64,000 nt of DNA from Rikenellaceae bacterium (lineage in GTDB: Bacteria > Bacteroidota > Bacteroidia > Bacteroidales > Rikenellaceae). The position numbers and the translations under genes were made by a program. Numbering within the stretch: position 1 is the stretch's first letter; every line of letters begins with the position of its first letter. The notes beneath the pieces were generated by a model, which made no database searches, had not been told where the DNA came from, and worked only from the letters and a program-made list of their open reading frames with translations. Location: positions 1 through 64,000 of the forward strand of contig SUZB01000002.1 of the NCBI GenBank assembly GCA_015060115.1. The letters are read 5' to 3'. Of the stretch, positions 1 to 64,000 are shown piece after piece.

Positions 1-179
1 TGTAAAAATCAATATATCAGTATTTTTAATTAATATGCTCAAGGTGTACACTAACTCTCACCCAGCATCCCACAAAGGTACAAAAAAGAGATTAGCTTTC
101 ATCACCTAAGAGGATATTTATTACAAGTGATGAAAGCTAAAAGGGCATTATATGATGTAAAATTGAGAGAAAACAGAGC

Positions 180-1619
180 CTATATAAAGGATATTTTCTG
201 CCACTTGCCCGTTAAGGATGCCGACACCTCTTTCTCGACAATTCCCGTGAGTGCATCGGCAATATCATCGTGGCGGTTGGAGCGGACATTACGCCTAAAT
301 GTTGTGAGGTGGGCGTAGGCCTCCGGCCAGCGCAGGTGCCACCCACGAGGAAAGCGCAGGGTATGGACAACGGTGGCTGAGTTTGACAATATGCGAGCCT
401 CCTTATTGCCATTTTGGTGAAACCACTCGACCTTAACATTTGGGGCAAGGCGTTGCACCGAGCGAGCAAAGCCACGACCACCATTGTTGCTCTCGATATA
501 GGCACGGCGGACATCATTACGCATAAGCATCTCAGCAACAAGCTTTTCGGTTATCTCCATACTCTCCTGCGTATATACCATATCCGTGATATATATTGTG
601 CCATCGGTATCTACAGCGTATGCCACCGACGACAGATAGTCATCGCCACAATCTGCCGTGTCGGTATAACATCCACGCGCCACAATATCACGAGGCAGGG
701 TGTCATACTCACGAAAGGCATCGCCATAGAGCAGACCCTCACGCGATGAGGGGTGGCCCTGATACATCGCCTCAAAGCGCACAGGGTCGAGTTGGCGTTT
801 GCTGCGTAGTAGCGCTGCGCTCTGCTGAGCCTCCCATAGCGCCTCACCATCCTCGCGAGGGTCAATCTCGGTGGGTGGCGAGCTTTTAAGTGCCTCAAAA
901 TTAAGATATAGCCACTCGCCATCCTCCACCTTGTCGATATCGCTCCACGACCTGAGCATACGGCATCGCTCCGAGCGCATAAGCTCGCCGATAAGGTCCT
1001 CTTCGTGCCAACGGGTAAATACAATCAGCTCGCGTGAGGTATTGTGCATACGGGTACGCACCACCGAGGTATACCACTCCCAGCAGTTGGAGCGCACCAC
1101 AGGCGACTGCGCCTCCATAGCATCTTTGTAGAGGTCATCGAGGATAAAGCAGTCTACACGATTTCCCGTGAGCGAGCCCTCACGACCCACCGATATCAGC
1201 TCACCCTTACGGCCAATAATCTCCACCTCGTCGGAAGTGCGAATATAGCCTGTGGGCTTCGTGCCCTGCTTGATTGTCGTGTCGGGGAAGATCTCGGCAT
1301 ACTCCCTTGAGTCGATGATGCGCTGGACACGGCGGTTGAACTTCGATGCCAAAGTGCCCGAATATGAGGCGATAGCGATACGACAATCGGGGTCAAGGCC
1401 GAGCATATAGGCGGGAAGCAGAGTTGTTGCACCTACGCTCTTGCCGTGTTGTGGCGGAACAGATACGATAAGTTTCTTTATTCGCCCAGTGGCATAGGCC
1501 TCCAATATATTATAATAGGTGCGATGGAATGGCGTAAACTCCAAAAAGGGGTATACCTTTTGGGCGAAGTCGATAAATGAGCAGGTATGAGCCTGCTGAG
1601 ATAAGTGTTGTGTCTTCAT
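180..1619 (-). CDS. phage terminase large subunit (ATPase/nuclease)
   Basis: 479 aa ORF; Walker A-like VSVPPQHGKS, large-terminase-like N-terminus FTPFHRTYYNILEAYATGRIKKLIVS and C-terminal RHDDIADALTGIVE (nuclease-type motif). Confidence 0.85.
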   Translation of the reverse strand: MKTQHLSQQAHTCSFIDFAQKVYPFLEFTPFHRTYYNILEAYATGRIKKLIVSVPPQHGKSVGATTLLPAYMLGLDPDCRIAIASYSGTLASKFNRRVQRIIDSREYAEIFPDTTIKQGTKPTGYIRTSDEVEIIGRKGELISVGREGSLTGNRVDCFILDDLYKDAMEAQSPVVRSNCWEWYTSVVRTRMHNTSRELIVFTRWHEEDLIGELMRSERCRMLRSWSDIDKVEDGEWLYLNFEALKSSPPTEIDPREDGEALWEAQQSAALLRSKRQLDPVRFEAMYQGHPSSREGLLYGDAFREYDTLPRDIVARGCYTDTADCGDDYLSSVAYAVDTDGTIYITDMVYTQESMEITEKLVAEMLMRNDVRRAYIESNNGGRGFARSVQRLAPNVKVEWFHQNGNKEARILSNSATVVHTLRFPRGWHLRWPEAYAHLTTFRRNVRSNRHDDIADALTGIVEKEVSASLTGKWQKISFI

Positions 1620-1741
1620 AGTCTAAAAAGTTTTGTGCCGACAGCCCCGATGCAGGCGATAAGCAAGGTCGGCGACCGATGGGGAAGGCATCGCTTCTTA
1701 AAGGAGAGAAAATGCCCATCAGCGAGGATTAAAAGTTTGAT

Positions 1742-2026
1742 TTAGAGAGCAAAGGCAACCATCTCGCGAAACGAGAAGTCGTTGATAACCTCCTCGCCAC
1801 CCTGCGTTGTGTGAAACTCCCACCACACAGGAACGATGCGCTGAACAGGCCTTAGTGAAGCCCACTCTTCTGCCGTGCCACGATGCACCACAACGGTGCA
1901 GACAAGCGAGCAAAGAGTGTCGCCAAAGGTCAAATCAACACGCCCAGAGAAGAACTCTTTTGTTGCAATTTGCGCCATCAAACTCTCAAAAACCTCAAGG
2001 TAAAGTTTAGAAGAGATTGTGTACAT
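1742..2026 (-). CDS. hypothetical small protein, probably phage-associated
   Basis: 94 aa ORF immediately upstream of terminase on the same strand. Confidence 0.45.
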   Translation of the reverse strand: MYTISSKLYLEVFESLMAQIATKEFFSGRVDLTFGDTLCSLVCTVVVHRGTAEEWASLRPVQRIVPVWWEFHTTQGGEEVINDFSFREMVAFAL

Positions 2027-2058
2027 AGTTGATTTTTTGATAATAAAGTGTAAAATAA

Positions 2059-2089
2059 TTTGCAGAACAAAATAAATTGCTTAACTTTG
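2059..2089 (+). promoter_or_regulatory. Bacteroidota-type promoter (-33 TTTG, -7 TAACTTTG) for the repressor gene
   Basis: TTTG at 2059-2062 and TAACTTTG at 2082-2089, matching TTTG-N~20-TAnnTTTG. Confidence 0.55.
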
Positions 2090-2162
2090 TAGTGCAAATA
2101 TAAGTTCAAAATCTTACTTTGTCAAGTATTTAGTATAAATTTTTAACATAAATTTTCTTTAT

Positions 2163-2843
2163 ATGATGACCATAGGCGAGCGTATCCGACTTATACGCAA
2201 ACAGCTAAATCTAACGCAAGAGCAACTTGCTCAGCGACTTGGCATCGGCAAGGCCGCCCTCTCGATGATAGAGACAGGCAAGGCAGGCTTCTCGACCCGC
2301 AACAAGAATATCTTAGTTCAAGATTTGAATGTCAATCCAGAGTGGATCGAGTCGGGCAAGGGCAAGATGTTTAATGCTGACCCCGACCTAACGGCCTACA
2401 CCCACCGCACCGACAACTCGCTACCATTGCAGAGCGTGCCCCTCTACTCTATCGAGGGCACAGCGGGTCTTGTACCCCTCTTTGCCGACCAGACAGAGGC
2501 AAAGCCCGTGAACTATATCCATATTCCGAACTTGCCCAAGTGTGATGGTGCGATATATGTTGTTGGCGACTCGATGTACCCCTTGCTAAAGAGTGGTGAT
2601 ATCGTTCTTTATAAGCAACTTAGCGATGTTCGCGATGTCTTTTGGGGCGATATGTATCTACTCTCGATAGATATTGATGGCGAGGAGTATATCACGGTAA
2701 AGTATGTGCAGAAGTCGGATCACGAGGGCTATGTAAAGCTTGTTAGCCAGAATCAGCACCACGCCGACAAGGAGGTTGAGATTAGCCGTATTCGTGCCAT
2801 TGCTCTTATCAAGGCCTCGATTAGAATGCACACCATCGGGTAG
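2163..2843 (+). CDS. XRE-family HTH / S24 peptidase-like phage repressor (CI/LexA-like)
   Basis: N-term HTH (IGERIRLIRKQLNLTQEQLAQRLGIGKAALSMIETG); C-term S24 motif VVGDSMYPLLKSGDIVLYK. Confidence 0.88.
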   Translation: MMTIGERIRLIRKQLNLTQEQLAQRLGIGKAALSMIETGKAGFSTRNKNILVQDLNVNPEWIESGKGKMFNADPDLTAYTHRTDNSLPLQSVPLYSIEGTAGLVPLFADQTEAKPVNYIHIPNLPKCDGAIYVVGDSMYPLLKSGDIVLYKQLSDVRDVFWGDMYLLSIDIDGEEYITVKYVQKSDHEGYVKLVSQNQHHADKEVEISRIRAIALIKASIRMHTIG

Positions 2844-2851
2844 AAGAGTTT

Positions 2852-2937
2852 TTAGTTGTTAGTTGTTAGAGTTTAGTTGTTAGAGTTTAGTTGTTAGCTC
2901 TTTCCCTAAACTTCCTACATTCCCTACATTCCCTACA
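2852..2937 (+). repeat. 7-bp array (TTAGTTG/TTAGAGT x7, 2852-2900) followed by a 9-bp array (TTCCCTACA x4, 2902-2937)
   Basis: exact period 7 then exact period 9 read from sequence. Confidence 0.85.
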
Positions 2938-2990
2938 TTTCGAGTCTATCCTGGGCACAAAAAAAGAGTTACCCTTACGGATAACTCCTT

Positions 2991-3595
2991 ATAGGACTCG
3001 AAGCGTAGCGCCAAGGGCGCAAGCTCGCGCGGATACCTTAGAAAAAAAAGCGCAGACCAAAGGTCGAGCAATAAATCATTATCACATCCGCGCAACCTGC
3101 CAAATATACTATGCTGGGCACAAATTTAGACTTTGGCGGAATTGCGTAGCAATTGGTTGATGATGTGGGACATCGTGAGCTTGCTCAAACGATTGCACAC
3201 ATCAGCAACATTAGGCTGTGAAACAGCCCCGCCAAAGTCAAACACAGCACAAAAAAAAGACCGACTTCAAAAAAGTCAGCCTTTGTGCCCAGGATAGGAC
3301 TCGAAGCGTAGCGCCAAGGGCGCAAGCTCGCGCGGATACCTTAGAAAAAAAGCGCAGACCAAAGGTCGAGCAATAAATCGCTATCATATCCGCGCAACCT
3401 GCCAAATATACTATGCTGGGCACAAATTTAGACTTTGGCGGAATTGCGTAGCAATTGGTTGATGATGTGGGACATCGTGAGCTTGCTCAAACGATTGCAC
3501 ACATCAGCAACATTAGGCTGTGAAACAGCCCCGCCAAAGTCAAGCTCAGCACAAAAAAAAGACCGACTTCAAAAAAGTCAGCCTTTGTGCCCAGG
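2991..3595 (-). repeat. two tandem ~302/303 bp units, each carrying the 3' end of tRNA-Leu and a structured domain
   Basis: 2991-3293 and 3294-3595 nearly identical; unit boundary ataggactcgaa recurs at 2991, 3294 and inside tRNA-Leu at 3596. Confidence 0.93.
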
Positions 3596-3669
3596 ATAGG
3601 ACTCGAACCTACATGCCGTTAAGCACTCGCACCTGAAACGAGCGCGTCTACCATTTCGCCACCTGGGCA
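3588..3669 (-). tRNA. tRNA-Leu (CAG)
   Basis: reverse complement TGCCCAGGTGGCGAAATGGTAGACGCGCTCGTTTCAGGTGCGAGTGCTTAACGGCATGTAGGTTCGAGTCCTATCCTGGGCA; acceptor TGCCCAG/CTGGGCA, loop TTCAGGT. Confidence 0.93.
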
Positions 3670-3796
3670 GCGGTTTCAGCAGACAAAAGTAGTATATTTT
3701 TTTGAATTTTTGTATATTTGTGCGAAAATTATTTTTGTGAGGCTGGCGAGGGCGCAGACTACCCTTCGGCCCAAACTACCTAAAACACTTACTATT

Positions 3797-4393
3797 ATGC
3801 AATTAAATAAGCTTTCGCGAGGCGCAAAACTCTCTGCATTGGTCGTTGTGCTTGTCGCTATCGACCAAATTGTAAAGCTCGCCGTACACCACTACATGGA
3901 GGTTGGCGACCGTATCGAGGTCTTCAGCTGGTTTAACCTCTGCTATGTCGAGAATAATGGCTTCGCCTTTGGTATGCAGCTTGGCAGTGGCGAGGGCGCT
4001 ATCGACTGGGGAAAAATCGTTCTCTCGCTCTTCCGCCTTGCGATGATTGGCCTTATCATCTACTATGTCCGCCTACTTCTCAAGAAGGGCAAGGAGATAC
4101 CCTTTGGCTTCACCTTGGGTGTTGTCTTTATCCTTGCGGGCGCTATCGGCAATATGGTCGATTCGATGTTTTACGGCATCTTTATCGAGGCTCAGAATGC
4201 CGGTTTCCTTACCGGTAAGGTCATAGATATGATACAGTTACCCCTCTTCAAGTGGGAGAGTTGTCCTTCGTGGCTCGACTTTTTGGTGGACTACAACGGC
4301 TACTTCTTTGGCCCTATCTTCAACTTTGCCGACATCTATATCTCGGTAGCTGTGGTCTATCTGCTTATCTTCCACTATAAGCAGATTATGTAA
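3797..4393 (+). CDS. lspA: lipoprotein signal peptidase (signal peptidase II)
   Basis: VAIDQIVKLAV, VENNGFAFGMQLGSG, GNMVDSMFYG, FNFADIYI motifs; internal ATG preferred over ORF start at 3710. Confidence 0.9.
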   Translation: MQLNKLSRGAKLSALVVVLVAIDQIVKLAVHHYMEVGDRIEVFSWFNLCYVENNGFAFGMQLGSGEGAIDWGKIVLSLFRLAMIGLIIYYVRLLLKKGKEIPFGFTLGVVFILAGAIGNMVDSMFYGIFIEAQNAGFLTGKVIDMIQLPLFKWESCPSWLDFLVDYNGYFFGPIFNFADIYISVAVVYLLIFHYKQIM

Positions 4394-5304
4394 TGAACCT
4401 TGTAGAGGGCTTTATCTCCTATATAGAGGCGGAGAGGCGCTATTCGCCCCTCACCGTGCGCAACTATAGGCGCGATATTGCCGACTTTCTGGAGTTTATA
4501 GGTGTCGATAAAGAGAGTTTCGACCCCAACGCCATCTCTCGTGCCGATGTCGAGGAGTGGATTGTCTATCTCTTTGAGAAGCGCAAGCTTAAGGCCCAGT
4601 CGGTAAACCGCAGTGTGGCCACACTACGCTCATTTTGGAAGTGGATGCTTGGCCACGGCCACGCCAATAGGGATATAGTGAGCGTCATATCGCAAGCCAA
4701 GACCCCAAGCCGCCTACCTGTATTTGTTTCGGAGAGCCGTATGGAGGATGTTGTTGCGCTACTGCGCGATGATATTGCAACGGATGATTTTGAGCGACTG
4801 CGTGATGCCGTTATCGTCTTGCTCTTCTACACCGCAGGATTACGACTTGCCGAGTTGGCAAACCTAAAAATTGGCGACATCTCAGCCGACTATCGCACCA
4901 TTCGCATCCTCGGAAAGGGCGAAAAGGAGCGTATAGTGCCTCTTATCGGGCGTATGGGCGAGATATTAAAAAAGTATTTTAGTCAATTTTCTTCGCAAAA
5001 TATTTGCATAGGTCAAAAAAAAGCACTAATTTTATCAAAGAAAGGAGAGCCTATCAGCGAGCGCACCATACAGCGCATAGTAGATAGAAAGCTTAAAGGT
5101 GCTGGCATTCAGGGCAAAACATCGCCCCATACACTACGCCACACCTTTGCAACGCACCTTCTGAACGAGGGCGCCGATCTCCGCGAGATACAGGAGCTCC
5201 TTGGACATAGTTCGTTAAAGGCTACTCAGGTCTACACCCACACCAATATCGAGAAGCTCAAGGAGGTATACTCCACAGCACACCCTCGAGAAAAGGAGAG
5301 ATAA
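4393..5304 (+). CDS. XerC/XerD-type tyrosine recombinase
   Basis: SAM-like N-domain; catalytic R..HTLRHTFATHLL..LGHSSLKATQVYTH. Confidence 0.92.
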   Translation: MNLVEGFISYIEAERRYSPLTVRNYRRDIADFLEFIGVDKESFDPNAISRADVEEWIVYLFEKRKLKAQSVNRSVATLRSFWKWMLGHGHANRDIVSVISQAKTPSRLPVFVSESRMEDVVALLRDDIATDDFERLRDAVIVLLFYTAGLRLAELANLKIGDISADYRTIRILGKGEKERIVPLIGRMGEILKKYFSQFSSQNICIGQKKALILSKKGEPISERTIQRIVDRKLKGAGIQGKTSPHTLRHTFATHLLNEGADLREIQELLGHSSLKATQVYTHTNIEKLKEVYSTAHPREKER

Positions 5305-5379
5305 GGTGTAGCAAGCCACAGCAAGACAGCGGGAGGCACGCGATCTCCTGCACTATATATAATTTAATACTTTTGACCT

Positions 5380-5679
5380 ATGGAAGTACAGATTCAGTCA
5401 GTAAAATTCGATGCCGGCAAGCAGCTGCTTGAGTTTATTCAGAAGAAGATGGATAGATTGGATCGCTTTGTTGATGAGAGAGCGAGTGGTGCCGAGGTGG
5501 TTCTCCGTTTGGACCCCGATTCGGAAAAGGGAAATAAAGTAGTAGTAATTTCGCTCCGCGTTCCTGGCGGCGATATCCGTGTCGAGGAGCGCGCATTTAC
5601 CTTCGAGGAGGCTATCGACAACTCGATGGATATTATCAAGCGACAGATCGAGAAGGCTAAGGCCAAGTTCGAGAAATAA
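5380..5679 (+). CDS. hpf: ribosome hibernation promoting factor (HPF/YfiA family)
   Basis: 99 aa, MEVQIQSVKFDAGKQLLEFIQKKMDRLDRF... Confidence 0.85.
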   Translation: MEVQIQSVKFDAGKQLLEFIQKKMDRLDRFVDERASGAEVVLRLDPDSEKGNKVVVISLRVPGGDIRVEERAFTFEEAIDNSMDIIKRQIEKAKAKFEK

Positions 5680-5723
5680 AACAGATAGGGGCAGTCGAGA
5701 GGCTGCCCCAAACTTTTAGAGAT

Positions 5724-6848
5724 ATGAAACTGCTCGTTGCGTTCGATTCATTCAAAGGCTCACTGACATCGTTGGAGGCCGCCGAGGCATTTGGCGAGGG
5801 CTGGCTTAGCGTTGAGCCCACTGCCGAGATAACAAAGATTGCCATTGCCGATGGTGGCGAGGGCACACTCAGTGCGCTTATCGAGACGATGGGTGGCGAG
5901 TGGTGCGAGGTAGAGGCATCCGACCCCATAGGGCGACCTATCGTGGTGCGCTATGGAGTTGCTGGCGGCAGGGCTATCATCGAGAGCGCCACCACCTCAG
6001 GCCTTACGCTCCTTAAAGCCAAAGAGCGTAACCCTCTGAATACCACAACCTATGGCCTTGGCGAGGTTATCCGCTCGGCACTCGACAGTGGCCACCGCGA
6101 CTTTATCATAACGCTTGGCGGTAGCGCCACAAACGATGGTGGCGTAGGTATGCTTCAGACCTTGGGCTACCGCTTCTACGACAGCTACGGCAACGAGCTT
6201 AGGGGCGGAGGCAAGATACTCGACAAGATAGCGAAGATTGATTGCCAAGGGACGCACAGTGCACTCGGCGAGAGTCGCTTCACCATCGCCTCGGATGTCG
6301 ATAATCCGCTACTTGGCGACCAAGGCGCAACACGCATCTACTCACCGCAGAAGGGGGCAGATAGCGCAATGGTAGAGCTGTTGGAGCGAGGTATGACAAA
6401 CTATGCCGAACAAGTACAAAAAGCTCTAAATAAGGACTTTAGCAATGCTAAGGGCGCTGGTGCGGCAGGGGGCTTAGGCTATGCCCTACTGGCATTTATG
6501 GGTGCAACGATGCGTTCGGGCATCAACATCGTAATCGAGGCTACGGGGCTAAGAGAGAGGGCAAAAGCGTGCGATATTATCATCACTGGCGAGGGTCGCT
6601 TGGATAGGCAGACCACGATGGGTAAAGCGCCCGGTGGCATACTCCGCATAGCCCAAGAGTTGGGCAAGCCTGTGATTGCCGTAGGTGGCACGATTGTCCA
6701 CTGCCAAGAGTTAGACAACAGTGCTTTCGAGGCGCTCTACGCCATAACGCCTGAGGGTATGTCGCTCGACGAGGCGATGCAGAGCGAGGTGGCTAAAGAG
6801 AATCTTCTGAGGTGTGCACAGCGCATCGCCAAAGATTATCACCATTGA
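5724..6848 (+). CDS. glycerate kinase (GlxK/GarK family)
   Basis: MKLLVAFDSFKGSLTSLEAAEA...IADGGEGTLSAL...GGSATNDGGVGML. Confidence 0.92.
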   Translation: MKLLVAFDSFKGSLTSLEAAEAFGEGWLSVEPTAEITKIAIADGGEGTLSALIETMGGEWCEVEASDPIGRPIVVRYGVAGGRAIIESATTSGLTLLKAKERNPLNTTTYGLGEVIRSALDSGHRDFIITLGGSATNDGGVGMLQTLGYRFYDSYGNELRGGGKILDKIAKIDCQGTHSALGESRFTIASDVDNPLLGDQGATRIYSPQKGADSAMVELLERGMTNYAEQVQKALNKDFSNAKGAGAAGGLGYALLAFMGATMRSGINIVIEATGLRERAKACDIIITGEGRLDRQTTMGKAPGGILRIAQELGKPVIAVGGTIVHCQELDNSAFEALYAITPEGMSLDEAMQSEVAKENLLRCAQRIAKDYHH

Positions 6849-9330
6849 GTCTGTATAGAGTATGTGCCGCCTGCAAAATCTTATTCTTTAGCAACTGCGG
6901 ATAGTCGGGATTATCCTCCAAGAAATCAACAACTTCGTTATAAGCAGCCTCGCTACGATGCGATGATAGTGCTGCACCCACCCAGTTACGCGGGAAGAAT
7001 ATATCGCCTGTGCGTTGCACCTCGCGCAACTCCTCCAATGCAGGGCGAATATACTTTACCGAGCACTCACCACGCAAGGGGTGGTTGATAAGCGCCAATG
7101 TAGCTTGCGCCCACGGCTCGGTACGGCGATTTTCGGGCTCCAACAACTCCGCAAAGAGAGCATCAAGCGCCTCGGCATCGCTTGTTGCACCACGCACAAT
7201 ATAGTCGAAACGGCTACGGCGGTCGGCATCGGCAATGCGCTCACGCTGATGCTCTACGATATAGTCGTAGCGCTCAGGATAGCGGATAGCGAGTTCGTAA
7301 GCCATTGACATATAGTCATCTACCGAGAGTAACGGGTGGTCGCCACGCTCCCAGACCGAATAGATTTCCGATACCACCGACTCCGACTCGGCCACCGAAT
7401 ATAACGCACGCCACAGCTGACGGCGAGCCGAGGGCACAGGGTGCGTTTCGGCCAATGCGAGCAACTCCCTTTCGACCATCTCACTGCCCTCAACATACCA
7501 AGTAGCTGGCAGATAGCCTATTGCAAGCGACAGAATTAGCGGATTACGCTCCTTCTTAACAACATTGAGCAGAGCATACTGCCACCACGAATCATCCAAG
7601 ACACCTGCATCGTAGAGCGAGTGCATCGTAAGGAGCAACGACATTCGGGCGCTCTCATCCTCGATGGTCATCAGATTATCTACCAACCACGACTTGCTAT
7701 CATAGTCGAGCGAAAAGAATCCATAGCCCCTACCGCAGACATTGGGCAGAATAGCTACCACATCCTCGCTATTTAGCTCAATCGCAACACTTTCGGCATA
7801 AAGCTCAACAGTGTGTCGCTCTCTACCCACCGAGGTAACAACCTCTATATCAAATTTTTGAGGCCAGACGATACCTCTTTCGTAGATATCGCTCTGCACT
7901 ACCTTCAGGCTCTTACCCTCACGCTTGAAGCTGATAAACGGCAGGCCCTTTTCATTGACCCAAACACGGCTAAACGAGGCTATATCGGCCTTGGTATGCT
8001 TATCGAAGATAGCCACCAAGTCGTTCCAGGTGGCGTTGCTATATGCGTATGTCGTAAGGTACTCACGCACAGCAGTGCGGAAGGCCTCCTCACCCATAAT
8101 CTCCACCAATTTTTCGAGCATAATGGGTGCTTTGTTGTAGATAATATTGCCATACACCAAGCCCGCATTGCGCAGGTTATCAAGCGGTTGGCGGATAGAT
8201 GTCGTGCCGAGTGTAAGATCCTCGGCAAGCGACGAGGTGGTGTAGCTCTTAAGCCAATTTAGGCGATGGTTGATATCGGGGAATAGTGGCTCGGTGATGC
8301 GTGCAGCGAAGTAGTTGGCAAAGACCTCCTTGGTCCACACATCATCAAACCACGCCATTGTTACATAGTCGCCAAACCACATATGCGCTGTTTCGTGGGC
8401 AATAAGCTGAATACGGCGCAACTCCTCATCGGGCGTAGGATTCTCCGAGAGGAACATCTGCGTATCGTTGTAGAGCGTAGCTCCAGTATGCTCCATACCG
8501 CCATACTGGAAGCCGGGCAGTATCACAAAGTCGTACTTTGCAAAGGGGTAGTCGATGCCCGTAAACTCCTCTAACCACTCAAGCGATGATGCCACCTGCT
8601 CGAAGATTGTTGGTAACTGCGCCAAACGCTTGGGGTCGCTCTCACGATAGTATGCCGTAAAGCGGTGAGTGCCATCATCATAGGTGCGTTGCTCAAACTC
8701 TCCCGCAACAAACGAGAATAGGTAGGTGCTTAACGGCTCGGTAGGGGCAAAAGTGATGGTTTTCTTACCTTCAAGCTCCTCTACGCCATCTATTGCAGTA
8801 TTCGACACCGCCACCCAACGCTGTGGCACAGTGAGCTCTAGGCGATATATCGCCTTCATATCGGGCTGGTCGAAGCAGGGGAAAAGCGTGCGAGCACGGT
8901 CGGGGACAAGAAGCGTATAGAGGAAATCTTCACGGCGATTAAGCGACTGATTGTCAAGCTTAAAGATAACGCCTACTCGATTTACACCTGCCTTAGTCTC
9001 AAAGTCGGGGATTATGATATGCTCGTTGTGTAATGCCGACTCCACAGGCAGACCCTCGCCCGGAACAAATATATCTGCAACAAGCTCGGTATTACGGAAA
9101 TCGATGACAACATCTTGCGGTGCATCGAGCGTAAAGCTGATTGTCGCAACACCGCTATTCTCCACAAGGTCAAACATCAGGTCGTACTCCACATTGTGGA
9201 TTGTCGCCTTGCGCCACTCTGCAAGCTCCTTCGACACGCCCTCGTCAAAGCGCTTATCGATGTTTTGCTTTGGCGCACACGCCACAACGGCAAGAAGAGA
9301 GATAATCAGTGGGAGAATGTATCGTCGCAT
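6793..9330 (-). CDS. M1 family metallopeptidase (aminopeptidase N-like)
   Basis: GGMEHTGATLY, HETAHMWFGDYVTM zinc motif; N-terminal lipoprotein signal peptide. Confidence 0.93.
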   Translation of the reverse strand: MRRYILPLIISLLAVVACAPKQNIDKRFDEGVSKELAEWRKATIHNVEYDLMFDLVENSGVATISFTLDAPQDVVIDFRNTELVADIFVPGEGLPVESALHNEHIIIPDFETKAGVNRVGVIFKLDNQSLNRREDFLYTLLVPDRARTLFPCFDQPDMKAIYRLELTVPQRWVAVSNTAIDGVEELEGKKTITFAPTEPLSTYLFSFVAGEFEQRTYDDGTHRFTAYYRESDPKRLAQLPTIFEQVASSLEWLEEFTGIDYPFAKYDFVILPGFQYGGMEHTGATLYNDTQMFLSENPTPDEELRRIQLIAHETAHMWFGDYVTMAWFDDVWTKEVFANYFAARITEPLFPDINHRLNWLKSYTTSSLAEDLTLGTTSIRQPLDNLRNAGLVYGNIIYNKAPIMLEKLVEIMGEEAFRTAVREYLTTYAYSNATWNDLVAIFDKHTKADIASFSRVWVNEKGLPFISFKREGKSLKVVQSDIYERGIVWPQKFDIEVVTSVGRERHTVELYAESVAIELNSEDVVAILPNVCGRGYGFFSLDYDSKSWLVDNLMTIEDESARMSLLLTMHSLYDAGVLDDSWWQYALLNVVKKERNPLILSLAIGYLPATWYVEGSEMVERELLALAETHPVPSARRQLWRALYSVAESESVVSEIYSVWERGDHPLLSVDDYMSMAYELAIRYPERYDYIVEHQRERIADADRRSRFDYIVRGATSDAEALDALFAELLEPENRRTEPWAQATLALINHPLRGECSVKYIRPALEELREVQRTGDIFFPRNWVGAALSSHRSEAAYNEVVDFLEDNPDYPQLLKNKILQAAHTLYRLNGDNLWRCAVHTSEDSL

Positions 9331-9410
9331 AGTCGTAAGTTTTAAGTTCTTAGCAAAGATACTAAAAAAATAGGAGATAGCAATGGGGAGTCAGAAATTG
9401 GGGTGGGCTT

Positions 9411-9446
9411 GGGTATTTTGGGTACTTTGGGTACTATGGGTATTTT
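9411..9446 (+). repeat. 9-bp tandem array GGGTAYTWT x4
   Basis: GGGTATTTT|GGGTACTTT|GGGTACTAT|GGGTATTTT. Confidence 0.85.
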
Positions 9447-9505
9447 ATATTTACCAAGTATATCCAAATATAAGGTTTATTGGTCACGACCCTATATAAA
9501 CAAAA

Positions 9506-9795
9506 AATCCCCAAAGATGTCGGGATACCGGGATTCGGACGACTTTAGCCGAAGAGCCGATACCTTATTAAAAAAGCGCAAGGCGCAGCCTGAGCAATAA
9601 ATCACTTTAATATCGGCTCAACCCGCCATTAAGTGAGTAATGCCGGTATTAGGGATTGAGCAGTGGTGCTTGCACCGTATTTTTGTTTGTATTAGGTGGC
9701 TGTGGGCTTGCACACTTAGCCACCAAATAAAACAAAAAACAGATGACTTTAAGTCATCTGCTCAATCCCAAAAGATGTCGGGATACCGGGATTCG
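9506..9795 (-). repeat. 32-bp direct repeats (1 mismatch) of the tRNA-Pro 3' end, flanking a structured insert (258-bp period)
   Basis: AATCCC(C/A)AAAGATGTCGGGATACCGGGATTCG at 9506-9537 and 9764-9795. Confidence 0.93.
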
Positions 9796-9852
9796 AACCC
9801 GGGGCCTCCAACTCCCGAAGCTGGCGCGCTAACCGGACTGCGCTACATCCCG
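9778..9852 (-). tRNA. tRNA-Pro (CGG)
   Basis: CGGGATGTAGCGCAGTCCGGTTAGCGCGCCAGCTTCGGGAGTTGGAGGCCCCGGGTTCGAATCCCGGTATCCCGA; anticodon loop TTCGGGA. Confidence 0.94.
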
Positions 9853-9909
9853 AACAAAATGTATCACCGTATCTTTCTCCTTATCGACCGTTGTCGATTC
9901 TCGTCTGAG

Positions 9910-9984
9910 TCGGGATACCAGGATTCGAACCTGGGACCCCCTGCTCCCAAAGCAGGTGCGCTAACCGGGCTGCGCTACATCCCG
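9910..9984 (-). tRNA. tRNA-Pro (TGG)
   Basis: CGGGATGTAGCGCAGCCCGGTTAGCGCACCTGCTTTGGGAGCAGGGGGTCCCAGGTTCGAATCCTGGTATCCCGA; anticodon loop TTTGGGA. Confidence 0.94.
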
Positions 9985-10108
9985 ATACAATGATTTCGAA
10001 GGGCAAAGATAGACGAAAAATTTTAATAGACAAAATATTTTACGAAAAAAGAAAAAGGAGATGGCTAAAAACTCTATTAGCCACCTCCCTTATAACATTG
10101 GGCGCCAC

Positions 10109-12151
10109 TTAACGCTTCATCGCATTGGCCTTGGCTGCCATTGCTGGCGATGCCGCAGGATTAGCTGCTATAAACTCCTCGGCAGGCGATACGCCATCAG
10201 GTGTGGGTGTTATCACATCGATAAAGCCCAAGCCATAGCTATCTGTGCTATCCTTGGCTATACCCAAGAATGTGTATGGCATATCGTATGAGAGCACAGC
10301 AACGCCACTCTCTCTATTCTCAGAAACATACTCAGAACCCCACTCCCAGCCGTAGGTGATAAGCTCGGTATAGATATCATCATCGGTGCAGCCCCACTCC
10401 GTAAAGTCGCCATCGTAGAAGCCTGTGTACCAAGCAACTGCCGAATCATTGGGCTTTACCGTATAGGGCAATACTGCATAGCCCTTGCAGTTAAGGAAGC
10501 GGGCGGGATCTAATTCAGCAAGTGCCGAGCCATCGTAGTAGTTGCCAAACTCAATGGTGACTGCAGCATCGCTAACGACCTTATCCAAGGTGCGGAAAGG
10601 CTCGCTTACAAAACCCTTCTCGGATGCCAGCTCGCCTGTCTCCATATCCACCGCAATAGCATAAGCGATATAGTCGGTCGAGGGCTCAAGCTGGTTATAG
10701 AAGTTCTTCTCTTTACCCAACGATGCGCCAAGGTCGTAGAGATACTCGGCACGTGAACACTCAAACCACTCAGCACCATAGTCGATCTCCGCGTTGGCCA
10801 GATATGCCACGCAAGCATCTGTTGTGCCATACTCATCAACAAGCAAATCGAAGTTCTCAGCCTCGGTGTAGAATGTAAAGTAGTAAGCACCAACAGATGG
10901 GGTAGTGGTTACATATACAGAGTTATGCGTAATATCGCTAACCTCGAACTCTACAACCAAATCCTCAGGATTTCCCGCAGCCGCAGGGGTTGTAAAGTGG
11001 GTAATGTGGGGTGCTGTTGTGGGGGCACCATCGTAGCCGAAGCATACGATGATATAATCAGTCTCGCTCTGCAAGCCACTAATGCCATCGAGCGACATAA
11101 CACCCTTGCGCAACGAATCCTCGATATTGCCCCAAGCGGTAATATCATCAACGATAGACTCTACAAAATCCTCTTCCGACTCACTCCACTCAAGCGCCGA
11201 GGCATACTGAACAGAGCAGATATATGTATCGTCGTTGTTAGATGGCGTTACACTACCCTCGATATGGTCATACTCGATATTGGTAAGCTCCACCTCGAAT
11301 GTCAAATCCGAGGTCTGAGCAGCCACGGTCTCAAACTCAACCACCGTAGCCACGCTATTTGCAACAAATCGCTCGTCTATACCAATGGCGTAGGCCATAT
11401 ACTTTGTGCCAGCCCTGAGATCCTCTACCGATAACGACTTAGCGCCGACATAACCGAGGTTAGCTACCATCTGGTCAGCAGTAGCACCTAAACCATAGTA
11501 GTAGTTACGCAATTTGTTGATGTGTGTGGCAAATGCAGACTCGTCGCCACCATAATTCTGGTAGTCTTCGAGGCTGAAGACATTTACAAAATAGAAGGCC
11601 TTATCGTTGTCTGGTGTTACTGTAATTGTGGCGGTGTCGTAACCAATATCTGTTACTTCAATCTCAAAGTTTAGCTCTGTAAGCTCTGTGCTTAGGGTTG
11701 TAAAGGTCTGCTTATAGAGCGATGTTGTAACAATGCCATTATTTGATAGACCGAAGGCGTATACGATGTACTCTGTCTCTGGGTCGAGCATGTCCTGAGT
11801 ATCGCTAATTGCGCCCTTTTTAAGTACACCTTCAAGATACTCACTTAGCTCAACGCCGGCATCGTAGGCGGCATCATCGAGCCACATAAGGTCGTCCATA
11901 ATATAGGCATCGTCGTCCTCGAACTCATCGAAATACTCTTTTGTTGTCATCATGGCAATGTAGGTCATCTCCTCATCTTCGGGGGTGATGGTAAACTCCA
12001 CTGAGGTGTCTGTTATGTTCTTAACCTCAATCACGAAGTCGGGCTTATCAACTGGGTCAATGGGTGTTGGAGGCACTTCGGGGGTCTCCTTACAGCCAAC
12101 AAAAACGGTTGCTAACAGTAGCAAAAGTCCATTAAAAAGAATCTTTTTCAT
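10109..12151 (-). CDS. surface lipoprotein with repeated Fn3-like domains
   Basis: lipobox-like LATVFVGC; repeated FEI(E)VTDI..DTATITVTP modules; paralogous in style to 26726..29032 and 32695..34968. Confidence 0.7.
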   Translation of the reverse strand: MKKILFNGLLLLLATVFVGCKETPEVPPTPIDPVDKPDFVIEVKNITDTSVEFTITPEDEEMTYIAMMTTKEYFDEFEDDDAYIMDDLMWLDDAAYDAGVELSEYLEGVLKKGAISDTQDMLDPETEYIVYAFGLSNNGIVTTSLYKQTFTTLSTELTELNFEIEVTDIGYDTATITVTPDNDKAFYFVNVFSLEDYQNYGGDESAFATHINKLRNYYYGLGATADQMVANLGYVGAKSLSVEDLRAGTKYMAYAIGIDERFVANSVATVVEFETVAAQTSDLTFEVELTNIEYDHIEGSVTPSNNDDTYICSVQYASALEWSESEEDFVESIVDDITAWGNIEDSLRKGVMSLDGISGLQSETDYIIVCFGYDGAPTTAPHITHFTTPAAAGNPEDLVVEFEVSDITHNSVYVTTTPSVGAYYFTFYTEAENFDLLVDEYGTTDACVAYLANAEIDYGAEWFECSRAEYLYDLGASLGKEKNFYNQLEPSTDYIAYAIAVDMETGELASEKGFVSEPFRTLDKVVSDAAVTIEFGNYYDGSALAELDPARFLNCKGYAVLPYTVKPNDSAVAWYTGFYDGDFTEWGCTDDDIYTELITYGWEWGSEYVSENRESGVAVLSYDMPYTFLGIAKDSTDSYGLGFIDVITPTPDGVSPAEEFIAANPAASPAMAAKANAMKR

Positions 12152-12289
12152 TTTTAGGTGGTTTTATTAGTTTAAGTATAATATTTGCAAGGCCTATCCT
12201 TACAATAAAAGGTCAATTAATGTTTGAGTTACTCCATCATTAAAGCAACATCATTAGTCGTCTATGTTTTTACCATACGCCTTTAGTTT

Positions 12290-12500
12290 TAAGGTTTAAC
12301 AACGCATCGTAGCAAAGTCGCAACCACAACTAAAAGAGTAGCGCAGACTTATCACCATACGCTGTCAAGGCTCACCACAAGCCACAATTCTTTATGGGAA
12401 GGTCTGCGCCATCAGGCACATTTCCCCAACAAGAATTGGTATAACTCGGCGCTTGCGAGGTGGTGATTCGACAGCTGTTGAGTTATGCTATTTTTTTTTG
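12290..12500 (+). ncRNA. candidate structured RNA with terminator, upstream of gadB
   Basis: nested CAATTCTT/AAGAATTG + GGGAA/TTCCC hairpin, GCGCAGAC/GTCTGCGC long-range pairing, terminal GTATAACTC/GAGTTATGC stem followed by T9. Confidence 0.4.
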
Positions 12501-12723
12501 GATTAGAGGTATAATATATCTATAAAGGTATACACCTACTACAAATCCAACTATTTACTAAGACAAAATTAAATATAATAATTCGAAAAAGCAAACACAT
12601 AAGGGTATATTTAGTAAAATATTCGCCCTAAAAAGACAATATTACTAATATTCATCACCTCTACCTCTCACCGCTGGCATAATTTATGGAATTGTAGTTG
12701 GGAATTTTAAACCTTTTAACAAT

Positions 12724-14133
12724 ATGAACAAGACAACGACTCACTCTGCGGAGCAACCCGTATATGGCTCCGAGGAGATGGTGCGCCCAGCACCCGCAAC
12801 GACACTCCCTGAGAGTATGACAGCCCCCGAAATCGCCTACCGTATGGTCAAGGACGAGACATACGCCGAGACACAGCCGAGGCTCAACCTCGCAACCTTC
12901 GTCACGACATATATGGACGACTACGCCACACGCCTGATGAACGAGGCGATATCGATGAACTATATCGACCAGACGGAGTACCCTCGTGTGGCGGTGATGA
13001 CGGCGCGTTGCATCAACATCCTCGCCAACCTCTGGCATAGCCCTGAGGAGAGCGAGTCTAAGACAGGCGCTTTGGGCATCGGCTCTTCGGAGGCCTGCAT
13101 GCTCGGTGGCGTGGCAGCGTGGTTACGCTGGCGTAAGAGACGCAAGGAGGCGGGCAAGCCCCACGACAAGCCCAACTTGGTGATGAGCGCAGGAATGCAG
13201 GTCGTCTGGGAGAAGTTCTGCCAGCTTTGGCAGATTGAGCTGCGCCAGATACCCCTCACCAACGAGCACCGCACCCTCGATATTGCCGAGGCACTCAGAC
13301 ATTGCGACGAGAACACCATCTGCATAGTGCCTATTGCGGGCGTTACTTGGACAGGTCTTAACGATGATATCGAGGCCTTAGACCGCGAGTTAGATGCCTT
13401 TAACAAGATGCACGGCTTGGAGATTCCTATCCATGTAGATGCCGCATCGGGAGGCTTTATCTTGCCCTTTATCTATCCTGAGAAGAGGTGGGACTTCCGC
13501 CTAAAGTGGGTAGCCTCGATATCGACTTCGGGACATAAGTTCGGCTTGGTATATCCGGGTCTTGGTTGGGTCATCTGGCGCGATAAGAGCTACTTACCCG
13601 AAGAGATGAGCTTCTCGGTAAACTACCTCGGTGCTGAGGTAAGGCAGGTGGGACTAAATTTCTCGCGCCCCGCAGCGCAGATTTTGGGTCAATACTACAA
13701 CTTTATCCGCCTCGGCCGTGAGGGCTACACCAACATTCAGCGCAACTCTATGGAGATCGCCCGCTACTGCCACGAGCGTATTGGAAAGATGGAGTGCTTC
13801 GAGAACTACTCAAAGGAGGTTGTAAACCCGCTTTTTGTATGGTCGCTAAGCAAGAAGTACACCGAGAGCGCCAAGTGGACACTCTTCGACCTGCAGAACG
13901 AGTTGCAGCAGAGTGGCTGGATGGTGCCCGCCTATACGATGCCCAAGAACATCGAGGATATGGTGGTTATGCGTATCGTGGTGCGTCAGGGCATGTCGCG
14001 CGATATGGCCGATATGCTGTTGCGCGATATTGAGAATGCCGTAGCCTCGTTGGATAAGCTCACCCACCCCACACCCTCGCGCATAGCCTTCGAGAAGCAG
14101 GAGAGACAGATGGGCAGGGTCTTTGCGCACTAA
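12724..14133 (+). CDS. gadB: glutamate decarboxylase
   Basis: PLP lysine motif STSGHKFGLVYPGLGWVIWR; IHVDAASGGFILPF. Confidence 0.95.
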   Translation: MNKTTTHSAEQPVYGSEEMVRPAPATTLPESMTAPEIAYRMVKDETYAETQPRLNLATFVTTYMDDYATRLMNEAISMNYIDQTEYPRVAVMTARCINILANLWHSPEESESKTGALGIGSSEACMLGGVAAWLRWRKRRKEAGKPHDKPNLVMSAGMQVVWEKFCQLWQIELRQIPLTNEHRTLDIAEALRHCDENTICIVPIAGVTWTGLNDDIEALDRELDAFNKMHGLEIPIHVDAASGGFILPFIYPEKRWDFRLKWVASISTSGHKFGLVYPGLGWVIWRDKSYLPEEMSFSVNYLGAEVRQVGLNFSRPAAQILGQYYNFIRLGREGYTNIQRNSMEIARYCHERIGKMECFENYSKEVVNPLFVWSLSKKYTESAKWTLFDLQNELQQSGWMVPAYTMPKNIEDMVVMRIVVRQGMSRDMADMLLRDIENAVASLDKLTHPTPSRIAFEKQERQMGRVFAH

Positions 14134-14165
14134 AAGGCGCAGACCTGTAGCGCAGGCTACTTAGA

Positions 14166-14201
14166 GGGGCAAAAGGGGTATAAGGGGTATAAGGGGCACA
14201 T
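14166..14201 (+). repeat. 9-bp tandem array GGGGNANAA x4 (four G4 tracts, 5-nt loops)
   Basis: GGGGCAAAA|GGGGTATAA|GGGGTATAA|GGGGCACAT. Confidence 0.85.
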
Positions 14202-14229
14202 ATAATATCGCTTTCCCTACCCCACGACC

Positions 14230-14360
14230 TAATTTGTTGTCAGAGTGGGTCTAATTTGGTCTATCGCAAAAATCCCGACGATGGGCTGTACTTGGTGGTA
14301 CTGCTCATTGTCGGGACTTTTTGGGATGGGCCGAAGGAGGCCCACTATCACAACAAATTA
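14230..14360 (-). repeat. 131-bp stop-codon-associated long-palindrome element (copy A, aspA)
   Basis: TAATTTGTTGT...ACAACAAATTA termini; nested complementary arms; final TTA is the aspA stop on the minus strand. Confidence 0.85.
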
Positions 14361-15791
14361 TCGGCGGGGTTTGATATTTAACTTCACAGGCTTAATCATA
14401 TTCTCAGGCAAGAGAATAGTATCAAGCTCCTCCTTGGTGAGGATGCCCTCCTCAAGAACGATGTCGTAGACACGACCACCTGTTGCCATAGCCTTCTTAG
14501 CAATCTTTGTAGAGTTCTTGTAGCCGATGATGGGGTTAAGAGCTGTTACGATGCCGAAGCTATCCTGAACATACTTGAGACACTGTGCCTCGTTAGCAAC
14601 GATGCCATCAACACAGTTGATGCGCAAGGTGTCGAAGCCGTTCATCATAATCTCAGCCGACTCGAAGCAGCACTGTGCCATTGTGGGCTCCATAGCGTTG
14701 AGCTCCATCTGAGCCTCCTGAGCGCACATTGCAACACAAGCATCGTTACCGATAACCTTGTAGCAGATCTGGTTCATAACCTCAGGGATAACGGGATTAA
14801 CCTTACCGGGCATAATTGATGAGCCGGGCTGGCGTGCGGGGAGGTCAAACTCGTGGAGACCGCAACGAGGACCAGAGCCAAGGAGGCGGAGGTCGTTACA
14901 GATCTTGTTGAGCTTAACAGCTACACGGCGCAATGCTGAAGAGTAGCCCACCATGCAAGTGGTATCCGAGGTAGCCGCTACGAGGTCCTCAGCGAGCTTG
15001 ATATCCCAACCGGTAATCTGGCGAAGAGCTGCGATGCACTTCTCAGAGTACTCAGGCTCAGAGCAGATACCTGTACCGATAGCTGTAGCACCCATATTCA
15101 CTGTGAGGAACTCCTCGGCAGCGAACTCAAGGTTCTTGCGCTCCTCCTTCAAGATCTGAGCGAAAGCACCGAAGGTCTGACCAAGGGTCATAGGCACAGC
15201 ATCCTCCAACTGAGTACGACCCATCTTGAGGATGTGAGCGAACTCCTTAGCTTTCTTCTCGAACGAAGCGATAAGGTCGTTGTAGTGGCCCATAAATACC
15301 TTGTGGGTAGCGTAGAGACCGAGGTGGATACCGCAAGGATATGCATCGTTGGTCGACTGCGAGCAGTTAACATGATCGTTGGGTGAGCAATACTGATACT
15401 CACCTGCCTCGTGGCCCATAATCTGGAGGGCACGGTTAGCGATAACCTCGTTAGCGTTCATATTGGTGGTAGTACCTGCACCGCCCTGAATCATATCGCA
15501 GGGGAAGTGGTCGTGGTGCTGGCCATCCATAATCTCACGGCAAGCCTGAGCAATACCCTTATACTGAGCCTCGGTCAAAAGGCCGAGCTGGTAGTTAGCC
15601 TCAGCAGCGCCAAGCTTGGTCATTGCCAAACCGTTGATGAACAAGGGGTAGTCGTTGAGGTGGAAACGGCTGATGGGGAAGTTTACGATACCGCGCAATG
15701 TCTGCACGCCATAGAGAGCCTCAACGGGCACCTCCATCTCACCGAGAAGGTCGCTCTCGATACGAGTTTTACCTGAATAGTTAATAGCCAT
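14358..15791 (-). CDS. aspA: aspartate ammonia-lyase
   Basis: signature GSSIMPGKVNPVIPEVMNQ; full-length fumarase/aspartase family. Confidence 0.95.
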   Translation of the reverse strand: MAINYSGKTRIESDLLGEMEVPVEALYGVQTLRGIVNFPISRFHLNDYPLFINGLAMTKLGAAEANYQLGLLTEAQYKGIAQACREIMDGQHHDHFPCDMIQGGAGTTTNMNANEVIANRALQIMGHEAGEYQYCSPNDHVNCSQSTNDAYPCGIHLGLYATHKVFMGHYNDLIASFEKKAKEFAHILKMGRTQLEDAVPMTLGQTFGAFAQILKEERKNLEFAAEEFLTVNMGATAIGTGICSEPEYSEKCIAALRQITGWDIKLAEDLVAATSDTTCMVGYSSALRRVAVKLNKICNDLRLLGSGPRCGLHEFDLPARQPGSSIMPGKVNPVIPEVMNQICYKVIGNDACVAMCAQEAQMELNAMEPTMAQCCFESAEIMMNGFDTLRINCVDGIVANEAQCLKYVQDSFGIVTALNPIIGYKNSTKIAKKAMATGGRVYDIVLEEGILTKEELDTILLPENMIKPVKLNIKPRR

Positions 15792-15997
15792 AATTAGGTT
15801 AATTTTTTAATATTTAGTAATTGTTTATCAGTCTTAAGGTCTTTGCATTATACAAAGGTAGTAATTTTTCCCCAACCGCCACCCTTTTTCTCTAACATTT
15901 TTTGTCGTTTCTAATTTATTTAGAAACTTTAGCCCTCCTGAGCGTTGCATCTTTGTAGCGATAAAAGCATAAATAACAGCTAAAACATCTACGAAAA

Positions 15998-16576
15998 ATG
16001 CAACGAATTACAAGAATTTTACTACTTATCGCGATTGGCGCCACCCTACTTTCGGGCGTTGTCCTTAAAGGGCTATACGAAGAGAATGAGCGCCTTAAGA
16101 GAAATTGCGAGGCGCTAACGGAGGATGTTACGCTCTACCGCACACGGGCGGGTGAGTCGGCAGCATCGGTACAGGTCTTGGAGCTGAAGCTCAGCGAGTT
16201 TCGCAAGCAACATCAAGCCGACACGGAGCGTATCCGAGCATTAGGCATCAGCCTTAGGCGTGCCGAGAGCTACGCCAAGAGCGCAATGGAGCAGCGCTAT
16301 GCCGATAGCGTAGTGTTGCGTGATACGGTTATTTTGCACGACACGGTGCGCCTCTTCGAGGGTGGCGACAGATGGAGCCACATAGCGGGCATTATCGCGG
16401 GCGACAGGCTAAGCTACGATATTCATACGGTAGACACCCTGCACCAAGTGGTGCATCGCGTGCCTCGCAAATGGTGGTTTTTCCGCTTTGGCACCCGCGC
16501 CATAAGGCAGGAGATATGGTCGTCAAACCCGAATACACAGTTGGTATACTCGGAGTATGTGGAGCTGAAAAGGTAG
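15998..16576 (+). CDS. membrane-anchored coiled-coil protein of unknown function
   Basis: N-terminal TM segment followed by coiled-coil (ENERLKRNCEALTEDV...). Confidence 0.6.
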   Translation: MQRITRILLLIAIGATLLSGVVLKGLYEENERLKRNCEALTEDVTLYRTRAGESAASVQVLELKLSEFRKQHQADTERIRALGISLRRAESYAKSAMEQRYADSVVLRDTVILHDTVRLFEGGDRWSHIAGIIAGDRLSYDIHTVDTLHQVVHRVPRKWWFFRFGTRAIRQEIWSSNPNTQLVYSEYVELKR

Positions 16577-16626
16577 AGGGGGGGGCAGGCGTTTCGCCTG
16601 CGGACTACGCCCCAAGGGACAAAATA

Positions 16627-16745
16627 ATTTTTAAGACCGATAAGACCGTAAGACTTTAAGACCATTACGAGGTCGAGTATCAAAAAATCCTACTTGTCCT
16701 AATCGTCTTACTTGTCCTAAAAATTCTAACAACTAAAAACTAAAA
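16627..16745 (-). repeat. nested 9-bp-iterated palindrome with core TGATACTCGACCTCGTAATGG
   Basis: minus strand: GGACAAGTA AGACGATTA GGACAAGTA ... core ... GGTCTTAAA GTCTTAC GGTCTTATC GGTCTTAAA. Confidence 0.8.
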
Positions 16746-16784
16746 AAGAGCGATTGGAGATTTTCCAACCGCTCTTTTTAGTCT
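16744..16784. terminator. bidirectional Rho-independent terminator
   Basis: AAAAAGAGCGATTGGAGATTTTCCAACCGCTCTTTTT. Confidence 0.8.
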
Positions 16785-16793
16785 CTCAAGAAA

Positions 16794-18395
16794 TTAATAT
16801 ACGAGTGTAAGGTCGTCTACCAACATCAAACTCTGTGTCGAGCCGGTAAAATAGTCGCCAAAGCGTGAACCCGAGCATACGATAATCATATGAGTGGGAA
16901 CATCGCCGGTAGAACGATAGTCGAGAGGCAAGGTAAACTCCATCCAGCCATTGGTGGACTCTGTGAGAATCATCTCGCCCACGCCGATAACATCCTTGCC
17001 ATTCTTGTCGAAATAGGTGCTCTCGTCCTTGGTATTTACCACCACAGGGCAATCAGCGCTACCGCCATACTCCTCTGCTCGCCAGCGACCTACGGCAATC
17101 ATAATCTGACCCTCGTCCATATCGCCCTTTTGGAGGTTGGGGCGTGCTGAGGGCACGCGGCCAAGCTCGTCGATAACACCACAGTTGTACTTCACCCAGC
17201 CGTGAAGTGCCACAGGGCGTGCCGTAGAGGGGCGACCGAAGTTTACCAAGCCATCAAGGCCCACAAGACCGCCAAACTCGCCAAGGAAGATATTACCAGC
17301 AGCAAACTTACCGAGACCCATCAGCGCAGCTTTCTTAGACTGCAACGATGCGGCATACTTACCCTCGCTACCGGGGCGAATATCCTCGGTAGGCTCTGTA
17401 AGGGTCGTGCTTGCCATAGCTGCACCATCGTTACCTGAGCCCCAGAAGGGAACGCCACCCAGAGCATAGGGGCGAACAATGCCCTTATCATCGGTATGCC
17501 ACTCCTCGAAGTCGCTATTGGGCAACTCGAAGATTGCATCGGTCGTAACCTTCGTGGTGGGTGTTACGCTATCATCGACATAGGCCATAACCTCGTAGTC
17601 GGTGAGAGGCTCAAGGCCCTCGATGCAAGCAGAGAAGCTACCGCCCTCCGCCTCAACATTTTCGACCTCCGTCCACTCCTCGCTATCTGCGGTACGGTAG
17701 CGGAAGCCCTGTTTTTCTCCGCTACGACCGTTGGCATAGAGCCAGATACGCTTAGCCCAGGCATCCACGGCCGAGAACTCGACATCGATATCCTTCTGGA
17801 TAATCTTCAGCGTCCACATCTCCTCGATATCGCCGTGGTAACTGACCATCGTATGGTGTACCGTGCCATCGAACGAGGTAAACGAGAGGGGGTCGGGATA
17901 GTAGGTCGTAATATCCTTAGGGCCGAACTTTGCCGCAGTGATGCGCACATTATTCATATCGTAGTCCATAGGGACATACGCCGTAGCGATATGGCTCACG
18001 GCATCAATCTCCGACTCACCAATCTGACCCTCAACGCGGAAGTAGCGCTCGATATTCTGCGTAGCACGGATTGTCCACTCAAAGGTCTGATACTTCGTAA
18101 GATTTACATATAGCGCATTGCGCATATCGAACCTGCCGGGGAACTGCACATCTGCCTCGGCACCCTCCGTAAAGGTTACATCCTTAATCTCGACCTTGCG
18201 AATGTCGATAATCTCCTCAAGCTCAAAATCTACGGTGCAAGCCGAGGTGTTAATCGTGGCGGGCGCCTTCTCACCCTCGGCATGAAATGTGAGGATGTCG
18301 AGCTTGACGATGGGATAGGGAATATCGTTGTCGATACAACCAGTTGCCGCAAGCGTAGCAAGCGCAACGAACAAATATCTAAATAGCTTCTTCAT
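16794..18395 (-). CDS. PCMD-domain-containing surface lipoprotein
   Basis: lipobox ATGC; ELPNSDFEEWH...FWGSGNDG...GKFAAGNIFLGEF pattern typical of PCMD proteins. Confidence 0.75.
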   Translation of the reverse strand: MKKLFRYLFVALATLAATGCIDNDIPYPIVKLDILTFHAEGEKAPATINTSACTVDFELEEIIDIRKVEIKDVTFTEGAEADVQFPGRFDMRNALYVNLTKYQTFEWTIRATQNIERYFRVEGQIGESEIDAVSHIATAYVPMDYDMNNVRITAAKFGPKDITTYYPDPLSFTSFDGTVHHTMVSYHGDIEEMWTLKIIQKDIDVEFSAVDAWAKRIWLYANGRSGEKQGFRYRTADSEEWTEVENVEAEGGSFSACIEGLEPLTDYEVMAYVDDSVTPTTKVTTDAIFELPNSDFEEWHTDDKGIVRPYALGGVPFWGSGNDGAAMASTTLTEPTEDIRPGSEGKYAASLQSKKAALMGLGKFAAGNIFLGEFGGLVGLDGLVNFGRPSTARPVALHGWVKYNCGVIDELGRVPSARPNLQKGDMDEGQIMIAVGRWRAEEYGGSADCPVVVNTKDESTYFDKNGKDVIGVGEMILTESTNGWMEFTLPLDYRSTGDVPTHMIIVCSGSRFGDYFTGSTQSLMLVDDLTLVY

Positions 18396-18400
18396 AGCAC

Positions 18401-19207
18401 CTACTTCTTATTATTCCACAAATGCGCCACAAGGCCAATCTGGATATTGGCAATGTTGAGCTTAAACTTCATACTTGAGTGATCTCGACGACCGATAACC
18501 TCGCCGGCGTTGTTGAGCTGGCGGATATTGTTGTACGAGAGGCCACCGATGCCCACCGTAACGGTAAGACATACCTGAGGGAAGACATAGACGCCCAAGC
18601 CGGGGTTTACATTGAGCTTAGCCGAGAAGTTACGGCTCTCGGAGGTAGATGCCGAGTCGCCCTCGCCTGAGCTAATAAGCGATGTACCCGTCTTGAACTT
18701 AAGCTCCGTCTCAAGGATTACACCCACGATGCCTCGACGGTCAAGACCCATAAAGTTGCGGTGGAAGAGCGACCACGAGAAGCTCTCGTTGCGCAACGCA
18801 AGGTTTGACAACGACAAATCCTCGATGCCATCGGCGATAAGGCCGAGGTCTACATCGATATTGCCTAACTTACCATCAATAAGGTCGTAGCCAAGACGAA
18901 GACCTACGGCACGATTGTCGCGGTAGGCATAGGCAAAGAAGGGGTTTACCGAGGCGCTCTTAAGGCCGACATCAATGCCATCGAGCAACAACATCAAATC
19001 CGAGTCCTCGGCCTTGAGTGTGCCGTACGATGCTGTAAGACCGAGCATAACCTCGCCCTTGTAGACAAACTTATTGTGGTCGATATTGCGGTTAAGGCGC
19101 TGACGCATAGGCAGGAACTTGCCCTTAGCCTCCGTATCAGCCTCCTGAGCCGAGAGTGTTGCTACCGATACCATCGCCGCAACCAAGAGTAGAAAAATAC
19201 GCTTCAT
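18401..19207 (-). CDS. outer-membrane beta-barrel-like protein
   Basis: signal peptide; alternating beta-barrel pattern; paralog-like to 19221..20036. Confidence 0.65.
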   Translation of the reverse strand: MKRIFLLLVAAMVSVATLSAQEADTEAKGKFLPMRQRLNRNIDHNKFVYKGEVMLGLTASYGTLKAEDSDLMLLLDGIDVGLKSASVNPFFAYAYRDNRAVGLRLGYDLIDGKLGNIDVDLGLIADGIEDLSLSNLALRNESFSWSLFHRNFMGLDRRGIVGVILETELKFKTGTSLISSGEGDSASTSESRNFSAKLNVNPGLGVYVFPQVCLTVTVGIGGLSYNNIRQLNNAGEVIGRRDHSSMKFKLNIANIQIGLVAHLWNNKK

Positions 19208-19220
19208 AGTGCTTCGTGGT

Positions 19221-20036
19221 TTAGAGGTAGAACGATACGCCGAAACCTACCGAGAGGAGGTTCAGCTTGAAATTTGCATCTGAAGAGATCATAGAGCCGC
19301 TATCCACCTGATTCTTAATCTGCTTTACGCGGTCCACGCCGATGCCGAAGACACCGATAGAGAGCTCTATGGCGGTGTTGTTCGTCACGAAGGCGACGAT
19401 ACCGGGCTGAATGGCCAACGAGGCGCCGAAACTCTTGGTATAGGTACCGCGATAGTTCTGCATACCATCGACAACGCCATTCTCGGCTACGGCCTTCGAC
19501 TGACCACCCGACAGGTTGAGCTGTGCCTCAACAAAGAAGGCAAAGCGCTGGCTATGCCCCAGCGGAATGTAGGGGCGCCAGAAGAGCGTACCGGTATAGG
19601 CGTGCTTAATCTGGTGGAGATAGTCGATACCCATAGCTGTGTCGCCCACCGATATCGAGGCATTGTCGAGCGCAAGGAGCGAACGATTGTAGCCAAAACG
19701 GATACCCACAGCCATATTTCTCCAAGGCGCGTATGCAATCATAGGACTAACACCCACGGTGTAGCCCTCCGAGTCGATATCGTTGATAAGCGTAAAGGTA
19801 TAATCCTTGTTGCGATGGGTAGAGTATGAGGCAGTACCGCCAAATATCCACTGACCCTTCGCCACAAAGCAGTCGTTGGACGAGAATCCACGCTGCTGGC
19901 GAGCCTCATTGGGGCTAAGGCTCACGGGTGCAACAGCCGTAGTATCGGCAACTGCACCTACTTCACTCACCACCTCCTGCGCCGTAAGCACAGCAACAGA
20001 GAGCGAGGCGAGCAGTAGAAGGCAAAATCTCTTCAT
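19221..20036 (-). CDS. outer-membrane beta-barrel-like protein
   Basis: signal peptide; ARQQRGFSSNDCFVAKGQWIFGGTASYS; same operon. Confidence 0.65.
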   Translation of the reverse strand: MKRFCLLLLASLSVAVLTAQEVVSEVGAVADTTAVAPVSLSPNEARQQRGFSSNDCFVAKGQWIFGGTASYSTHRNKDYTFTLINDIDSEGYTVGVSPMIAYAPWRNMAVGIRFGYNRSLLALDNASISVGDTAMGIDYLHQIKHAYTGTLFWRPYIPLGHSQRFAFFVEAQLNLSGGQSKAVAENGVVDGMQNYRGTYTKSFGASLAIQPGIVAFVTNNTAIELSIGVFGIGVDRVKQIKNQVDSGSMISSDANFKLNLLSVGFGVSFYL

Positions 20037-20093
20037 TAATTCAAAATAGTGAGATAGTGGCGACTACTGCCACCACTATCTCAATTGCGAAAA

Positions 20094-22085
20094 CTAGTAG
20101 TTTAATACAATATCATCGACATACATCCACGAGTCGGTAGAACCGCAGAAGTAATCACCATAAGCCGATGTTGAGAATGATACAGAGATCTTCTTAGGAG
20201 TCATACTCTGCCAATTATCAACATAGGTCAGCTCAACGGTCTTCTGCACCCAATCGCTATTAGAGTCGGTATCCGAGAGGAAGCCATAGGCTATCATACC
20301 GGGCTTATCCTTGAGGTTATCCTTGGTGAGGAATGTCGATTCATCTGTGGTATCAACAGTATAGGTAGTACCATCGGTAATAAGTACCATAGCAGAATAG
20401 GGATCCGTACCACTTACCTTGCTACCATGTGTGATGTTACCCTGATTATTCTTCATCCAGAAGGTTACCGAGCTGGGGCGTGCAGTATAAGAGAAGTCCT
20501 TACCAAATGTAACCTTACCGCTCATTGTCGCCATACTCAACTCGAAGCTACCTGTAAATAGGTTACCTGCAGCAAACTTACCCACCGCCGACATAGCAAC
20601 AAGGTTAGCTGCATAAGTGCCTGAATGAGCATCGGTAGACTGCTTCATAAGTGTAGTGAAGCTATTGTTACCCGAGCTCCAAAGGCCTCCAAGCGTTTTG
20701 CTATCGCTCCAAGTCTCGAAGTCGCCGTTGGGAAGCTGTACACCCTTAGCTGTAATATGCGTTAGAGACTTACCTGTGTCTACTGCATCAATAACAAGCT
20801 TATAAGTATAGTTCTTATCGGCAGCGAAGTTTGTGCCAGTAGCAGTATATGTACCATCAGCACCAGCTACGGCATCCACCTCAGTCCAAGTAGAGCCATC
20901 TGTAGAGTAGGCAATCTTTACTGACGAAGCTGAGGTATTGAAAACCAAAGCCTTGAATGTAACATTACCAAACCAGAGGTCGTAATCAGCAGTGGTGAGG
21001 GGCAATACACCCTGAACATTGTAGACTACATCTTTCTCCAACTTACCGCCATCGACATCCTCTACAAAGAATGTAATGGCATTCTTACCACCTGCAACAA
21101 GCGTAAAGAAGTCATCAGCGACAGTGATATTGTAGTTCATATCATCAACCTTCTCTACGGTAACGCCTGTGATGGTATCCTCGAGGAGGTTGTACTCCAC
21201 ACCATCGGCAGTGATAGTGAAGGTCTCGATAGTTGCCAACGACGATACCTTATATGTAAGGCTCTCCGCAGTTGACATCTGCTCCTCCGAAACATCGAAG
21301 CCTACGCCCAAGAGTGTGGGGTCGGGGCTGAAGATAAGGGTATCGTCCTTCTCCTCGAGGGTCTCATCTACCGTAGCCTCGATAACAAGACCACCGGGAG
21401 CATCTGCCGAGTACTTGAGGGTGATGGTATACTTTGCAGCAGCCTTCACATTCTCAATAACGGCCTCCTTAACGATAGCGCCCTCCTCAGGGTGATTACC
21501 CTCGAAGTGCCAAACGAGCGATGTCTGCTCCTCGGGCAAGATAAAGTAACCCTCCTTCGACTCGGTGTACTTCAACGAGTGAACATCACCAGTGTTTACG
21601 GCGTTCTGGTCGTAGCTATCCGAAACAGCTACTGTTGTTGCAAAACCTGCATCGAGCTTCTCCGAAACGGTAGCATCGTAGTTTACGGCAACAACTGTAG
21701 AGACGAGCTTACAATCAACCGCCACTGAGGTTACGATACCTGCCTCGATGGTGAAGTTCTGCTCACCAGCATAGTACTTGCCATCGAAGGTTGCAACGCG
21801 CTTATCGCCAACAACAACCTTAGCTACATACTCTCCTGCAAGGAAGTTGATAGTAGCAGGGACATCTGCCATAGAGGTATAGCGACGAACAAGGTTCTCC
21901 TCGCCATCGACAATCTGATAAATCTTTACGACAACCGACTGGTCGGCAATAACCTCCGACTGCTGTGCAACGCTCAAACGCGCAGCACCCTCGTTGGTTG
22001 CCAAGATAACATCATCAAAGCTCTTATCTGTAGAGCAAGCTGCCATAACAAGCAACAGGCTCAAAAGTGATAGTATCTTCTTCAT
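20094..22085 (-). CDS. DUF4493/PCMD-type surface lipoprotein
   Basis: MKKILSLLSLLLVMAACSTD lipobox; C-term LPNGDFETWSDSKTLGGLWSSGNNSFTT...KFAAGNLFTGSFEL. Confidence 0.72.
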   Translation of the reverse strand: MKKILSLLSLLLVMAACSTDKSFDDVILATNEGAARLSVAQQSEVIADQSVVVKIYQIVDGEENLVRRYTSMADVPATINFLAGEYVAKVVVGDKRVATFDGKYYAGEQNFTIEAGIVTSVAVDCKLVSTVVAVNYDATVSEKLDAGFATTVAVSDSYDQNAVNTGDVHSLKYTESKEGYFILPEEQTSLVWHFEGNHPEEGAIVKEAVIENVKAAAKYTITLKYSADAPGGLVIEATVDETLEEKDDTLIFSPDPTLLGVGFDVSEEQMSTAESLTYKVSSLATIETFTITADGVEYNLLEDTITGVTVEKVDDMNYNITVADDFFTLVAGGKNAITFFVEDVDGGKLEKDVVYNVQGVLPLTTADYDLWFGNVTFKALVFNTSASSVKIAYSTDGSTWTEVDAVAGADGTYTATGTNFAADKNYTYKLVIDAVDTGKSLTHITAKGVQLPNGDFETWSDSKTLGGLWSSGNNSFTTLMKQSTDAHSGTYAANLVAMSAVGKFAAGNLFTGSFELSMATMSGKVTFGKDFSYTARPSSVTFWMKNNQGNITHGSKVSGTDPYSAMVLITDGTTYTVDTTDESTFLTKDNLKDKPGMIAYGFLSDTDSNSDWVQKTVELTYVDNWQSMTPKKISVSFSTSAYGDYFCGSTDSWMYVDDIVLNY

Positions 22086-22120
22086 AGTCTCAAAAATCAA
22101 TCTTTTACACATACTATCAG

Positions 22121-23788
22121 TTACTCAAAACGAATCATCACGGTCTTTGTTGTTGCATTGCCACGAGCATCAGTAACCGTCATCTCGAAGCTATGCTCAC
22201 CAGCACCAAAGCTGTTTAGGATGCCGAGGAATGTAGTGATACTTAGGTTAAGCTCTGTCTTGCCCGAAACCTCATCACCTACGGGGAAGCCAAGACCCTT
22301 CAAAGATTCGAAATACTGAGAATCGTTCACAAGGCTGAACTCACCTGCAAGACCTACACTTGACAACTCCTCGGGAGTAAGTGTTGCAGAGATAATCTTA
22401 ACCTTGAAATCTGCAATTCCAAGAGGTGCAGTCACAGTCAAATCACAAGTCATGCCAGCCACATAGGTCTGCTGCTCATCGATGTTGTAACCAACCCAAA
22501 CGATGCTTGGAACAGGAGCAACACCCTGACCATACTTTATAGAGAGTGTAGCAACACTCTTGCCACCGTTGGCGTCAGTAACGGTAATCTCGAAAGAGTG
22601 AGTACCCTCGTACGACTTAAGCATCTCGGCCTGCGAAGCAAACTTAATGCGGGTAGAGGTAGCACCCTTAGCATCGGTAGGATAACCCATCATCTTAAGA
22701 ATTGCATTCGACACCTCGCTATCGCAGATATCTTCCTCCAAGGGCAAAATCTCAGAGTAAGCGGCGGTGAAGTCTGCGTTATCCGACGAAGCCTTAACAA
22801 CGATAGACTGAATTGCCGACTTCGAGGTGATGTCGATATTGATAGATGAGATGAAGTTGCCATCAGCATCGAACATATCGTCAGTAAGCTCGAAGGTCTC
22901 TTCCAAGTTGTGGCCCTCCCAGATAATCTCGGGCAAGTCGGTGTCATCAACCAATACCTCCTCCATCAACGATGCCGAAGTATCGAAGCTAATCTCCTCG
23001 TCATAGGTCCAAGTGTCGCATACGATGCCGATAGTAGCGGTACCGTCAGCAGCGTGCTGGATAACAACATTAATCTTACGCCACTGAGCAGCCTTAACAT
23101 GCTCAATCTTGTTGGTCATAATGATATCCTTCTCGCTACCCTTGTAACGGCAAGTAAATGTAAGGTCTAAGGTATTCTCAGCCTCTACAGCCTTGAAATA
23201 ACCGGCACGAGTCTCGTTGATAGCATAGCTAAGAGCGCTCTCGCCCAAAGCAACACTCATTGTCGAGTAGTCGGTATCGAGCTGCTCAAGGATATCAGCC
23301 GAGTAGGCTACGGTAACCTTGATATTAGACAACTTACATACGATGTCGCTAACGGTTGTTGTCTGCTTACGGGTGATAATAACCTCCTTCTCAGCAGCGT
23401 AGATAGGCTGCTCGAACTCTGCGCCCGAGGTCATCTCGCCCGAAGAGAGTGATACGGTATAGGTGCCGGCATAGAGTGCGATAGGCTCTTCGGGGAGCTC
23501 GCTGTAGAGGTACTCGGCAACCTTAGCGCCAGTAGCATCGCTAACTACCACATTGAAGGTGTTGATATCGACAGCGCGTGTTGCCAAGGCATCGGCAACA
23601 TTCTCCGAGCTATCGGTATTCTCGGTCTCAACCATAACCGAGGCGTTAAGACCGCCAAGAGCAAGGTAACCCATATTCTCCTTACCCTCAGGATCGTTTG
23701 TCGTATAGTTGGGGTTGTCCTTGTTGCAAGAGCACAACACCATTGCCAAAATAGCGGTGAGGCTCAGAAACTTAGTAAATGTTTTCAT
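22121..23788 (-). CDS. DUF4493-type surface lipoprotein
   Basis: lipobox LCSC; GYLALGGLNASV...YAGTYTVSLSSGE...FEQPIYAAEKEVII. Confidence 0.7.
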   Translation of the reverse strand: MKTFTKFLSLTAILAMVLCSCNKDNPNYTTNDPEGKENMGYLALGGLNASVMVETENTDSSENVADALATRAVDINTFNVVVSDATGAKVAEYLYSELPEEPIALYAGTYTVSLSSGEMTSGAEFEQPIYAAEKEVIITRKQTTTVSDIVCKLSNIKVTVAYSADILEQLDTDYSTMSVALGESALSYAINETRAGYFKAVEAENTLDLTFTCRYKGSEKDIIMTNKIEHVKAAQWRKINVVIQHAADGTATIGIVCDTWTYDEEISFDTSASLMEEVLVDDTDLPEIIWEGHNLEETFELTDDMFDADGNFISSINIDITSKSAIQSIVVKASSDNADFTAAYSEILPLEEDICDSEVSNAILKMMGYPTDAKGATSTRIKFASQAEMLKSYEGTHSFEITVTDANGGKSVATLSIKYGQGVAPVPSIVWVGYNIDEQQTYVAGMTCDLTVTAPLGIADFKVKIISATLTPEELSSVGLAGEFSLVNDSQYFESLKGLGFPVGDEVSGKTELNLSITTFLGILNSFGAGEHSFEMTVTDARGNATTKTVMIRFE

Positions 23789-23803
23789 ATTTCGTCAAGG
23801 TGT

Positions 23804-24571
23804 TTATTTTGCATTATCGTTAAGCTCCTGCTCAATGTCGATAGACTCCACGAGGGTATCGTTGAGCGTGATGGTGAGCGTTGCCTGACCCACATTCTCA
23901 ACATCGAGCTTTACGGTGTAGAGAGTCTGGGCAGCAGCCAACTCGTTCTTGTACTCAGGCAAAGTAACCTCCACGCCATCCTTACCCGACTGGTTGGGCT
24001 GCTTGATAGCGCTACCGCTAACAGTGAAGGCACCGGGAGCGATAAACAGTGGCTCGGTCTGCTCCGTAACATCGAACTCGTTGCCGGCAGCAGTGGTGAG
24101 CTTCAACGAGTGGCCACCTACGAAGTAGTTGGTGAAGGCCTCGGTAACCTCAACCTTAACCAAGGCGTTGGCGATGGTTGCGGTAATCTCAACATCGGTG
24201 TGCTTACGGGCCTCAACCGCAAACTCCTCGCTACCAACGAAGGCAGCCTTGTCGTAGCCCTCTACCTTAACATCACCAGCGGCAACGATTGCCTTGTAGT
24301 TACCTGCAACGAGGTAGTTGTTCTCGTTGAAGATTGTGATGTTGTCGTAATCGGCAGCGTAGGTTGCATCTACGCCCTCGATACGGAGGCTGAAATCCTC
24401 CGCTGCGGGTGTTGTACAGCTAACATAGGCACGGGTATCGACAACCTCGGTTGTCTCGCCCACCTTGAAAGCTACACTACCCTCGCCCTTTGCCCCGTTG
24501 GCATCAACTCCCTTGTCGCACGCTGTGAGCGAGAGTGCTACCAACGAAAAAATCGCAAAAAACTTTTTCAT
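23804..24571 (-). CDS. DUF4493-type surface lipoprotein
   Basis: lipobox LTAC; YLVAGNYKAIVAAGDVKVEGYDKAAFVGSEEFAVEARKHTDVEI. Confidence 0.7.
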   Translation of the reverse strand: MKKFFAIFSLVALSLTACDKGVDANGAKGEGSVAFKVGETTEVVDTRAYVSCTTPAAEDFSLRIEGVDATYAADYDNITIFNENNYLVAGNYKAIVAAGDVKVEGYDKAAFVGSEEFAVEARKHTDVEITATIANALVKVEVTEAFTNYFVGGHSLKLTTAAGNEFDVTEQTEPLFIAPGAFTVSGSAIKQPNQSGKDGVEVTLPEYKNELAAAQTLYTVKLDVENVGQATLTITLNDTLVESIDIEQELNDNAK

Positions 24572-24648
24572 AGTGAATTTTTAGTTAGTTAATATTAATT
24601 TGTTTTCGGTTATAATCGTCAAGTGCAAAACTCACAATTTCGCTCTCA

Positions 24649-26418
24649 CTAATTTGCAATCTGCACCTTGATATTATCGATGAACATATATTGATTACCG
24701 TTGCCGATAAAGTCGCCCTCGCCCGTGCCACGAATCTGCCAAGAGAGACGGCGAGCATTGGTGCAATCGGTAATTGTGTAGCTCTGGAAATAGGGGATAT
24801 TGTCGGCAGAACCATCTATTGTGGTAATAGCGAGCACACCGAGATAATCGATATCTGTCCAGCTATCGGCATCGCTCGAGAATGAACCAGAGGTACCATT
24901 AATCAAACCAGCCGTCGTGGTCGAACCATAGGCTACACGAGGTGTATATTTATCATCACCATCTCTGCCAGCACTATAATTAAACGACACCGACACATTG
25001 ACAGCAACGCCATCTTTAAGACCCGTCATTGCGGGCGAGTCGATACGACCATAGGTGTGGGTATAGCCCCATACACGGTCTACACGCGAACCAAAGCGCA
25101 TAGCCTTACCAGCATAACCACCCGTACGAGCGCCAGTCCAACCCGAGCGCAAACCATAGGCGGTAAGGTCGTAAGCATCATGTGCCGTACCCTGAGCACC
25201 CGTAACCACATCACGCGAATAGTCGGTAATTGTCGAGAAGTCCTCGAAGAAGAGATACGGCACATCGGTGGTATAGTTGTGCGATGTGTAGTCGGTCATA
25301 TCGCCCATTGCAACATACGACGACACGATAGCGTGCTCCGAGTCAAACTCTACTCTCCACGAGGTGTTATCATACTGATCGCAGTCAAACTCACCCTCAT
25401 AATCAACAATATAGACGCCCTTGTCGTTGCGGGGATACTCACCCAAAAGACCACCATTCGCATCGTATACCCTAACGGTGTTATACTCCTCGCCAAGGTT
25501 GTTCTGCTCAACGGTGATAATCGCAGCCGAATAGTAAGGATATATTGTGGGAATGGCCATATTGATGGGGGTGATATGACCCTTGACAAACTCTTTTGAT
25601 AGAGAGTATGTCGCAACATTGGAATGACGGCGCTCACCACGCACTCTGTACGATACATCGCCATCTACCGAGCCGGGGAGAACAAACACCCAAATCTCGC
25701 TACCTGCATCAAAGCCCTCGGCACTCTCCACAGCGACAACATTCGACAGATTAGAGTAGGTGGGCTTAGCCTCAGGATTTGCTACATCGAAGGTTATATC
25801 GCCAACAACGCCAGAGCCCTCGGGGAAGGTAATCTCCAAGCGATAAAAGCGACCATCATAGAGGTTACGACCCTCAGGAATGGTAATCTTCACGGCGTGC
25901 ATCTGGTGGCGCATCACGGTGTTGAGCGTTGTCGCCGTAGAGGATAGAGCCTCGGCAACGGCAGGAACCTCGGCAAGCATAATATCGTACTTGCCATCGT
26001 AGACACCCGACTGGGTCTGAGCCACGCTATATGTTACCTCAGTGCCATTTACCGACTTAGGCATAGGATAGCTCAAGTAGTAGGTATACTCACCCTCGGC
26101 CATCGCAGCGATATTGGCATCAAAAAAGGCGTAGTCGAACTCCTCGCTATAGTGGTGCATCATAAACTGCGTGCCGCTTAGCACATAGTCGCCCGCCGAG
26201 TTCTTCGCCCATACAGCCAACTTATCGCCCGTAGCCCAACGAGTGGTCATACCATCGGGGTCGATGGTGGTGCGACTATCGGCAACCGTAGGCACAGCTA
26301 TCGACACCTTCTCGATAGGCTCCTTAAAGTTTGGGCTATCACTATCAACCTCGCTTGAGCAAGCTACGGCTACTACCGCAACCGCCATAAGCAAAAGTTT
26401 TGATAAAGAGATCTTCAT
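24649..26418 (-). CDS. fimbrillin-like surface lipoprotein with C-terminal beta-sandwich region
   Basis: lipobox VACSS; SRTTIDPDGMTTRWATGDKLAVWA (fimbrillin/Mfa-like N-terminus). Confidence 0.65.
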   Translation of the reverse strand: MKISLSKLLLMAVAVVAVACSSEVDSDSPNFKEPIEKVSIAVPTVADSRTTIDPDGMTTRWATGDKLAVWAKNSAGDYVLSGTQFMMHHYSEEFDYAFFDANIAAMAEGEYTYYLSYPMPKSVNGTEVTYSVAQTQSGVYDGKYDIMLAEVPAVAEALSSTATTLNTVMRHQMHAVKITIPEGRNLYDGRFYRLEITFPEGSGVVGDITFDVANPEAKPTYSNLSNVVAVESAEGFDAGSEIWVFVLPGSVDGDVSYRVRGERRHSNVATYSLSKEFVKGHITPINMAIPTIYPYYSAAIITVEQNNLGEEYNTVRVYDANGGLLGEYPRNDKGVYIVDYEGEFDCDQYDNTSWRVEFDSEHAIVSSYVAMGDMTDYTSHNYTTDVPYLFFEDFSTITDYSRDVVTGAQGTAHDAYDLTAYGLRSGWTGARTGGYAGKAMRFGSRVDRVWGYTHTYGRIDSPAMTGLKDGVAVNVSVSFNYSAGRDGDDKYTPRVAYGSTTTAGLINGTSGSFSSDADSWTDIDYLGVLAITTIDGSADNIPYFQSYTITDCTNARRLSWQIRGTGEGDFIGNGNQYMFIDNIKVQIAN

Positions 26419-26539
26419 ATCTTGGTCTAAATATTTTTTTACAAAAAAATCGCACGCAAATATATAACAATATCCCCCACCACAAAAATAATTTCAACGA
26501 ACAGCGAATTTTACAAAGTAAAAAGGGAATACCTTTTTG

Positions 26540-26662
26540 AGAAGTTGTATAACAAGAGCTAATTTTAGGCTTACGAAGTCCGAGATAGCGGAGTTTACTT
26601 AGGCGTAAATGAGCATATCTCGGACAAGCATAACGACAAAGTAGCCTTGTTAGGCAACTTCT
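26540..26662. repeat. 123-bp long-palindrome element (divergent copy D)
   Basis: AGAAGTTG..AACAAG..GCTA / TAGC..CTTGTT..CAACTTCT arms; core GTCCGAGATA-GCGGAG-TTTAC..GTAAA-TGAGCA-TATCTCGGAC. Confidence 0.75.
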
Positions 26663-26725
26663 TTTACGAAGTAAAAAATGGGGATGACCCAAAAGCCATC
26701 CCCATTTTATTGGAGGTTGAATTGA

Positions 26726-29032
26726 TTACATCTTCACAAACTTAACACCGCGCGAGCTACCCTCCGACTTAGTGCGCAACTCGATTTTAGGTGCAGCGCT
26801 TGTCGCAATATATGCCTTTGACTTGACACCAACGCTCTTAACCGAGCTGATGCTACCCATATAGTAGTCGACAAACTCCTGTGCATCGCCAGCACCCTCA
26901 CGAGTGAGGATAAACTTATGGCGATAGATGGGGCTGGGGTTACCCTCCATATCGAATGCCACAGCGGCAATCATCAACTCCTTATCCCACTCGCCACGGA
27001 AGTAGGCAGGTGTCCAGTAAGCGCCAACCTCGTAGAGCGTATCGAGAAGCACATCATCGCTATATACCGCGGGATTCTCCAAGCCCTCAACATAGTTGAA
27101 GATGGTGTAGAGGAAGCGCGAATACTCACCCTCGATGCTGACACTCATAGGCAAAATAGCATATCCCTGATAGTTACTCAAGTAGTCGGGCTCAAGTGCC
27201 GAAACCTCGTCACCATCGTAGTAGGCATCGAAGCCTGCGGTGATAGTAATATCGGCAACCACAGCCTCGCCGGTGGTAAACTCACCTACGACACGCATCG
27301 AGCCGGTGTAGCTATACTCATTTTCGTCCATAGGCAGAACAACTACCTTGTAGTCAGTCGATGGGTGGAGCTGTGAAAGGTAGCTATCCGAAACACCCTG
27401 TGTAAGCTCATAGTAGCTAAACTCCCAGTAGTCACCGTAATAGTATGAGTTGTACACCTCGTTGATATACTCCTTGATCTCCTCCTCGGTAGTCGATGCC
27501 TCAAAGACATTCCAGTAGTACCATACGCTGTAATCCGATGGCGAAATCTTGATATGGGCGCTACGATCGGCAATCTCGGTAATCTCAACATTGTACTGGC
27601 AAGCCTCAACATCGCCCGCCTTAGCAGTCTTGATATCCTCACGCACGATGGGCGTAGTCAGCGTACCTGCCTCATAGCCAAAGAGCAACACCGCATACTC
27701 GGTATCCTGCTCCAGACCGCTGAATGTACCCGCGATAGGGCCGTTGCAGACATTCAGGCTCAATTGCGAAGTGCCATAAGTATCCATAAGATAGCTGAAT
27801 ATCGCGCTGTCGGTATTCAACTTAGCCAACTCCTTCTTTTCTACGGCAAAGATGGTGTAGGGGTCTTCGTTGGTGGCCTCAACAGCGATATCGAATGTCG
27901 TCTGCGTAACATTGCTGATGGTCATCTTAAGCTTATTCTCCGAGGGTGGGATGCTATCTATCTTGAACCACTCGAAGGATACATCGCTCAAGGGCTCTAA
28001 GTTCTCGTCCCACTTAAATGCGAATGCCACATACTCGGTATTGGCAATACCCTCAAAATCGTAGAAATCAGTGAGATAGTATGAGTTATACTCGAAGAAC
28101 TCGGCCTCGGTATACTCCCAATAGAGATAGTTGTCGAGTGCCGTTGCCACAACATCTTTTGCCAAGGCCTCGATATCGCCACCCAAGGCATCAAAGTGCT
28201 CGCGTGTGGTGAGGTTGTGGTAGTAGGCAACACCCTCGTGTGAGGGGCGAACTGTGATAGATGCAATCGAGCGATTAACGCTGATATCGAAGTCGAAAGT
28301 AACATCGTTACCCTCATACGCAGGCGTTGTTGTGAAGGCCTCGTAGTAGATAGATGTGGTCTTTTCGCCCAAGGTGTTCATACCATAGATATATACCACA
28401 TACTCCGACTCGACATCCAAGCCCGGCATACGAATACCTGAGTGCGAACCACGGCTCAAGATTTTCGACAGATACTCCTCCAACGACACCTCAGCCTCCG
28501 ATGCCATCTTTGAGTAGTAGGTATAATCCTCATCAAAAATCTGCTCCTCGTCGTAGGCCTCAAACCACTCACGACCCACAATCTGACCAATCCAAGTGGT
28601 CTCCTCGTCAAGTGCCGTAACAGCAATTGTAACCGAGGTAGCATCCACCGCCTCAATCTTCAGCGACAGAGGCTCCAAGAAGGCTTTCTGAGTAATTGTC
28701 AACGACTTATGCGATGCGCCATAGTTCAGCTTCATCTTCGCCTCGCGCTCTGCGCCTGTATCGTTCTTGGCAACTTCAAAGAGCACAAAGTTGTCCGTAG
28801 AGCGGATATTTGACACCCACTCAGCATCGCACTCCACAGTGAGTGCCACACCCTCTACGGGGTTAATAATCGAGTAGTTGAAACGCAACTCCTCGCCCTC
28901 AGGCTTAGCCTCTATGCTCTCTGCATAAATCTCAATATTGGCGCTTGCTGTATCGGGATCCTTCTGGCAACCAACCAACGCAACGAGTGCTGCCATTAGG
29001 GTTACAGCAACACCCAAAAATTTTGTTTTCAT
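26726..29032 (-). CDS. surface lipoprotein with BACON-like N-terminus and Fn3-like repeats
   Basis: lipobox LVGC; VECDAEWVSNIRSTDNFVLFEVAKN...SLTITQKA; repeated TP/SP modules. Confidence 0.7.
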   Translation of the reverse strand: MKTKFLGVAVTLMAALVALVGCQKDPDTASANIEIYAESIEAKPEGEELRFNYSIINPVEGVALTVECDAEWVSNIRSTDNFVLFEVAKNDTGAEREAKMKLNYGASHKSLTITQKAFLEPLSLKIEAVDATSVTIAVTALDEETTWIGQIVGREWFEAYDEEQIFDEDYTYYSKMASEAEVSLEEYLSKILSRGSHSGIRMPGLDVESEYVVYIYGMNTLGEKTTSIYYEAFTTTPAYEGNDVTFDFDISVNRSIASITVRPSHEGVAYYHNLTTREHFDALGGDIEALAKDVVATALDNYLYWEYTEAEFFEYNSYYLTDFYDFEGIANTEYVAFAFKWDENLEPLSDVSFEWFKIDSIPPSENKLKMTISNVTQTTFDIAVEATNEDPYTIFAVEKKELAKLNTDSAIFSYLMDTYGTSQLSLNVCNGPIAGTFSGLEQDTEYAVLLFGYEAGTLTTPIVREDIKTAKAGDVEACQYNVEITEIADRSAHIKISPSDYSVWYYWNVFEASTTEEEIKEYINEVYNSYYYGDYWEFSYYELTQGVSDSYLSQLHPSTDYKVVVLPMDENEYSYTGSMRVVGEFTTGEAVVADITITAGFDAYYDGDEVSALEPDYLSNYQGYAILPMSVSIEGEYSRFLYTIFNYVEGLENPAVYSDDVLLDTLYEVGAYWTPAYFRGEWDKELMIAAVAFDMEGNPSPIYRHKFILTREGAGDAQEFVDYYMGSISSVKSVGVKSKAYIATSAAPKIELRTKSEGSSRGVKFVKM

Positions 29033-29038
29033 AATCTT

Positions 29039-29437
29039 TTATCTTCTTTTTGATTCTATAACCGAGTCAATATAGGCTTTAATCTTAGGTGCGGGATCCT
29101 CCCAGCCCTCTGGCTTAATGACCTTGCCATCTTTGGGGTTGTAGTGAGGCTTGCCATCGGGCCATAGCTTCGCCATATTTGCCTGCTGCACAATAGCGAA
29201 TAGCTCGTCAGCCTCCAAGCCCATCTCGACCATTGTGCCGAGGGCGAAGTACATAAGGTCAATCATCGCATCTGCCTGCTCATAGATATCGTCGGCAATC
29301 AGGAACTCGGCAACCTCCTCGTTCATCCACTTTGCACGCGACAAGGCACGCTTCTTATCTACCATCTTTGGCTCTGCGGCCACAGGATGGCCAAACTTCT
29401 CGTGAAATTCACGAACATCATTCCACTCTTTTTTCAT
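29039..29437 (-). CDS. MazG-like nucleotide pyrophosphohydrolase family protein
   Basis: 132 aa; EEVAEFLIADDIYEQADAMIDLMYFALGTMVEMGL. Confidence 0.7.
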   Translation of the reverse strand: MKKEWNDVREFHEKFGHPVAAEPKMVDKKRALSRAKWMNEEVAEFLIADDIYEQADAMIDLMYFALGTMVEMGLEADELFAIVQQANMAKLWPDGKPHYNPKDGKVIKPEGWEDPAPKIKAYIDSVIESKRR

Positions 29438-29485
29438 TATTTCTGCTTTTTAGATTTTTCAATAGAGCAAAGATAGCAAAATAAA

Positions 29486-29523
29486 TTAAGGCAAAGAAAA
29501 TTTTTCGAATTTCTTTGCCTTAA
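29486..29523. terminator. bidirectional terminator hairpin
   Basis: TTAAGGCAAAGAAA...TTTCTTTGCCTTAA. Confidence 0.75.
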
Positions 29524-29547
29524 CAAAAAACTTTCAAGCTTAATAAA

Positions 29548-30105
29548 TTACATCTTTCCCAACCTGATGCCCAATTGCGCATAGATAGCGTTCCCCAAAC
29601 CCATTTTGCGATCGTCTATATTCATAGCCCGACAGGCATAACCACGATAACCAAACGATAGCGCAAATCGATTTATCTCCACACCGATACCGCCATGGAT
29701 GTAAAATCCCCAACTTATCATCATTGTTGAAGTAGCTCCAAGCGACATATTAGCGAATAACGAGCAGTGCTCACTCAAGGGCAATCGGCCCTTGATACTT
29801 GGTGCAAAGTTAAATTGAAAAACAGGCATAATAGCACCCGTTACATAGAAGGTAAAAATAGAAAATTCGCCACCTGCATATAGATATTTATTGATTACGG
29901 CGCGAGTATCAAACTCCAAATTTAATCCATACTCCTTGTCGTAGAAGTCTGGTGTATATGGATCGGCGGATGTATGATTGGGCATATCAAATATTAACAC
30001 AGGAGCAACAGCGAGGCTGTACTCTATATGAGGCTTACCACTATCTTGAGCATAGAGAGAAAAAGAGATTGAAAGCAAAAACAGAAGAGATATAAGCTTT
30101 CTCAT
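29548..30105 (-). CDS. outer-membrane beta-barrel-like hypothetical protein
   Basis: signal peptide MRKLISLLFLLSISFSLYAQ. Confidence 0.55.
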   Translation of the reverse strand: MRKLISLLFLLSISFSLYAQDSGKPHIEYSLAVAPVLIFDMPNHTSADPYTPDFYDKEYGLNLEFDTRAVINKYLYAGGEFSIFTFYVTGAIMPVFQFNFAPSIKGRLPLSEHCSLFANMSLGATSTMMISWGFYIHGGIGVEINRFALSFGYRGYACRAMNIDDRKMGLGNAIYAQLGIRLGKM

Positions 30106-30200
30106 AACAATAAATTGTTAAGTTTAACAACAAGCAAAATCGCACATTTGCAAATTTACGAAAAATTTTGCACTTTTGCAAAAATTAATAACCACCATAT

Positions 30201-30227
30201 ATGGCTATTACAATAAAAGCAAAGTTT
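30201..30227 (+). pseudogene. duplicated engB 5' end fragment (MAITIKAKF...)
   Basis: ATGGCTATTACAATAAAAGCAAAGTTT vs ATGGCTATTACAATCAAAGCAAAATTT at 30848 (2-3 differences in 27 nt). Confidence 0.8.
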
Positions 30228-30235
30228 CATAAAAG

Positions 30236-30787
30236 ATGTATATTAAAATTATGAAATACTTTTTTAACATCTTACTAATATTAACAATAGCTTTATCTGC
30301 TGTTTCGTGCGACTGGCTTTTAGAGATATTTGGAGAAGATGTAGGCGGTAATATGCCCGAGCCAACAGGTATTGTCGGAACTTATGAGGGAATAATCTAC
30401 CTTAAGAATGAGACTGAGCGCCCAATAGCCATAGAGCATAACCTTGATAGTTCAAATGCAGAAAGTTCAACAACTGTCTTAGAAATTGGAGAATCAATAG
30501 CTATACATCAAAAGCAAATAGAGGTAGAAGAATTCCACAATGGCCCGATAGAAATAGACGATGAGTTTTGCAAAAACTATCTTGACGGACTTGGCGCTCA
30601 CAGCTACATAAAGGTTTGGAATATCAACGGCACACTACTCAAAGAGTGGCTATATAATAATTACAACCCATCGACTAAGAATCCATTCGACGAATGGTAC
30701 TACAACCTTGAGAAAAAAGGAATAAATGATTATATATTGTTCCAATGGACTTTCTCTATTAAAGAGTGGTTATTCGAGGAGGATTAA
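30236..30787 (+). CDS. small orphan lipoprotein of unknown function
   Basis: lipobox ALSAVSC; low similarity in composition (AT-rich) to neighbours. Confidence 0.65.
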   Translation: MYIKIMKYFFNILLILTIALSAVSCDWLLEIFGEDVGGNMPEPTGIVGTYEGIIYLKNETERPIAIEHNLDSSNAESSTTVLEIGESIAIHQKQIEVEEFHNGPIEIDDEFCKNYLDGLGAHSYIKVWNINGTLLKEWLYNNYNPSTKNPFDEWYYNLEKKGINDYILFQWTFSIKEWLFEED

Positions 30788-30847
30788 GGCAACAATGACA
30801 CTCTCATAACAGATTAAGTTAATAGACTTTGCAAAAAATACAGAGAA

Positions 30848-31444
30848 ATGGCTATTACAATCAAAGCAAAATTTAAGTGTAGCTCCGAGAAGATATCACA
30901 AGTGCCCAAAGACGACCTTAAGGATATCGCCTTTATCGGTCGAAGCAATGTCGGTAAGTCGTCGTTGGTGAATATGCTGACTGGCGTAAATGGCCTTGCC
31001 AAGGTGTCGGGCACTCCGGGCAAAACACGCCTTATCAACCACTTCCTTATCAACGATAGCTGGTACCTCGTAGACCTCCCCGGCTACGGCTATGCCCGCG
31101 TCTCGAAATCGACACGCGGCGAGTTCTCGAAGCTTATTACCGACTATGTCCTCAAGTGCGAGAAGATGCACTTCCTCTTCGTCCTGGTCGATTCGCGCCT
31201 TGAGCCTCAAAAGATAGATTGCAACTTTATCGAACTTTTGGGCCAGAACGGCATACCCTTTGGCATCATCTTCACCAAGGCCGACAAGCTCTCGCAGGCG
31301 CAACTCAACCGCAGCGTAAAGTGCTGGAAGCAAAGGCTTGAGGAGCAGTGGGAGGAGCTGCCACCGATGTTCGTGTCGTCGAGCGAGAAGCGCACAGGGC
31401 GTGAGGAGATTCTCGCATTTATTGACGAGGCACTCCAAAAATAG
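30848..31444 (+). CDS. engB: ribosome biogenesis GTPase YihA/YsxC/EngB
   Basis: GRSNVGKSSLVNML, TPGKTRLINHF, DLPGYGYA. Confidence 0.95.
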   Translation: MAITIKAKFKCSSEKISQVPKDDLKDIAFIGRSNVGKSSLVNMLTGVNGLAKVSGTPGKTRLINHFLINDSWYLVDLPGYGYARVSKSTRGEFSKLITDYVLKCEKMHFLFVLVDSRLEPQKIDCNFIELLGQNGIPFGIIFTKADKLSQAQLNRSVKCWKQRLEEQWEELPPMFVSSSEKRTGREEILAFIDEALQK

Positions 31445-31463
31445 CAAACAATAGCGCAAAAAG

Positions 31464-31495
31464 TTTGGTAATTCATCTTATTTGCCCTAACTTTG
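31464..31495 (+). promoter_or_regulatory. Bacteroidota-type promoter for prs
   Basis: TTTG 31464-31467; TAACTTTG 31488-31495. Confidence 0.6.
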
Positions 31496-31535
31496 TAGAA
31501 AAGTTACAAACCTTACTTAAATTTATTATAACACT

Positions 31536-32477
31536 ATGGCAATCCATAAGATTAAGTTCTTCGCTGGTCGTGGCTCACGCTACCTTGCAGAGAAGATTGC
31601 TGCCGAGTATGGCATCAAGCTCGGCGACTCGGATGTCTTGCAGTTTAGCGACGGCGAGTTCCAGCCCTGCTTCCACGAGTCTATTCGTGGCTGCACCGTC
31701 TTTATCATTCAGTCTACATTTCCACCTTCAGACAATCTGATGGAGCTTCTGATGATGGCCGACGCTGCTCGCCGCGCATCTGCTCACCAGGTTATCGCCG
31801 TAATCCCCTACTTCGGTTGGGCTCGTCAGGATCGCAAGGATCGTCCCCGTGTGCCTATCACAGCGCGTTTGGTTGCCAATATGCTTATCGCTGCAGGCGT
31901 TCAGCGTGTGATGACTATGGATCTCCACGCCGACCAGATTCAGGGCTTCTTCGACCTTCCTATGGATGCGCTCTACGCATCGGGCATCTTCGTGCCTTAC
32001 ATCCAGAAGTTGCAGATTCCCGACCTCTCGATTGCCTCTCCCGATATGGGTGGTGCAAAGCGTGCCTCGTCGTATGCCAAGCACTTCCAGGCACCTATCA
32101 TCATCTCACACAAGGAGCGTGCTAAGGCCAATGTTGTTGGCTCGATGACCGCTATTGGCGAGGTTGAGGGTCGCAATGTCATCATCGTTGACGATATGAT
32201 CGACACCGCAGGTACTATCTGTATGGCGGCAAATATGCTTATGGAGCGTGGTGCTAAGAGTGTTCGCGCTGCCGTTACCCACCCCGTACTCTCAGGCAAG
32301 GCCTACGACCGCATCAACGAGAGTGCTATTCAGGAGGTTATCACCACCGATACTATTCCATTGAAGGAGGGCGAGGATTTGTCGAAGTTTACTGTATTGA
32401 GCGTAGCTCCCATCTTCGCGGATGTTATCGAGCGCGTACATAACTACAAGTCAATTTCGTCTATCTTCTACCGATAG
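31536..32477 (+). CDS. prs: ribose-phosphate pyrophosphokinase
   Basis: FSDGEFQPCFHESIRGCTVFIIQST; VIIVDDMIDTAGTICMAA PRPP motif. Confidence 0.95.
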   Translation: MAIHKIKFFAGRGSRYLAEKIAAEYGIKLGDSDVLQFSDGEFQPCFHESIRGCTVFIIQSTFPPSDNLMELLMMADAARRASAHQVIAVIPYFGWARQDRKDRPRVPITARLVANMLIAAGVQRVMTMDLHADQIQGFFDLPMDALYASGIFVPYIQKLQIPDLSIASPDMGGAKRASSYAKHFQAPIIISHKERAKANVVGSMTAIGEVEGRNVIIVDDMIDTAGTICMAANMLMERGAKSVRAAVTHPVLSGKAYDRINESAIQEVITTDTIPLKEGEDLSKFTVLSVAPIFADVIERVHNYKSISSIFYR

Positions 32478-32491
32478 CATCTTGTAATAAA

Positions 32492-32540
32492 GCTAAAAAA
32501 CAGCGGATGGAAAATTTTCCATCCGCTGTTTTTTTAGCTT
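32492..32540. terminator. near-perfect palindromic Rho-independent terminator
   Basis: AGCTAAAAAACAGCGGATGGAAAA/TTTTCCATCCGCTGTTTTTTTAGCT. Confidence 0.88.
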
Positions 32541-32692
32541 TTAGTTTTTAGTTGTTAGATTTTTTAGGACAAGTAGGACTGGTAAGACGAGTAGGACAAG
32601 TAGGATTTGTTTGATACCCGACCTCGTAATGGTCATAAAGTCTTAAAGTCTTATCGGTCTTAAAAATCTCTAAAAACTAACAACTAATAGCT
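32541..32692 (+). repeat. nested 9-bp-iterated palindrome with core TGATACCCGACCTCGT
   Basis: GGACAAGTA GGACTGGTA AGACGAGTA GGACAAGTA - core 32613-32628 - GGTCATAAA GTCTTAAA GTCTTATC GGTCTTAAA, flanked by TTAGTTGTTAG/CTAACAACTAA. Confidence 0.83.
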
Positions 32693-32694
32693 CC

Positions 32695-34968
32695 CTACAT
32701 CACAACCATTTGACTGTTGGGTTTGGGGTTTGTCCAGAAGTCGAAGGGCTCCGACATATTGCTCTCACCCTCCTTACGGTTAGGTGTAAACTCTACATAG
32801 TTCCAAGAGCCAAACTTACCATCGGCATCCTCGGCAAACCACGACAGCGAGTAGCTATTGTCGAATGCAAGGCCCGAATAGCGACCCCACGACCTATCCA
32901 CATGGCTAACAGTGTCGTTGCGCAAGAGCGATACGAGGTGGTCTACACCAAGCTCATAGTAGCTCAAAGGCAACCATACGCCACCATACCAGTGCGCAGC
33001 CGACTCATTTGGCGTATACTCGATATAGATGATGCAGTTATCCTCATATCCTGCCCACACCATAGGATCCATCTTGGCAAGCTCGGCACCATTGAAGAGC
33101 TTCCAGTCAAGCTCTACGGCAGCATCCGACTCGTCCCAAGGGATAGAGGGGGTGTTGTACTTAAACTCATAGAAGGGTGTGGTGTTGGTGCCCGACCAGC
33201 CACAGATGAGCAACGAATACTCGCTATCCGATGACCAGTAGAACTCGCTCTCGCTAACGCCCTGCTTAGCATAATACTTTGCCTCGCCATCGAAATACTC
33301 CTCATTGAGCATATGCATCATTTCGTCGTGGAAGATTTCGCCCGTAGAGGAGTTGCGATACCAATCCACATACTCGGTCTTCATAACGCAAGCCAACCAA
33401 TACTCCTCGTTATTTGAGGGTGTGATGCGGAATTTGGGGTAGTTCCAGCTATTCTCGACAAGCTCCACCTCGAAGGTCATCGATGATGCCACAACATCGG
33501 CGCACTTCTGGTCGTAACGCGCAATATTCGTTGTGCGCACACCATTGCTATCCACGCCAAAGACAAATATACGATAGGTCTTACCCGCCTCAAAGGTCCA
33601 ATCCAAGTCGGCACGACCCCACTTTGTCTGCTCACCGGTAAATATCCACTCGGCATTGCTCCAGTCTACGCCCTCGCCATAGAAGGCCTCATCGAAACGA
33701 GACTGCTCCATATTGATAAGACGCTGTGCCATCTGCTCATCGCCATAAGCGCCACAGATACCCTCCTCGACAGGGCAAATCATATAGCGTGTGGTGGCCT
33801 TCGAGGGCTTAACATTGATAAGCATATCGGTCTGACCCACCTCAGGGCACGAAATCTGGAAGGTGCAATCATCGTTCACGCCCGCAGACAGCGTTGTAAA
33901 CGAGCCGATGTTCATAGGTCGGGTTGTGGCATTGCAGTGCTCGTCCATACCCCAAGCTATGATATGGTACTTTGTGCCACTCCACAACGATGAGGGTCGC
34001 TGCGACGAAACACCGGTGTGGATAATATCGTAGATATCGGCGCCACTCTCAACCTCTGCAGCGACATTATTCATCATATTCTCCATTACGGCATAGTCGT
34101 CGTAGGTGGCATAGTCCATCTCCGAGATATATGTCCAGAAGTAGTAGTCATCGTTCGAAGGTGTAACTACAATAGTTGCTGCATTGGTAGTAACATCCTG
34201 AACATCAAGCGAGAACTCGATGTCGGATGTTGCCAATATGGTAGTCTCAAACTCCTTGTAGCAGATATCCGTGGTGCGCTCGCCCTGAGTATTCATACCA
34301 TAGCAGTAGGCAACATACTCGGTTTCGGGCTTAAGATCGCTATAGCGCATATCTACCCTATCGCCCGTTGCAGAGTACATCTGCGCAGCCACCGACAGAT
34401 ACTCCTCCAACGACCTACCTGAGTGCTCAGCCATCTCTTTGAGCCATTCGAGATCCTCCTCGTAGAGTGTCTCGAAGTCGTCGGTAAGCTCATACATCTC
34501 GAAGTAGCTCTTACGAACAACGAGGAAGAAGAAGGGGCCCTCGTGGTTGATAGGTGCAAAGCTCGCCCAACAGCTATAAGGCGTAACGCCTGAGATGTTA
34601 ATCACGAAGTCGCTATCGGCAACACCCTGTGTAACAAGGACATCTACCGTGAGTTTATCCTCGAAAGCCAAGGTTAGGGTTGCTGTGCGCACCTCAAGGT
34701 CGGGGTTTGCATCGGCAGAGCACTGAACAATGCTATTGCTAACCGTAAAATTATGCAACCACAGAGCATCGGTCGTAACCTTTGGGATAATATCCTCAAC
34801 GCCACGCAAGACGAATGGGATATTTACCGTACCTCCCAAGCCGTCAATCTCAACATCTGCAACCTCGACAGAGGCAACAGGAACATCGGGGTCATTGTTA
34901 CACGATGAAAAGAGCGCTCCGACTGCCACTACCGTAGCAATCAATAGAGTTTTAATAAACTTTCTCAT
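32695..34968 (-). CDS. surface lipoprotein with BACON-like N-terminus and Fn3-like repeats
   Basis: lipobox FSSC; repeats of VTTNAATIVVTPSNDDYYFW type. Confidence 0.7.
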   Translation of the reverse strand: MRKFIKTLLIATVVAVGALFSSCNNDPDVPVASVEVADVEIDGLGGTVNIPFVLRGVEDIIPKVTTDALWLHNFTVSNSIVQCSADANPDLEVRTATLTLAFEDKLTVDVLVTQGVADSDFVINISGVTPYSCWASFAPINHEGPFFFLVVRKSYFEMYELTDDFETLYEEDLEWLKEMAEHSGRSLEEYLSVAAQMYSATGDRVDMRYSDLKPETEYVAYCYGMNTQGERTTDICYKEFETTILATSDIEFSLDVQDVTTNAATIVVTPSNDDYYFWTYISEMDYATYDDYAVMENMMNNVAAEVESGADIYDIIHTGVSSQRPSSLWSGTKYHIIAWGMDEHCNATTRPMNIGSFTTLSAGVNDDCTFQISCPEVGQTDMLINVKPSKATTRYMICPVEEGICGAYGDEQMAQRLINMEQSRFDEAFYGEGVDWSNAEWIFTGEQTKWGRADLDWTFEAGKTYRIFVFGVDSNGVRTTNIARYDQKCADVVASSMTFEVELVENSWNYPKFRITPSNNEEYWLACVMKTEYVDWYRNSSTGEIFHDEMMHMLNEEYFDGEAKYYAKQGVSESEFYWSSDSEYSLLICGWSGTNTTPFYEFKYNTPSIPWDESDAAVELDWKLFNGAELAKMDPMVWAGYEDNCIIYIEYTPNESAAHWYGGVWLPLSYYELGVDHLVSLLRNDTVSHVDRSWGRYSGLAFDNSYSLSWFAEDADGKFGSWNYVEFTPNRKEGESNMSEPFDFWTNPKPNSQMVVM

Positions 34969-34991
34969 ATCCTTTTATAAAAGAGTAAAAA

Positions 34992-37634
34992 TTACCACAT
35001 CCACTCGGCAAATGAGCCGTTGTAGCTACCGCTATAGCTCTTGCCATTATTAAATACAAGGTCTAATGTTACTGAGTATGTGCCATCGTCATTCTTAGCA
35101 AAGGTAACTGTACCATCTGAAAGGTAGACCTCCGTGTTGTCGGCATAGACAATCTTTGAGTAGCCCTTATCCATCTGGCCACCTGCGGAACCGCCTGCTA
35201 CATATGTGCCAGGCTCAACGAACGACAGACCACTTGTAATATTGTTAAGGTCGAGGTTGATGTATGCGAAATCCTGACCATCGCCTGCGCCATGGGGTGA
35301 GCTGCCGGGGGTAAAGAACTGCACACCATAGTTTGTGCTCGAATAGCCACGATATGTAGCGTTGTCAATTAGGTACTCAACGCCATCACATACAAGGCTA
35401 CCCTCGTTGTTGCTATCTTCAGTTGCGAAGCTAAAGCCTGAGATTGAGCCAGTGTAGCTACCTGTGTAGGTCTTGCCGTTGACAAATGTAAGGTCGAAGG
35501 TTACGGTATAGCTATTGTCGGCATTGATAACAAACACCGAAGTACCCTCCGAAAGCGCCACTACCGTGTCATCGGCATAGGTAACCCTGGTGTACGACTT
35601 ATCCATCTGACCAGCAACAGCGCTACCAGCAACATAGCTACCCGCCTCAATATGCTTTAGGCCAAGCGTAGTGTTGTAGAGGTCGATGTTGATGAAAGCG
35701 ACATTCTGACCCTCGCCAGCATCATAGGCATCGCTACCGGGCGTAAAGAGTCTAACACCCATATTGTTCTCGGTGTAGACAGTGCCCTCTGCTCGCTCGA
35801 TAGTAAGCTCAGGACCATCATAGGCGGCGCTACCACTCGATAATGTGAAGCCCTCAATATCGCCGACATACTTACCCTCGTAAGCCTCATCGTTTGTGAG
35901 TACCACATCGACAGTTACGGTATATGTTGCATCGCTATTGTGCTCAAATACCGCTGTACCCTCCTTGAAGCCTACGCCATCGCTCCAGTTTGTACCATAC
36001 CAGCCGCTATAAATCTCGCCGGGTGCCCAGTTGCTACCTACGGTGTATGTACCAGCGGTAATCTGCTTCTTGTTCCACGCCAAGTCGATAAGACCCAACT
36101 TAAGCTGCTTGCCGTTGTCCGCTACAAGATATACATACGACTCACCGCTATCGTCAGAGAACTCGCCGTGTGCCGATACGAAGTTTAGGGTCTCGCCACC
36201 ACTCTCGATAACCATATTATATATAGTACCCTCGTATGAGCACTCCCAAACACGGTAGCAACCCTCCTCCGTCATTCTGAATGTTACGCTATACTCGTCC
36301 TGCACCTCGTCATACTCAACGACAACCTCACCGCCATTGATTACGGGGGTACCATTGCTGAATGTGTTGAACACGATGGTCGAAGCATCGATGGTGCCTA
36401 CCTCGTTTCCTGTCGCAATGGTATAGCTACCAGCGGGAAGACGAGTAGAGCCGGCCTCGGCGAAGAAGCTGAGTGTAAGGTAGTCGGCAGACTCTGTACC
36501 TGCGGTCTTGAAGGTGATGTTAAACTCGCCATCTACGCCATCAGCCACCTTATTGCGTGATGCAGCAACCCACTTATAGCCATTTACAAACGACATACCC
36601 TCAACCACGCCGTTGTATACCGACTTAACCTCACGGCCAAGGGCATCGACAACATCAATCTGAATATTGTAGGTAAGGTCATCGTTAATAGCAACGGTGA
36701 TAGTACCGCTATCGAGCGTCGACTTCTCGCCATCGGCAGTAAACGATGAGTAGTAGTAGTCAATCTCACCCTCCGAGAAGCTGTAGCCAGAGTTGATAAC
36801 GGTATATACGCCGGCATCAAGGTAGCCAAACTCAGAGTTATAGGTATAGATGTCGGCAACGAGCTTAACGCTCTCATCGACACTCTTAAAGGTCAGTGTA
36901 TGGTCTGCACCACCCCACGAAGAGGATGCTGTGGCAAATACCACATCCTTGGCCTCGGCCTCAAGCGTTGTCATCTCGATGCTCTCCGACACATACTCAT
37001 CGCCAGCCTTAGCCACAACCTTTACCTTGTAGGTTACAGCGCTCTCAAGGCTGTTGCAAGTGTATACATCTGTTGAGTTTACCTCCACGGGAGAGCCAAG
37101 CTCAACAAACTCACTTTCATCGAGGTTGTCGTACTGGTTATCACGATATACGATATATGCTGCTTTCTCGGCATTTACGGTCGTAATCTCAAACTTTAGG
37201 AAGTTCTCGCCCTCCTCTACGGCCTTAAGCTCCACAGCAAGCTCAGCTACGGGCTCATCAGCCTTCTCAGTTGTCATCTTCACGCTACTTGCAACAACCT
37301 TGTCGTGAGCCTCGGCAGCAGCAGCCACCAAATAGTCGCTCTCAGGGCTGAGGTTGTCAACGGTGATAACCACCGCCCTGTTTGCCTCAACCGTTGTGCC
37401 CTTCAAGATAGCATCATTCGATGGCACACCCTGCGAGGCATCAACCACCACATATGCAACACTCTCGGCATCTGTCGAGCTGATAGTGAAGGTGATGCTG
37501 TCGGCAGTAGCCTGACCAGCCTCAACCTTGATTGTTGGGTCAACGATTTTGTCTACATCGTTAGAAGAGTTGTCGCAAGCAACAAATAGCATTGCTATCG
37601 ACAACAGTGTAGTAAAGAAAAAGTTGCGTTTCAT
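34992..37634 (-). CDS. large surface protein with repeated C-terminal domains
   Basis: lipobox FVAC; at least three related copies of AGSYVAGSAVAGQMDKSYTRVTYADDT...SYTVTFDLTFVNGKTYTGSYTGSISGF. Confidence 0.7.
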   Translation of the reverse strand: MKRNFFFTTLLSIAMLFVACDNSSNDVDKIVDPTIKVEAGQATADSITFTISSTDAESVAYVVVDASQGVPSNDAILKGTTVEANRAVVITVDNLSPESDYLVAAAAEAHDKVVASSVKMTTEKADEPVAELAVELKAVEEGENFLKFEITTVNAEKAAYIVYRDNQYDNLDESEFVELGSPVEVNSTDVYTCNSLESAVTYKVKVVAKAGDEYVSESIEMTTLEAEAKDVVFATASSSWGGADHTLTFKSVDESVKLVADIYTYNSEFGYLDAGVYTVINSGYSFSEGEIDYYYSSFTADGEKSTLDSGTITVAINDDLTYNIQIDVVDALGREVKSVYNGVVEGMSFVNGYKWVAASRNKVADGVDGEFNITFKTAGTESADYLTLSFFAEAGSTRLPAGSYTIATGNEVGTIDASTIVFNTFSNGTPVINGGEVVVEYDEVQDEYSVTFRMTEEGCYRVWECSYEGTIYNMVIESGGETLNFVSAHGEFSDDSGESYVYLVADNGKQLKLGLIDLAWNKKQITAGTYTVGSNWAPGEIYSGWYGTNWSDGVGFKEGTAVFEHNSDATYTVTVDVVLTNDEAYEGKYVGDIEGFTLSSGSAAYDGPELTIERAEGTVYTENNMGVRLFTPGSDAYDAGEGQNVAFINIDLYNTTLGLKHIEAGSYVAGSAVAGQMDKSYTRVTYADDTVVALSEGTSVFVINADNSYTVTFDLTFVNGKTYTGSYTGSISGFSFATEDSNNEGSLVCDGVEYLIDNATYRGYSSTNYGVQFFTPGSSPHGAGDGQDFAYINLDLNNITSGLSFVEPGTYVAGGSAGGQMDKGYSKIVYADNTEVYLSDGTVTFAKNDDGTYSVTLDLVFNNGKSYSGSYNGSFAEWMW

Positions 37635-37787
37635 TAATATAAGATATTTATAGTTTTTGTCCGTTTATGTAATACAAAGATATATACAAAAAAACAGACA
37701 GAGAAAATATTTGGATAAGTTTTTTTGTACAAAATATCAAAAAAAGTTCAGAGCAAGCAGGTATCACGCCCGCAGGAGCTGAGAGGG

Positions 37788-37830
37788 CAAAAGAGCGAAT
37801 GGGAACGAGTCTATCCCATTCGCTCTTTTT
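37788..37830. terminator. Rho-independent terminator
   Basis: AAAAGAGCGAATGGGAACGAGTCTATCCCATTCGCTCTTTTTT. Confidence 0.8.
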
Positions 37831-38033
37831 TAGTTGTTAGTTTTTAGTTGTTAGTTGTTAGAGAGCAGGCGTTAAGCCTGTGGGTTGAAGCGCCTCGTTG
37901 AGACGCAGAGCTTAAACTCCATGAGACTGTGGGAAAGACGAGAGAGACGAGAGAGACGAGAGAGACAACAACGAAGTCTGGTATCATCTTTCACTGTGGT
38001 CTCTGTGGTCTCTGTGGTCTCTGTGGTCTTTTC
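37831..38033 (-). repeat. 9-bp-iterated inverted arrays (GACGAGAGA x3 / GGTCTCTGT x3+)
   Basis: 37937-37966 and 37998-38033 with central GTCTGGTATCATC; preceded by TTAGTTG heptamers and two small hairpins. Confidence 0.82.
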
Positions 38034-38063
38034 ACCCGATTTAGCGTCAAAAGTGCGTGAGCC

Positions 38064-38204
38064 TAATTTCTTGTCAGAAGGGGTCTAATTTGGTCTCGAC
38101 ACGAAGAAGCCCGGATGGGCTGTACTTGGCGTACTGCTCATTCGGGCTTCTGACTGAGAGGCCGAAGTAGACCCCTTATCACAAGAAATTATCACAAGAA
38201 ATTA
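38064..38204 (-). repeat. 128-bp stop-codon-associated palindrome (copy B, rny) plus a 13-bp end duplication
   Basis: TAATTTCTTGT...ACAAGAAATTA (38064-38191) then TCACAAGAAATTA; last TTA is the rny stop. Confidence 0.85.
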
Positions 38205-39731
38205 CTTCGCATAAGATACCGACCTTGTCTCTCGTATCACCGTAATCTTCACCTGGCCGGGATAGGTCATCTCGTCCTGAATCTTCTTGGCAATATCGTG
38301 TGATAGTGCCTCAGACTCCTGATCAGAGAGCTTGTCTGCACCAACGATTACGCGGAGCTCACGACCCGCCTGAATAGCGTAGGTCTTGATAACGCCGGGG
38401 TATGAGAGGGCGATACCCTCCATCTCCTTGAGACGCTTGATGTACGACTCTACAACCTCGCGGCGAGCACCGGGACGAGCACCAGAGATAGCATCGCACA
38501 CCTGAATGATAGGCGCGATAAGCGATGTCATCTCGATCTCATCGTGGTGAGCACCTACGGCGTTGCATACCTCAGGCTTCTCCTTATACTTCTCGGCAAG
38601 CTTCATACCGATAATTGCGTGTGGCAATTCGGGCTCATCATCGGGCACCTTGCCTATATCGTGCAACAGACCTGCACGGCGTGCCGCCTTGGGATTGAGG
38701 CCGAGCTCGGCAGCCATAATACCTGCGAGGTTTGCAGTCTCGCGGGCGTGCTGCAAGAGGTTCTGACCATATGACGAGCGGTACTTCATCTTACCGATAA
38801 GGCGGATAAGCTCAGGGTGTAGACCGTGAATACCGAGGTCGATGGTGGTGCGCTTACCTACCTCGACAATCTCCTCCTCGATCTGCTTCTTGACCTTGGC
38901 TACAACCTCCTCGATGCGTGCGGGGTGGATACGGCCATCGGTAACGAGCTGGTGGAGAGCAAGGCGAGCAATCTCACGGCGTACAGGATCGAAGCCAGAG
39001 AGGATGATAGCCTCAGGGGTGTCATCAACGATAATCTCGATGCCCGTAGCGGCCTCCAAGGCGCGGATGTTACGACCCTCACGGCCGATGATGCGACCCT
39101 TGACCTCGTCAGACTCGATGTTGAATACCGTAACGGCATTCTCGATAGCGGTCTCTGTCGCCACACGCTGGATAGATGCTACGACGATGCGCTTTGCCTC
39201 CTTCGTTGCCGAGAGCTTAGCCTCCTCGATAGTCTCTGCGATGTAGGCTGCGGCATCTGCCTTAGCCTCGTTCTTCATATTCTCGATAAGAATGTTCTTG
39301 GCATCCTCCGAGCTCATACCCGAAATCTGCTCCAAGCGAGCATTCTGCTCCTTGATAACTGCTGCAAGCTCCTCCTTGCGCGACTCTACGCTCTGGAACT
39401 GTGCCTCAAGCTGCTCCTTGCGCTTGTCGTAGTCCTGCGCCCTCTTCTCCAAGTCGCGCTCCTTGTGCTGAAGGTTGGCCTCAAGCTGCTTGGCACGCTG
39501 CTCGCTCTGCTGAAGCTTCTGGTTGCGCTCGTTCACCTGGCGATCGTGGTCGCTCTTAAGCTGAATGAACTTCTCCTTGGCCTGCAACATCTTCTCTTTC
39601 TTTATCATTTCGCCATCGGCCTCTGCCTGTGCGACAATGGCCTTAGCGCGTGCACGGGCAGCCATAAAGGCGGCAACTGCGCCTACTACTGCACCTACCA
39701 CCACGCCGACGATTATTAAGGTAATGTCCAT
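38202..39731 (-). CDS. rny: ribonuclease Y
   Basis: TM + coiled-coil; KH region [33 protein letters not shown] motif HDIGK. Confidence 0.96.
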
Positions 39732-39993
39732 AGTTGAAAGTGGTTGTTATTATATTTATTAAATAGGTTAAATTTGTTTCTATTAAAAATAGTGTTGATG
39801 CGATATTTACATTCCACCCCAAACCCCTGCCTTTAACAAAGGAGGGGCTTGTGGCAAGGCGTTGCCTTGCACACCTAAAGGTGTTAAGTACAAATCGAAA
39901 AGTCTAAGGATTGTTGTATGTTGTAACTAATCTATACTAAGTCAATCAACGACATCTCGACATATATCGCACCTGTAGCTATAAAAACAAAAA

Positions 39994-40193
39994 ATCCGCA
40001 AAGACTCCTTAACTTGTTTGACGAATCCTGAGATAAGTCATAGGTGGGGCTCCGAGGCACGCAACAGTCCACTGGTGGCACTTACGCACCACACCCCGTG
40101 GGGTTGAGGCCTTGTTTTGTGGCATTACTCGAGAGTTGTCCCAATGTAATATTAGTTGTACAGATCGCAAAGCTTTTAAGGAATCTTGCGGGA
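39994..40193 (-). ncRNA. ssrS: 6S RNA (probable)
   Basis: ~200 nt between zapA and rny; closing stem AATTCCCGCAAGATTCCTTAA / TTAAGGAGTCTTTGCGGATTTTT and long imperfect hairpin; zapA-adjacent context typical of 6S RNA. Confidence 0.65.
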
Positions 40194-40279
40194 ATTTTTG
40201 CGTGATAGCACACCGCGAGGTGCACCATCCTTAAGAACGATGATATCGTTGGGTCTCGGGGCCGATATCCGCCCAAAAT

Positions 40280-40570
40280 TTATGCCTTTATATAGCGTCG
40301 AATACGCTCCTCTATGGCGTGTAGCTCCTCAATATCGGCATCGCCAAGCTGTGAGCTATGTTCCGTAGCCAGCGATATCATCGAGTAGTACAATGCAGCC
40401 AGCGCCAGACGGTCCGTAACATCTGATTTGGGTATCTTGGAGTACTCCATCACCTTATCGTTCAGACGCTTAGCCGCCTCACGGTACAACTCCTCCTTCT
40501 CGGCAGGCACAGTCATCGGATATAGACGACCTGCAATCGAAAGGTTTATTTTAATCTTACCGTCAGCCAT
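40280..40570 (-). CDS. zapA: cell division protein ZapA
   Basis: 96 aa; IKINLSIAGRLYPMTVPAEKEELYREAAKRLNDKV. Confidence 0.85.
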   Translation of the reverse strand: MADGKIKINLSIAGRLYPMTVPAEKEELYREAAKRLNDKVMEYSKIPKSDVTDRLALAALYYSMISLATEHSSQLGDADIEELHAIEERIRRYIKA

Positions 40571-40580
40571 AGCCTAAATA

Positions 40581-40883
40581 TTACTCTTCTTCACGCTCTT
40601 TTGTCATAATAGCGATGCAACGGTCAACTTCCCGCAATAAGCTGTTGACACGCATTCTTGCTCGCTCGACATTTCCTGACGAGCCACGCATACCTTCCGA
40701 GAGCTCCATACTCTTTAGGCGCGTCTCCTGCTCGCGAACTCTCTCTTCGAGGCGGTGCTTCTCACCCTGCAACCTGTCGCGCTCCTTCTGCAAAGCACGG
40801 CACTCGGCAGCGATACGCTCGTGGTCGGCGATAAGTCGCTCAACCTCGGCACTAAGGCGCTTAATTATATCTTTCTCCGCCAT
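40581..40883 (-). CDS. short coiled-coil protein, zapA-linked
   Basis: 100 aa coiled-coil immediately upstream of zapA on same strand. Confidence 0.65.
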   Translation of the reverse strand: MAEKDIIKRLSAEVERLIADHERIAAECRALQKERDRLQGEKHRLEERVREQETRLKSMELSEGMRGSSGNVERARMRVNSLLREVDRCIAIMTKEREEE

Positions 40884-40978
40884 AAAGAGTGGTTTCTTAA
40901 ATTCTATTAACGCTCAAAGATATAAACTTTTTGGCAAATTTCAAAATTTTATACCTTTTTTCCTATGCCGAATGCTCT

Positions 40979-42274
40979 TTACGCCAGTTCGGCATAGAGG
41001 TCGTAATCCTCCGAGTCGGTGATAACAACCGAGTAGAAACGACCACGCAGAAGGCGCTTGCCTAAGCTGTCGATGATAATCTCTTGGTCGACCTCTGGCG
41101 AGTCGTACTCCGAGCGACCGATATAGAAATCACCCTCCTTGCGGTCGATGATAACACGCATTGTCTGACCCACACGGCGAGCGTTATTCTCCAGCGACAC
41201 ACGCTCCTGAAGGCGCATAATGCGGTCTACGCGGTCGTGCTTAACCTCCTCAGGCACATCGTCCTTAAGGCGTGTAGCCGAATATGTGCCCTCCTCCTCG
41301 GAGTAGGGGAATACGCCAAGGCGGTCGAACCTTGTGGCCTTGACAAACTCCATAAGCTCCGCAAAATCCTCCTCCGTCTCGCCGGGGTAGCCCACAAGGA
41401 GTGTTGTGCGAAGTGCTATATCGGGAATCGAGCGGCGCAACTTCTCGATAAGCGCCTGAGCCTCAGCCTTAGTATGGCGGCGCTTCATCGCCGTGAGCTG
41501 GTTATCCGAGATATGCTGGAAGGGGATATCCAAGTAGCGACAGATCTTCTTCTCGCGGGCCATAACATCGATAACCTCCTGCGGGAAGTCGGTAGGATAG
41601 GCGTAGTGCAGACGCACCCACTCCAACTTCTCGATACGGCAAAGGCGCTCAAGAAGCTCTGCCAACTTCCTCTCGCCATAGATGTCTACGCCATAGTAGG
41701 TGGTATCCTGCGCGATAACCATAATCTCGCGAACACCGCCCGCAACCAGTGCCTCGGCCTCCTCGATAAGCTTCTCCATAGGCACCGACTTATGGCGACC
41801 ACGAATAAGCGGGATGGCGCAGTAGCCACACATCCAGTTGCAACCCTCCGAAATCTTGAGGTAGGCGTAGTGCGAAGGTGTCGAAAGCTCACGCTTTGTG
41901 GCATTCTCCTCGCGCCACTTAGCACCCAAGCGCTCAACGATGCCTGCCCAGTCGTTTACACCGAAGAAGTCATCGACCTCAGGCAACTCAGGGCGTAGCT
42001 CATCGGCATAGCGCTGCGAAAGACAGCCCACAACGAAGAGCTCCTCAATCTTGCCCGCCTCCTTAAGCTGTGCAGCACGCAAAATAGTCTCCACAGACTC
42101 CTGCTTAGCATCGCCAATAAAGCCACAGGTGTTGATAACAACGACATCGGCATCCGTGCGGTCGCTATCGAAGACCACCTTATAGTCCATCGCTGCAAGC
42201 TGTGCTGCAAGGTGCTCCGAGTCTACGGTATTCTTCGAGCAACCGAGGGTTATAATGTTGATTTTCTTTGACAT
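40979..42274 (-). CDS. rimO: ribosomal protein S12 methylthiotransferase RimO
   Basis: MSKKINIITLGCSKNTVDSEHLAAQL; radical SAM SEGCNWMCGYCAIP; internal start at 42274. Confidence 0.95.
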   Translation of the reverse strand: MSKKINIITLGCSKNTVDSEHLAAQLAAMDYKVVFDSDRTDADVVVINTCGFIGDAKQESVETILRAAQLKEAGKIEELFVVGCLSQRYADELRPELPEVDDFFGVNDWAGIVERLGAKWREENATKRELSTPSHYAYLKISEGCNWMCGYCAIPLIRGRHKSVPMEKLIEEAEALVAGGVREIMVIAQDTTYYGVDIYGERKLAELLERLCRIEKLEWVRLHYAYPTDFPQEVIDVMAREKKICRYLDIPFQHISDNQLTAMKRRHTKAEAQALIEKLRRSIPDIALRTTLLVGYPGETEEDFAELMEFVKATRFDRLGVFPYSEEEGTYSATRLKDDVPEEVKHDRVDRIMRLQERVSLENNARRVGQTMRVIIDRKEGDFYIGRSEYDSPEVDQEIIIDSLGKRLLRGRFYSVVITDSEDYDLYAELA

Positions 42275-42281
42275 AGCCCAA

Positions 42282-43331
42282 TTATTTAGCCTCACCGAAA
42301 AGTGCGCGAACAAACTCCTTGCGGTCGAACATCTTAAGCTGGTCGATGCCCTCGCCAATGCCTATGTAGCGCACCGGAATATTAAACTTATCGCTAATAC
42401 CGATAACCACACCACCCTTGGCCGTGCCATCGAGCTTGGTGATGGTAAGCGAGGTTACCTGCGTAGCCTCGGTAAACTGCTTGGCCTGCTCAAAGGCATT
42501 CTGACCCGTTGAGCCGTCCAAAACGAGCATCACCTCGTGTGGAGCATCGGGGATAACCTTCGACATCACATTGCGAATCTTGGTAAGCTCCTTCATCAGG
42601 CCCACCTTGTTGTGCAGACGACCTGCTGTGTCGATAAGCACCACATCGGCGCCATTAGCCACTGCCGAGCGCAGTGTGTCGTAAGCCACCGAGGCGGGAT
42701 CTGAGCCCATATCTTGGCGCACCATCGTAGCACCTGCACGCTCGGCCCACACTGCCAACTGGTCGATAGCGGCAGCACGGAAGGTGTCCGCTGCACCGAT
42801 ATATACCTTACGGCCCGCCTTGGTAAGCTGAGCTGCGAGCTTGCCGATAGTCGTGGTCTTACCCGCGCCATTAACACCCACAACCATAAGCACATAGGGC
42901 ATACCCTCCTTAACCTCGATACCGAAATCCTTGGTCGAGCGGTGCGACTCCTCCATTAGGTCGGCAATCTCCTCGCGCAAGATGGCGTGCAATTCCTCGG
43001 TATTGAGGTACTTGTCACGAGCTACACGAGCCTCGATGCGCTCTATAATCTTCACGGTGGTATCTACGCCAACATCCGAGGTGATAAGCACCTCCTCCAA
43101 GTCATCGAGGACATCGGCATCTACCGTAGTACGACCTGCAATGGCACGCTTGAGCTTGCCAAAGAAGCCCTCCTTGGTCTTCTCCAAGCCAGCCTCAAGC
43201 TCCTGACGCTCCTCCTCAATCGTAGGCTCCTCGCTATCGACAACGGGGGCGCTATCCTCTACCTCGCTATCTGCGACAGAGGTTATTGGCGCCTCCTCTT
43301 TCTTCTTCTTAAATAAGTCAAAAAATCCCAT
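42282..43331 (-). CDS. ftsY: signal recognition particle receptor FtsY
   Basis: VVGVNGAGKTTTIGKLA; DTAGRLHNK; TKLDGTAKGG. Confidence 0.96.
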   Translation of the reverse strand: MGFFDLFKKKKEEAPITSVADSEVEDSAPVVDSEEPTIEEERQELEAGLEKTKEGFFGKLKRAIAGRTTVDADVLDDLEEVLITSDVGVDTTVKIIERIEARVARDKYLNTEELHAILREEIADLMEESHRSTKDFGIEVKEGMPYVLMVVGVNGAGKTTTIGKLAAQLTKAGRKVYIGAADTFRAAAIDQLAVWAERAGATMVRQDMGSDPASVAYDTLRSAVANGADVVLIDTAGRLHNKVGLMKELTKIRNVMSKVIPDAPHEVMLVLDGSTGQNAFEQAKQFTEATQVTSLTITKLDGTAKGGVVIGISDKFNIPVRYIGIGEGIDQLKMFDRKEFVRALFGEAK

Positions 43332-43341
43332 ATCTATTCTT

Positions 43342-44499
43342 TTATTCTTTGTATAGTAAATATCTCTTTCTTAGCAATTTGAACTCCTCGACATCCGATG
43401 CCCAGCGAGCCTCAATCTCTTCGGCAGTAGCACCCTCCATAATCATCTCGCGCACCCACCCTACGCCAATCAACTTCTCGAACATAGGCTTAAAAAACTT
43501 TTCACCAATGGCCAAGTTGTTGTAGGCATCGACAACATAGCCGATATTGATGCCCTCGGCCCAAATATCCTCGTCAGCCACCTCGCGAAGGTCTACGCCA
43601 TAGCACACCACACCATTATGGGGTGGATTCTTCGAGCCAGCGTTAGGCTGAGGTGTAAACGAAAAGTCGCAACCCGACATCTCGGGGTGGCCAAAAATCT
43701 CGAATGGCGCCTCGGTGCCTCGACCCATACTCAACACCGTGCCCTCAAACAGGCAGGTCGAGGGGTAGAGGTATACGGAGTGCTGCGTAGGCAGGTTGGG
43801 CGATGGTGCAATGGGCAGAATATAGCGAGTCTGGTGGTCGTAGTTACGACACTTAACGACCGTAAGCTCTGCACTCTTTGCCCACCCCTCGCCAATGGCC
43901 ATCAGGGCAATCTCGCCCATCGTGAGGCCGTGCACAACGGGGATAGGCAACCACCCTACTCCCGACTTATAGCGCATATCGAGCGTTGGGCCATCGACAT
44001 AGTGTCCATTGGGGTTTGGCCTATCAAGCACGATAACCTCGCATCCAAAATCGGCACACGCATCTATCATACGCACCATTGATATATAATAGGTATAGAA
44101 CCTAAGTCCCACATCCTGCATATCGACAACGAGCGTATCAAACGAGCGCATCACATCGTCCGAGGGGCGCTGTGTATTGCCATCATAGAGCGAGAGGATA
44201 GGGATACCCGTGCGCTCATCAACGCTATTTTTCACCTTCTCGCCCGCCTCGACACTGCCACGAAAGCCGTGCTCAGGCGAGAAGATGCCCACAATATTTA
44301 CACCCTCGCGGTGCATCATATCCACGATATGCTCCTCCGAGGAGTACATCGCTGTATGGTTTGCAAGGATTGCCACACGCTTGCCCTCAACAAGGGGCAT
44401 ATAGCTCTCCGTATCTGTTGCACCCACCATCACCTCTTGGGCAGTGGCCGAAGCAGACAGACAACAAAGCAGAACAACGAGCAGTGCAAACCTACGCAT
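43342..44499 (-). CDS. DUF1343 protein, exo-beta-N-acetylmuramidase NamZ-like
   Basis: ANHTAM...FSPEHGFRG...DMQDVGLRFYTY...DRPNPNG. Confidence 0.85.
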   Translation of the reverse strand: MRRFALLVVLLCCLSASATAQEVMVGATDTESYMPLVEGKRVAILANHTAMYSSEEHIVDMMHREGVNIVGIFSPEHGFRGSVEAGEKVKNSVDERTGIPILSLYDGNTQRPSDDVMRSFDTLVVDMQDVGLRFYTYYISMVRMIDACADFGCEVIVLDRPNPNGHYVDGPTLDMRYKSGVGWLPIPVVHGLTMGEIALMAIGEGWAKSAELTVVKCRNYDHQTRYILPIAPSPNLPTQHSVYLYPSTCLFEGTVLSMGRGTEAPFEIFGHPEMSGCDFSFTPQPNAGSKNPPHNGVVCYGVDLREVADEDIWAEGINIGYVVDAYNNLAIGEKFFKPMFEKLIGVGWVREMIMEGATAEEIEARWASDVEEFKLLRKRYLLYKE

Positions 44500-44541
44500 A
44501 ACGATTTAAGGTATTACTCGACCTAATTTATAGAACCTACC

Positions 44542-45642
44542 TTAATATTGAAGCAGATACTCCTTAATGAAACCATCTAAGTCGCCGTCCATCACCGCAT
44601 CGACATTCGATGTCTGGTAACCTGTGCGGTGGTCCTTAACGCGCCTATCATCAAAGACATAGCTACGAATCTGCGAGCCCCACTCGATACGCTTCTTTGT
44701 TGCCTCCAACGCCTGCTGTGTGGCCATACGCTTGTCCAGCTCACGCTGATAGAGCTTCGAGCGCAGGATACGCATAGCATTCTCGCGGTTCATAAGCTGT
44801 GAGCGGGTCTCCATATTCTCGATAAGGAACTCCACAGGCTCACCAGTATCGGCATCCTTGCCGTGATAGCGAAGGCGAACAGCGGTCTCCACCTTATTGA
44901 CATTCTGACCACCCGCACCACTTGAGCGGAAGGTATCCCACTCATAGTCCGCAGGAGATATGTTTATCTCGATGGTATCGTCTACCGCAGGCGAGATAAA
45001 TACCGAGGCGAAGGTTGTCTGGCGCTTGTTGTTGGCGTTGAATGGCGAGAGGCGCACCATACGATGCACGCCACTCTCGCTACGCAGGTAGCCATAGGCA
45101 TATTCGCCCTCAAACTCCAAGGTGCACGACTTAACGCCCACCTCATCGCCCGCCTGATAGTTGGCCACCTTCACCGTATAGCCGTGAGCCTCACCCCAGC
45201 GCGTATACATACGCATAAGCATCTGCGCCCAGTCGAGAGCCTCCGTGCCACCAGCTCCGGCGTTGATATCCATAATAGCGCCTAACTTGTCCTCCTTGCC
45301 CGATAGCATCTGCTTAAGCTCCAACTTCTCGACTAACTCCACTGCCAAGGCATACTGCTCCTCGGCCTCGGCCTCCGAGAGTACTCCTTCGGCCACGAAG
45401 TCGGGGACAAGGTCGAGGTCCGTAACCGTGCGCTCCGCAGCCTCGTAATCATCGATAGAGGCCTTGATGTCGGCGACCTTTTTGAGCTGTTTGCGTGCCT
45501 CGTCGGGATTATCCCAGAAGTTGGGCTCCTCGGTACGCTCCTGCTCATTCTGAAGGTCGATACGGCGCTGCTCGACATCGATAGATGCCGAGAGCTTCTC
45601 CACACGCGCCTTTAGTTCATTTATCTGTTCTACCTGAAGCAT
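44542..45642 (-). CDS. prfB: peptide chain release factor 2
   Basis: RSSGAGGQNVNKVETAVRL GGQ motif; single uninterrupted frame. Confidence 0.95.
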   Translation of the reverse strand: MLQVEQINELKARVEKLSASIDVEQRRIDLQNEQERTEEPNFWDNPDEARKQLKKVADIKASIDDYEAAERTVTDLDLVPDFVAEGVLSEAEAEEQYALAVELVEKLELKQMLSGKEDKLGAIMDINAGAGGTEALDWAQMLMRMYTRWGEAHGYTVKVANYQAGDEVGVKSCTLEFEGEYAYGYLRSESGVHRMVRLSPFNANNKRQTTFASVFISPAVDDTIEINISPADYEWDTFRSSGAGGQNVNKVETAVRLRYHGKDADTGEPVEFLIENMETRSQLMNRENAMRILRSKLYQRELDKRMATQQALEATKKRIEWGSQIRSYVFDDRRVKDHRTGYQTSNVDAVMDGDLDGFIKEYLLQY

Positions 45643-45657
45643 CGTTAAGCTGTATAC

Positions 45658-45786
45658 AATTTTTCGTTAGAAGGGTTGCATATGTGGTAGTGGGTCGCAG
45701 TCCGACAAAGCGGAGCATACAAAGCGTATGTGAGCATTTGTCGGACAAGCCCAATGCCGCAGATGCGCCCTTATCACGGAAAATTA
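45658..45786 (-). repeat. 129-bp stop-codon-associated palindrome (copy C, cysS)
   Basis: AATTTTTCGT...ACGGAAAATT arms, YAG/ATC internal loop, core GTCCGACAAA-GCGGAG-CATAC..GTATG-TGAGCA-TTTGTCGGAC; right end overlaps cysS stop. Confidence 0.85.
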
Positions 45787-47253
45787 CTCTATCTCCCAGT
45801 CGAAGCCGTCCTTGCGATCCTTAACCCTAATTCCTATTGCGGTCAAGTTATCGCGAATCTTATCCGATGTAGCCCAATCCTTGGCAGCCTTAGCCTCCAT
45901 ACGCATCGTGAGCAACATATCGACAAGGGGCGATACCATATCCTTGCCACCAGCCTCGGCAGCCTTCTCGTTACGAAGACCGAGAATATCGAAGACATAG
46001 CGATTTACCGTAGCCTTCAACTGCTCAAGGTCATCTGCCGTAAACGACTGCTGACCCTCGGCCGCCTGATTTATGATACGCACCCAGTCGAAGAGGGCAG
46101 AAATCACCATAGGCGAGTTCAAATCATCGGCCATAGCCTCCGAGCAACGGCGCTCCAACTCCTTGACATCTGCGGTAGACTTATCTGCGGGCTTAACCTT
46201 CGCCAAGGTCTCAACAGCCTTCATCAAGCGGTCGAGGCCCTTCTCTGCTGCCTGCAACGCCTCATTCGAGAAGTCGAGCGTAGAGCGGTAGTGAGCCTGA
46301 AGCACAAAGAAACGAATGGTCATAGGCGAGTATGCCTGCTGGAGAATGGGGTGCGAGCCTGTGAAGAGCTGCTCCAAGGTGATAAAGTTGCCAAGCGACT
46401 TACCCATCTTCTGACCATTGATGGTAATCATATTGTTGTGTACCCAGTAGCGTGCCGAGTCCTTGCCGAGAGCAGCCGTAGACTGCGCAATCTCGCACTC
46501 GTGGTGGGGGAACATAAGGTCCATACCGCCACCGTGAATATCGAACTGCTCACCGAGATACTTGGTGCTCATCGCCGAGCACTCCATATGCCAACCGGGG
46601 AAGCCATCGCTCCAAGGTGAGGGCCAGCGCATAATATGCTCAGGCGCAGCCTTCTTCCAGAGGGCGAAGTCGTAAGAGTGGTGCTTATCTGACTGGCCAT
46701 CAAGCTCGCGGGTGTTAGTTACGATATCGTCAAGGTTGCGACCCGAGAGGCGACCATAGCGATAATCCTTGTTGTACTTCTCGACATCGAAGTAGATAGA
46801 GCCATTAGACTCATAGGCATAGCCCGCATCAAGGATACGCTTCACCATCTCGATCTGCTCGATGATATGTCCCGAAGCGTGAGGCTCGATAGAGGGCGAC
46901 TTAACACCCAACTCGCGCATTGCATCGTGGTAGCGCTCGGTGTAGTAGTGGGCAATCTCCATAGGCTCCAACTGCTCCAAGCGTGCCTTCTTTGCAATCT
47001 TATCCTCGCCATCGTCGGCATCCTGCTCCAAGTGGCCCACATCGGTAATGTTACGCACATAGCGCACCTTGTAGCCCAACGACTGCAAATAGCGGAACAA
47101 GAGGTCGAAGGTTACGGCAGGGCGTGCGTGGCCTAGGTGCGGATCACCATATACGGTAGGGCCGCAAACATACATACCCACATGTTCGGGGTTGATAGGC
47201 TCAAACTCCTCCTTACGACGAGTGAGCGTGTTGTACAAGAAAATCTTCTCCAT
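45784..47253 (-). CDS. cysS: cysteinyl-tRNA synthetase
   Basis: [28 protein letters not shown]. Confidence 0.96.
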
Positions 47254-47274
47254 AATTTATCTTTTTCGTTTCGA

Positions 47275-50200
47275 TTATTCGTATAGCTCCAAAACCACCT
47301 CGTAGACCTCGGGACGACTTAGGTAGCGGTCGAGAGCCTCGATATACTTGGCATCTACCTCACGACCCTCGACATAGCGTGTTGCGGGGAGTGTAGAGTA
47401 GACATCAAAGAGGTTTGATATGTGCATAGTCATCACCGACATCATCGGGTCAGTCGAATCGGCAGGCGTGATGCGGTCGATAGCCGTGATATAGTCGAGC
47501 ATCATATCGTCAAACGAGAGTTGCGCTGTGCTACTATCCGCCGTAGGGTTAGCCACCCAGTCGAAACTACCCGCAACATCGTGGCTGGTGCGCAACACCT
47601 CGATAACATCGAGTGCCACATTGTACAATTCGTTGCTCACCATAGGCGTGAAGCTTGAGCGTGTTGCAAACTGCAAATAGTAGGGCACCTTGTCGCCGTG
47701 CTTTGCTATGTAGTTGATAGCCACCGTGTCGCCCAGTTTGAAGTTCTCCTCGGCCGAGTTGAACGCCTCGTCGCTCGATGCCAAGAGGCGATCGGCAGAG
47801 GTGGTATCCTTGCCCTCGCGGCGTGCCGTAGACTGAAGCGCTGCCGCCAACTCCGAGAGGTCGTAGAAGTAGCTGAAGTAGTCGCCACCCTCGATTGTCG
47901 GGCGGTTGATAGAGCCCTTCATAGCGGTCATCTCGGCAAGCATATCGACAGCCTCATCGAGGTACATCGTGGCATTCATCAGATGGTGCTGACCGATATA
48001 GTAGTAGCCACGGATATAGGGCAAAATAGCGTTGTGCGTATAGCCCACATTGCTCGGAGGCAACATCCGTAAACCTCTATCCAGCAACTCACGGGCACGA
48101 TCCAAGTCACCATCACCCTGACGGCGAATAAGTGCCGAGGCCACACGCGCATAGTTCTCTCTAAAGCGCGATGCCGAGAGGTTATAGCGATAGAAGTAGT
48201 CTACATTGACCCTCTCGTCGTCGAAGTTGCCGTTACGCAGTGCATACTCCTCCTTATCGGCATCTGCCGAGTAGAGCTTATAGAGGCGGTCTACATCCAT
48301 CGAGCCTACCTCCTGACCTCGCGTATATGGCGTAGCGATAGGCACAAAGGTGTAGCTATAACCATCAAAGCGGGCATAGTCCACAATGCCGTAGTCCTGC
48401 ATAAGGTGCGCCTGTGTAAATGCGATGGGGCGCTTCCAGTCGAAGTTGGCGATAAGGTCGAGCATCAAAAGGTGGTCCTTGGTCAAGACCGACTTATCGA
48501 CCTTTACAGGCACACGCTCCACGATAAGCTCCCTCTTATCCTCACCCACGATGCCTGCCTCGATAGCGGCATCTGCATCAACGGGGATATAGTAGCTGTT
48601 GGCGCCAAGCAGGTAGTTGGCATCGTTACCCTCCAAGAAGCTGTCGAGACGAGGCATCAGACGACCCACCATACGGTAGTCCTCCTTGCGCTCCTCCTCA
48701 GCAATAATCTCGCCCTCCTCCAAGAGCACCATCTCGCCACCGTTGATAGCCAAGGTCATAGCCTCATCGCTATTGAAGAGGCGGATAGCATCTTTAAGGT
48801 TGAGGCTCGCCGCCGAGAGCTCATCGTTGTAGTCCCAGTAGTCGCCCACCGTTGCGTAATCCTCCATAAAGCGCTCCGAGGAGAGCACAGCATCGTAGAT
48901 GTTGTAGGATGTGGTATACTCGTCATATAGGCGCATAATGCGGGCATCGGGCTCCTCGCCAGAGGCTACAAACTGCTGCAATACGGGGTCTATCTGCTCC
49001 ACACGGCGCTGAGCATCGGCCAACGCCTTCGATATGTCGGTATATGTGCCGACCAAGCGCTGAGCCTTGCCCTCGGCATCACGATAGCGAATCTCGTAAA
49101 TCTCGAAATCCTCGATACGCCTCTTCTCCGAGCGCAGACGGCGAGCACGCTCGTTATCCAAGACATCGACAACATTGGCGACAATGGTCCAGTCGTTCAC
49201 AAAGCTATACTTCTCCGAGGGGATAGTGAAGGGCACAGCATCGGCATCGTTGGCGGCAATCTTCATCTCGTCGATATACCACTCGCCACCTAAATACGAT
49301 GAGTTCATAACACGCACATCGGTGCGGTAGCCCTCAACCTCCTGACAATACCACAAGGGGAAGGTGTCGTTATCGCCAAAGTTAATCAAGATGGCGTTCT
49401 TAGGCGCAGTCGTAAGGTAGTTCATACCGATATCGCGTGCCATATAGCGGTTCGAGCGGTCGTGGTCGTCCCAGTTCTCCGAGGCGAGCACCGCAGGTAC
49501 GCTTGCCGAGAAGAGAACAGCCACCAAAGCCACCAAACGCATAGCCTTAGGCGATGTGAGCTTAAGGCGCTCGGCCACCGAGCGCAAAATATCGGCAACA
49601 GCCATAACACCCAGACCCACCCAGATGGAGTAGGCATAGAAGGCGCCGGCATAGACATAATCACGCTCACGAGGCTCGTTGGGTGCGGTATTGAAGTAGA
49701 CAACAAGGGCGATACCCGTCATCACAAAGAGCAAAAGCACCACAAAGAAGTTGCGCCAGTCGCGGTTGAGCTGATAGATAAGACCCATCAAGCCGAGCAA
49801 CAGGGGCAGGAAGAAATAGGTATTGCGGGCACGGTTGTTCGCCATATCCGTGGGCAGGTTATCCTGCGGACCACAGAAGATCTCGTCAATAAACTCTATG
49901 CCCGAGAGCCAGCCACCATGAAGGTAAGTGCCAAGCTCGTCCTTCTCCAACTGCACATCGTCCTGACGACCCACGAAGTTCCACATAAAGTAGCGCCAGA
50001 ACATATCGCCCATCTGATAGCCAAGGAAGTAGCGAATATCGTCAGTGGCTGTTGGCTCATACCACACACCCGCACTCTCCGACTCACGCACAACCTCAGG
50101 GTGGCCATCACGCATCGTAACCCAGCCCGCCTCATAGTCATCACGGCGGTTGAACGACCACATACGGGGCAATAGGTGGTTGGCCTCCGAGGGGTAGCTG

Positions 50201-51411
50201 TAGCCCTCAAAAATCTCGCGAGGCTCATACTTGCCCGAAGCCTCGTTGTACCACATCACACTCTTGCCGTCATAGTCGCCAGTGGGGATATAGTAGTCCT
50301 CAGCCGTAGGGTCAGCGTTATTGTAGACCAAAGCGAGGGGCATAGCCGAGTAGTATGGGCCCCAGAGCAGTGGTCGCTGGCCATACTGGTCGCGGTTGAG
50401 CAACGACAACAGCGCGTGGGGGTTAGAGGGACGGTTGGAGTTCATCGGGGGATTTGCCGCAGCACGGATAGTAACCGAGGCATACGACGAGAAGCCAATC
50501 AATATCACCGTAGTGCAGAGCGCCACGATATTTAGCGCACGCTTGCCACGATTGTGCGAGTAGAGGATAAGCCAGCCCAAAGCGGCAAAGACAAGGGCAA
50601 GAAATACCACAATACCGACATTCTGAGGCAGGCCGAGCGTATTAACCGCAAAGGTGTCGAACTTAGCACCAAGTGCCACAGTGTAGGGGATAATCACACC
50701 ATTGATAGCGCCAAGGATAACAAGCGACACAACAAGGGCGATAGCTATCTTGATAAGATAATCCTTTGCCGTGCGCATCTCGAAGCGGCGGAAGAAGTAT
50801 ATCATCACAAGCGTAGGAATCGCCAACAGGTTGAGCAGATGGACACCAATCGAGAGGCCCATAAGGTAAGCGATAAGGATAATCCAGCGCATAGCATCGG
50901 GGCGGTCTGCCTCCTCTTCCCACTTGAGCATCAGCCATACCACCAACGCCGTAAACATCGACGAAAGCGAGTACACCTCAGCCTCGACAGCCGAGAACCA
51001 GAAGGTGTCGGTAAAGGCGTAGGCCATAGCGCCCACAAAGCCTGAGCCGAGCACCACGATTTGGCGCTCTAACGACAGCTCCTCACCCTCGCGCGAGAGG
51101 ATACGGCGAGCAAGATGCGTGATAGTCCAGAACAAAAAGAGGATTGTGAAGCCCGCAGCAACGCAGTTCATAGCGTTAATCATCATCGGCACAGCCTCCA
51201 CCGAGGGGGCGAGGAGTGATGCCAAGCGTGCGAGCATCATAAAGAGGGGCGCTCCAGGGGGGTGGCCCACCTCCAGCTTATACGAAGTTGCGATAAACTC
51301 ACTACAATCCCAGAGGCTTGTCGTAGGCTCCATAGTGAGCAGATACGAGAGGGTGGCGATAGCAAAAACTACCCAACCCAAAATATTATTCCAACGAGTG
51401 TATTCTCTCAT
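47275..51411 (-). CDS. DUF2723 multi-TM protein (predicted membrane protein/glycosyltransferase-like)
   Basis: TTSLWDCSEFIATSYKLEVGHPPGAPLFMMLAR motif typical of DUF2723; many TM helices then large soluble domain. Confidence 0.85.
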   Translation of the reverse strand: MREYTRWNNILGWVVFAIATLSYLLTMEPTTSLWDCSEFIATSYKLEVGHPPGAPLFMMLARLASLLAPSVEAVPMMINAMNCVAAGFTILFLFWTITHLARRILSREGEELSLERQIVVLGSGFVGAMAYAFTDTFWFSAVEAEVYSLSSMFTALVVWLMLKWEEEADRPDAMRWIILIAYLMGLSIGVHLLNLLAIPTLVMIYFFRRFEMRTAKDYLIKIAIALVVSLVILGAINGVIIPYTVALGAKFDTFAVNTLGLPQNVGIVVFLALVFAALGWLILYSHNRGKRALNIVALCTTVILIGFSSYASVTIRAAANPPMNSNRPSNPHALLSLLNRDQYGQRPLLWGPYYSAMPLALVYNNADPTAEDYYIPTGDYDGKSVMWYNEASGKYEPREIFEGYSYPSEANHLLPRMWSFNRRDDYEAGWVTMRDGHPEVVRESESAGVWYEPTATDDIRYFLGYQMGDMFWRYFMWNFVGRQDDVQLEKDELGTYLHGGWLSGIEFIDEIFCGPQDNLPTDMANNRARNTYFFLPLLLGLMGLIYQLNRDWRNFFVVLLLFVMTGIALVVYFNTAPNEPRERDYVYAGAFYAYSIWVGLGVMAVADILRSVAERLKLTSPKAMRLVALVAVLFSASVPAVLASENWDDHDRSNRYMARDIGMNYLTTAPKNAILINFGDNDTFPLWYCQEVEGYRTDVRVMNSSYLGGEWYIDEMKIAANDADAVPFTIPSEKYSFVNDWTIVANVVDVLDNERARRLRSEKRRIEDFEIYEIRYRDAEGKAQRLVGTYTDISKALADAQRRVEQIDPVLQQFVASGEEPDARIMRLYDEYTTSYNIYDAVLSSERFMEDYATVGDYWDYNDELSAASLNLKDAIRLFNSDEAMTLAINGGEMVLLEEGEIIAEEERKEDYRMVGRLMPRLDSFLEGNDANYLLGANSYYIPVDADAAIEAGIVGEDKRELIVERVPVKVDKSVLTKDHLLMLDLIANFDWKRPIAFTQAHLMQDYGIVDYARFDGYSYTFVPIATPYTRGQEVGSMDVDRLYKLYSADADKEEYALRNGNFDDERVNVDYFYRYNLSASRFRENYARVASALIRRQGDGDLDRARELLDRGLRMLPPSNVGYTHNAILPYIRGYYYIGQHHLMNATMYLDEAVDMLAEMTAMKGSINRPTIEGGDYFSYFYDLSELAAALQSTARREGKDTTSADRLLASSDEAFNSAEENFKLGDTVAINYIAKHGDKVPYYLQFATRSSFTPMVSNELYNVALDVIEVLRTSHDVAGSFDWVANPTADSSTAQLSFDDMMLDYITAIDRITPADSTDPMMSVMTMHISNLFDVYSTLPATRYVEGREVDAKYIEALDRYLSRPEVYEVVLELYE

Positions 51412-51492
51412 TTTTTCAAAGTCGTTTATTTCAAACTGCAAATATAATAATATTTGCCCGATTAACGACAAGAAAAGGAGAAAATTGTAAAA

Positions 51493-51690
51493 GTTGTTAG
51501 TTTTTAGTTGTTAGTTTAAGACAAGCAAGACGATAGGACGATAAGACAAGTAAGACGATAAGAAAAATTGTGATACCCGACCTCGTATGGTCTTAAGGTC
51601 TTAAGGTCCTAAGGTCTTATCGGTCTTAAAAATCTCTGCGCTCGAAACGAGCGCAACTCTAACAACTAACAACTAACAACTAACAGCTCA
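51493..51690 (+). repeat. nested 7-bp/9-bp-iterated palindrome with core TGATACCCGACCTCGT
   Basis: TTAGTTG heptamers, AAGACAAGC/AAGACGATA arm, core 51571-51586, GGTCTTAA arm, GCGCTCGAAACGAGCGC hairpin, CTAACAA x4. Confidence 0.85.
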
Positions 51691-51717
51691 AAAAAAGAAC
51701 AACACGAACAGCCCCCC

Positions 51718-52617
51718 CTACCTTCGCAGATTTCCCTTGATACGCTCAAGACCGGCACGGGTTAAAGGTGTGTCACCCGCTATTTTTGAAAACTCCTCCT
51801 CCGAGAGCGATGCCCAATCTATGGCCGTAGGGTCGAACTTCGGGTCGAACTTCGGATTGCGGTGCAGGGGTGCGTGGCGGTTGAACGGACAGACCGACTG
51901 GCAGGCATCACAGCCAAAAATCCAGCCATCGAAATCGACAGCCTCACCCTCCCACTCTCTTTCGATTGTTCGGCACGAAATACAGCGGCGGGTATCTATC
52001 AACCTATTATCCAAAATTGCTCTATTTGGGCAGTTATCGACACAGGCACGGCACGAGCCACAGCCAACATCGCGCATAGGCTCGGAATATTCATCAACCA
52101 CCTCGTTTATAATAAGTTCGCCAAGAAGCATCATCGTGCCAAACTTAGGATTAACCACCAACGACTGGCGACCAATCCAGCCAAGGCCTGCTCGCACAGC
52201 AAGCGTTTTTTCGGCCACAGGGGCAGAGTCCGTAAAGGCACGATATTTAAGGTCGGGAGCGACAGTTTTCAGCCTCTCGGCAAGCTCCGACAACATCGCC
52301 TTAATCGTCAGGTGGTAATCTCGCGCCAAGGCATACGATGCCACCTTTGCTACGGCACCCTCCGAGTAGCCACGACTAAATGGCGAGAGGTACGAAACAG
52401 CACAAACGACAATACTCCGTGAGCCCTCGACCAAGAGCGAGGCATCAAAGCGCTTTTCGCGGTTGCGCTCAAGGTACGAAAGCGAGGAGTGGTTGCCCGC
52501 CAACAGCCACTCCTCGAAGCGGTTACGCTCACGCTCCAATGGCTCGACAGGCACCACGCCCACAAGGTCAAAACCGACCGTTAGGGCTGCATTCGTTATG
52601 AACTTTTTCGGAATCAT
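51718..52617 (-). CDS. queG: epoxyqueuosine reductase
   Basis: two 4Fe-4S clusters (CGSCRACVDNCPNRAI; CDACQSVCPFN). Confidence 0.93.
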   Translation of the reverse strand: MIPKKFITNAALTVGFDLVGVVPVEPLERERNRFEEWLLAGNHSSLSYLERNREKRFDASLLVEGSRSIVVCAVSYLSPFSRGYSEGAVAKVASYALARDYHLTIKAMLSELAERLKTVAPDLKYRAFTDSAPVAEKTLAVRAGLGWIGRQSLVVNPKFGTMMLLGELIINEVVDEYSEPMRDVGCGSCRACVDNCPNRAILDNRLIDTRRCISCRTIEREWEGEAVDFDGWIFGCDACQSVCPFNRHAPLHRNPKFDPKFDPTAIDWASLSEEEFSKIAGDTPLTRAGLERIKGNLRR

Positions 52618-52714
52618 TGAAATTTTATATGTGCAAAATTAACAAATTTTAATAAATAATTTGTATCTTGCACCTGATTTGTACAAACAAATACTAACCA
52701 AAACCCCTACAATT

Positions 52715-54373
52715 ATGACTTTTAACACTCTGTATGAGATAGTTAAGCATAGCGTAGAAAAGTTTTCGTCACGCATCGCCTTCTCGATGATTGGTGGCGA
52801 AGAGCTTAGCTACAAGGAGGTTGGCGAGCGCATCGACAAGGTTCAGGATATGTTGCTCAACGCTGGCGTTGGTGCCGGCGATAAAGTTGCCATCCTCAGT
52901 AGTAGTATGCCCAACTGGGGTGTATCCTATTTTGCTGTAACTACCGCGGCTATGGTTGCCGTACCCATTCTCCCCGATTTCACATCGAGCGAACTCGACC
53001 TAATCATTGAGCACTCCGGGGCTAAGGCTATCCTCGTATCGGATAAGCTCTACACCAAGCTCACGAAGGAGACGGTCGACAAGATGAACATCGTAATCCG
53101 CACCAAGGGTCTTAACGCCATTCAGCAGAGCGTCGAGGCTCGCGCCGAGAAGCGCATACCGGAGCCTGACGACTTGGCGGCCATCATCTACACATCGGGC
53201 ACAACATCGAAGCCTAAGGGTGTGATGCTCAGCCACTATGCTCTGGCGGCACAGACGATGATTATTCCGCCACTCTTCGAGTACAACGAGGAGGATGTGT
53301 TGCTCTCGATTTTGCCGTTGGCACACACCTACGAGTGTACGCTCGGTATGATTTACCCCTTCTCGCGAGGCGCACATGTATTCTATATGGATCGCCCACC
53401 TATCGCCTCGGCACTTATGCCCGCATTGGCAGAGGTGCGCCCCACGGTGATTGCCTCGGTGCCCCTCATTATGGAGAAGGTATATCGTGGCAAGGTGTTG
53501 CCCACATTCCAAAAGAACTCGCTTATGCGCACCCTCTATGGTTGGGACTGGTCGCGTAAGTTGCTCCACAAGGTTGCAGGTAAGCAGCTTAAGAAGCTCT
53601 TTGGTGGCCGTATGCGTCTTTTCGCCATCGGTGGCTCGAAGTTCGACTCGGAGGCTGAGCGCTTCTTGCTTGAGGCGGGCTTCCCCTATGGTATCGGCTA
53701 TGGCCTTACCGAGACCGCTCCCCTTATCGCGGGTGCAGTAGGCAATATGGTGCGTATCGGCTCGACAGGCCCATCGCTCCCCGCCGTGAAGATTCGCCTC
53801 GACAACATCAACCCCGAAACCAAGCAGGGCGAGATTGTTGCGCTCACACCGTGCTGTATGCAGGGCTATTACAGAAACGAGGAGGCCACAAAGGCAGCCT
53901 TTACCGAGGATGGCTGGTTCCGCACCGGCGACCTTGGCTACATCGACGACAATGGCTGGATATATATCAAGGGTCGTCTTAAGAATATGATTGTCGGCCC
54001 ATCGGGCGAGAACATCTACCCCGAAGATATCGAGGAGGTGCTCAACAGCAATAAGCTCGTTGCCGAGTCGGTCGTTACCGAAGAGGACGGCAAGCTTATC
54101 GCCTTGGTACACTTCGACACCGCCGCTTTGGAGGAGGCTTACGACGAGTTCAAGTTCAAGATGAGCGTCAGCAAGGAGCAACTCCAGCAGAAGATGGAGG
54201 AGATTAAGAAGGATTTGGTGAACTATGTAAACTCTAAGGTCAACCGCTTCTCGAAGATTTCGAAGGTTGTCGACAACGAGGGCGAGTTCGAGAAGACTCC
54301 TACAAAGAAGATTCGACGCTTTATCTACGACCGTAGCAACAAGGGCGAAAATAGTAATAACGAGCAGAAATAA
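52715..54373 (+). CDS. AMP-dependent long-chain acyl-CoA synthetase
   Basis: IIYTSGTTSKPKGVMLSH; YGLTETAPL; GWFRTGDLGYID. Confidence 0.92.
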   Translation: MTFNTLYEIVKHSVEKFSSRIAFSMIGGEELSYKEVGERIDKVQDMLLNAGVGAGDKVAILSSSMPNWGVSYFAVTTAAMVAVPILPDFTSSELDLIIEHSGAKAILVSDKLYTKLTKETVDKMNIVIRTKGLNAIQQSVEARAEKRIPEPDDLAAIIYTSGTTSKPKGVMLSHYALAAQTMIIPPLFEYNEEDVLLSILPLAHTYECTLGMIYPFSRGAHVFYMDRPPIASALMPALAEVRPTVIASVPLIMEKVYRGKVLPTFQKNSLMRTLYGWDWSRKLLHKVAGKQLKKLFGGRMRLFAIGGSKFDSEAERFLLEAGFPYGIGYGLTETAPLIAGAVGNMVRIGSTGPSLPAVKIRLDNINPETKQGEIVALTPCCMQGYYRNEEATKAAFTEDGWFRTGDLGYIDDNGWIYIKGRLKNMIVGPSGENIYPEDIEEVLNSNKLVAESVVTEEDGKLIALVHFDTAALEEAYDEFKFKMSVSKEQLQQKMEEIKKDLVNYVNSKVNRFSKISKVVDNEGEFEKTPTKKIRRFIYDRSNKGENSNNEQK

Positions 54374-54384
54374 TCCAAGCAAAG

Positions 54385-54418
54385 GAGGGTCAGCCAAATC
54401 TGGTTGACCCTCTTTTTT
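54385..54418. terminator. Rho-independent terminator
   Basis: GAGGGTCAGCCAAATCTGGTTGACCCTCTTTTTT. Confidence 0.85.
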
Positions 54419-54479
54419 GTGTCGAAATAGCGGATATTCAATAATTTTTACTACTTTTGTAAGTTATATAATAGGTAGT

Positions 54480-54950
54480 ATGCAGCGAAAGGCAATGTTC
54501 CCAGGGTCGTTCGACCCATTTACTCGTGGCCATAAGGCCGTTATCGATGAGGCGTTGAAGCTCTTCGACAAGGTCGTTATCGCCATTGGGCACAACACCC
54601 AGAAGCGTGGTTTGCTTACCGTAGAGAGGCGCAAAGCGCTTATCGAGCAGGCCTACAAGGGTGAGGAGCGTGTGGAGGTTATCGCCTACTCATCGCTCAC
54701 GGGCGACGAGGCACGACGCATCGGAGCAACGGTTATCATTCGTAGCGCTCGCAATGCCCAAGACTTTGAGTATGAGCGCACCATAGCCCTTGCCAACCGC
54801 CATATCTTCCCCGATATACAGACCGTAGTGATGATCGCACCCTCGGAGATGGAGCATATTTCATCATCTTTGGTGCGCGAGCTACACACCTTCAAACACT
54901 CGGTAGATGACCTCCTACCTGAGGGCATACACCTTGAAGATTACCTTTAA
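54480..54950 (+). CDS. coaD: phosphopantetheine adenylyltransferase
   Basis: AMFPGSFDPFTRGHKAVIDEALKLFD; ISSSLVREL. Confidence 0.94.
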   Translation: MQRKAMFPGSFDPFTRGHKAVIDEALKLFDKVVIAIGHNTQKRGLLTVERRKALIEQAYKGEERVEVIAYSSLTGDEARRIGATVIIRSARNAQDFEYERTIALANRHIFPDIQTVVMIAPSEMEHISSSLVRELHTFKHSVDDLLPEGIHLEDYL

Positions 54951-54976
54951 CCCACGAAATAAAAACTACAAATAAT

Positions 54977-56011
54977 ATGAAGTTTACAGCAGAGATGATT
55001 GCCGGCCTTTTGGGCGGAGAAGTTGTTGGCGACAAGAGTGCCGAGGTGAGCACCGTATCCTCGATTGAGGGTGGCAAGGCTGGCTCGTTGGCATACCTAA
55101 GCAACCCAAAATATGAGCAGTATATCTACACCACCGAGGCATCTATCGTATTGGTAAGCAGCGATTTCGAGCCTAAGAGCGAGATTAAGGCCACACTTAT
55201 CAAGGTTGCGGATGTCAACCAGTGTGTATTGTCGCTTCTGGAGATGTACAACGCCTCACGCCCACGCAAAAAGGGCATCTCGAAGCTCTCATCAATCAAC
55301 GAGGAGGCAAGCGTAGCCGAAGATTGCTACATCGGCGATTTTACGGTTGTAGAGCGTGGCGCAAAGATTGGCGCTGGCGTTGAGATTTACCCACAGTGCT
55401 ACATTGGCGACAATGTCGAGATTGGCGAGGGCACACGCCTCTACCCCGGTGTTAAAATCTATGAGGGCTGTAAAATCGGCAAAAACTGCATCCTCCACGC
55501 TGGCGTTGTCATCGGCGCTGATGGCTTCGGCTTTGCACCCAAGGCAGATGGCACCTTTGCCAAGATTCCGCAGTTGGGCAATGTCATCATCGAGGATAAT
55601 GTTGAGCTTGGCGCAAACACCTGCATCGACCGTGCAAAGACCGACTCGACAATCATTCGCTCGGGTGTGAAGCTCGACAACCTTATCCAGATAGGCCACA
55701 ATGTCGAGGTTGGCGCAAATACCGTGATGTCGGCACAGGTGGGCATCGCCGGCACCTCGAAGGTTGGCGCTAACTGCTTCGTGGCGGGTCAGGTAGGTGT
55801 TGCCGACCATGTCACTATCGGCAACCGCGTGCAGATAGGCTCGAAGTCGGGCATCGACAAGAGTGTCCCCGATGGCGAGATTCGCTTCGGCTACCCCGCA
55901 CTTCCCGGTTTGCAGTATCACCGCTCGTTTGCCGTATTCCGCCAGTTGCCCGATATGGCGCAGAAGATGCGCGAGTTGGAGAAGCGTATCACGAAGGTCG
56001 AGGAGAAGTAG
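54977..56011 (+). CDS. lpxD: UDP-3-O-acylglucosamine N-acyltransferase
   Basis: left-handed beta-helix hexapeptide repeats; HAGVVIGADGFGFAP. Confidence 0.94.
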   Translation: MKFTAEMIAGLLGGEVVGDKSAEVSTVSSIEGGKAGSLAYLSNPKYEQYIYTTEASIVLVSSDFEPKSEIKATLIKVADVNQCVLSLLEMYNASRPRKKGISKLSSINEEASVAEDCYIGDFTVVERGAKIGAGVEIYPQCYIGDNVEIGEGTRLYPGVKIYEGCKIGKNCILHAGVVIGADGFGFAPKADGTFAKIPQLGNVIIEDNVELGANTCIDRAKTDSTIIRSGVKLDNLIQIGHNVEVGANTVMSAQVGIAGTSKVGANCFVAGQVGVADHVTIGNRVQIGSKSGIDKSVPDGEIRFGYPALPGLQYHRSFAVFRQLPDMAQKMRELEKRITKVEEK

Positions 56012-56025
56012 CGGTGGAGAGGCCT

Positions 56026-56625
56026 ATGCGCATAATGGGCATCGACCCGGGCACCAACTATATGGGCTATGGCGTTATCGAGATTGTCGGTAACAAGCCA
56101 CAGGCGTTGGTGATGGGCGAGATAGATATGCACAAGATTGGGGATGCGCACGAGAAGCTACGCTACATTTTTGAGCGTGTGCGCAGCCTAACCGAGGAGT
56201 TTCGCCCTACGGAGGTGGCCTTCGAGTCGCCCTTCTTTGGCGAGAATGTGCAGTCGATGCTTAAGCTTGGCAGGGCTCAGGGTGTGGCGATAGCTGCCGT
56301 GCTGAGTGCTACGGAGTCTACGCCGATTGCCGAGTATGCCCCCTCGCGTGTCAAGCAGGCGATAACGGGGCGTGGTCAGGCATCTAAGGAGCAGGTGGCA
56401 ACGATGATAAACTCTATACTTGGCACCGACTACCACCCGCGCAAGCTCGATGCTACGGACGGCACAGCTGTGGCGCTATGCCACTATTTCACCTTAAGCA
56501 ACGCCCTTACACGCGCCACCGCAGGCGAGAAGCGCAAGGGGTTGGGTGGCGACAGCAAGGCACGCCGAGGTAGCTCATCGTGGAAGAGGTTCGTAGAGAG
56601 CAACCCCGATAGGGTGAGGAAGTAA
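56026..56625 (+). CDS. ruvC: Holliday junction resolvase RuvC
   Basis: MRIMGIDPGTNYMGYGVIE; VAFESPFFGENVQS; KLDATDGTAVALCH; possible GTG start at 56014. Confidence 0.93.
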   Translation: MRIMGIDPGTNYMGYGVIEIVGNKPQALVMGEIDMHKIGDAHEKLRYIFERVRSLTEEFRPTEVAFESPFFGENVQSMLKLGRAQGVAIAAVLSATESTPIAEYAPSRVKQAITGRGQASKEQVATMINSILGTDYHPRKLDATDGTAVALCHYFTLSNALTRATAGEKRKGLGGDSKARRGSSSWKRFVESNPDRVRK

Positions 56626-56633
56626 AAAAGTGG

Positions 56634-56675
56634 AAAATGAGAAATTAGAAATGAGAAATGAGAAATTAGAAACAA
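56634..56675 (+). repeat. 7-bp tandem array (AATGAGA/AATTAGA x5)
   Basis: AATGAGA|AATTAGA|AATGAGA|AATGAGA|AATTAGA. Confidence 0.8.
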
Positions 56676-56695
56676 ACAATCAAAACAAAAGCAAT

Positions 56696-57739
56696 ATGAA
56701 GAAATTATTTATCGCATTGTGCTCTGCTGCTATGTTTGCTGCTTGTGGCACAGCAACCAACAACACCATCACCATCACTGGCGATCTCTCGACTGCCGAG
56801 CGCACAGAGGCAGGTGCAACCGTCGAGTTGCGTATCGTAGGTGCCGAGGAGGCCTTGGCATCGGCTACTCTTGACGAGAACAAGTGCTTCACAATGGAGG
56901 CTGCAGCCCCCGTAGACCAGTTTGCAAACATCATCGTTGATGGTCGTCCCACAGCAACCATCGCTCTCGATGGTAGCGACCTGAGTATCAAGTACGATGC
57001 CGAGAACGAGCGTCTTAATGTCGAGGGTTCACCCCTTCAGGACAAGGTGGCTGAGGCTATGAACGGCCTTATCGCCATTGTCTACACCGATACCCCCGAG
57101 GGTGGCGAGGAGCCTGCTCCCTATGTTGAGAAGGTTATCGAGGAGAATGCCGACAACCTCGTTTCGGTATATATGTTGCAGTATTTCAATATGTTCAGCG
57201 AGGATACAGCTCGTTTTGTTGAGCTCTTCAACCTTATCGACACCCGTTTCGAGGGCGTAGCACTCTACGACGACTACAAGGCACAGGTTGTCAACGCCAA
57301 GAACACCACCATCGGCGCTGACTTAGTGGATATCAACCTCTTCAACACCGAGGGCGTTGAGGTATCCGTATCTTCGCTCTTGGCCGAGGGCAAGTGGGTA
57401 CTTGTTGATTTCTGGGCTACTTGGTGCGGTCCTTGCCGTGGTGAGATTCCCCACCTTGTTGCTGCTTACGAGAAGTTCGCACCCAAGGGTTTGGAGATCT
57501 ATGGCGTATCGTATGACCGCCCCGGCACCGAGGAGCGCTGGAAGCAGTTTATCGCCGACAATGGTATGACTTGGGTCAATGTTTGGGGTTGCAACGCCGA
57601 GGGCGACTGGGAGGCTGGCAAGCCCTACAATGTGAACTCTATCCCCGCAAACTTCCTCTTCTCACCCGATGGTAAGCTCGTAGCGAAGAATTTGCGTGGC
57701 GAGGCGATTGAGAAAATCCTTGCAGAGCATATTCAGTAA
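56696..57739 (+). CDS. TlpA-like thioredoxin-fold lipoprotein
   Basis: lipobox FAACG; thioredoxin motif FWATWCGPCRGEIPHL. Confidence 0.88.
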   Translation: MKKLFIALCSAAMFAACGTATNNTITITGDLSTAERTEAGATVELRIVGAEEALASATLDENKCFTMEAAAPVDQFANIIVDGRPTATIALDGSDLSIKYDAENERLNVEGSPLQDKVAEAMNGLIAIVYTDTPEGGEEPAPYVEKVIEENADNLVSVYMLQYFNMFSEDTARFVELFNLIDTRFEGVALYDDYKAQVVNAKNTTIGADLVDINLFNTEGVEVSVSSLLAEGKWVLVDFWATWCGPCRGEIPHLVAAYEKFAPKGLEIYGVSYDRPGTEERWKQFIADNGMTWVNVWGCNAEGDWEAGKPYNVNSIPANFLFSPDGKLVAKNLRGEAIEKILAEHIQ

Positions 57740-57765
57740 TCGGCTGATTATCAACCAATAGAGCA

Positions 57766-57794
57766 AGCGACGGTTTCGGCCGTCGCTTTTTTTT
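57766..57794 (+). terminator. Rho-independent terminator
   Basis: AGCGACGGTTTCGGCCGTCGCTTTTTTTT. Confidence 0.85.
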
Positions 57795-57867
57795 GAAAAA
57801 TATTTGCAAAAATATTTGCACAGATAAAAAATTTGCTCTACATTTGCACTCGCAAAACGAAAGCAAT

Positions 57868-57941
57868 GGCTCCGTAGCTCAACTGAATAGAGTACTTGAC
57901 TACGGATCAAGCGGTTCCAGGTTTGAATCCTGGCGGAGTCA
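57868..57941 (+). tRNA. tRNA-Arg (ACG)
   Basis: GGCTCCGTAGCTCAACTGAATAGAGTACTTGACTACGGATCAAGCGGTTCCAGGTTTGAATCCTGGCGGAGTCA; loop CTACGGA. Confidence 0.94.
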
Positions 57942-57942
57942 C

Positions 57943-57980
57943 AAGGCGGTAACGAAAGTTACCGCTTTTCTTTTTTTTCT
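57943..57980 (+). terminator. Rho-independent terminator after tRNA-Arg
   Basis: AAGGCGGTAACGAAAGTTACCGCTTTTCTTTTTTT. Confidence 0.8.
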
Positions 57981-57989
57981 ACCCACCTC

Positions 57990-58019
57990 TTGCACTTTCT
58001 GAAATTTTTTGTATCTTTG
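57990..58019 (+). promoter_or_regulatory. Bacteroidota-type promoter for the B12 operon
   Basis: TTGC at 57990-57993 and TATCTTTG at 58012-58019 directly upstream of the riboswitch. Confidence 0.55.
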
Positions 58020-58024
58020 CATCA

Positions 58025-58200
58025 GCATTGGTTCTCGGTGGGCACGCAAGCCCCCAAGAGATTAAAAGGGAATCGGGTGAAAATCCCGAACAGTTCCCGC
58101 TGCTGTAATTCTCACGAGTGTCTGCGACATCATTTAGCCACTGGCCTTTGGGCTGGGAAGGCTTCGCAGAAGGAGATAAGTCAGAAGACCTGCCAAGCGT
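58025..58200 (+). promoter_or_regulatory. cobalamin riboswitch
   Basis: AAAAGGGAATCGGGTGAAAATCCCGAACAGTTCCCGCTGCTGTAA ... GAAGGAGATAAGTCAGAAGACCTGCC (Cbl aptamer/B12-box signatures). Confidence 0.95.
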
Positions 58201-58418
58201 TTACAACGAGATTGTGCCTGCGGCGAATGGGCAAGTCTGCGACTGAAAATTTTCAGGTATTATATATTATAGGTATAACTCGTGGAGGAGGTATATTTTC
58301 TCGCCATAGCTATATCCCCGAAGCCTGAAATCGCTCAAGTCTCACAATTTAAGTCCATAAGCCAAGAGTTCTCGTCTGTGTAAAAGTTTACGGAGAATGA
58401 CCTTTTAACAAACATTTT

Positions 58419-59699
58419 ATGAGAAAGCAAGTATTCTTGGCTCTCAGCGTAGTAGCTATGCTGACAGCATTGGTGGGTTGCTCTTACGATGACGGAGCAG
58501 TCTGGGACAAGTTCAACGAACTCGAACAGGAGATCGACCAAAACCGCGAGGACATCGAGACACTTACAGCCTTGATGGATGCTCTTAGCGCGGGCAAGGT
58601 AATCATCTCGACCGAGACAACCGACGAGGGCGTGGTGCTCACATTTAGCGATGGCTCGAAGGTAACAATTCGCAATGGCGCTAACGGCAAAGATGGCGCT
58701 GACGGCGAGGATGGCAAAGATGGCGCTGATGGCAAAGATGGTGCTGACGGCAAAGATGGCGCTGACGGCAAAGATGGCGTAGACGGTACTGACGGTAAGG
58801 ACGGCAAGGATGGCGACTCTATGTTTGAGTCTGTCGAGGAGACCGAGACCGAGGTTATCATCACCCTCACCGATGGTCGCGTAATTCGTCTGCCAAAGGC
58901 TGGCTCGGAGGGCGAAGGTGGCTCGGAGGGCGAGACATACACCCTGCGCACCCTATCGTTCGAGGATTCGGATGCCAAGTTTACTGGATATACGCTCTAT
59001 GGCGGTGCAGAGATTAACACTTGGAGCGACCTTATTGATGATATGCAGTATGGTGGCTCGTTGACCTACACCGACTATATGGAGGATACATACTACTGGT
59101 ACGACGAGGGCAATACCGAGCTATTCCACTCGTTTACAACACCCCTCTGGGGCGGTGGCCATGTGGTTTCGAACTACATCACCGAGGATTATGAGACACT
59201 CCCTGAGGGCTACTACGGCTGGTATGAGTTGCAGATGTCAAACCCTATCGGTGGTCACAATGGCTCGGCAAACTTTGCAGTACACAACGGTTACAGCGAC
59301 TTCTTCAACTCGCAGATTTACGATGCTTCGTTGCAGACCTTGGAGTTTGCCGATGGCGTAGAGCGTGTTATTGACCATATGTATGTAACAAACACCTGCT
59401 ATGTGCTCAACTCGCTTACCTATGGCGATGGCTTCAACAGCCCCGCAACGGAGAGCACCTATATTAAGGTTGTTGCATACGGCTACAACGCCGCCGAAGA
59501 GGAGACTGGCTCGGTAGAGTTTGCGCTCTGCGAGAATGGCGTATTGGTTACCGAGTGGACAAAGTGGGATTTGTCGCCGTTGGGCAAGGTTGCAAAGGTT
59601 GCCTTTAACTTCTCGGCATCCGAGGACCAGATAGGCTCTTACGGTTTGAACTGCCCCGCCTACTTCGCCTACGACGATGTTGCGGTACGCTGGGAATAG
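58419..59699 (+). CDS. DUF4465-type B12-operon lipoprotein with collagen-like GxY repeat
   Basis: lipobox LVGC; coiled coil; GKDGADGKDGADG...; C-term LSPLGKVAKVAFNFSASEDQIGSYGLNCPAYFAYDDVAV. Confidence 0.82.
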   Translation: MRKQVFLALSVVAMLTALVGCSYDDGAVWDKFNELEQEIDQNREDIETLTALMDALSAGKVIISTETTDEGVVLTFSDGSKVTIRNGANGKDGADGEDGKDGADGKDGADGKDGADGKDGVDGTDGKDGKDGDSMFESVEETETEVIITLTDGRVIRLPKAGSEGEGGSEGETYTLRTLSFEDSDAKFTGYTLYGGAEINTWSDLIDDMQYGGSLTYTDYMEDTYYWYDEGNTELFHSFTTPLWGGGHVVSNYITEDYETLPEGYYGWYELQMSNPIGGHNGSANFAVHNGYSDFFNSQIYDASLQTLEFADGVERVIDHMYVTNTCYVLNSLTYGDGFNSPATESTYIKVVAYGYNAAEEETGSVEFALCENGVLVTEWTKWDLSPLGKVAKVAFNFSASEDQIGSYGLNCPAYFAYDDVAVRWE

Positions 59700-59736
59700 A
59701 GTTTTGTCGAGGCACAAATAGCCTCAAACAACGAAT

Positions 59737-61440
59737 ATGAGACGATTTTTAGAGTTTATTTTTTTAAGTGTGTTGGCAATCATCACCTCGTCGTGTAACC
59801 GCGACGAGGTGTTGACCGCCGATCTGCCTGAGATTATCATCGAGGGTGATGGCATATATAGTGTAAAGGTTGGCGAGGAGCTTCGCCTTGCCCCCGACTA
59901 CCGCAATTCGGATGGCGCCACCTTCGAGTGGCGCATTGGCAACGATGTAGTGGGCACCGAGCGTGCCTATGTATTTATGGCCGAAGAGGCTGGCGAGGTC
60001 TATATCACGATCACGGTAACTACCGATGCAGGCACCGATTCGGAGGAGCTGCGTATCGATGTTACGGAGCTCGACACCCCCGCAATCGACATTGCGATGG
60101 AGGATATCACCGTTGCTGTGGGCTTCAAGAAGACCATCACAGCCACCGTGCGCAAGACCGAGCACGAGTGCAAGATACGATGGACAGTCAACAATGAGGA
60201 GGTAGCCACCGATGTCGAGAGCATTGAGTTCGAGGCCACCGAGGTGGGCACATACCGCATCGTGGCAACAGCCACCAACCCCGACGGCGAGGCAAGCGAC
60301 AGCGTAACCATCAAGGTTGTCAATGCCGAGGACCTCGACCTAATCTATGAGTTTGAGGCGACCGAATACCACATTACCGAGGGTCGCACACTCATTATTC
60401 GCCCCTCCGCGATTAGCAAGAGCGAGGGCGTAACATTCCTTTGGAAATTAGATGGCGAGGAGCAGGGCGCCGATACAAATATGCCCCACTTCCTCTTTAA
60501 CTCTTCGGAGGTGGGTAAACACACCCTCGAAGTAAAGGCCACAACATATATCAACACCCCTATCGAGATTAGCCACACCTTCAGCGTGGAGGTTATCGAG
60601 GAGGGCAAATATCGCCGTGAGCGCACCGCAGCCTCGGCAAGCGTATTTAGCGAGGTTGTGGAGTATCTGCCCGCACCTGGTCAGTTTATTGGCGATATGA
60701 AGAGTGGCGGTTTCACAGGCGAGGAGCTAACGGCAGAGGATGCACGCGCCTATGCCGAGAGTCGCCTACGCCAGAATAACTGGGTATCGCTCGGCGCATT
60801 TGGTGGCTCTATTGTCGTGGTGTTCGACCACAGCATCGCCAACAACGACGACTACGACTTTGCCATCAAGGGCAACTCTTTCGATGGCTCGTCGGAGCCC
60901 GGTGTTGTATGGGTTATGCAGGATGAGAATGGCAACGGCCTTGCCGACGACACTTGGTATGAGTTGAAGGGCTCGGAGACAGGCTTAGATACTACCTATC
61001 AAGATTATGAGGTGACCTACTACCGCCCCGTATCGTCGGGTATGCCCGTAGCTTGGAGCGACAATAAGGGTGGCAGTGGCACGATAGACTACCTCTCTTC
61101 GTTCCACAACCAGCCTTCGTACTACCCCACTTGGATAACAGAGGATAGTTATACCTTGCGTGGCACACGCCTCGAAGCTCGCAACTACGATAAGTCGGGC
61201 AATGGCTCGATGTGGATACAGCCCGCCTACGACTGGGGCTATGCCGACAACGCCTCGGAGCGCGATTGCATCGATGCCGTAAATAGTTTCGATATCTCGA
61301 ACGCCATAGATGCTATGGGTCAGAGTGTTGAGCTCGACTATATCGACTTTGTAAAGGTGCAGTCGGCAGTGCAGGCTAAGAGTGGCTGGCTTGGAGAGCT
61401 CTCGACCGAGGTATGCAACTTTGTAGAAATCGTAAAGTAA
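59737..61440 (+). CDS. PKD/Ig-like domain surface protein of B12 operon
   Basis: lipobox ITSSC; Ig/PKD-like repeats; C-term VVEYLPAPGQFIGDMKSGGFTGE...GSIVVVFDHSIAN. Confidence 0.78.
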   Translation: MRRFLEFIFLSVLAIITSSCNRDEVLTADLPEIIIEGDGIYSVKVGEELRLAPDYRNSDGATFEWRIGNDVVGTERAYVFMAEEAGEVYITITVTTDAGTDSEELRIDVTELDTPAIDIAMEDITVAVGFKKTITATVRKTEHECKIRWTVNNEEVATDVESIEFEATEVGTYRIVATATNPDGEASDSVTIKVVNAEDLDLIYEFEATEYHITEGRTLIIRPSAISKSEGVTFLWKLDGEEQGADTNMPHFLFNSSEVGKHTLEVKATTYINTPIEISHTFSVEVIEEGKYRRERTAASASVFSEVVEYLPAPGQFIGDMKSGGFTGEELTAEDARAYAESRLRQNNWVSLGAFGGSIVVVFDHSIANNDDYDFAIKGNSFDGSSEPGVVWVMQDENGNGLADDTWYELKGSETGLDTTYQDYEVTYYRPVSSGMPVAWSDNKGGSGTIDYLSSFHNQPSYYPTWITEDSYTLRGTRLEARNYDKSGNGSMWIQPAYDWGYADNASERDCIDAVNSFDISNAIDAMGQSVELDYIDFVKVQSAVQAKSGWLGELSTEVCNFVEIVK

Positions 61441-61450
61441 GGCTCGCAAT

Positions 61451-62509
61451 ATGAGGTGGTTGTTGTTAATATTTTCGTTGCTCACCGCAGGTTGTATGGA
61501 GTGGGACTACGGCTTGGAGGAGGATTTCGATATATCCACCTCGGAGCGTGGCCTCTTTATCTGCAACGAGGGCAACTTCCAATATGGCAACGCCACACTT
61601 TCATACTACGACCCCACTACCAAAACAGTCGAAAACGAGATTTTCTACCGTGCCAACGCGATGAAGCTTGGCGATGTGGCGCAGTCTATGATTATTCACA
61701 ACGGCATCGGCTGGGTGGTGGTCAATAATTCGCATGTGGTCTTCGCTATCGACCCCACTACCTTTAAGGAGGTGGGGCGTATCACAGGCCTTACCTCGCC
61801 CCGATATATTCACTTCGTTTCGGACGACAAGGCATATATCACGCAGATTTGGGACAACCGCATATTTATCGTAAACCCCAAACGCTATGAGGTTACGGGA
61901 TATATCGAAGTGCCCGATATGACATCAGAGCAAGGCTCTACGGAGCAGATGGTGCAGCTGGGCAAATATCTCTATGTAAACTGCTGGTCGTACCAGAACC
62001 GACTCCTTAAAATCGACACCGAGACGGATAGCATCGTTTCGGAGTTGGAGGTAGGTATACAGCCCACATCGCTCGCCTTGGACTGCAACGGCAAGCTCTG
62101 GACCGTTACCGATGGTGGCTACGAGGGCTCACCCTACGGCTACGAAGCACCATCGCTCTACCGTATCGACCCCGAAACATTCTCTATCGAGCAGACCTTT
62201 AGCTTCCGCAAGGGCGATGCCCCATCCGAAGTGCAGATAAATGGTCGTGGCGACACCCTATACTGGATTAACGATGATATTTGGGCGATGTCGGTGGATG
62301 CCGATAGGGTCCCTGTGCGACCATTCCTCGATAGCCGAGGCACGATATACTACGGCCTCACGGTAGACCCTAAGAGCGATGAGGTATATATTGCCGATGC
62401 TGTGGACTACACGCAGCAGGGCAAAATCTATCGTTATAGCACCTCAGGCGAGCTTCTCGATGAGTTTTATGTAGGTATTATCCCCGGTGCTTTTTGTTGG
62501 AAAGAGTGA
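61451..62509 (+). CDS. YncE-like beta-propeller lipoprotein (BtuG-like candidate)
   Basis: lipobox LTAGC; repeated propeller motifs (GIGWVVVNNSHVVFAIDPTTFKEVGRITGL...); adjacent to TonB receptor under Cbl riboswitch. Confidence 0.75.
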   Translation: MRWLLLIFSLLTAGCMEWDYGLEEDFDISTSERGLFICNEGNFQYGNATLSYYDPTTKTVENEIFYRANAMKLGDVAQSMIIHNGIGWVVVNNSHVVFAIDPTTFKEVGRITGLTSPRYIHFVSDDKAYITQIWDNRIFIVNPKRYEVTGYIEVPDMTSEQGSTEQMVQLGKYLYVNCWSYQNRLLKIDTETDSIVSELEVGIQPTSLALDCNGKLWTVTDGGYEGSPYGYEAPSLYRIDPETFSIEQTFSFRKGDAPSEVQINGRGDTLYWINDDIWAMSVDADRVPVRPFLDSRGTIYYGLTVDPKSDEVYIADAVDYTQQGKIYRYSTSGELLDEFYVGIIPGAFCWKE

Positions 62510-64000
62510 TGCAGACCTTTTTCACATATCGTCTTAGGGGCTTTGCGCTACTTATATGCGCCCTCTTTATGCTCTCCTTGCGCTCTGTGGCGCAAGAGGG
62601 TCAGGCGGGCTATGCCTACCGTGATGGTGAGCACTTCGTAGACATTGAGGGTGTCTCGATTCTCGGCAACCGCCCGATAAAGGAGATTGGCATACAGCAG
62701 ACACCTATCGACTCAGTGGCGCTCAAGGAGAATATCGCACTCTCGATGGCCGATGTACTCACCTTCCGTAGCTCGGTATTTGTCAAGAGCTATGGTCGCG
62801 CAACGCTCTCTACCGTAGCCTTTCGTGGCACTTCGCCCTCGCATACGCAGGTCAAGTGGAACGGTATGAAGCTCAACAGCCCGATGCTCGGTATGACCGA
62901 CTTTTCGATGATTCCCGCCTACTTTATCGACAAGGCAACACTTCTGCACGGCACATCGTCCGTTAACGATACGGGCGGTGGCTTGGGTGGCTCGGTACGC
63001 CTTGCCACAGCACCTGCCGAGAGCCGAGGTTTTACGCTACAATATATTCAGGGCATCGGCTCTTTCCGCTCGTTCGATGAGTTTTTGCGCCTCGGCTGGG
63101 GCAACGACCATTGGCAACTATCAACTCGTGCTGTGGTCTCAACATCGCCCAACGACTTCAAATATACCAACCGCGACAAGAAGGTAAACATCTACGATGA
63201 TGAGATGAACATCATCGACCAATACTACCCTGTGGAGCGCAACCGCAGTGGCTCATATCGCGATTTTCACATCTTGCAGGAGGCCTACTACGACACCAAG
63301 GCTGGCGACCGCTTTGGCATTAATGCTTGGTATCTGAACTCCAACCGCGAGCTTGCGATGCTCACCGTAGACCACGGCGATGATGTAGCGTTCGACAACC
63401 GCCAAAAGGAGCAGACACTGCGCGCGGTGGCCTCGTGGGAGCATCTGCGGAGCAGTTGGAAGATGGGGGCAAGAGCGGGATATATCCACACCTCGATGGC
63501 CTACGACTATAAGCGCGACTTGGGCAATGGCGTAATGGCAGATATGACTCGCTCGCGCAATAAGGTAAACACCATCTATGGCGAGGTCGATGGCGAATAC
63601 TACATATCGTCGAAGTGGCTATTCACGGCCAACCTCTCGATGCACCAGCACTTTGTCGAGAGTCGCGATAAGAATATCATTATACAGAGTGGCGACAAGG
63701 GCATCGTGGGCTATCGTCAGGCGCGTGTCGAATTGTCGGGTGCCGTATCGGCAAAGTGGCGCCCCAACGACCGCTTTGGCCTCTCTATAGTGCTTCGCGA
63801 GGAGCTCTTTGGCGACGATTTTACCCCCATCATTCCCGCCTTGTTTGTCGATGGCGTAATATCGAAGAGGGGCAATATCGTGGCCAAGGCATCTATTTCG
63901 CGCAACTACCGCTACCCCACACTCAACGACCTATATTTCCTCCCCGGTGGCAACCCCAGTCTTAAGAGCGAGAGTGGCTGGACCTACGATGCGGGAGTGT
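62509..64000 (+). CDS. TonB-dependent outer-membrane receptor, BtuB-like (truncated by window end)
   Basis: ATG overlaps upstream TGA (TGATG); plug domain VALKENIALSMADVLTFRSSVFVKSYGRATLSTVAFRGTSPSHTQVKWNGM. Confidence 0.85.
   Translation, partial: MQTFFTYRLRGFALLICALFMLSLRSVAQEGQAGYAYRDGEHFVDIEGVSILGNRPIKEIGIQQTPIDSVALKENIALSMADVLTFRSSVFVKSYGRATLSTVAFRGTSPSHTQVKWNGMKLNSPMLGMTDFSMIPAYFIDKATLLHGTSSVNDTGGGLGGSVRLATAPAESRGFTLQYIQGIGSFRSFDEFLRLGWGNDHWQLSTRAVVSTSPNDFKYTNRDKKVNIYDDEMNIIDQYYPVERNRSGSYRDFHILQEAYYDTKAGDRFGINAWYLNSNRELAMLTVDHGDDVAFDNRQKEQTLRAVASWEHLRSSWKMGARAGYIHTSMAYDYKRDLGNGVMADMTRSRNKVNTIYGEVDGEYYISSKWLFTANLSMHQHFVESRDKNIIIQSGDKGIVGYRQARVELSGAVSAKWRPNDRFGLSIVLREELFGDDFTPIIPALFVDGVISKRGNIVAKASISRNYRYPTLNDLYFLPGGNPSLKSESGWTYDAGV

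Follow-up and report, generated by a model that had tools for sequence, protein, structure and literature searches.

A stop-codon-associated palindromic repeat family, probably mobile and restricted to one genus, in an Alistipes-like gut bacterium

In the 64,000-nucleotide stretch of DNA analysed here (the window), the aspA gene ends at the edge of a large palindrome, which raises the question whether this structure is a terminator belonging to the gene or a repeat that was inserted at its end. The first-pass annotation had described a 131-bp palindrome whose edge seemed to supply the aspA stop codon, and its coordinates, sequence and stop codon (Table 1) were all confirmed. In the following, F denotes the aspA or mRNA strand and R the opposite, template-side strand, i.e. 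the + strand of the window. Either strand folds far below chance: as DNA the + strand reaches −42.7 kcal/mol compared with −12.3 kcal/mol for shuffled sequences (z = −11.9, matched by 0 of 200 shuffles), and as RNA the minus strand has a z of −9.1, R being the better-folding strand at this copy. The structure is a single long, imperfect and interrupted hairpin and not, as had been proposed, an assembly of separate stems. The annotation was also wrong in stating that a T-run is absent from the right place, as TTTTT follows the inner GC-rich stem on both strands. A simple terminator scan did not report this element, which is poorly suited to such a scan because the rules permit a loop of only 3-8 nt and the stem is interrupted.

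Table 1. Positions of E1 copies A and B, their parts and the adjoining genes in the window
Feature	Position	Strand	Remarks
E1 copy A	14230..14360	-	Best match of covariance model R1, 131 bits; folded; F strand is the aspA mRNA strand
Outer terminal arm ACAACAAATT on + strand (5' end of F strand, AATTTGTTGT)	14350..14359		Covaries across the family
Outer terminal arm AATTTGTTGT on + strand (3' end of F strand)	14231..14240		Covaries across the family
aspA stop codon TAA	14358..14360	-	T from host; AA are the first two bases of the E1 unit AATTT...
Inner GC-rich hairpin TCCCGAC ... GTCGGGA	14273..14316		Stem 14273-14279 / 14310-14316
Conserved apex GGGCTGTAC-loop-GTACTGCTC of inner hairpin	14283-14306		
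T-tract TTTTT right behind inner hairpin, aspA strand	14268..14272	-	Terminator-like
T-tract TTTTT behind inner hairpin, + strand	14318..14322	+	Would serve convergent gadB
aspA, aspartate ammonia-lyase	14361..15791	-	Gene upstream of copy A; NF008909, 693 bits
gadB, glutamate decarboxylase	12724..14133	+	Convergent gene; TIGR01788
E1 copy B	38064..38191	-	At the end of rny; same kind of element as copy A
rny (RNase Y) stop codon TAA	38202..38204	-	Supplied by duplicated element end; rny assigned by family library

The description of the palindrome as an inserted, dispersed repeat was borne out in so far as about 100 distinct copies are detected by a covariance model in the 1.96-Mb genome of the same Alistipes-like gut bacterium; blastn retrieves 45 matches to the element there, and the pattern of its apex occurs 19 times compared with 0 times for a reversed-pattern control. 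We refer to these sequences as E1 and consider it fairly probable that they constitute a genus-restricted family of non-coding, quasi-palindromic mobile elements of approximately 127-135 bp with copy A as a member. Relatives were drawn from metagenome assemblies of ruminant-gut Alistipes sp. and Rikenellaceae, and among the 37 genomes of the same-genus sample 24 contain E1; the copy number is very uneven, ranging from 0 to about 100. The covariance model found none in 24 genomes from outside the genus that represent other Bacteroidales families. Plasmid and phage records likewise contained none, and five exact apex matches on viral contigs were set aside as the model gave no support for elements there. 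Rfam returned no match above the gathering score, only sub-threshold matches to miRNA hairpins, and our literature searches retrieved no description of the family. With many dispersed, sharp-edged, non-coding copies that carry terminal inverted repeats and fall between 100 and 300 bp, E1 would fit the broad class of MITE-like or ERIC/YPAL-like elements.

The hairpin is conserved as a structure. Thirty-three diverse members, including aspA copies from other species, are alignable over their full length, and two-sided compensatory changes occur in 30 of the 37 consensus stem pairs. Paired cells amount to 92.5% compared with 71% in shuffles and two-sided changes to 237 compared with 77, while sliding the pairing partner by a single column lowers the paired cells to less than 50%. 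Alternative inner stems (CCCGAC, GCCGTC, AGAAGCCCG, AATCCCCC and AAATGCG) are each matched by their own complement, the same applies to alternative middle sections and outer arms, and variants of the terminal inverted repeats AATTTsTTGT / ACAAsAAATT stay complementary as well.

The position of the copies relative to genes is constrained as well. The first three bases form the TAA stop codon of the upstream gene in 53 of the 102 copies in the genome, compared with about five flush copies expected if positions were drawn uniformly from the intergenic gaps concerned; a further 16 lie within 8 nt of the upstream stop, a few use an internal TGA of E1 as stop codon, and most of the remainder are second members of tandem arrays. 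No copy among the 102 lies within a gene, and a co-directional gene is located upstream of all but five, so that orientation is nearly constant. The best matches in other species are mostly flush with a stop codon, too. Among 90 downstream neighbours 48 are convergent and 42 co-directional, the median distance being 274 nt, and E1 sites are therefore ends of transcription units. Many of the upstream genes look like housekeeping genes when their protein sequences are read, with family-library assignments covering aspA, rny and gadB. At copy B the outer end of the element is duplicated (TATCACAAGAAATTA occurs twice within 38176-38204), and it is the extra copy that gives the rny stop.

The two strands of E1 are not equivalent. 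R is the better-folding strand in all 102 copies (mean −72.2 compared with −56.5 kcal/mol), and in a strand-neutral alignment the arm mismatches on this strand comprise 445 G.T but 82 A.C and 381 A.G but 69 C.T. Selection on a folded mRNA would lead to the opposite bias, so selection appears to act on the template-side strand. Strand-biased mutation as a source of the G.T excess was set aside by argument alone: transcription-linked C-to-T changes would place G.T on the other strand. At least five T within the 8 nt behind the inner hairpin are present on the mRNA strand in 84 of 100 copies (shuffled mean 30, maximum 44), which thus have the layout of intrinsic terminators with a GC-rich hairpin followed by a T-tract at a gene end; R carries such a tract in 51 of 100 copies (shuffled mean 20, maximum 28), and some subtypes have a weak one. 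Judging from this arrangement, E1 probably also ends the transcripts of upstream genes. The initial view that copy A is a repeat and not an ordinary terminator consequently holds for its first half only, since most copies combine the inner hairpin with a T-tract and species without the element often have a simple terminator hairpin in its stead. As a role in termination needs the F strand and leaves the bias on R unexplained, two selective forces must be assumed.

That E1 is a discrete and dispersed unit is evident from 119 pairs of copies that are at least 95% identical at different loci: identity breaks off at both edges, mostly to within a single base, and the upstream flanks are unrelated. 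The unit itself extends from AATTT to AAATT, the preceding T is host-derived, and T plus AA yields TAA. No target duplication is visible at the copies, the AATT at both ends being readable as inverted repeat or as duplication, and the genomes compared contain no clean pair of empty and filled sites with intact flanks; insertion as such is for these reasons something that we infer. Turnover is rapid. E1 is missing at aspA outside the genus, and within the genus it is missing in many species and usually represented by a different family member where it is found, which disagrees with a syntenically conserved terminator. It occurs at aspA in 19 of the 34 species examined, when a degenerate (L056) and a truncated copy (L077) are included, and the aspA tree needs at least four gains or losses. 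Most element-bearing species have a different member there, often two or more in tandem. One species (L050) has a copy identical to copy A over 131 of 131 positions despite differences at 46 of 213 fourfold sites of aspA, which fits recent homogenisation and strong constraint equally; its sister (L051) carries quite different elements at this site. The same pattern is seen for rny and gapA, where related species possess different members, or plain terminators in case the element is missing. At gapA of genome G011 the terminator position is taken by no more than an E1-like core hairpin, the outer arms of which have decayed. Two further observations concern these sites. In L237 and L242 the last codons, stop and terminator of rny occur a second time downstream (the unit measures about 155 bp in L237), which gives the impression of a gene end restored by an insertion. 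In addition, other species of the genus have another type of hairpin, about 130 nt long and with the apex CTCACATACG...AGTATGCT, that starts at or a few bases from the stop codon, TAG stops included (gapA in L277, L279, L280, L282, L288 and L270; rny in L238 and L249).

A search for enzymes that could mobilise E1 covered several classes. Y1 transposases (PF01797) were found in 0 of 38 genomes of the genus with positive controls, IS110 in none of the 38, and integron integrase (IntI) in 0 of 38 above the curated cut-off; weak IntI matches, which we attribute to other tyrosine recombinases, appeared in all genomes and all controls. Reverse transcriptase genes were found neither in the genome carrying copy A nor in several high-copy genomes. 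Since the assembly of the former is 94% complete, a single mover gene may be missing from it. A larger repeat on contigs C5, C18 and C2 was considered as a parent element and proved to be another MITE, at least approximately 250 bp in length with the ends GAGGCTGAATAAAAA / TTTTTATTCAACCTC, that contains an E1 copy (L221, L222 and L223 at C5:26265, C18:86094 and C2:50152).

Drawing on sequences from metagenome-assembled genomes, we favour as reasonably probable the interpretation that E1 is a mobile palindrome of the MITE/ERIC/YPAL type which inserts at stop codons and functions there as a 3'-end terminator. It would spread in a MITE-like manner with the folded R strand as the recognised structure, as suggested by the retention of G.T and A.G instead of A.C and C.T mismatches on that strand. 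This strand would be joined after the T of the stop codon, such that host T and element AA form TAA, and the inner hairpin with its T-tract may then act as the intrinsic terminator and 3'-end hairpin of the gene. Insertion at a stop would be cheap and maybe even useful because of such a terminator function. It is conceivable, if doubtful, that E1 represents a new class of elements homing to stop codons, in which a mover other than Y1, IS110, an integron enzyme or, in this genome, reverse transcriptase attaches the folded template-side strand (DNA or RNA) directly behind the stop T and always in the same orientation, so that TAA is re-formed and a terminator is put in place. The exact position at the stops of apparent housekeeping genes at the ends of transcription units, the T-tract behind the inner hairpin and the 131-bp identity with the L050 copy despite the divergence of aspA could also be accounted for by a host RNA element, either a terminator or a stabilising hairpin conserved in the 3' UTR, that is not mobile and was spread by duplication and gene conversion. 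We regard this as unlikely, as such an element would hardly be distributed so patchily within one genus (0 to about 100 copies), with close relatives differing in which member, if any, a given gene carries, nor would it have sharp edges, unrelated flanks and a structure optimised in 102 of 102 copies on the strand opposite the mRNA.

The perfect terminal inverted repeats AATTT.../...AAATT, the size, the copy number and the lack of coding capacity would be in line with a classical MITE of a DDE transposon, comparable to ERIC, RUP or NEMIS and mobilised in double-stranded form by a transposase whose gene lies elsewhere. This explanation appears quite improbable in view of terminal arms that differ among members while staying complementary (AATTTCTTGT, AATTTTCGAT, TTTAGCGT, TTTGCAGT), unlike the constant ends served by a single transposase; neither TA nor any other target duplication was seen, fixed orientation relative to genes and precision at stop codons are unusual for such elements, and the structure is strand-specific. 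Transcription of R into an antisense small RNA, with the hairpin as a regulatory or protein-binding RNA, would agree with the stronger RNA folding of R throughout the copies and with its purine-rich internal mismatches. It is very improbable nonetheless, given that the next gene is co-directional in about half of the cases (42 compared with 48 convergent), which leaves nothing obvious to transcribe R, and that Rfam provides no match above threshold.

How does E1, read as a mobile palindrome, relate to known systems? The attC sites of integrons are hairpins of conserved structure and variable sequence just behind a stop codon, with the bottom strand active. E1 differs from them by being scattered at chromosomal genes and not in cassette arrays, by the absence of an R/L box consensus on inspection by eye and by the lack of IntI above the cut-off in the genus sample. 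The YPAL elements of Yersinia are described as inserting closely downstream of stop codons, near terminators. Also named RU-2, these are mobile palindromes of about 168 bp with many intergenic copies and targets adjoining or spanning dyad-symmetric sites; they generate target duplications of 3-26 bp and are co-transcribed with upstream genes with a possible effect on mRNA stability (PMC2229807). E1 resembles YPAL as a probably mobile palindrome with many intergenic copies and is distinguished by the lack of a visible target duplication, by lying flush with the stop in one orientation, by fully covarying stems and by tandem arrays of different members. ERIC (IRU, RU-1) are 127-bp palindromic intergenic repeats with TA ends and target duplication that are co-transcribed with upstream genes and form RNA hairpins influencing mRNA stability (PMC2229807), whereas E1 shows no such duplication, is anchored at stop codons and was not matched to any known family. 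GTAG-tagged REPs of 20-40 bp, often associated with Y1 (RAYT) transposases, are intergenic palindromes located near the 3' ends of genes, and flanking genes often take their TAG stop from the palindrome termini (PMC3733652). E1 shares with them the location at the gene 3' end and the provision of the stop codon, but is about 130 bp long, has no GTAG or CGTC tag at the unit edge and is not accompanied by Y1 in the 38 genomes of the genus. YPAL, ERIC and GTAG-REPs are thus the nearest known relatives. Stop-codon supply by a palindrome is not new in itself, as it has been reported for GTAG-REP termini (PMC3733652); the novelty lies in the family as such and in how long its members are, in their uniform orientation, in the extent to which they are anchored to the exact base, in variable stems that covary throughout, in tandem arrays and in the lack of Y1.

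With about 100 copies placed base-precisely at gene ends in one orientation and turning over rapidly within one genus, E1 offers many natural replicates for studying how a mobile element targets stop codons and whether selfish repeats become terminators of ordinary genes. Its strand asymmetry leads to a concrete and testable prediction, namely a folded bottom-strand intermediate.

Several other repeats and features were encountered. Chains of other palindromic repeat families follow many E1 copies of the genome at a distance of 150-450 nt downstream in recurring order; their arms consist of short tandem words and their loops are conserved (e.g. GAGGTCGGGTATCA, GAAGTCTGGTATCATC and AAATGTCGGTAGCG). 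Within the window, palindromic repeat chains are located at 16627-16745, 32524-32671 and 51542-51697. A 263-bp direct repeat with 98% identity (3043-3607) overlaps a tRNA gene (3588-3668), a cobalamin riboswitch is present at 58011-58211, and tandem 9-bp repeats (GATGGCGCTGACGGCAAA...) at 58657-58827 would encode collagen-like Gly-Ala-Asp-Gly-Lys-Asp repeats.

Follow-up and report, generated by a model that had tools for sequence, protein, structure and literature searches.

The window analysed here, a stretch of 64,000 nucleotides from a Rikenellaceae bacterium, carries a short intergenic element between a gene at 38202-39731 that we take, from our own reading, to be rny-like and an open reading frame (ORF) of 880 aa. 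In this element, a core is enclosed by two inverted arms of tandem 9-bp units (Table 1). The period-9 arrays that a preliminary description had noted on both sides of the centre are read directly from the sequence and are reported by TRF with 100% matches at 37936-37966 (3.4 copies) and 37994-38029 (4.0 copies). The centre, which had been said to resemble a common core, is in reverse complement (TGATACCAGACTTCGTTGTT) an exact minus-strand match to the core pattern TGATACCNGACNTCGT. Given this minus-strand orientation of the core, the left arm of that description is the core's downstream arm. The pairing proposed between GAGAC and GTCTC is borne out by the predicted RNA fold of the plus strand (-51.1 kcal/mol, z -5.5, equalled by 0 of 200 shuffles), the minus strand reaching -36.9 kcal/mol (z -3.6); the predicted structure consists of stems of about 6 bp with internal loops of 2-3 nt between them. 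The window contains three further elements, assigned to a family here called A, while the element under study belongs to family B (GAGAC/GTCTC, 9 bp). RNA folds of the A elements have z values of -3.8 to -5.5, and mean values per family and strand range from -2.7 to -3.9. When the molecules were folded as single-stranded DNA, the A element gave a significant z of -4.6, and the B element a non-significant z of -1.35.

Table 1. Positions of the repeat modules within the window.
Feature	Position	Strand	Description
Dispersed block	37820..38191		7-mer array, small hairpins, B element and P element; ~370 bp, 76-82% identity to other genome sites
7-bp array TTAGTTG	37827..37861		Outer module of the block (TRF)
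Left array (core's downstream arm)	37937..37966	+	GACGAGAGA x3 + GAC (x3.3), perfect; minus-strand reading, GTCTCTCTC array
Core TGATACCAGACTTCGT, B family	37971..37986	-	Followed by TGTTGTC on the minus strand
Right array (core's upstream arm)	37998..38029	+	GGTCTCTGT x3 + GGTCT (x3.6), perfect; minus-strand reading, ACAGAGACC array
P element	38064..38191		~127-bp near-perfect hairpin with terminal inverted repeats TAATTTCTTGT...ACAAGAAATTA; adjoins the B copy
A-family element	16628..16718	-	Core 16667-16682, one mismatch to the core pattern
A-family element	32560..32668	+	Core 32612-32627
A-family element	51515..51632	+	Core 51571-51586

Multi-module blocks of 350-480 bp, such as the one that holds the B element, recur with unique flanks, and their P-bearing end is sharp. 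The P element folds with a z of -13, its end pattern has 70 matches in the genome and it occurs in several relatives; a second copy lies in the window at 14230-14360. The 7-bp arrays of TTAGTTG or its complement, which form the outer inverted modules of many elements, are also found in the window at 2847-2897, 32530-32567, 51492-51516 and 51659-51685.

Throughout the assembly searched (1.96 Mb, 94% complete), the core pattern has 205 matches (99+106) at no more than 2 mismatches, 102 of them exact, vs 12 (5+7) and 0, respectively, for a reversed-pattern control. Elements were sampled from stretches, i.e., about 100 places with an exact core and their neighbours, and are not an exhaustive set. 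They share an architecture in which a core of ~16 bp stands between inverted arms built of 8-9-bp units in tandem, and they are frequently nested with further repeat modules; array periods in these stretches, chosen as they were around elements, are almost only 7, 8 and 9 (127, 116 and 123 of 393). Nearly all sampled copies (46/47) fall outside ORFs of at least 110 aa, and 15 of 45 occupy intervals between convergent genes, as compared with 6 of 43 background gene pairs, the numbers being small and the background taken from the window only. When 84,980 species genomes were scanned for the B core, all matches lay in metagenome-assembled genomes (MAGs) titled Alistipes sp. that came from ruminant hindgut (roe deer, water deer, sheep, yak and water buffalo). 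Judging by these relatives, the genome of the window is itself probably an Alistipes-like MAG of the ruminant gut. Sampling of 36 congeners showed exact cores in 3, and that of 24 species from other families of the order showed none; some further species of the genus also carry them. As for viruses, the B pattern had no match in viral contigs, and the A-core matches found there (L131-L134) were rejected as chance occurrences in apparent phage coding sequence, with no adjoining arrays.

The setting of the copies, close to the ends of genes and in convergent intervals, together with good folds in both directions, is what would be expected of an RNA hairpin at mRNA 3' ends, acting in termination or stability in a REP-like manner, with box pairing kept by selection. 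We nevertheless regard such a role as quite unlikely, given that compensatory covariation is absent inside the families, that one arm is absent from some copies and that A arms are followed by A-runs, not T-runs. The only Rfam matches that the window gave at gathering score were tRNAs and a cobalamin riboswitch, and the element matches no known structured RNA in that collection.

The two families differ in their arms. On the one hand, family A has upstream boxes AAGAC or AGGAC at 8-9 bp and downstream boxes GTCTT or GTCCT, mostly at 8 bp, around the core GACCTCGT followed by A; its copies have inverted arms and end in TTTTTAAGAC...GTCTTAAAAA, but the outer limits differ from copy to copy. On the other hand, family B has GAGAC upstream and GTCTC downstream, both at 9 bp, around the core GACTTCGT followed by TGT. 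Of 149 classified elements from 12 genomes, 147 have the same box type on both sides (98 A/A and 49 B/B), and 2 are mixed. One mixed element (L003) is a misclassification due to flanking sequence, and the other (L027) is tandemly duplicated, a B-like stretch lying upstream of an A arm. This agreement, along with further matched pairs in relatives, supports, at the level of families, the proposal that unit sequences differ on both arms as matched pairs while geometry and core are kept. Another 17 classified elements lack a recognisable left arm, so not every copy depends on a full hairpin.

The boxes are short and conserved, and the spacers between them are variable (2-4 nt). It is conceivable, if unlikely, that the arms are rows of sites for a single DNA-binding protein, mirrored about the core, in which case arm types would follow the specificity of the protein and pairing would be incidental. 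Besides the short boxes and variable spacers, the absence of box covariation in A and the dispensable left arm, next to a downstream arm that nearly always holds 3-5 units, would fit such arrays. However, the coexistence of A and B in the same genomes would call for two proteins or one of broad specificity, no candidate protein was identified, and both strands fold significantly better than shuffles, although mirrored sites would do so too.

Whether the arms of one element match each other beyond what their family dictates was assessed from the energy of the duplex that an upstream arm forms with a downstream arm, own pairs being compared with arms shuffled among copies. Within families, own and shuffled pairs were alike: -25.7 vs -25.9 kcal/mol in 91 elements of family A (p=0.74), -29.7 vs -29.9 kcal/mol in 22 B elements of the window's own genome (p=0.60), and -28.1 vs -28.8 kcal/mol in 31 B elements of relatives (p=0.90). 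With A and B pooled, own pairs were the stronger (-26.5 vs -24.8 kcal/mol, p<1e-4), and when the arms of eight representatives, of which some are related, were permuted, the matched pairing ranked 82 of 40,320; as elements share descent, this rank and the agreement of box types overstate the number of independent events. The variants AAGAC/AGGAC and GTCTT/GTCCT of the A boxes do not covary (Spearman -0.07, p=0.54), and the outer inverted TTAGTTG arrays show no arm-arm coupling either (p=0.55). Coupling at the level of single elements is thus rejected by three tests (duplex shuffles, A box covariation and outer 7-mer arms). The comparison with shuffled pairs that the preliminary description had called for therefore turned out positive between families and negative within A, B and the B elements of relatives: coupling is present between families and absent between copies of one family. 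Since own arms pair no better than shuffled ones and boxes do not covary, nothing indicates that copying between the arms of an element is going on, and the best reading is that arms match as inherited subfamilies, not through copying inside each copy. The inference that some process must homogenise units within an element is accordingly not sustained.

In B, spacers are alike within an arm above chance (left 0.53 vs 0.30, right 0.84 vs 0.43), also in the B elements of relatives (p<=0.006), whereas A spacers are mixed even inside one arm (left 0.13 vs 0.14, right 0.21 vs 0.28), which rules out homogenisation of tandem units as a general rule and leaves unit homogeneity as a property of single arms in B only. 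Slippage that took place ahead of the spread of B sub-lineages suffices as an explanation.

Continuing quasipalindrome correction, by which template switching between hairpin arms would rewrite one arm from the other, has to be weighed against these results. The mechanism is established in E. coli (PMC7202029), and template switching homogenises the arms of inverted repeats (PMC8604942) and creates and maintains hairpins (PMC8794818). The adjoining P hairpins, with compensatory changes at 23 of 41 base pairs (46 copies, several species), are the clearest nearby case of compensated arm change, and one element of a relative (L246, in G017) has its unit types in mirrored order on both arms, inner GAGAGAGCA/TCTGTTGTC and outer GGGAAGATA/TTCCCTATC. 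Both would be in keeping with such correction. However, it predicts coupling at the level of the element, which is absent, and perfect palindromes, whereas spacers of opposite arms remain non-complementary throughout A and B. We consider it very unlikely as the cause of the matching in A and B; template switching could still be the origin of the founders, and it could operate on P.

The element is probably one copy of a dispersed, non-coding and non-autonomous small interspersed repeat of intergenic DNA, BOX- or MITE-like, whose subfamilies are matched by descent. Each family would have started from two arms that were matched and nearly complementary, and would then have spread through the genome by copying. 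Replication slippage may alter the number of units and their sameness within an arm, and the likeness of boxes on both arms may be kept by selection on pairing or by one shared recognising factor. Selection on pairing as the sole cause is weakened by the A boxes, in which A-C mismatches are not avoided. The matched difference between A and B would go back to an event at the founding of the families long ago, which may have been a template switch, and not to continuing homogenisation.

Relatives carry other cores and other arm pairs. In a second species, G075, both arm pairs sit on a core variant of its own, TGATACCCGAGTTTCG, whereas A and B in G000 sit on the core pattern TGATACCNGACNTCGT. The close relative G114 has a different matched pair (GAAGAGACC/TGGTCTCTC) at the site corresponding to window position 16682, and G080 has TGACTGGGAA matched against the reverse complement of TGACTGAGAA. 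Within a species, A and B elements tend to have the same core, whereas arm types recur from one species to another; these observations suggest the core as the best candidate site for a trans-acting factor. The choice between A and B arms recurs in at least two species with different cores, from which it could be argued that some process replaces both arms together; the element would then be a bacterial counterpart of Foldback transposons, with the two minisatellite arms swapped jointly, as matched pairs, around a core that is specific to the species and read in trans, an idea that we find rather improbable. In G114, the site of window position 51571 retains the flanking genes and has a 7-mer array but lacks the A element, and that of position 32612 is occupied by a P element together with an array similar to one A arm. 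These differences at three window sites indicate that intergenic sites turn over quickly; none of the three offers a clean empty site for reading a target-site duplication, and none was tied to the core element there.

In architecture, the element has counterparts among known interspersed repeats. BOX elements of Streptococcus pneumoniae are short, modular, intergenic and non-autonomous, consist of terminal modules plus a tandem array that varies, and resemble it in their predicted stem-loop and their enrichment between convergent genes (PMC3049150). However, the tandem modules of BOX are internal and take little part in the stem, whereas here tandem units make up both stem arms (PMC3049150). 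REP/RAYT systems share the high-copy intergenic hairpin repeats and differ from the present element in that its arms are tandem arrays; such a system was rejected, Y1_Tnp (PF01797) having 0 matches in the 94%-complete genome while control genomes, including E. coli, were positive. Porphyromonas gingivalis belongs to the Bacteroidales, the same order as the source of the window. Its BrickBuilt MITE is likewise intergenic, minisatellite-bearing and species-limited, with long predicted stem loops (PMC4596501). BrickBuilt, however, has a 23-nt unit, one direct array, a leader and a tail, and 19 copies (PMC4596501), whereas the element described here has 8-9-bp units, two inverted arms round a core and about 200 copies. 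Many dispersed non-coding copies are found, as in MITEs; among transposases of the Y1 family, the one covered by the search, none was tied to the core element. Eukaryotic Foldback transposons are larger than this element. Galileo and Tetris (PMC3573991, PMC4079207) resemble it in their inverted arms and internal repetition and differ in being eukaryotic and, for Galileo, in having transposase relatives, whereas the present element is bacterial, about 100 bp long and has no transposase found for it in the search of the Y1 family.

With about 200 copies, two coexisting arm families and the other pairs of relatives, these repeats provide a natural test of how inverted repeats come to match, in which inheritance, selection on pairing, shared recognition and template switching are the candidate causes to be told apart; the data already separate matching at the level of the family from copying at the level of the element. 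The array and core strings were absent from the papers searched, which are a part of the literature, and the families are apparently undescribed. They take up a large part of the intergenic DNA in a lineage of the ruminant gut and may confuse assembly and annotation.

Several neighbouring arrangements were recorded along the way. At about ten sites (L006, L016, L026, L030, L051, L054, L060, L063, L067 and L103), composite A+B elements precede a CTCCCTAAA-type 9-bp array and a P element, the module order being steady while the A arms vary. Arrays of 9 bp that adjoin no core lie in the window at 2902-2939 (TTCCCTACA), 9409-9446 (TTGGGTACT) and 14165-14196 (AGGGGTATA). In G080, an 8-bp array of CGGGACTA with about 28 copies is followed by a 10-bp array of CAGCCGTTCT (L226:18233-18453). 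Finally, a 302-bp tandem duplication (98%) at 2991-3607, beside a tRNA gene, apparently repeats part of the tRNA flank.

Follow-up and report, generated by a model that had tools for sequence, protein, structure and literature searches.

A nested palindromic repeat with a conserved center and iterated arms in intergenic spacers of an Alistipes lineage

We analyzed a window of 64,000 nucleotides (the whole stretch at positions 1 to 64,000 of contig SUZB01000002.1) from a Rikenellaceae bacterium whose assembly, a 1.96-Mb Alistipes draft that is 94% complete, is called G000 here. Among named RNase Y loci, those closest to its own belong to Alistipes MAGs from ruminant gut. At 51493–51690, an outer heptamer palindrome, (TTAGTTN)n...(CTAACAA)n, surrounds a second palindrome. 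The inner one has left units of about 9 bp (RRGACNANT) and 8-bp right units (GGTCYTAA) that flank TGATACCCGACCTCGT, and a GCGCTC/GAGCGC hairpin is also present. Below, N denotes the inner element, H and H' the outer arms, and G the hairpin. Direct reading of the layout confirmed the nested complementary arrays described in the original prediction:

51493–51517, + strand: H, left heptamer array (TTAGTTN)n, outer arm, complementary to 51659–51685
51518–51562, + strand: left array of N, AAGACAAGC AAGACGAT AGGACGAT AAGACAAGT AAGACGAT, some units being separated by an additional base
51563–51570, + strand: A-rich step, (AGA)AAAATTG, ahead of the core
51571–51586, + strand: core, TGATACCCGACCTCGT, the apical part of the palindrome
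51587–51632, + strand: right array of N, (GGTCYTAA)5, with an A-run at its end
51638–51654, no strand assigned: G hairpin, GCGCTCGAAACGAGCGC
51655–51686, + strand: H', right heptamer array (CTAACAA)4, outer arm; 3.9 units counted at 51659–51685
32531–32694, + strand: second copy (H, N, and H', no G hairpin), core at 32612–32627, in a convergent spacer
16626–16756, − strand: third copy (H and N only), core at 16667–16682 with one mismatch, in a convergent spacer
37928–38036, − strand: sub-type B, (GAGACCACA)n AAAGA TGATACCAGACTTCGT TGTTGTC (TCTCTCGTC)n, core at 37971–37986

Copies, conservation, and predicted folding

In the window copy, AGAAAAATTG directly follows the left units (51518–51562); coreless versions in relatives have AAGAAAAAATCTT where this copy has the A-rich step. 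The core is exact at 51571 and 32612, has one mismatch at 16667 (−), and has a two-mismatch relative at 37971 (−), where shuffled windows give an expectation of 0.32 matches at ≤3 mismatches and no shuffle reached 5. The layout as well as the core had been described as recurring at 32.6 and 16.65 kb. The core does so, but the GCGCTC hairpin is missing from the first of these copies and both the hairpin and the right heptamers from the second. The 37.97-kb copy represents a second sub-type (B) with GAGAC/GTCTC units.

A genome-wide search for the core had been proposed as a check, and the core proved strongly enriched, with 189 matches at ≤2 mismatches in G000 (94 forward and 95 reverse) against a total of one for the reversed pattern (0 and 1 on the two strands). 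Detailed analyses covered 846 kb of G000, taken as stretches, which hold 127 element copies (109 of type N and 18 of type B). The element is a small non-coding DNA hairpin with well over a hundred copies and a nearly fixed 16-letter center. The core of N is exact in 62 of the 109 copies, with a mean divergence from the consensus of 4.4% per base and hardly any variation at positions 2–4, 14, and 16. The 18 ungapped bases to the left of the core diverge by 45%, a figure inflated by their unaligned register. Right-array length is nearly fixed (3–4 units in 98 of 109 copies) and its variation is confined to a few positions, chiefly a C/T site, with GTC and TA fixed; the left array varies. The original prediction gave iterations of 7 and 9 bp; counted across the 109 copies, the left units of N are mostly of 9 bp (212, with 78 of 8 bp), but the right units are mostly of 8 bp (249, with 43 of 9 bp). 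N sits within H, as 87% of its copies have heptamers ahead of them and about one-third are followed by right heptamers or a G hairpin. One H-G-H' palindrome without N was found (contig C2, about 132.0 kb).

The arms form 27.7 pairs, compared with 10.1 in shuffles, and fold z-scores average −3.1 for the strand that carries the core and −3.6 for its complement. Among congeners (numbered G genomes), the same core lies between complementary GAGAC/GTCTC arms in G035, G025, G011, G125, and G142, and between AAGAC/GTCTT arms in G104, G145, and G111. One core in two kinds of complementary arms supports hairpin formation at the level of the family. Covariation offered no further evidence of pairing and was set aside, as concordance between A/G and C/T variants of paired units within G000 did not exceed permutation. 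The idea that iterated units pair freely in many registers is at best partly upheld: the arrays are iterated and complementary, but the right array is near fixed, left and right unit numbers are uncorrelated among G000 copies (r = 0.05), and no concordant variation is seen. The arms pair strongly in G000 and several other species but only weakly in G103, and those of G139 do not pair, so conservation of the core and right array reaches further than that of the complete palindrome.

Position between genes

None of the 127 cores in the 846 kb lies within a gene (simple gene caller; 84% coding), and no coding gene accounts for the arrays. Counting copies, with a few spacers holding two, and considering spacers of at least 30 bp, N occurs in 33/69 convergent, 65/248 co-directional, and 7/69 divergent spacers (convergent versus divergent, P = 1 × 10−6). 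Within co-directional spacers, 46 copies have the core running against the genes and 19 have it running with them (P = 0.001). Just over half of the oppositely oriented copies (24/46) are flanked on the right by a hairpin that is terminator-like on the transcribed strand. In the window copy this hairpin is GCGCTCGTTTCGAGCGC, with a T-run after it on the − strand; there the G hairpin, followed on that strand by AGATTTTTAA, is terminator-like for a queG-like gene. Core orientation shows no clear replication-strand pattern when compared with GC skew by contig.

This placement is what a host-useful RNA element might show, that is, a 3'-end hairpin that acts as terminator, insulator, or mRNA stabilizer, is selected, and has spread through its usefulness. 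The 3'-end bias, the 46:19 orientation with its 24 terminator-like flanks, the terminator-like hairpin of the window copy, and the stable predicted fold all speak for it. We nevertheless consider it unlikely, given that N has a T-run before it and an A-run after it with no U-tract following the hairpin, that 19 copies are oriented the other way, and that the orthologous spacers of close relatives manage without the core, which is patchy across the genus. A GC-rich hairpin with a U-tract is absent from N itself and present in the adjoining G hairpin of the window copy. Identity with a known RNA was rejected, as no Rfam covariance model matched the element at E ≤ 1. A cobalamin riboswitch (Rfam RF00174) lies elsewhere in the window, at 58011–58211.

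Relatives and orthologous spacers

Among 180 genomes of the genus, strict-core counts were 140 in G000, 58 in G103, 32 in G035, 8 in G145, 5 in G125, 4 in G142, and 0–3 in the others, most congeners having 0 or 1. G145 and G111, the closest congeners in the sample, have 8 and 2 cores. Single TGATGCCCGACTTCGT matches in many congeners are one similar, apparently coding stretch and not elements. None of 24 genomes that belong to the same order but to other families has the core, and the longer GTCTC sub-type pattern occurred in no other genome of a sample of 395 from the order. In G103, three tandem cores with 75-bp spacing lie at C29:37786–37951, their left arms not matching the right arrays.

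The element might also be the binding site of a chromosome-organizing or DNA-uptake protein, since it has many copies, equally divided between strands, with a conserved core. That function is very improbable, however, for something nearly absent from most congeners with similar genomes; copies are also clustered or in tandem, and iterated arms would be unnecessary for such a site.

Over the 50.4–52.6 kb region, G145 and G111 are 85–90% identical to G000. The spacer orthologous to 51493–51690 holds heptamers and no N in G145, and in G111 a different palindrome:

L211:13470–13684 (G111, contig C2): palindrome of 11-bp units (CAGAGAGGATA / CTCTCTGAAAA)

Between G000 and these 85–90% identical relatives, 23 of 27 comparisons of orthologous spacers were scored as without the core, although one of the 23 (C20:55519) was placed there wrongly because the aligned gap ended early, and that copy is in fact shared. 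Five of the 23 match the pattern of an AAGAC/GTCTT palindrome that has no core; others have H only, P palindromes (a family described below), or modules labeled Q and R. Shared N copies keep the core and differ in unit number between relatives (a comparison between strains had been suggested earlier): G145 has more left units at C18:54 kb and fewer heptamers at C20:55.5 kb. Most orthologous spacers hold other arrays, and we found neither a clean empty site nor a target-site duplication among them. At L213:10640–10800 (G111, contig C44), an H-Q element marks a jump in synteny with G000, C27 giving way to C20, which suggests that repeats have rearranged or that the draft was joined there in assembly.

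By pattern, AAGAC/GTCTT palindromes with and without the core number 97:2 in G000 and 1:10 in G111; G145 was left out of this contrast because several of its contigs had been chosen for carrying cores. We tentatively raise the possibility, itself doubtful, that the 16-nt tip is a mobile module of its own, put on, or swapped among, different iterated stems (AAGAC/GTCTT and GAGAC/GTCTC) by an as yet undescribed process that hairpins direct. Whole sets of intergenic palindromes would then be rewritten species by species, as in the opposite proportions of G000 and G111.

Spread, comparison with known repeats, and interpretation

The best-matching copy lies ≤40 kb away for 30 of the 109 N copies, where 8.3 are expected and the maximum in 2000 permutations was 23. 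Similar neighboring copies occur in either relative orientation. This excess of near best matches is the pattern that local spread would give, and gene conversion could be an alternative source of local similarity.

A Y1 transposase (PF01797; RAYT/IS200) was detected in none of 18 genomes (G000 and 17 congeners) in a search that recovered its positive controls, and RAYT/IS200 mobilization was rejected. Copying by a reverse transcriptase was likewise rejected, as neither G000 nor G035 yielded RVT_1 (PF00078). Searches of G000 for DDE_Tnp_1, rve, and IS1595 domains also came back empty. These negatives are to be read in light of a 94% complete draft, as such assemblies often lose multicopy IS. 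IS5/IS4, IS3/IS30, and IS1595 transposases were accordingly dropped as movers, none having been found in the G000 assembly. Among the DDE_Tnp_1, rve, and IS1595 families searched, G000 yielded no IS with which the repeat might share terminal inverted repeats, and a DDE_Tnp_1 element in G111 has ends unrelated to the repeat. The original prediction would have failed had a known IS explained the arrays; in G000, no transposase of the types searched (Y1, DDE_Tnp_1, rve, and IS1595) does. The exact core occurs in four viral contigs, all without any array, and phage and plasmid sequences gave no useful match to the element, so a phage or plasmid origin was rejected.

Spread could also be free of any enzyme, with short repeats exchanging sequence by template switching or ectopic gene conversion and slippage producing the arrays. 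Such events would suit the resemblance of nearest copies, unit variation that consists mainly of transitions at fixed places, modules swapped between spacers in an orientation that can be inverted, and the lack of a transposase among the domains searched. Efficient copying is nevertheless needed to explain how a 16-bp core, altered at one or two positions, came to as many as 189 dispersed sites and why bursts are limited to a few species, and there is little continuous homology among copies; we judge this route improbable.

A literature search yielded nothing on interspersed repeats of Rikenellaceae, and we know of no heptamer repeats of cyanobacteria or Xanthomonas that form palindromes around a conserved core. 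Those repeats resemble ours as short intergenic 7-bp arrays (PMC4692102). Like the REP/REPIN-RAYT system, N comprises short extragenic palindromes in more than 100 copies, with mosaic or tandem arrangements and predicted hairpins in single-stranded DNA or mRNA (PMC3116915, PMC2817692). REPINs, however, have conserved outer REP ends around a spacer, whereas N has a conserved center and variable arms, and no cognate RAYT (Y1 transposase) was found in any of the 18 genomes. CGTC-tagged REPs are also palindromic, occur in Bacteroidetes too, and have no dedicated transposase (PMC3733652), but N has T-run and A-run ends with central conservation in place of a GTAG/CGTC tag and conserved outer ends (consensus judged by eye), iterated 8–9-mer arms, and a 16-nt core where those REPs have a 4–5-bp loop. 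Pneumococcal BOX, RUP, and SPRITE are similarly modular, with a variable-number internal module, stem-loops, and enrichment between convergent genes, a bias taken as a mark of parasitic elements (PMC3049150). N shares this modularity, variable internal unit, and convergent-spacer bias; its 7–9-bp units are far below the boxB module length, and the likeness is one of layout, with no sequence relation claimed. The BrickBuilt MITE of Porphyromonas gingivalis, also in Bacteroidales, is an intergenic minisatellite within an inverted-repeat element (PMC4596501), but with 23-bp units, 19 copies, and IS5-type terminal repeats that have a matching IS, where G000 has no detected DDE_Tnp_1 gene.

Our best reading is that N is a lineage-specific, hairpin-forming, non-autonomous intergenic repeat of the REPIN/BOX/MITE kind, turned inside out. 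With a probability of roughly 60%, we propose that this dispersed non-coding repeat within H is a non-autonomous mobile or copied element that has recently multiplied in this Alistipes lineage, probably as selfish DNA in this species and a few relatives. In being multicopy, intergenic, 3'-biased, and patchy, with bursts in single lineages and exchange of palindromes at the same spacer, N fits the pattern of non-autonomous selfish repeats like BOX/RUP (PMC3049150) or REPINs (PMC3116915), an analogy short of established membership in either group. A single strand of N would fold by pairing of its arms, with TGATACCCGACCTCGT placed at the tip or close to it. The tip is the likely recognition site; we infer both this recognition and mobility through a trans-acting enzyme. 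The arms would need to keep only GAC/GTC words, and so could change by gain or loss of short units. Copies build up 3' of genes, where insertion would do least harm, and some may also provide an intrinsic terminator via the adjoining GCGCTC hairpin.

The inside-out design, with a fixed center and iterated, changeable arms nested in another palindrome, is an addition to the interspersed palindromes catalogued from bacteria, and it comes from a host that yielded no RAYT, the usual partner. With close relatives that have or lack the core at the same spacers, the spread of transposase-less palindromic repeats becomes directly testable, and the variation in unit number could serve as a natural strain marker.

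Other repeats accompany N. Across the 846 kb, 128 iterated palindromes are intergenic and one lies in a gene, with none in simulated sequence; among them is the P family, with center GATAAATGTCGGTAGCGC. In the window, a long palindromic element at 38036–38200 has ends AATTTCTTGTCAGAAGGGG / CCCCTTATCACAAGAAATT, an end motif found 78 times in the 846 kb, and an inner terminator-like hairpin with a variable stem and a conserved loop, GGGCTGTACTTGGCGTACTGCTC. Two 302-bp tandem copies, 98% alike (2991–3607), adjoin a tRNA-Leu gene (3587–3668), and each starts with a piece resembling the end of that tRNA gene. A heptamer array followed by (TTCCCTACA)n occupies 2843–2946, and further 9-bp arrays lie at 9409–9446 and 14165–14196. 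A series of short CACGGGTA...TACCCGTG hairpins occurs at C27:126380–126870 of G000 and at L213:8940–9870 in G111, where it is longer than in G000.
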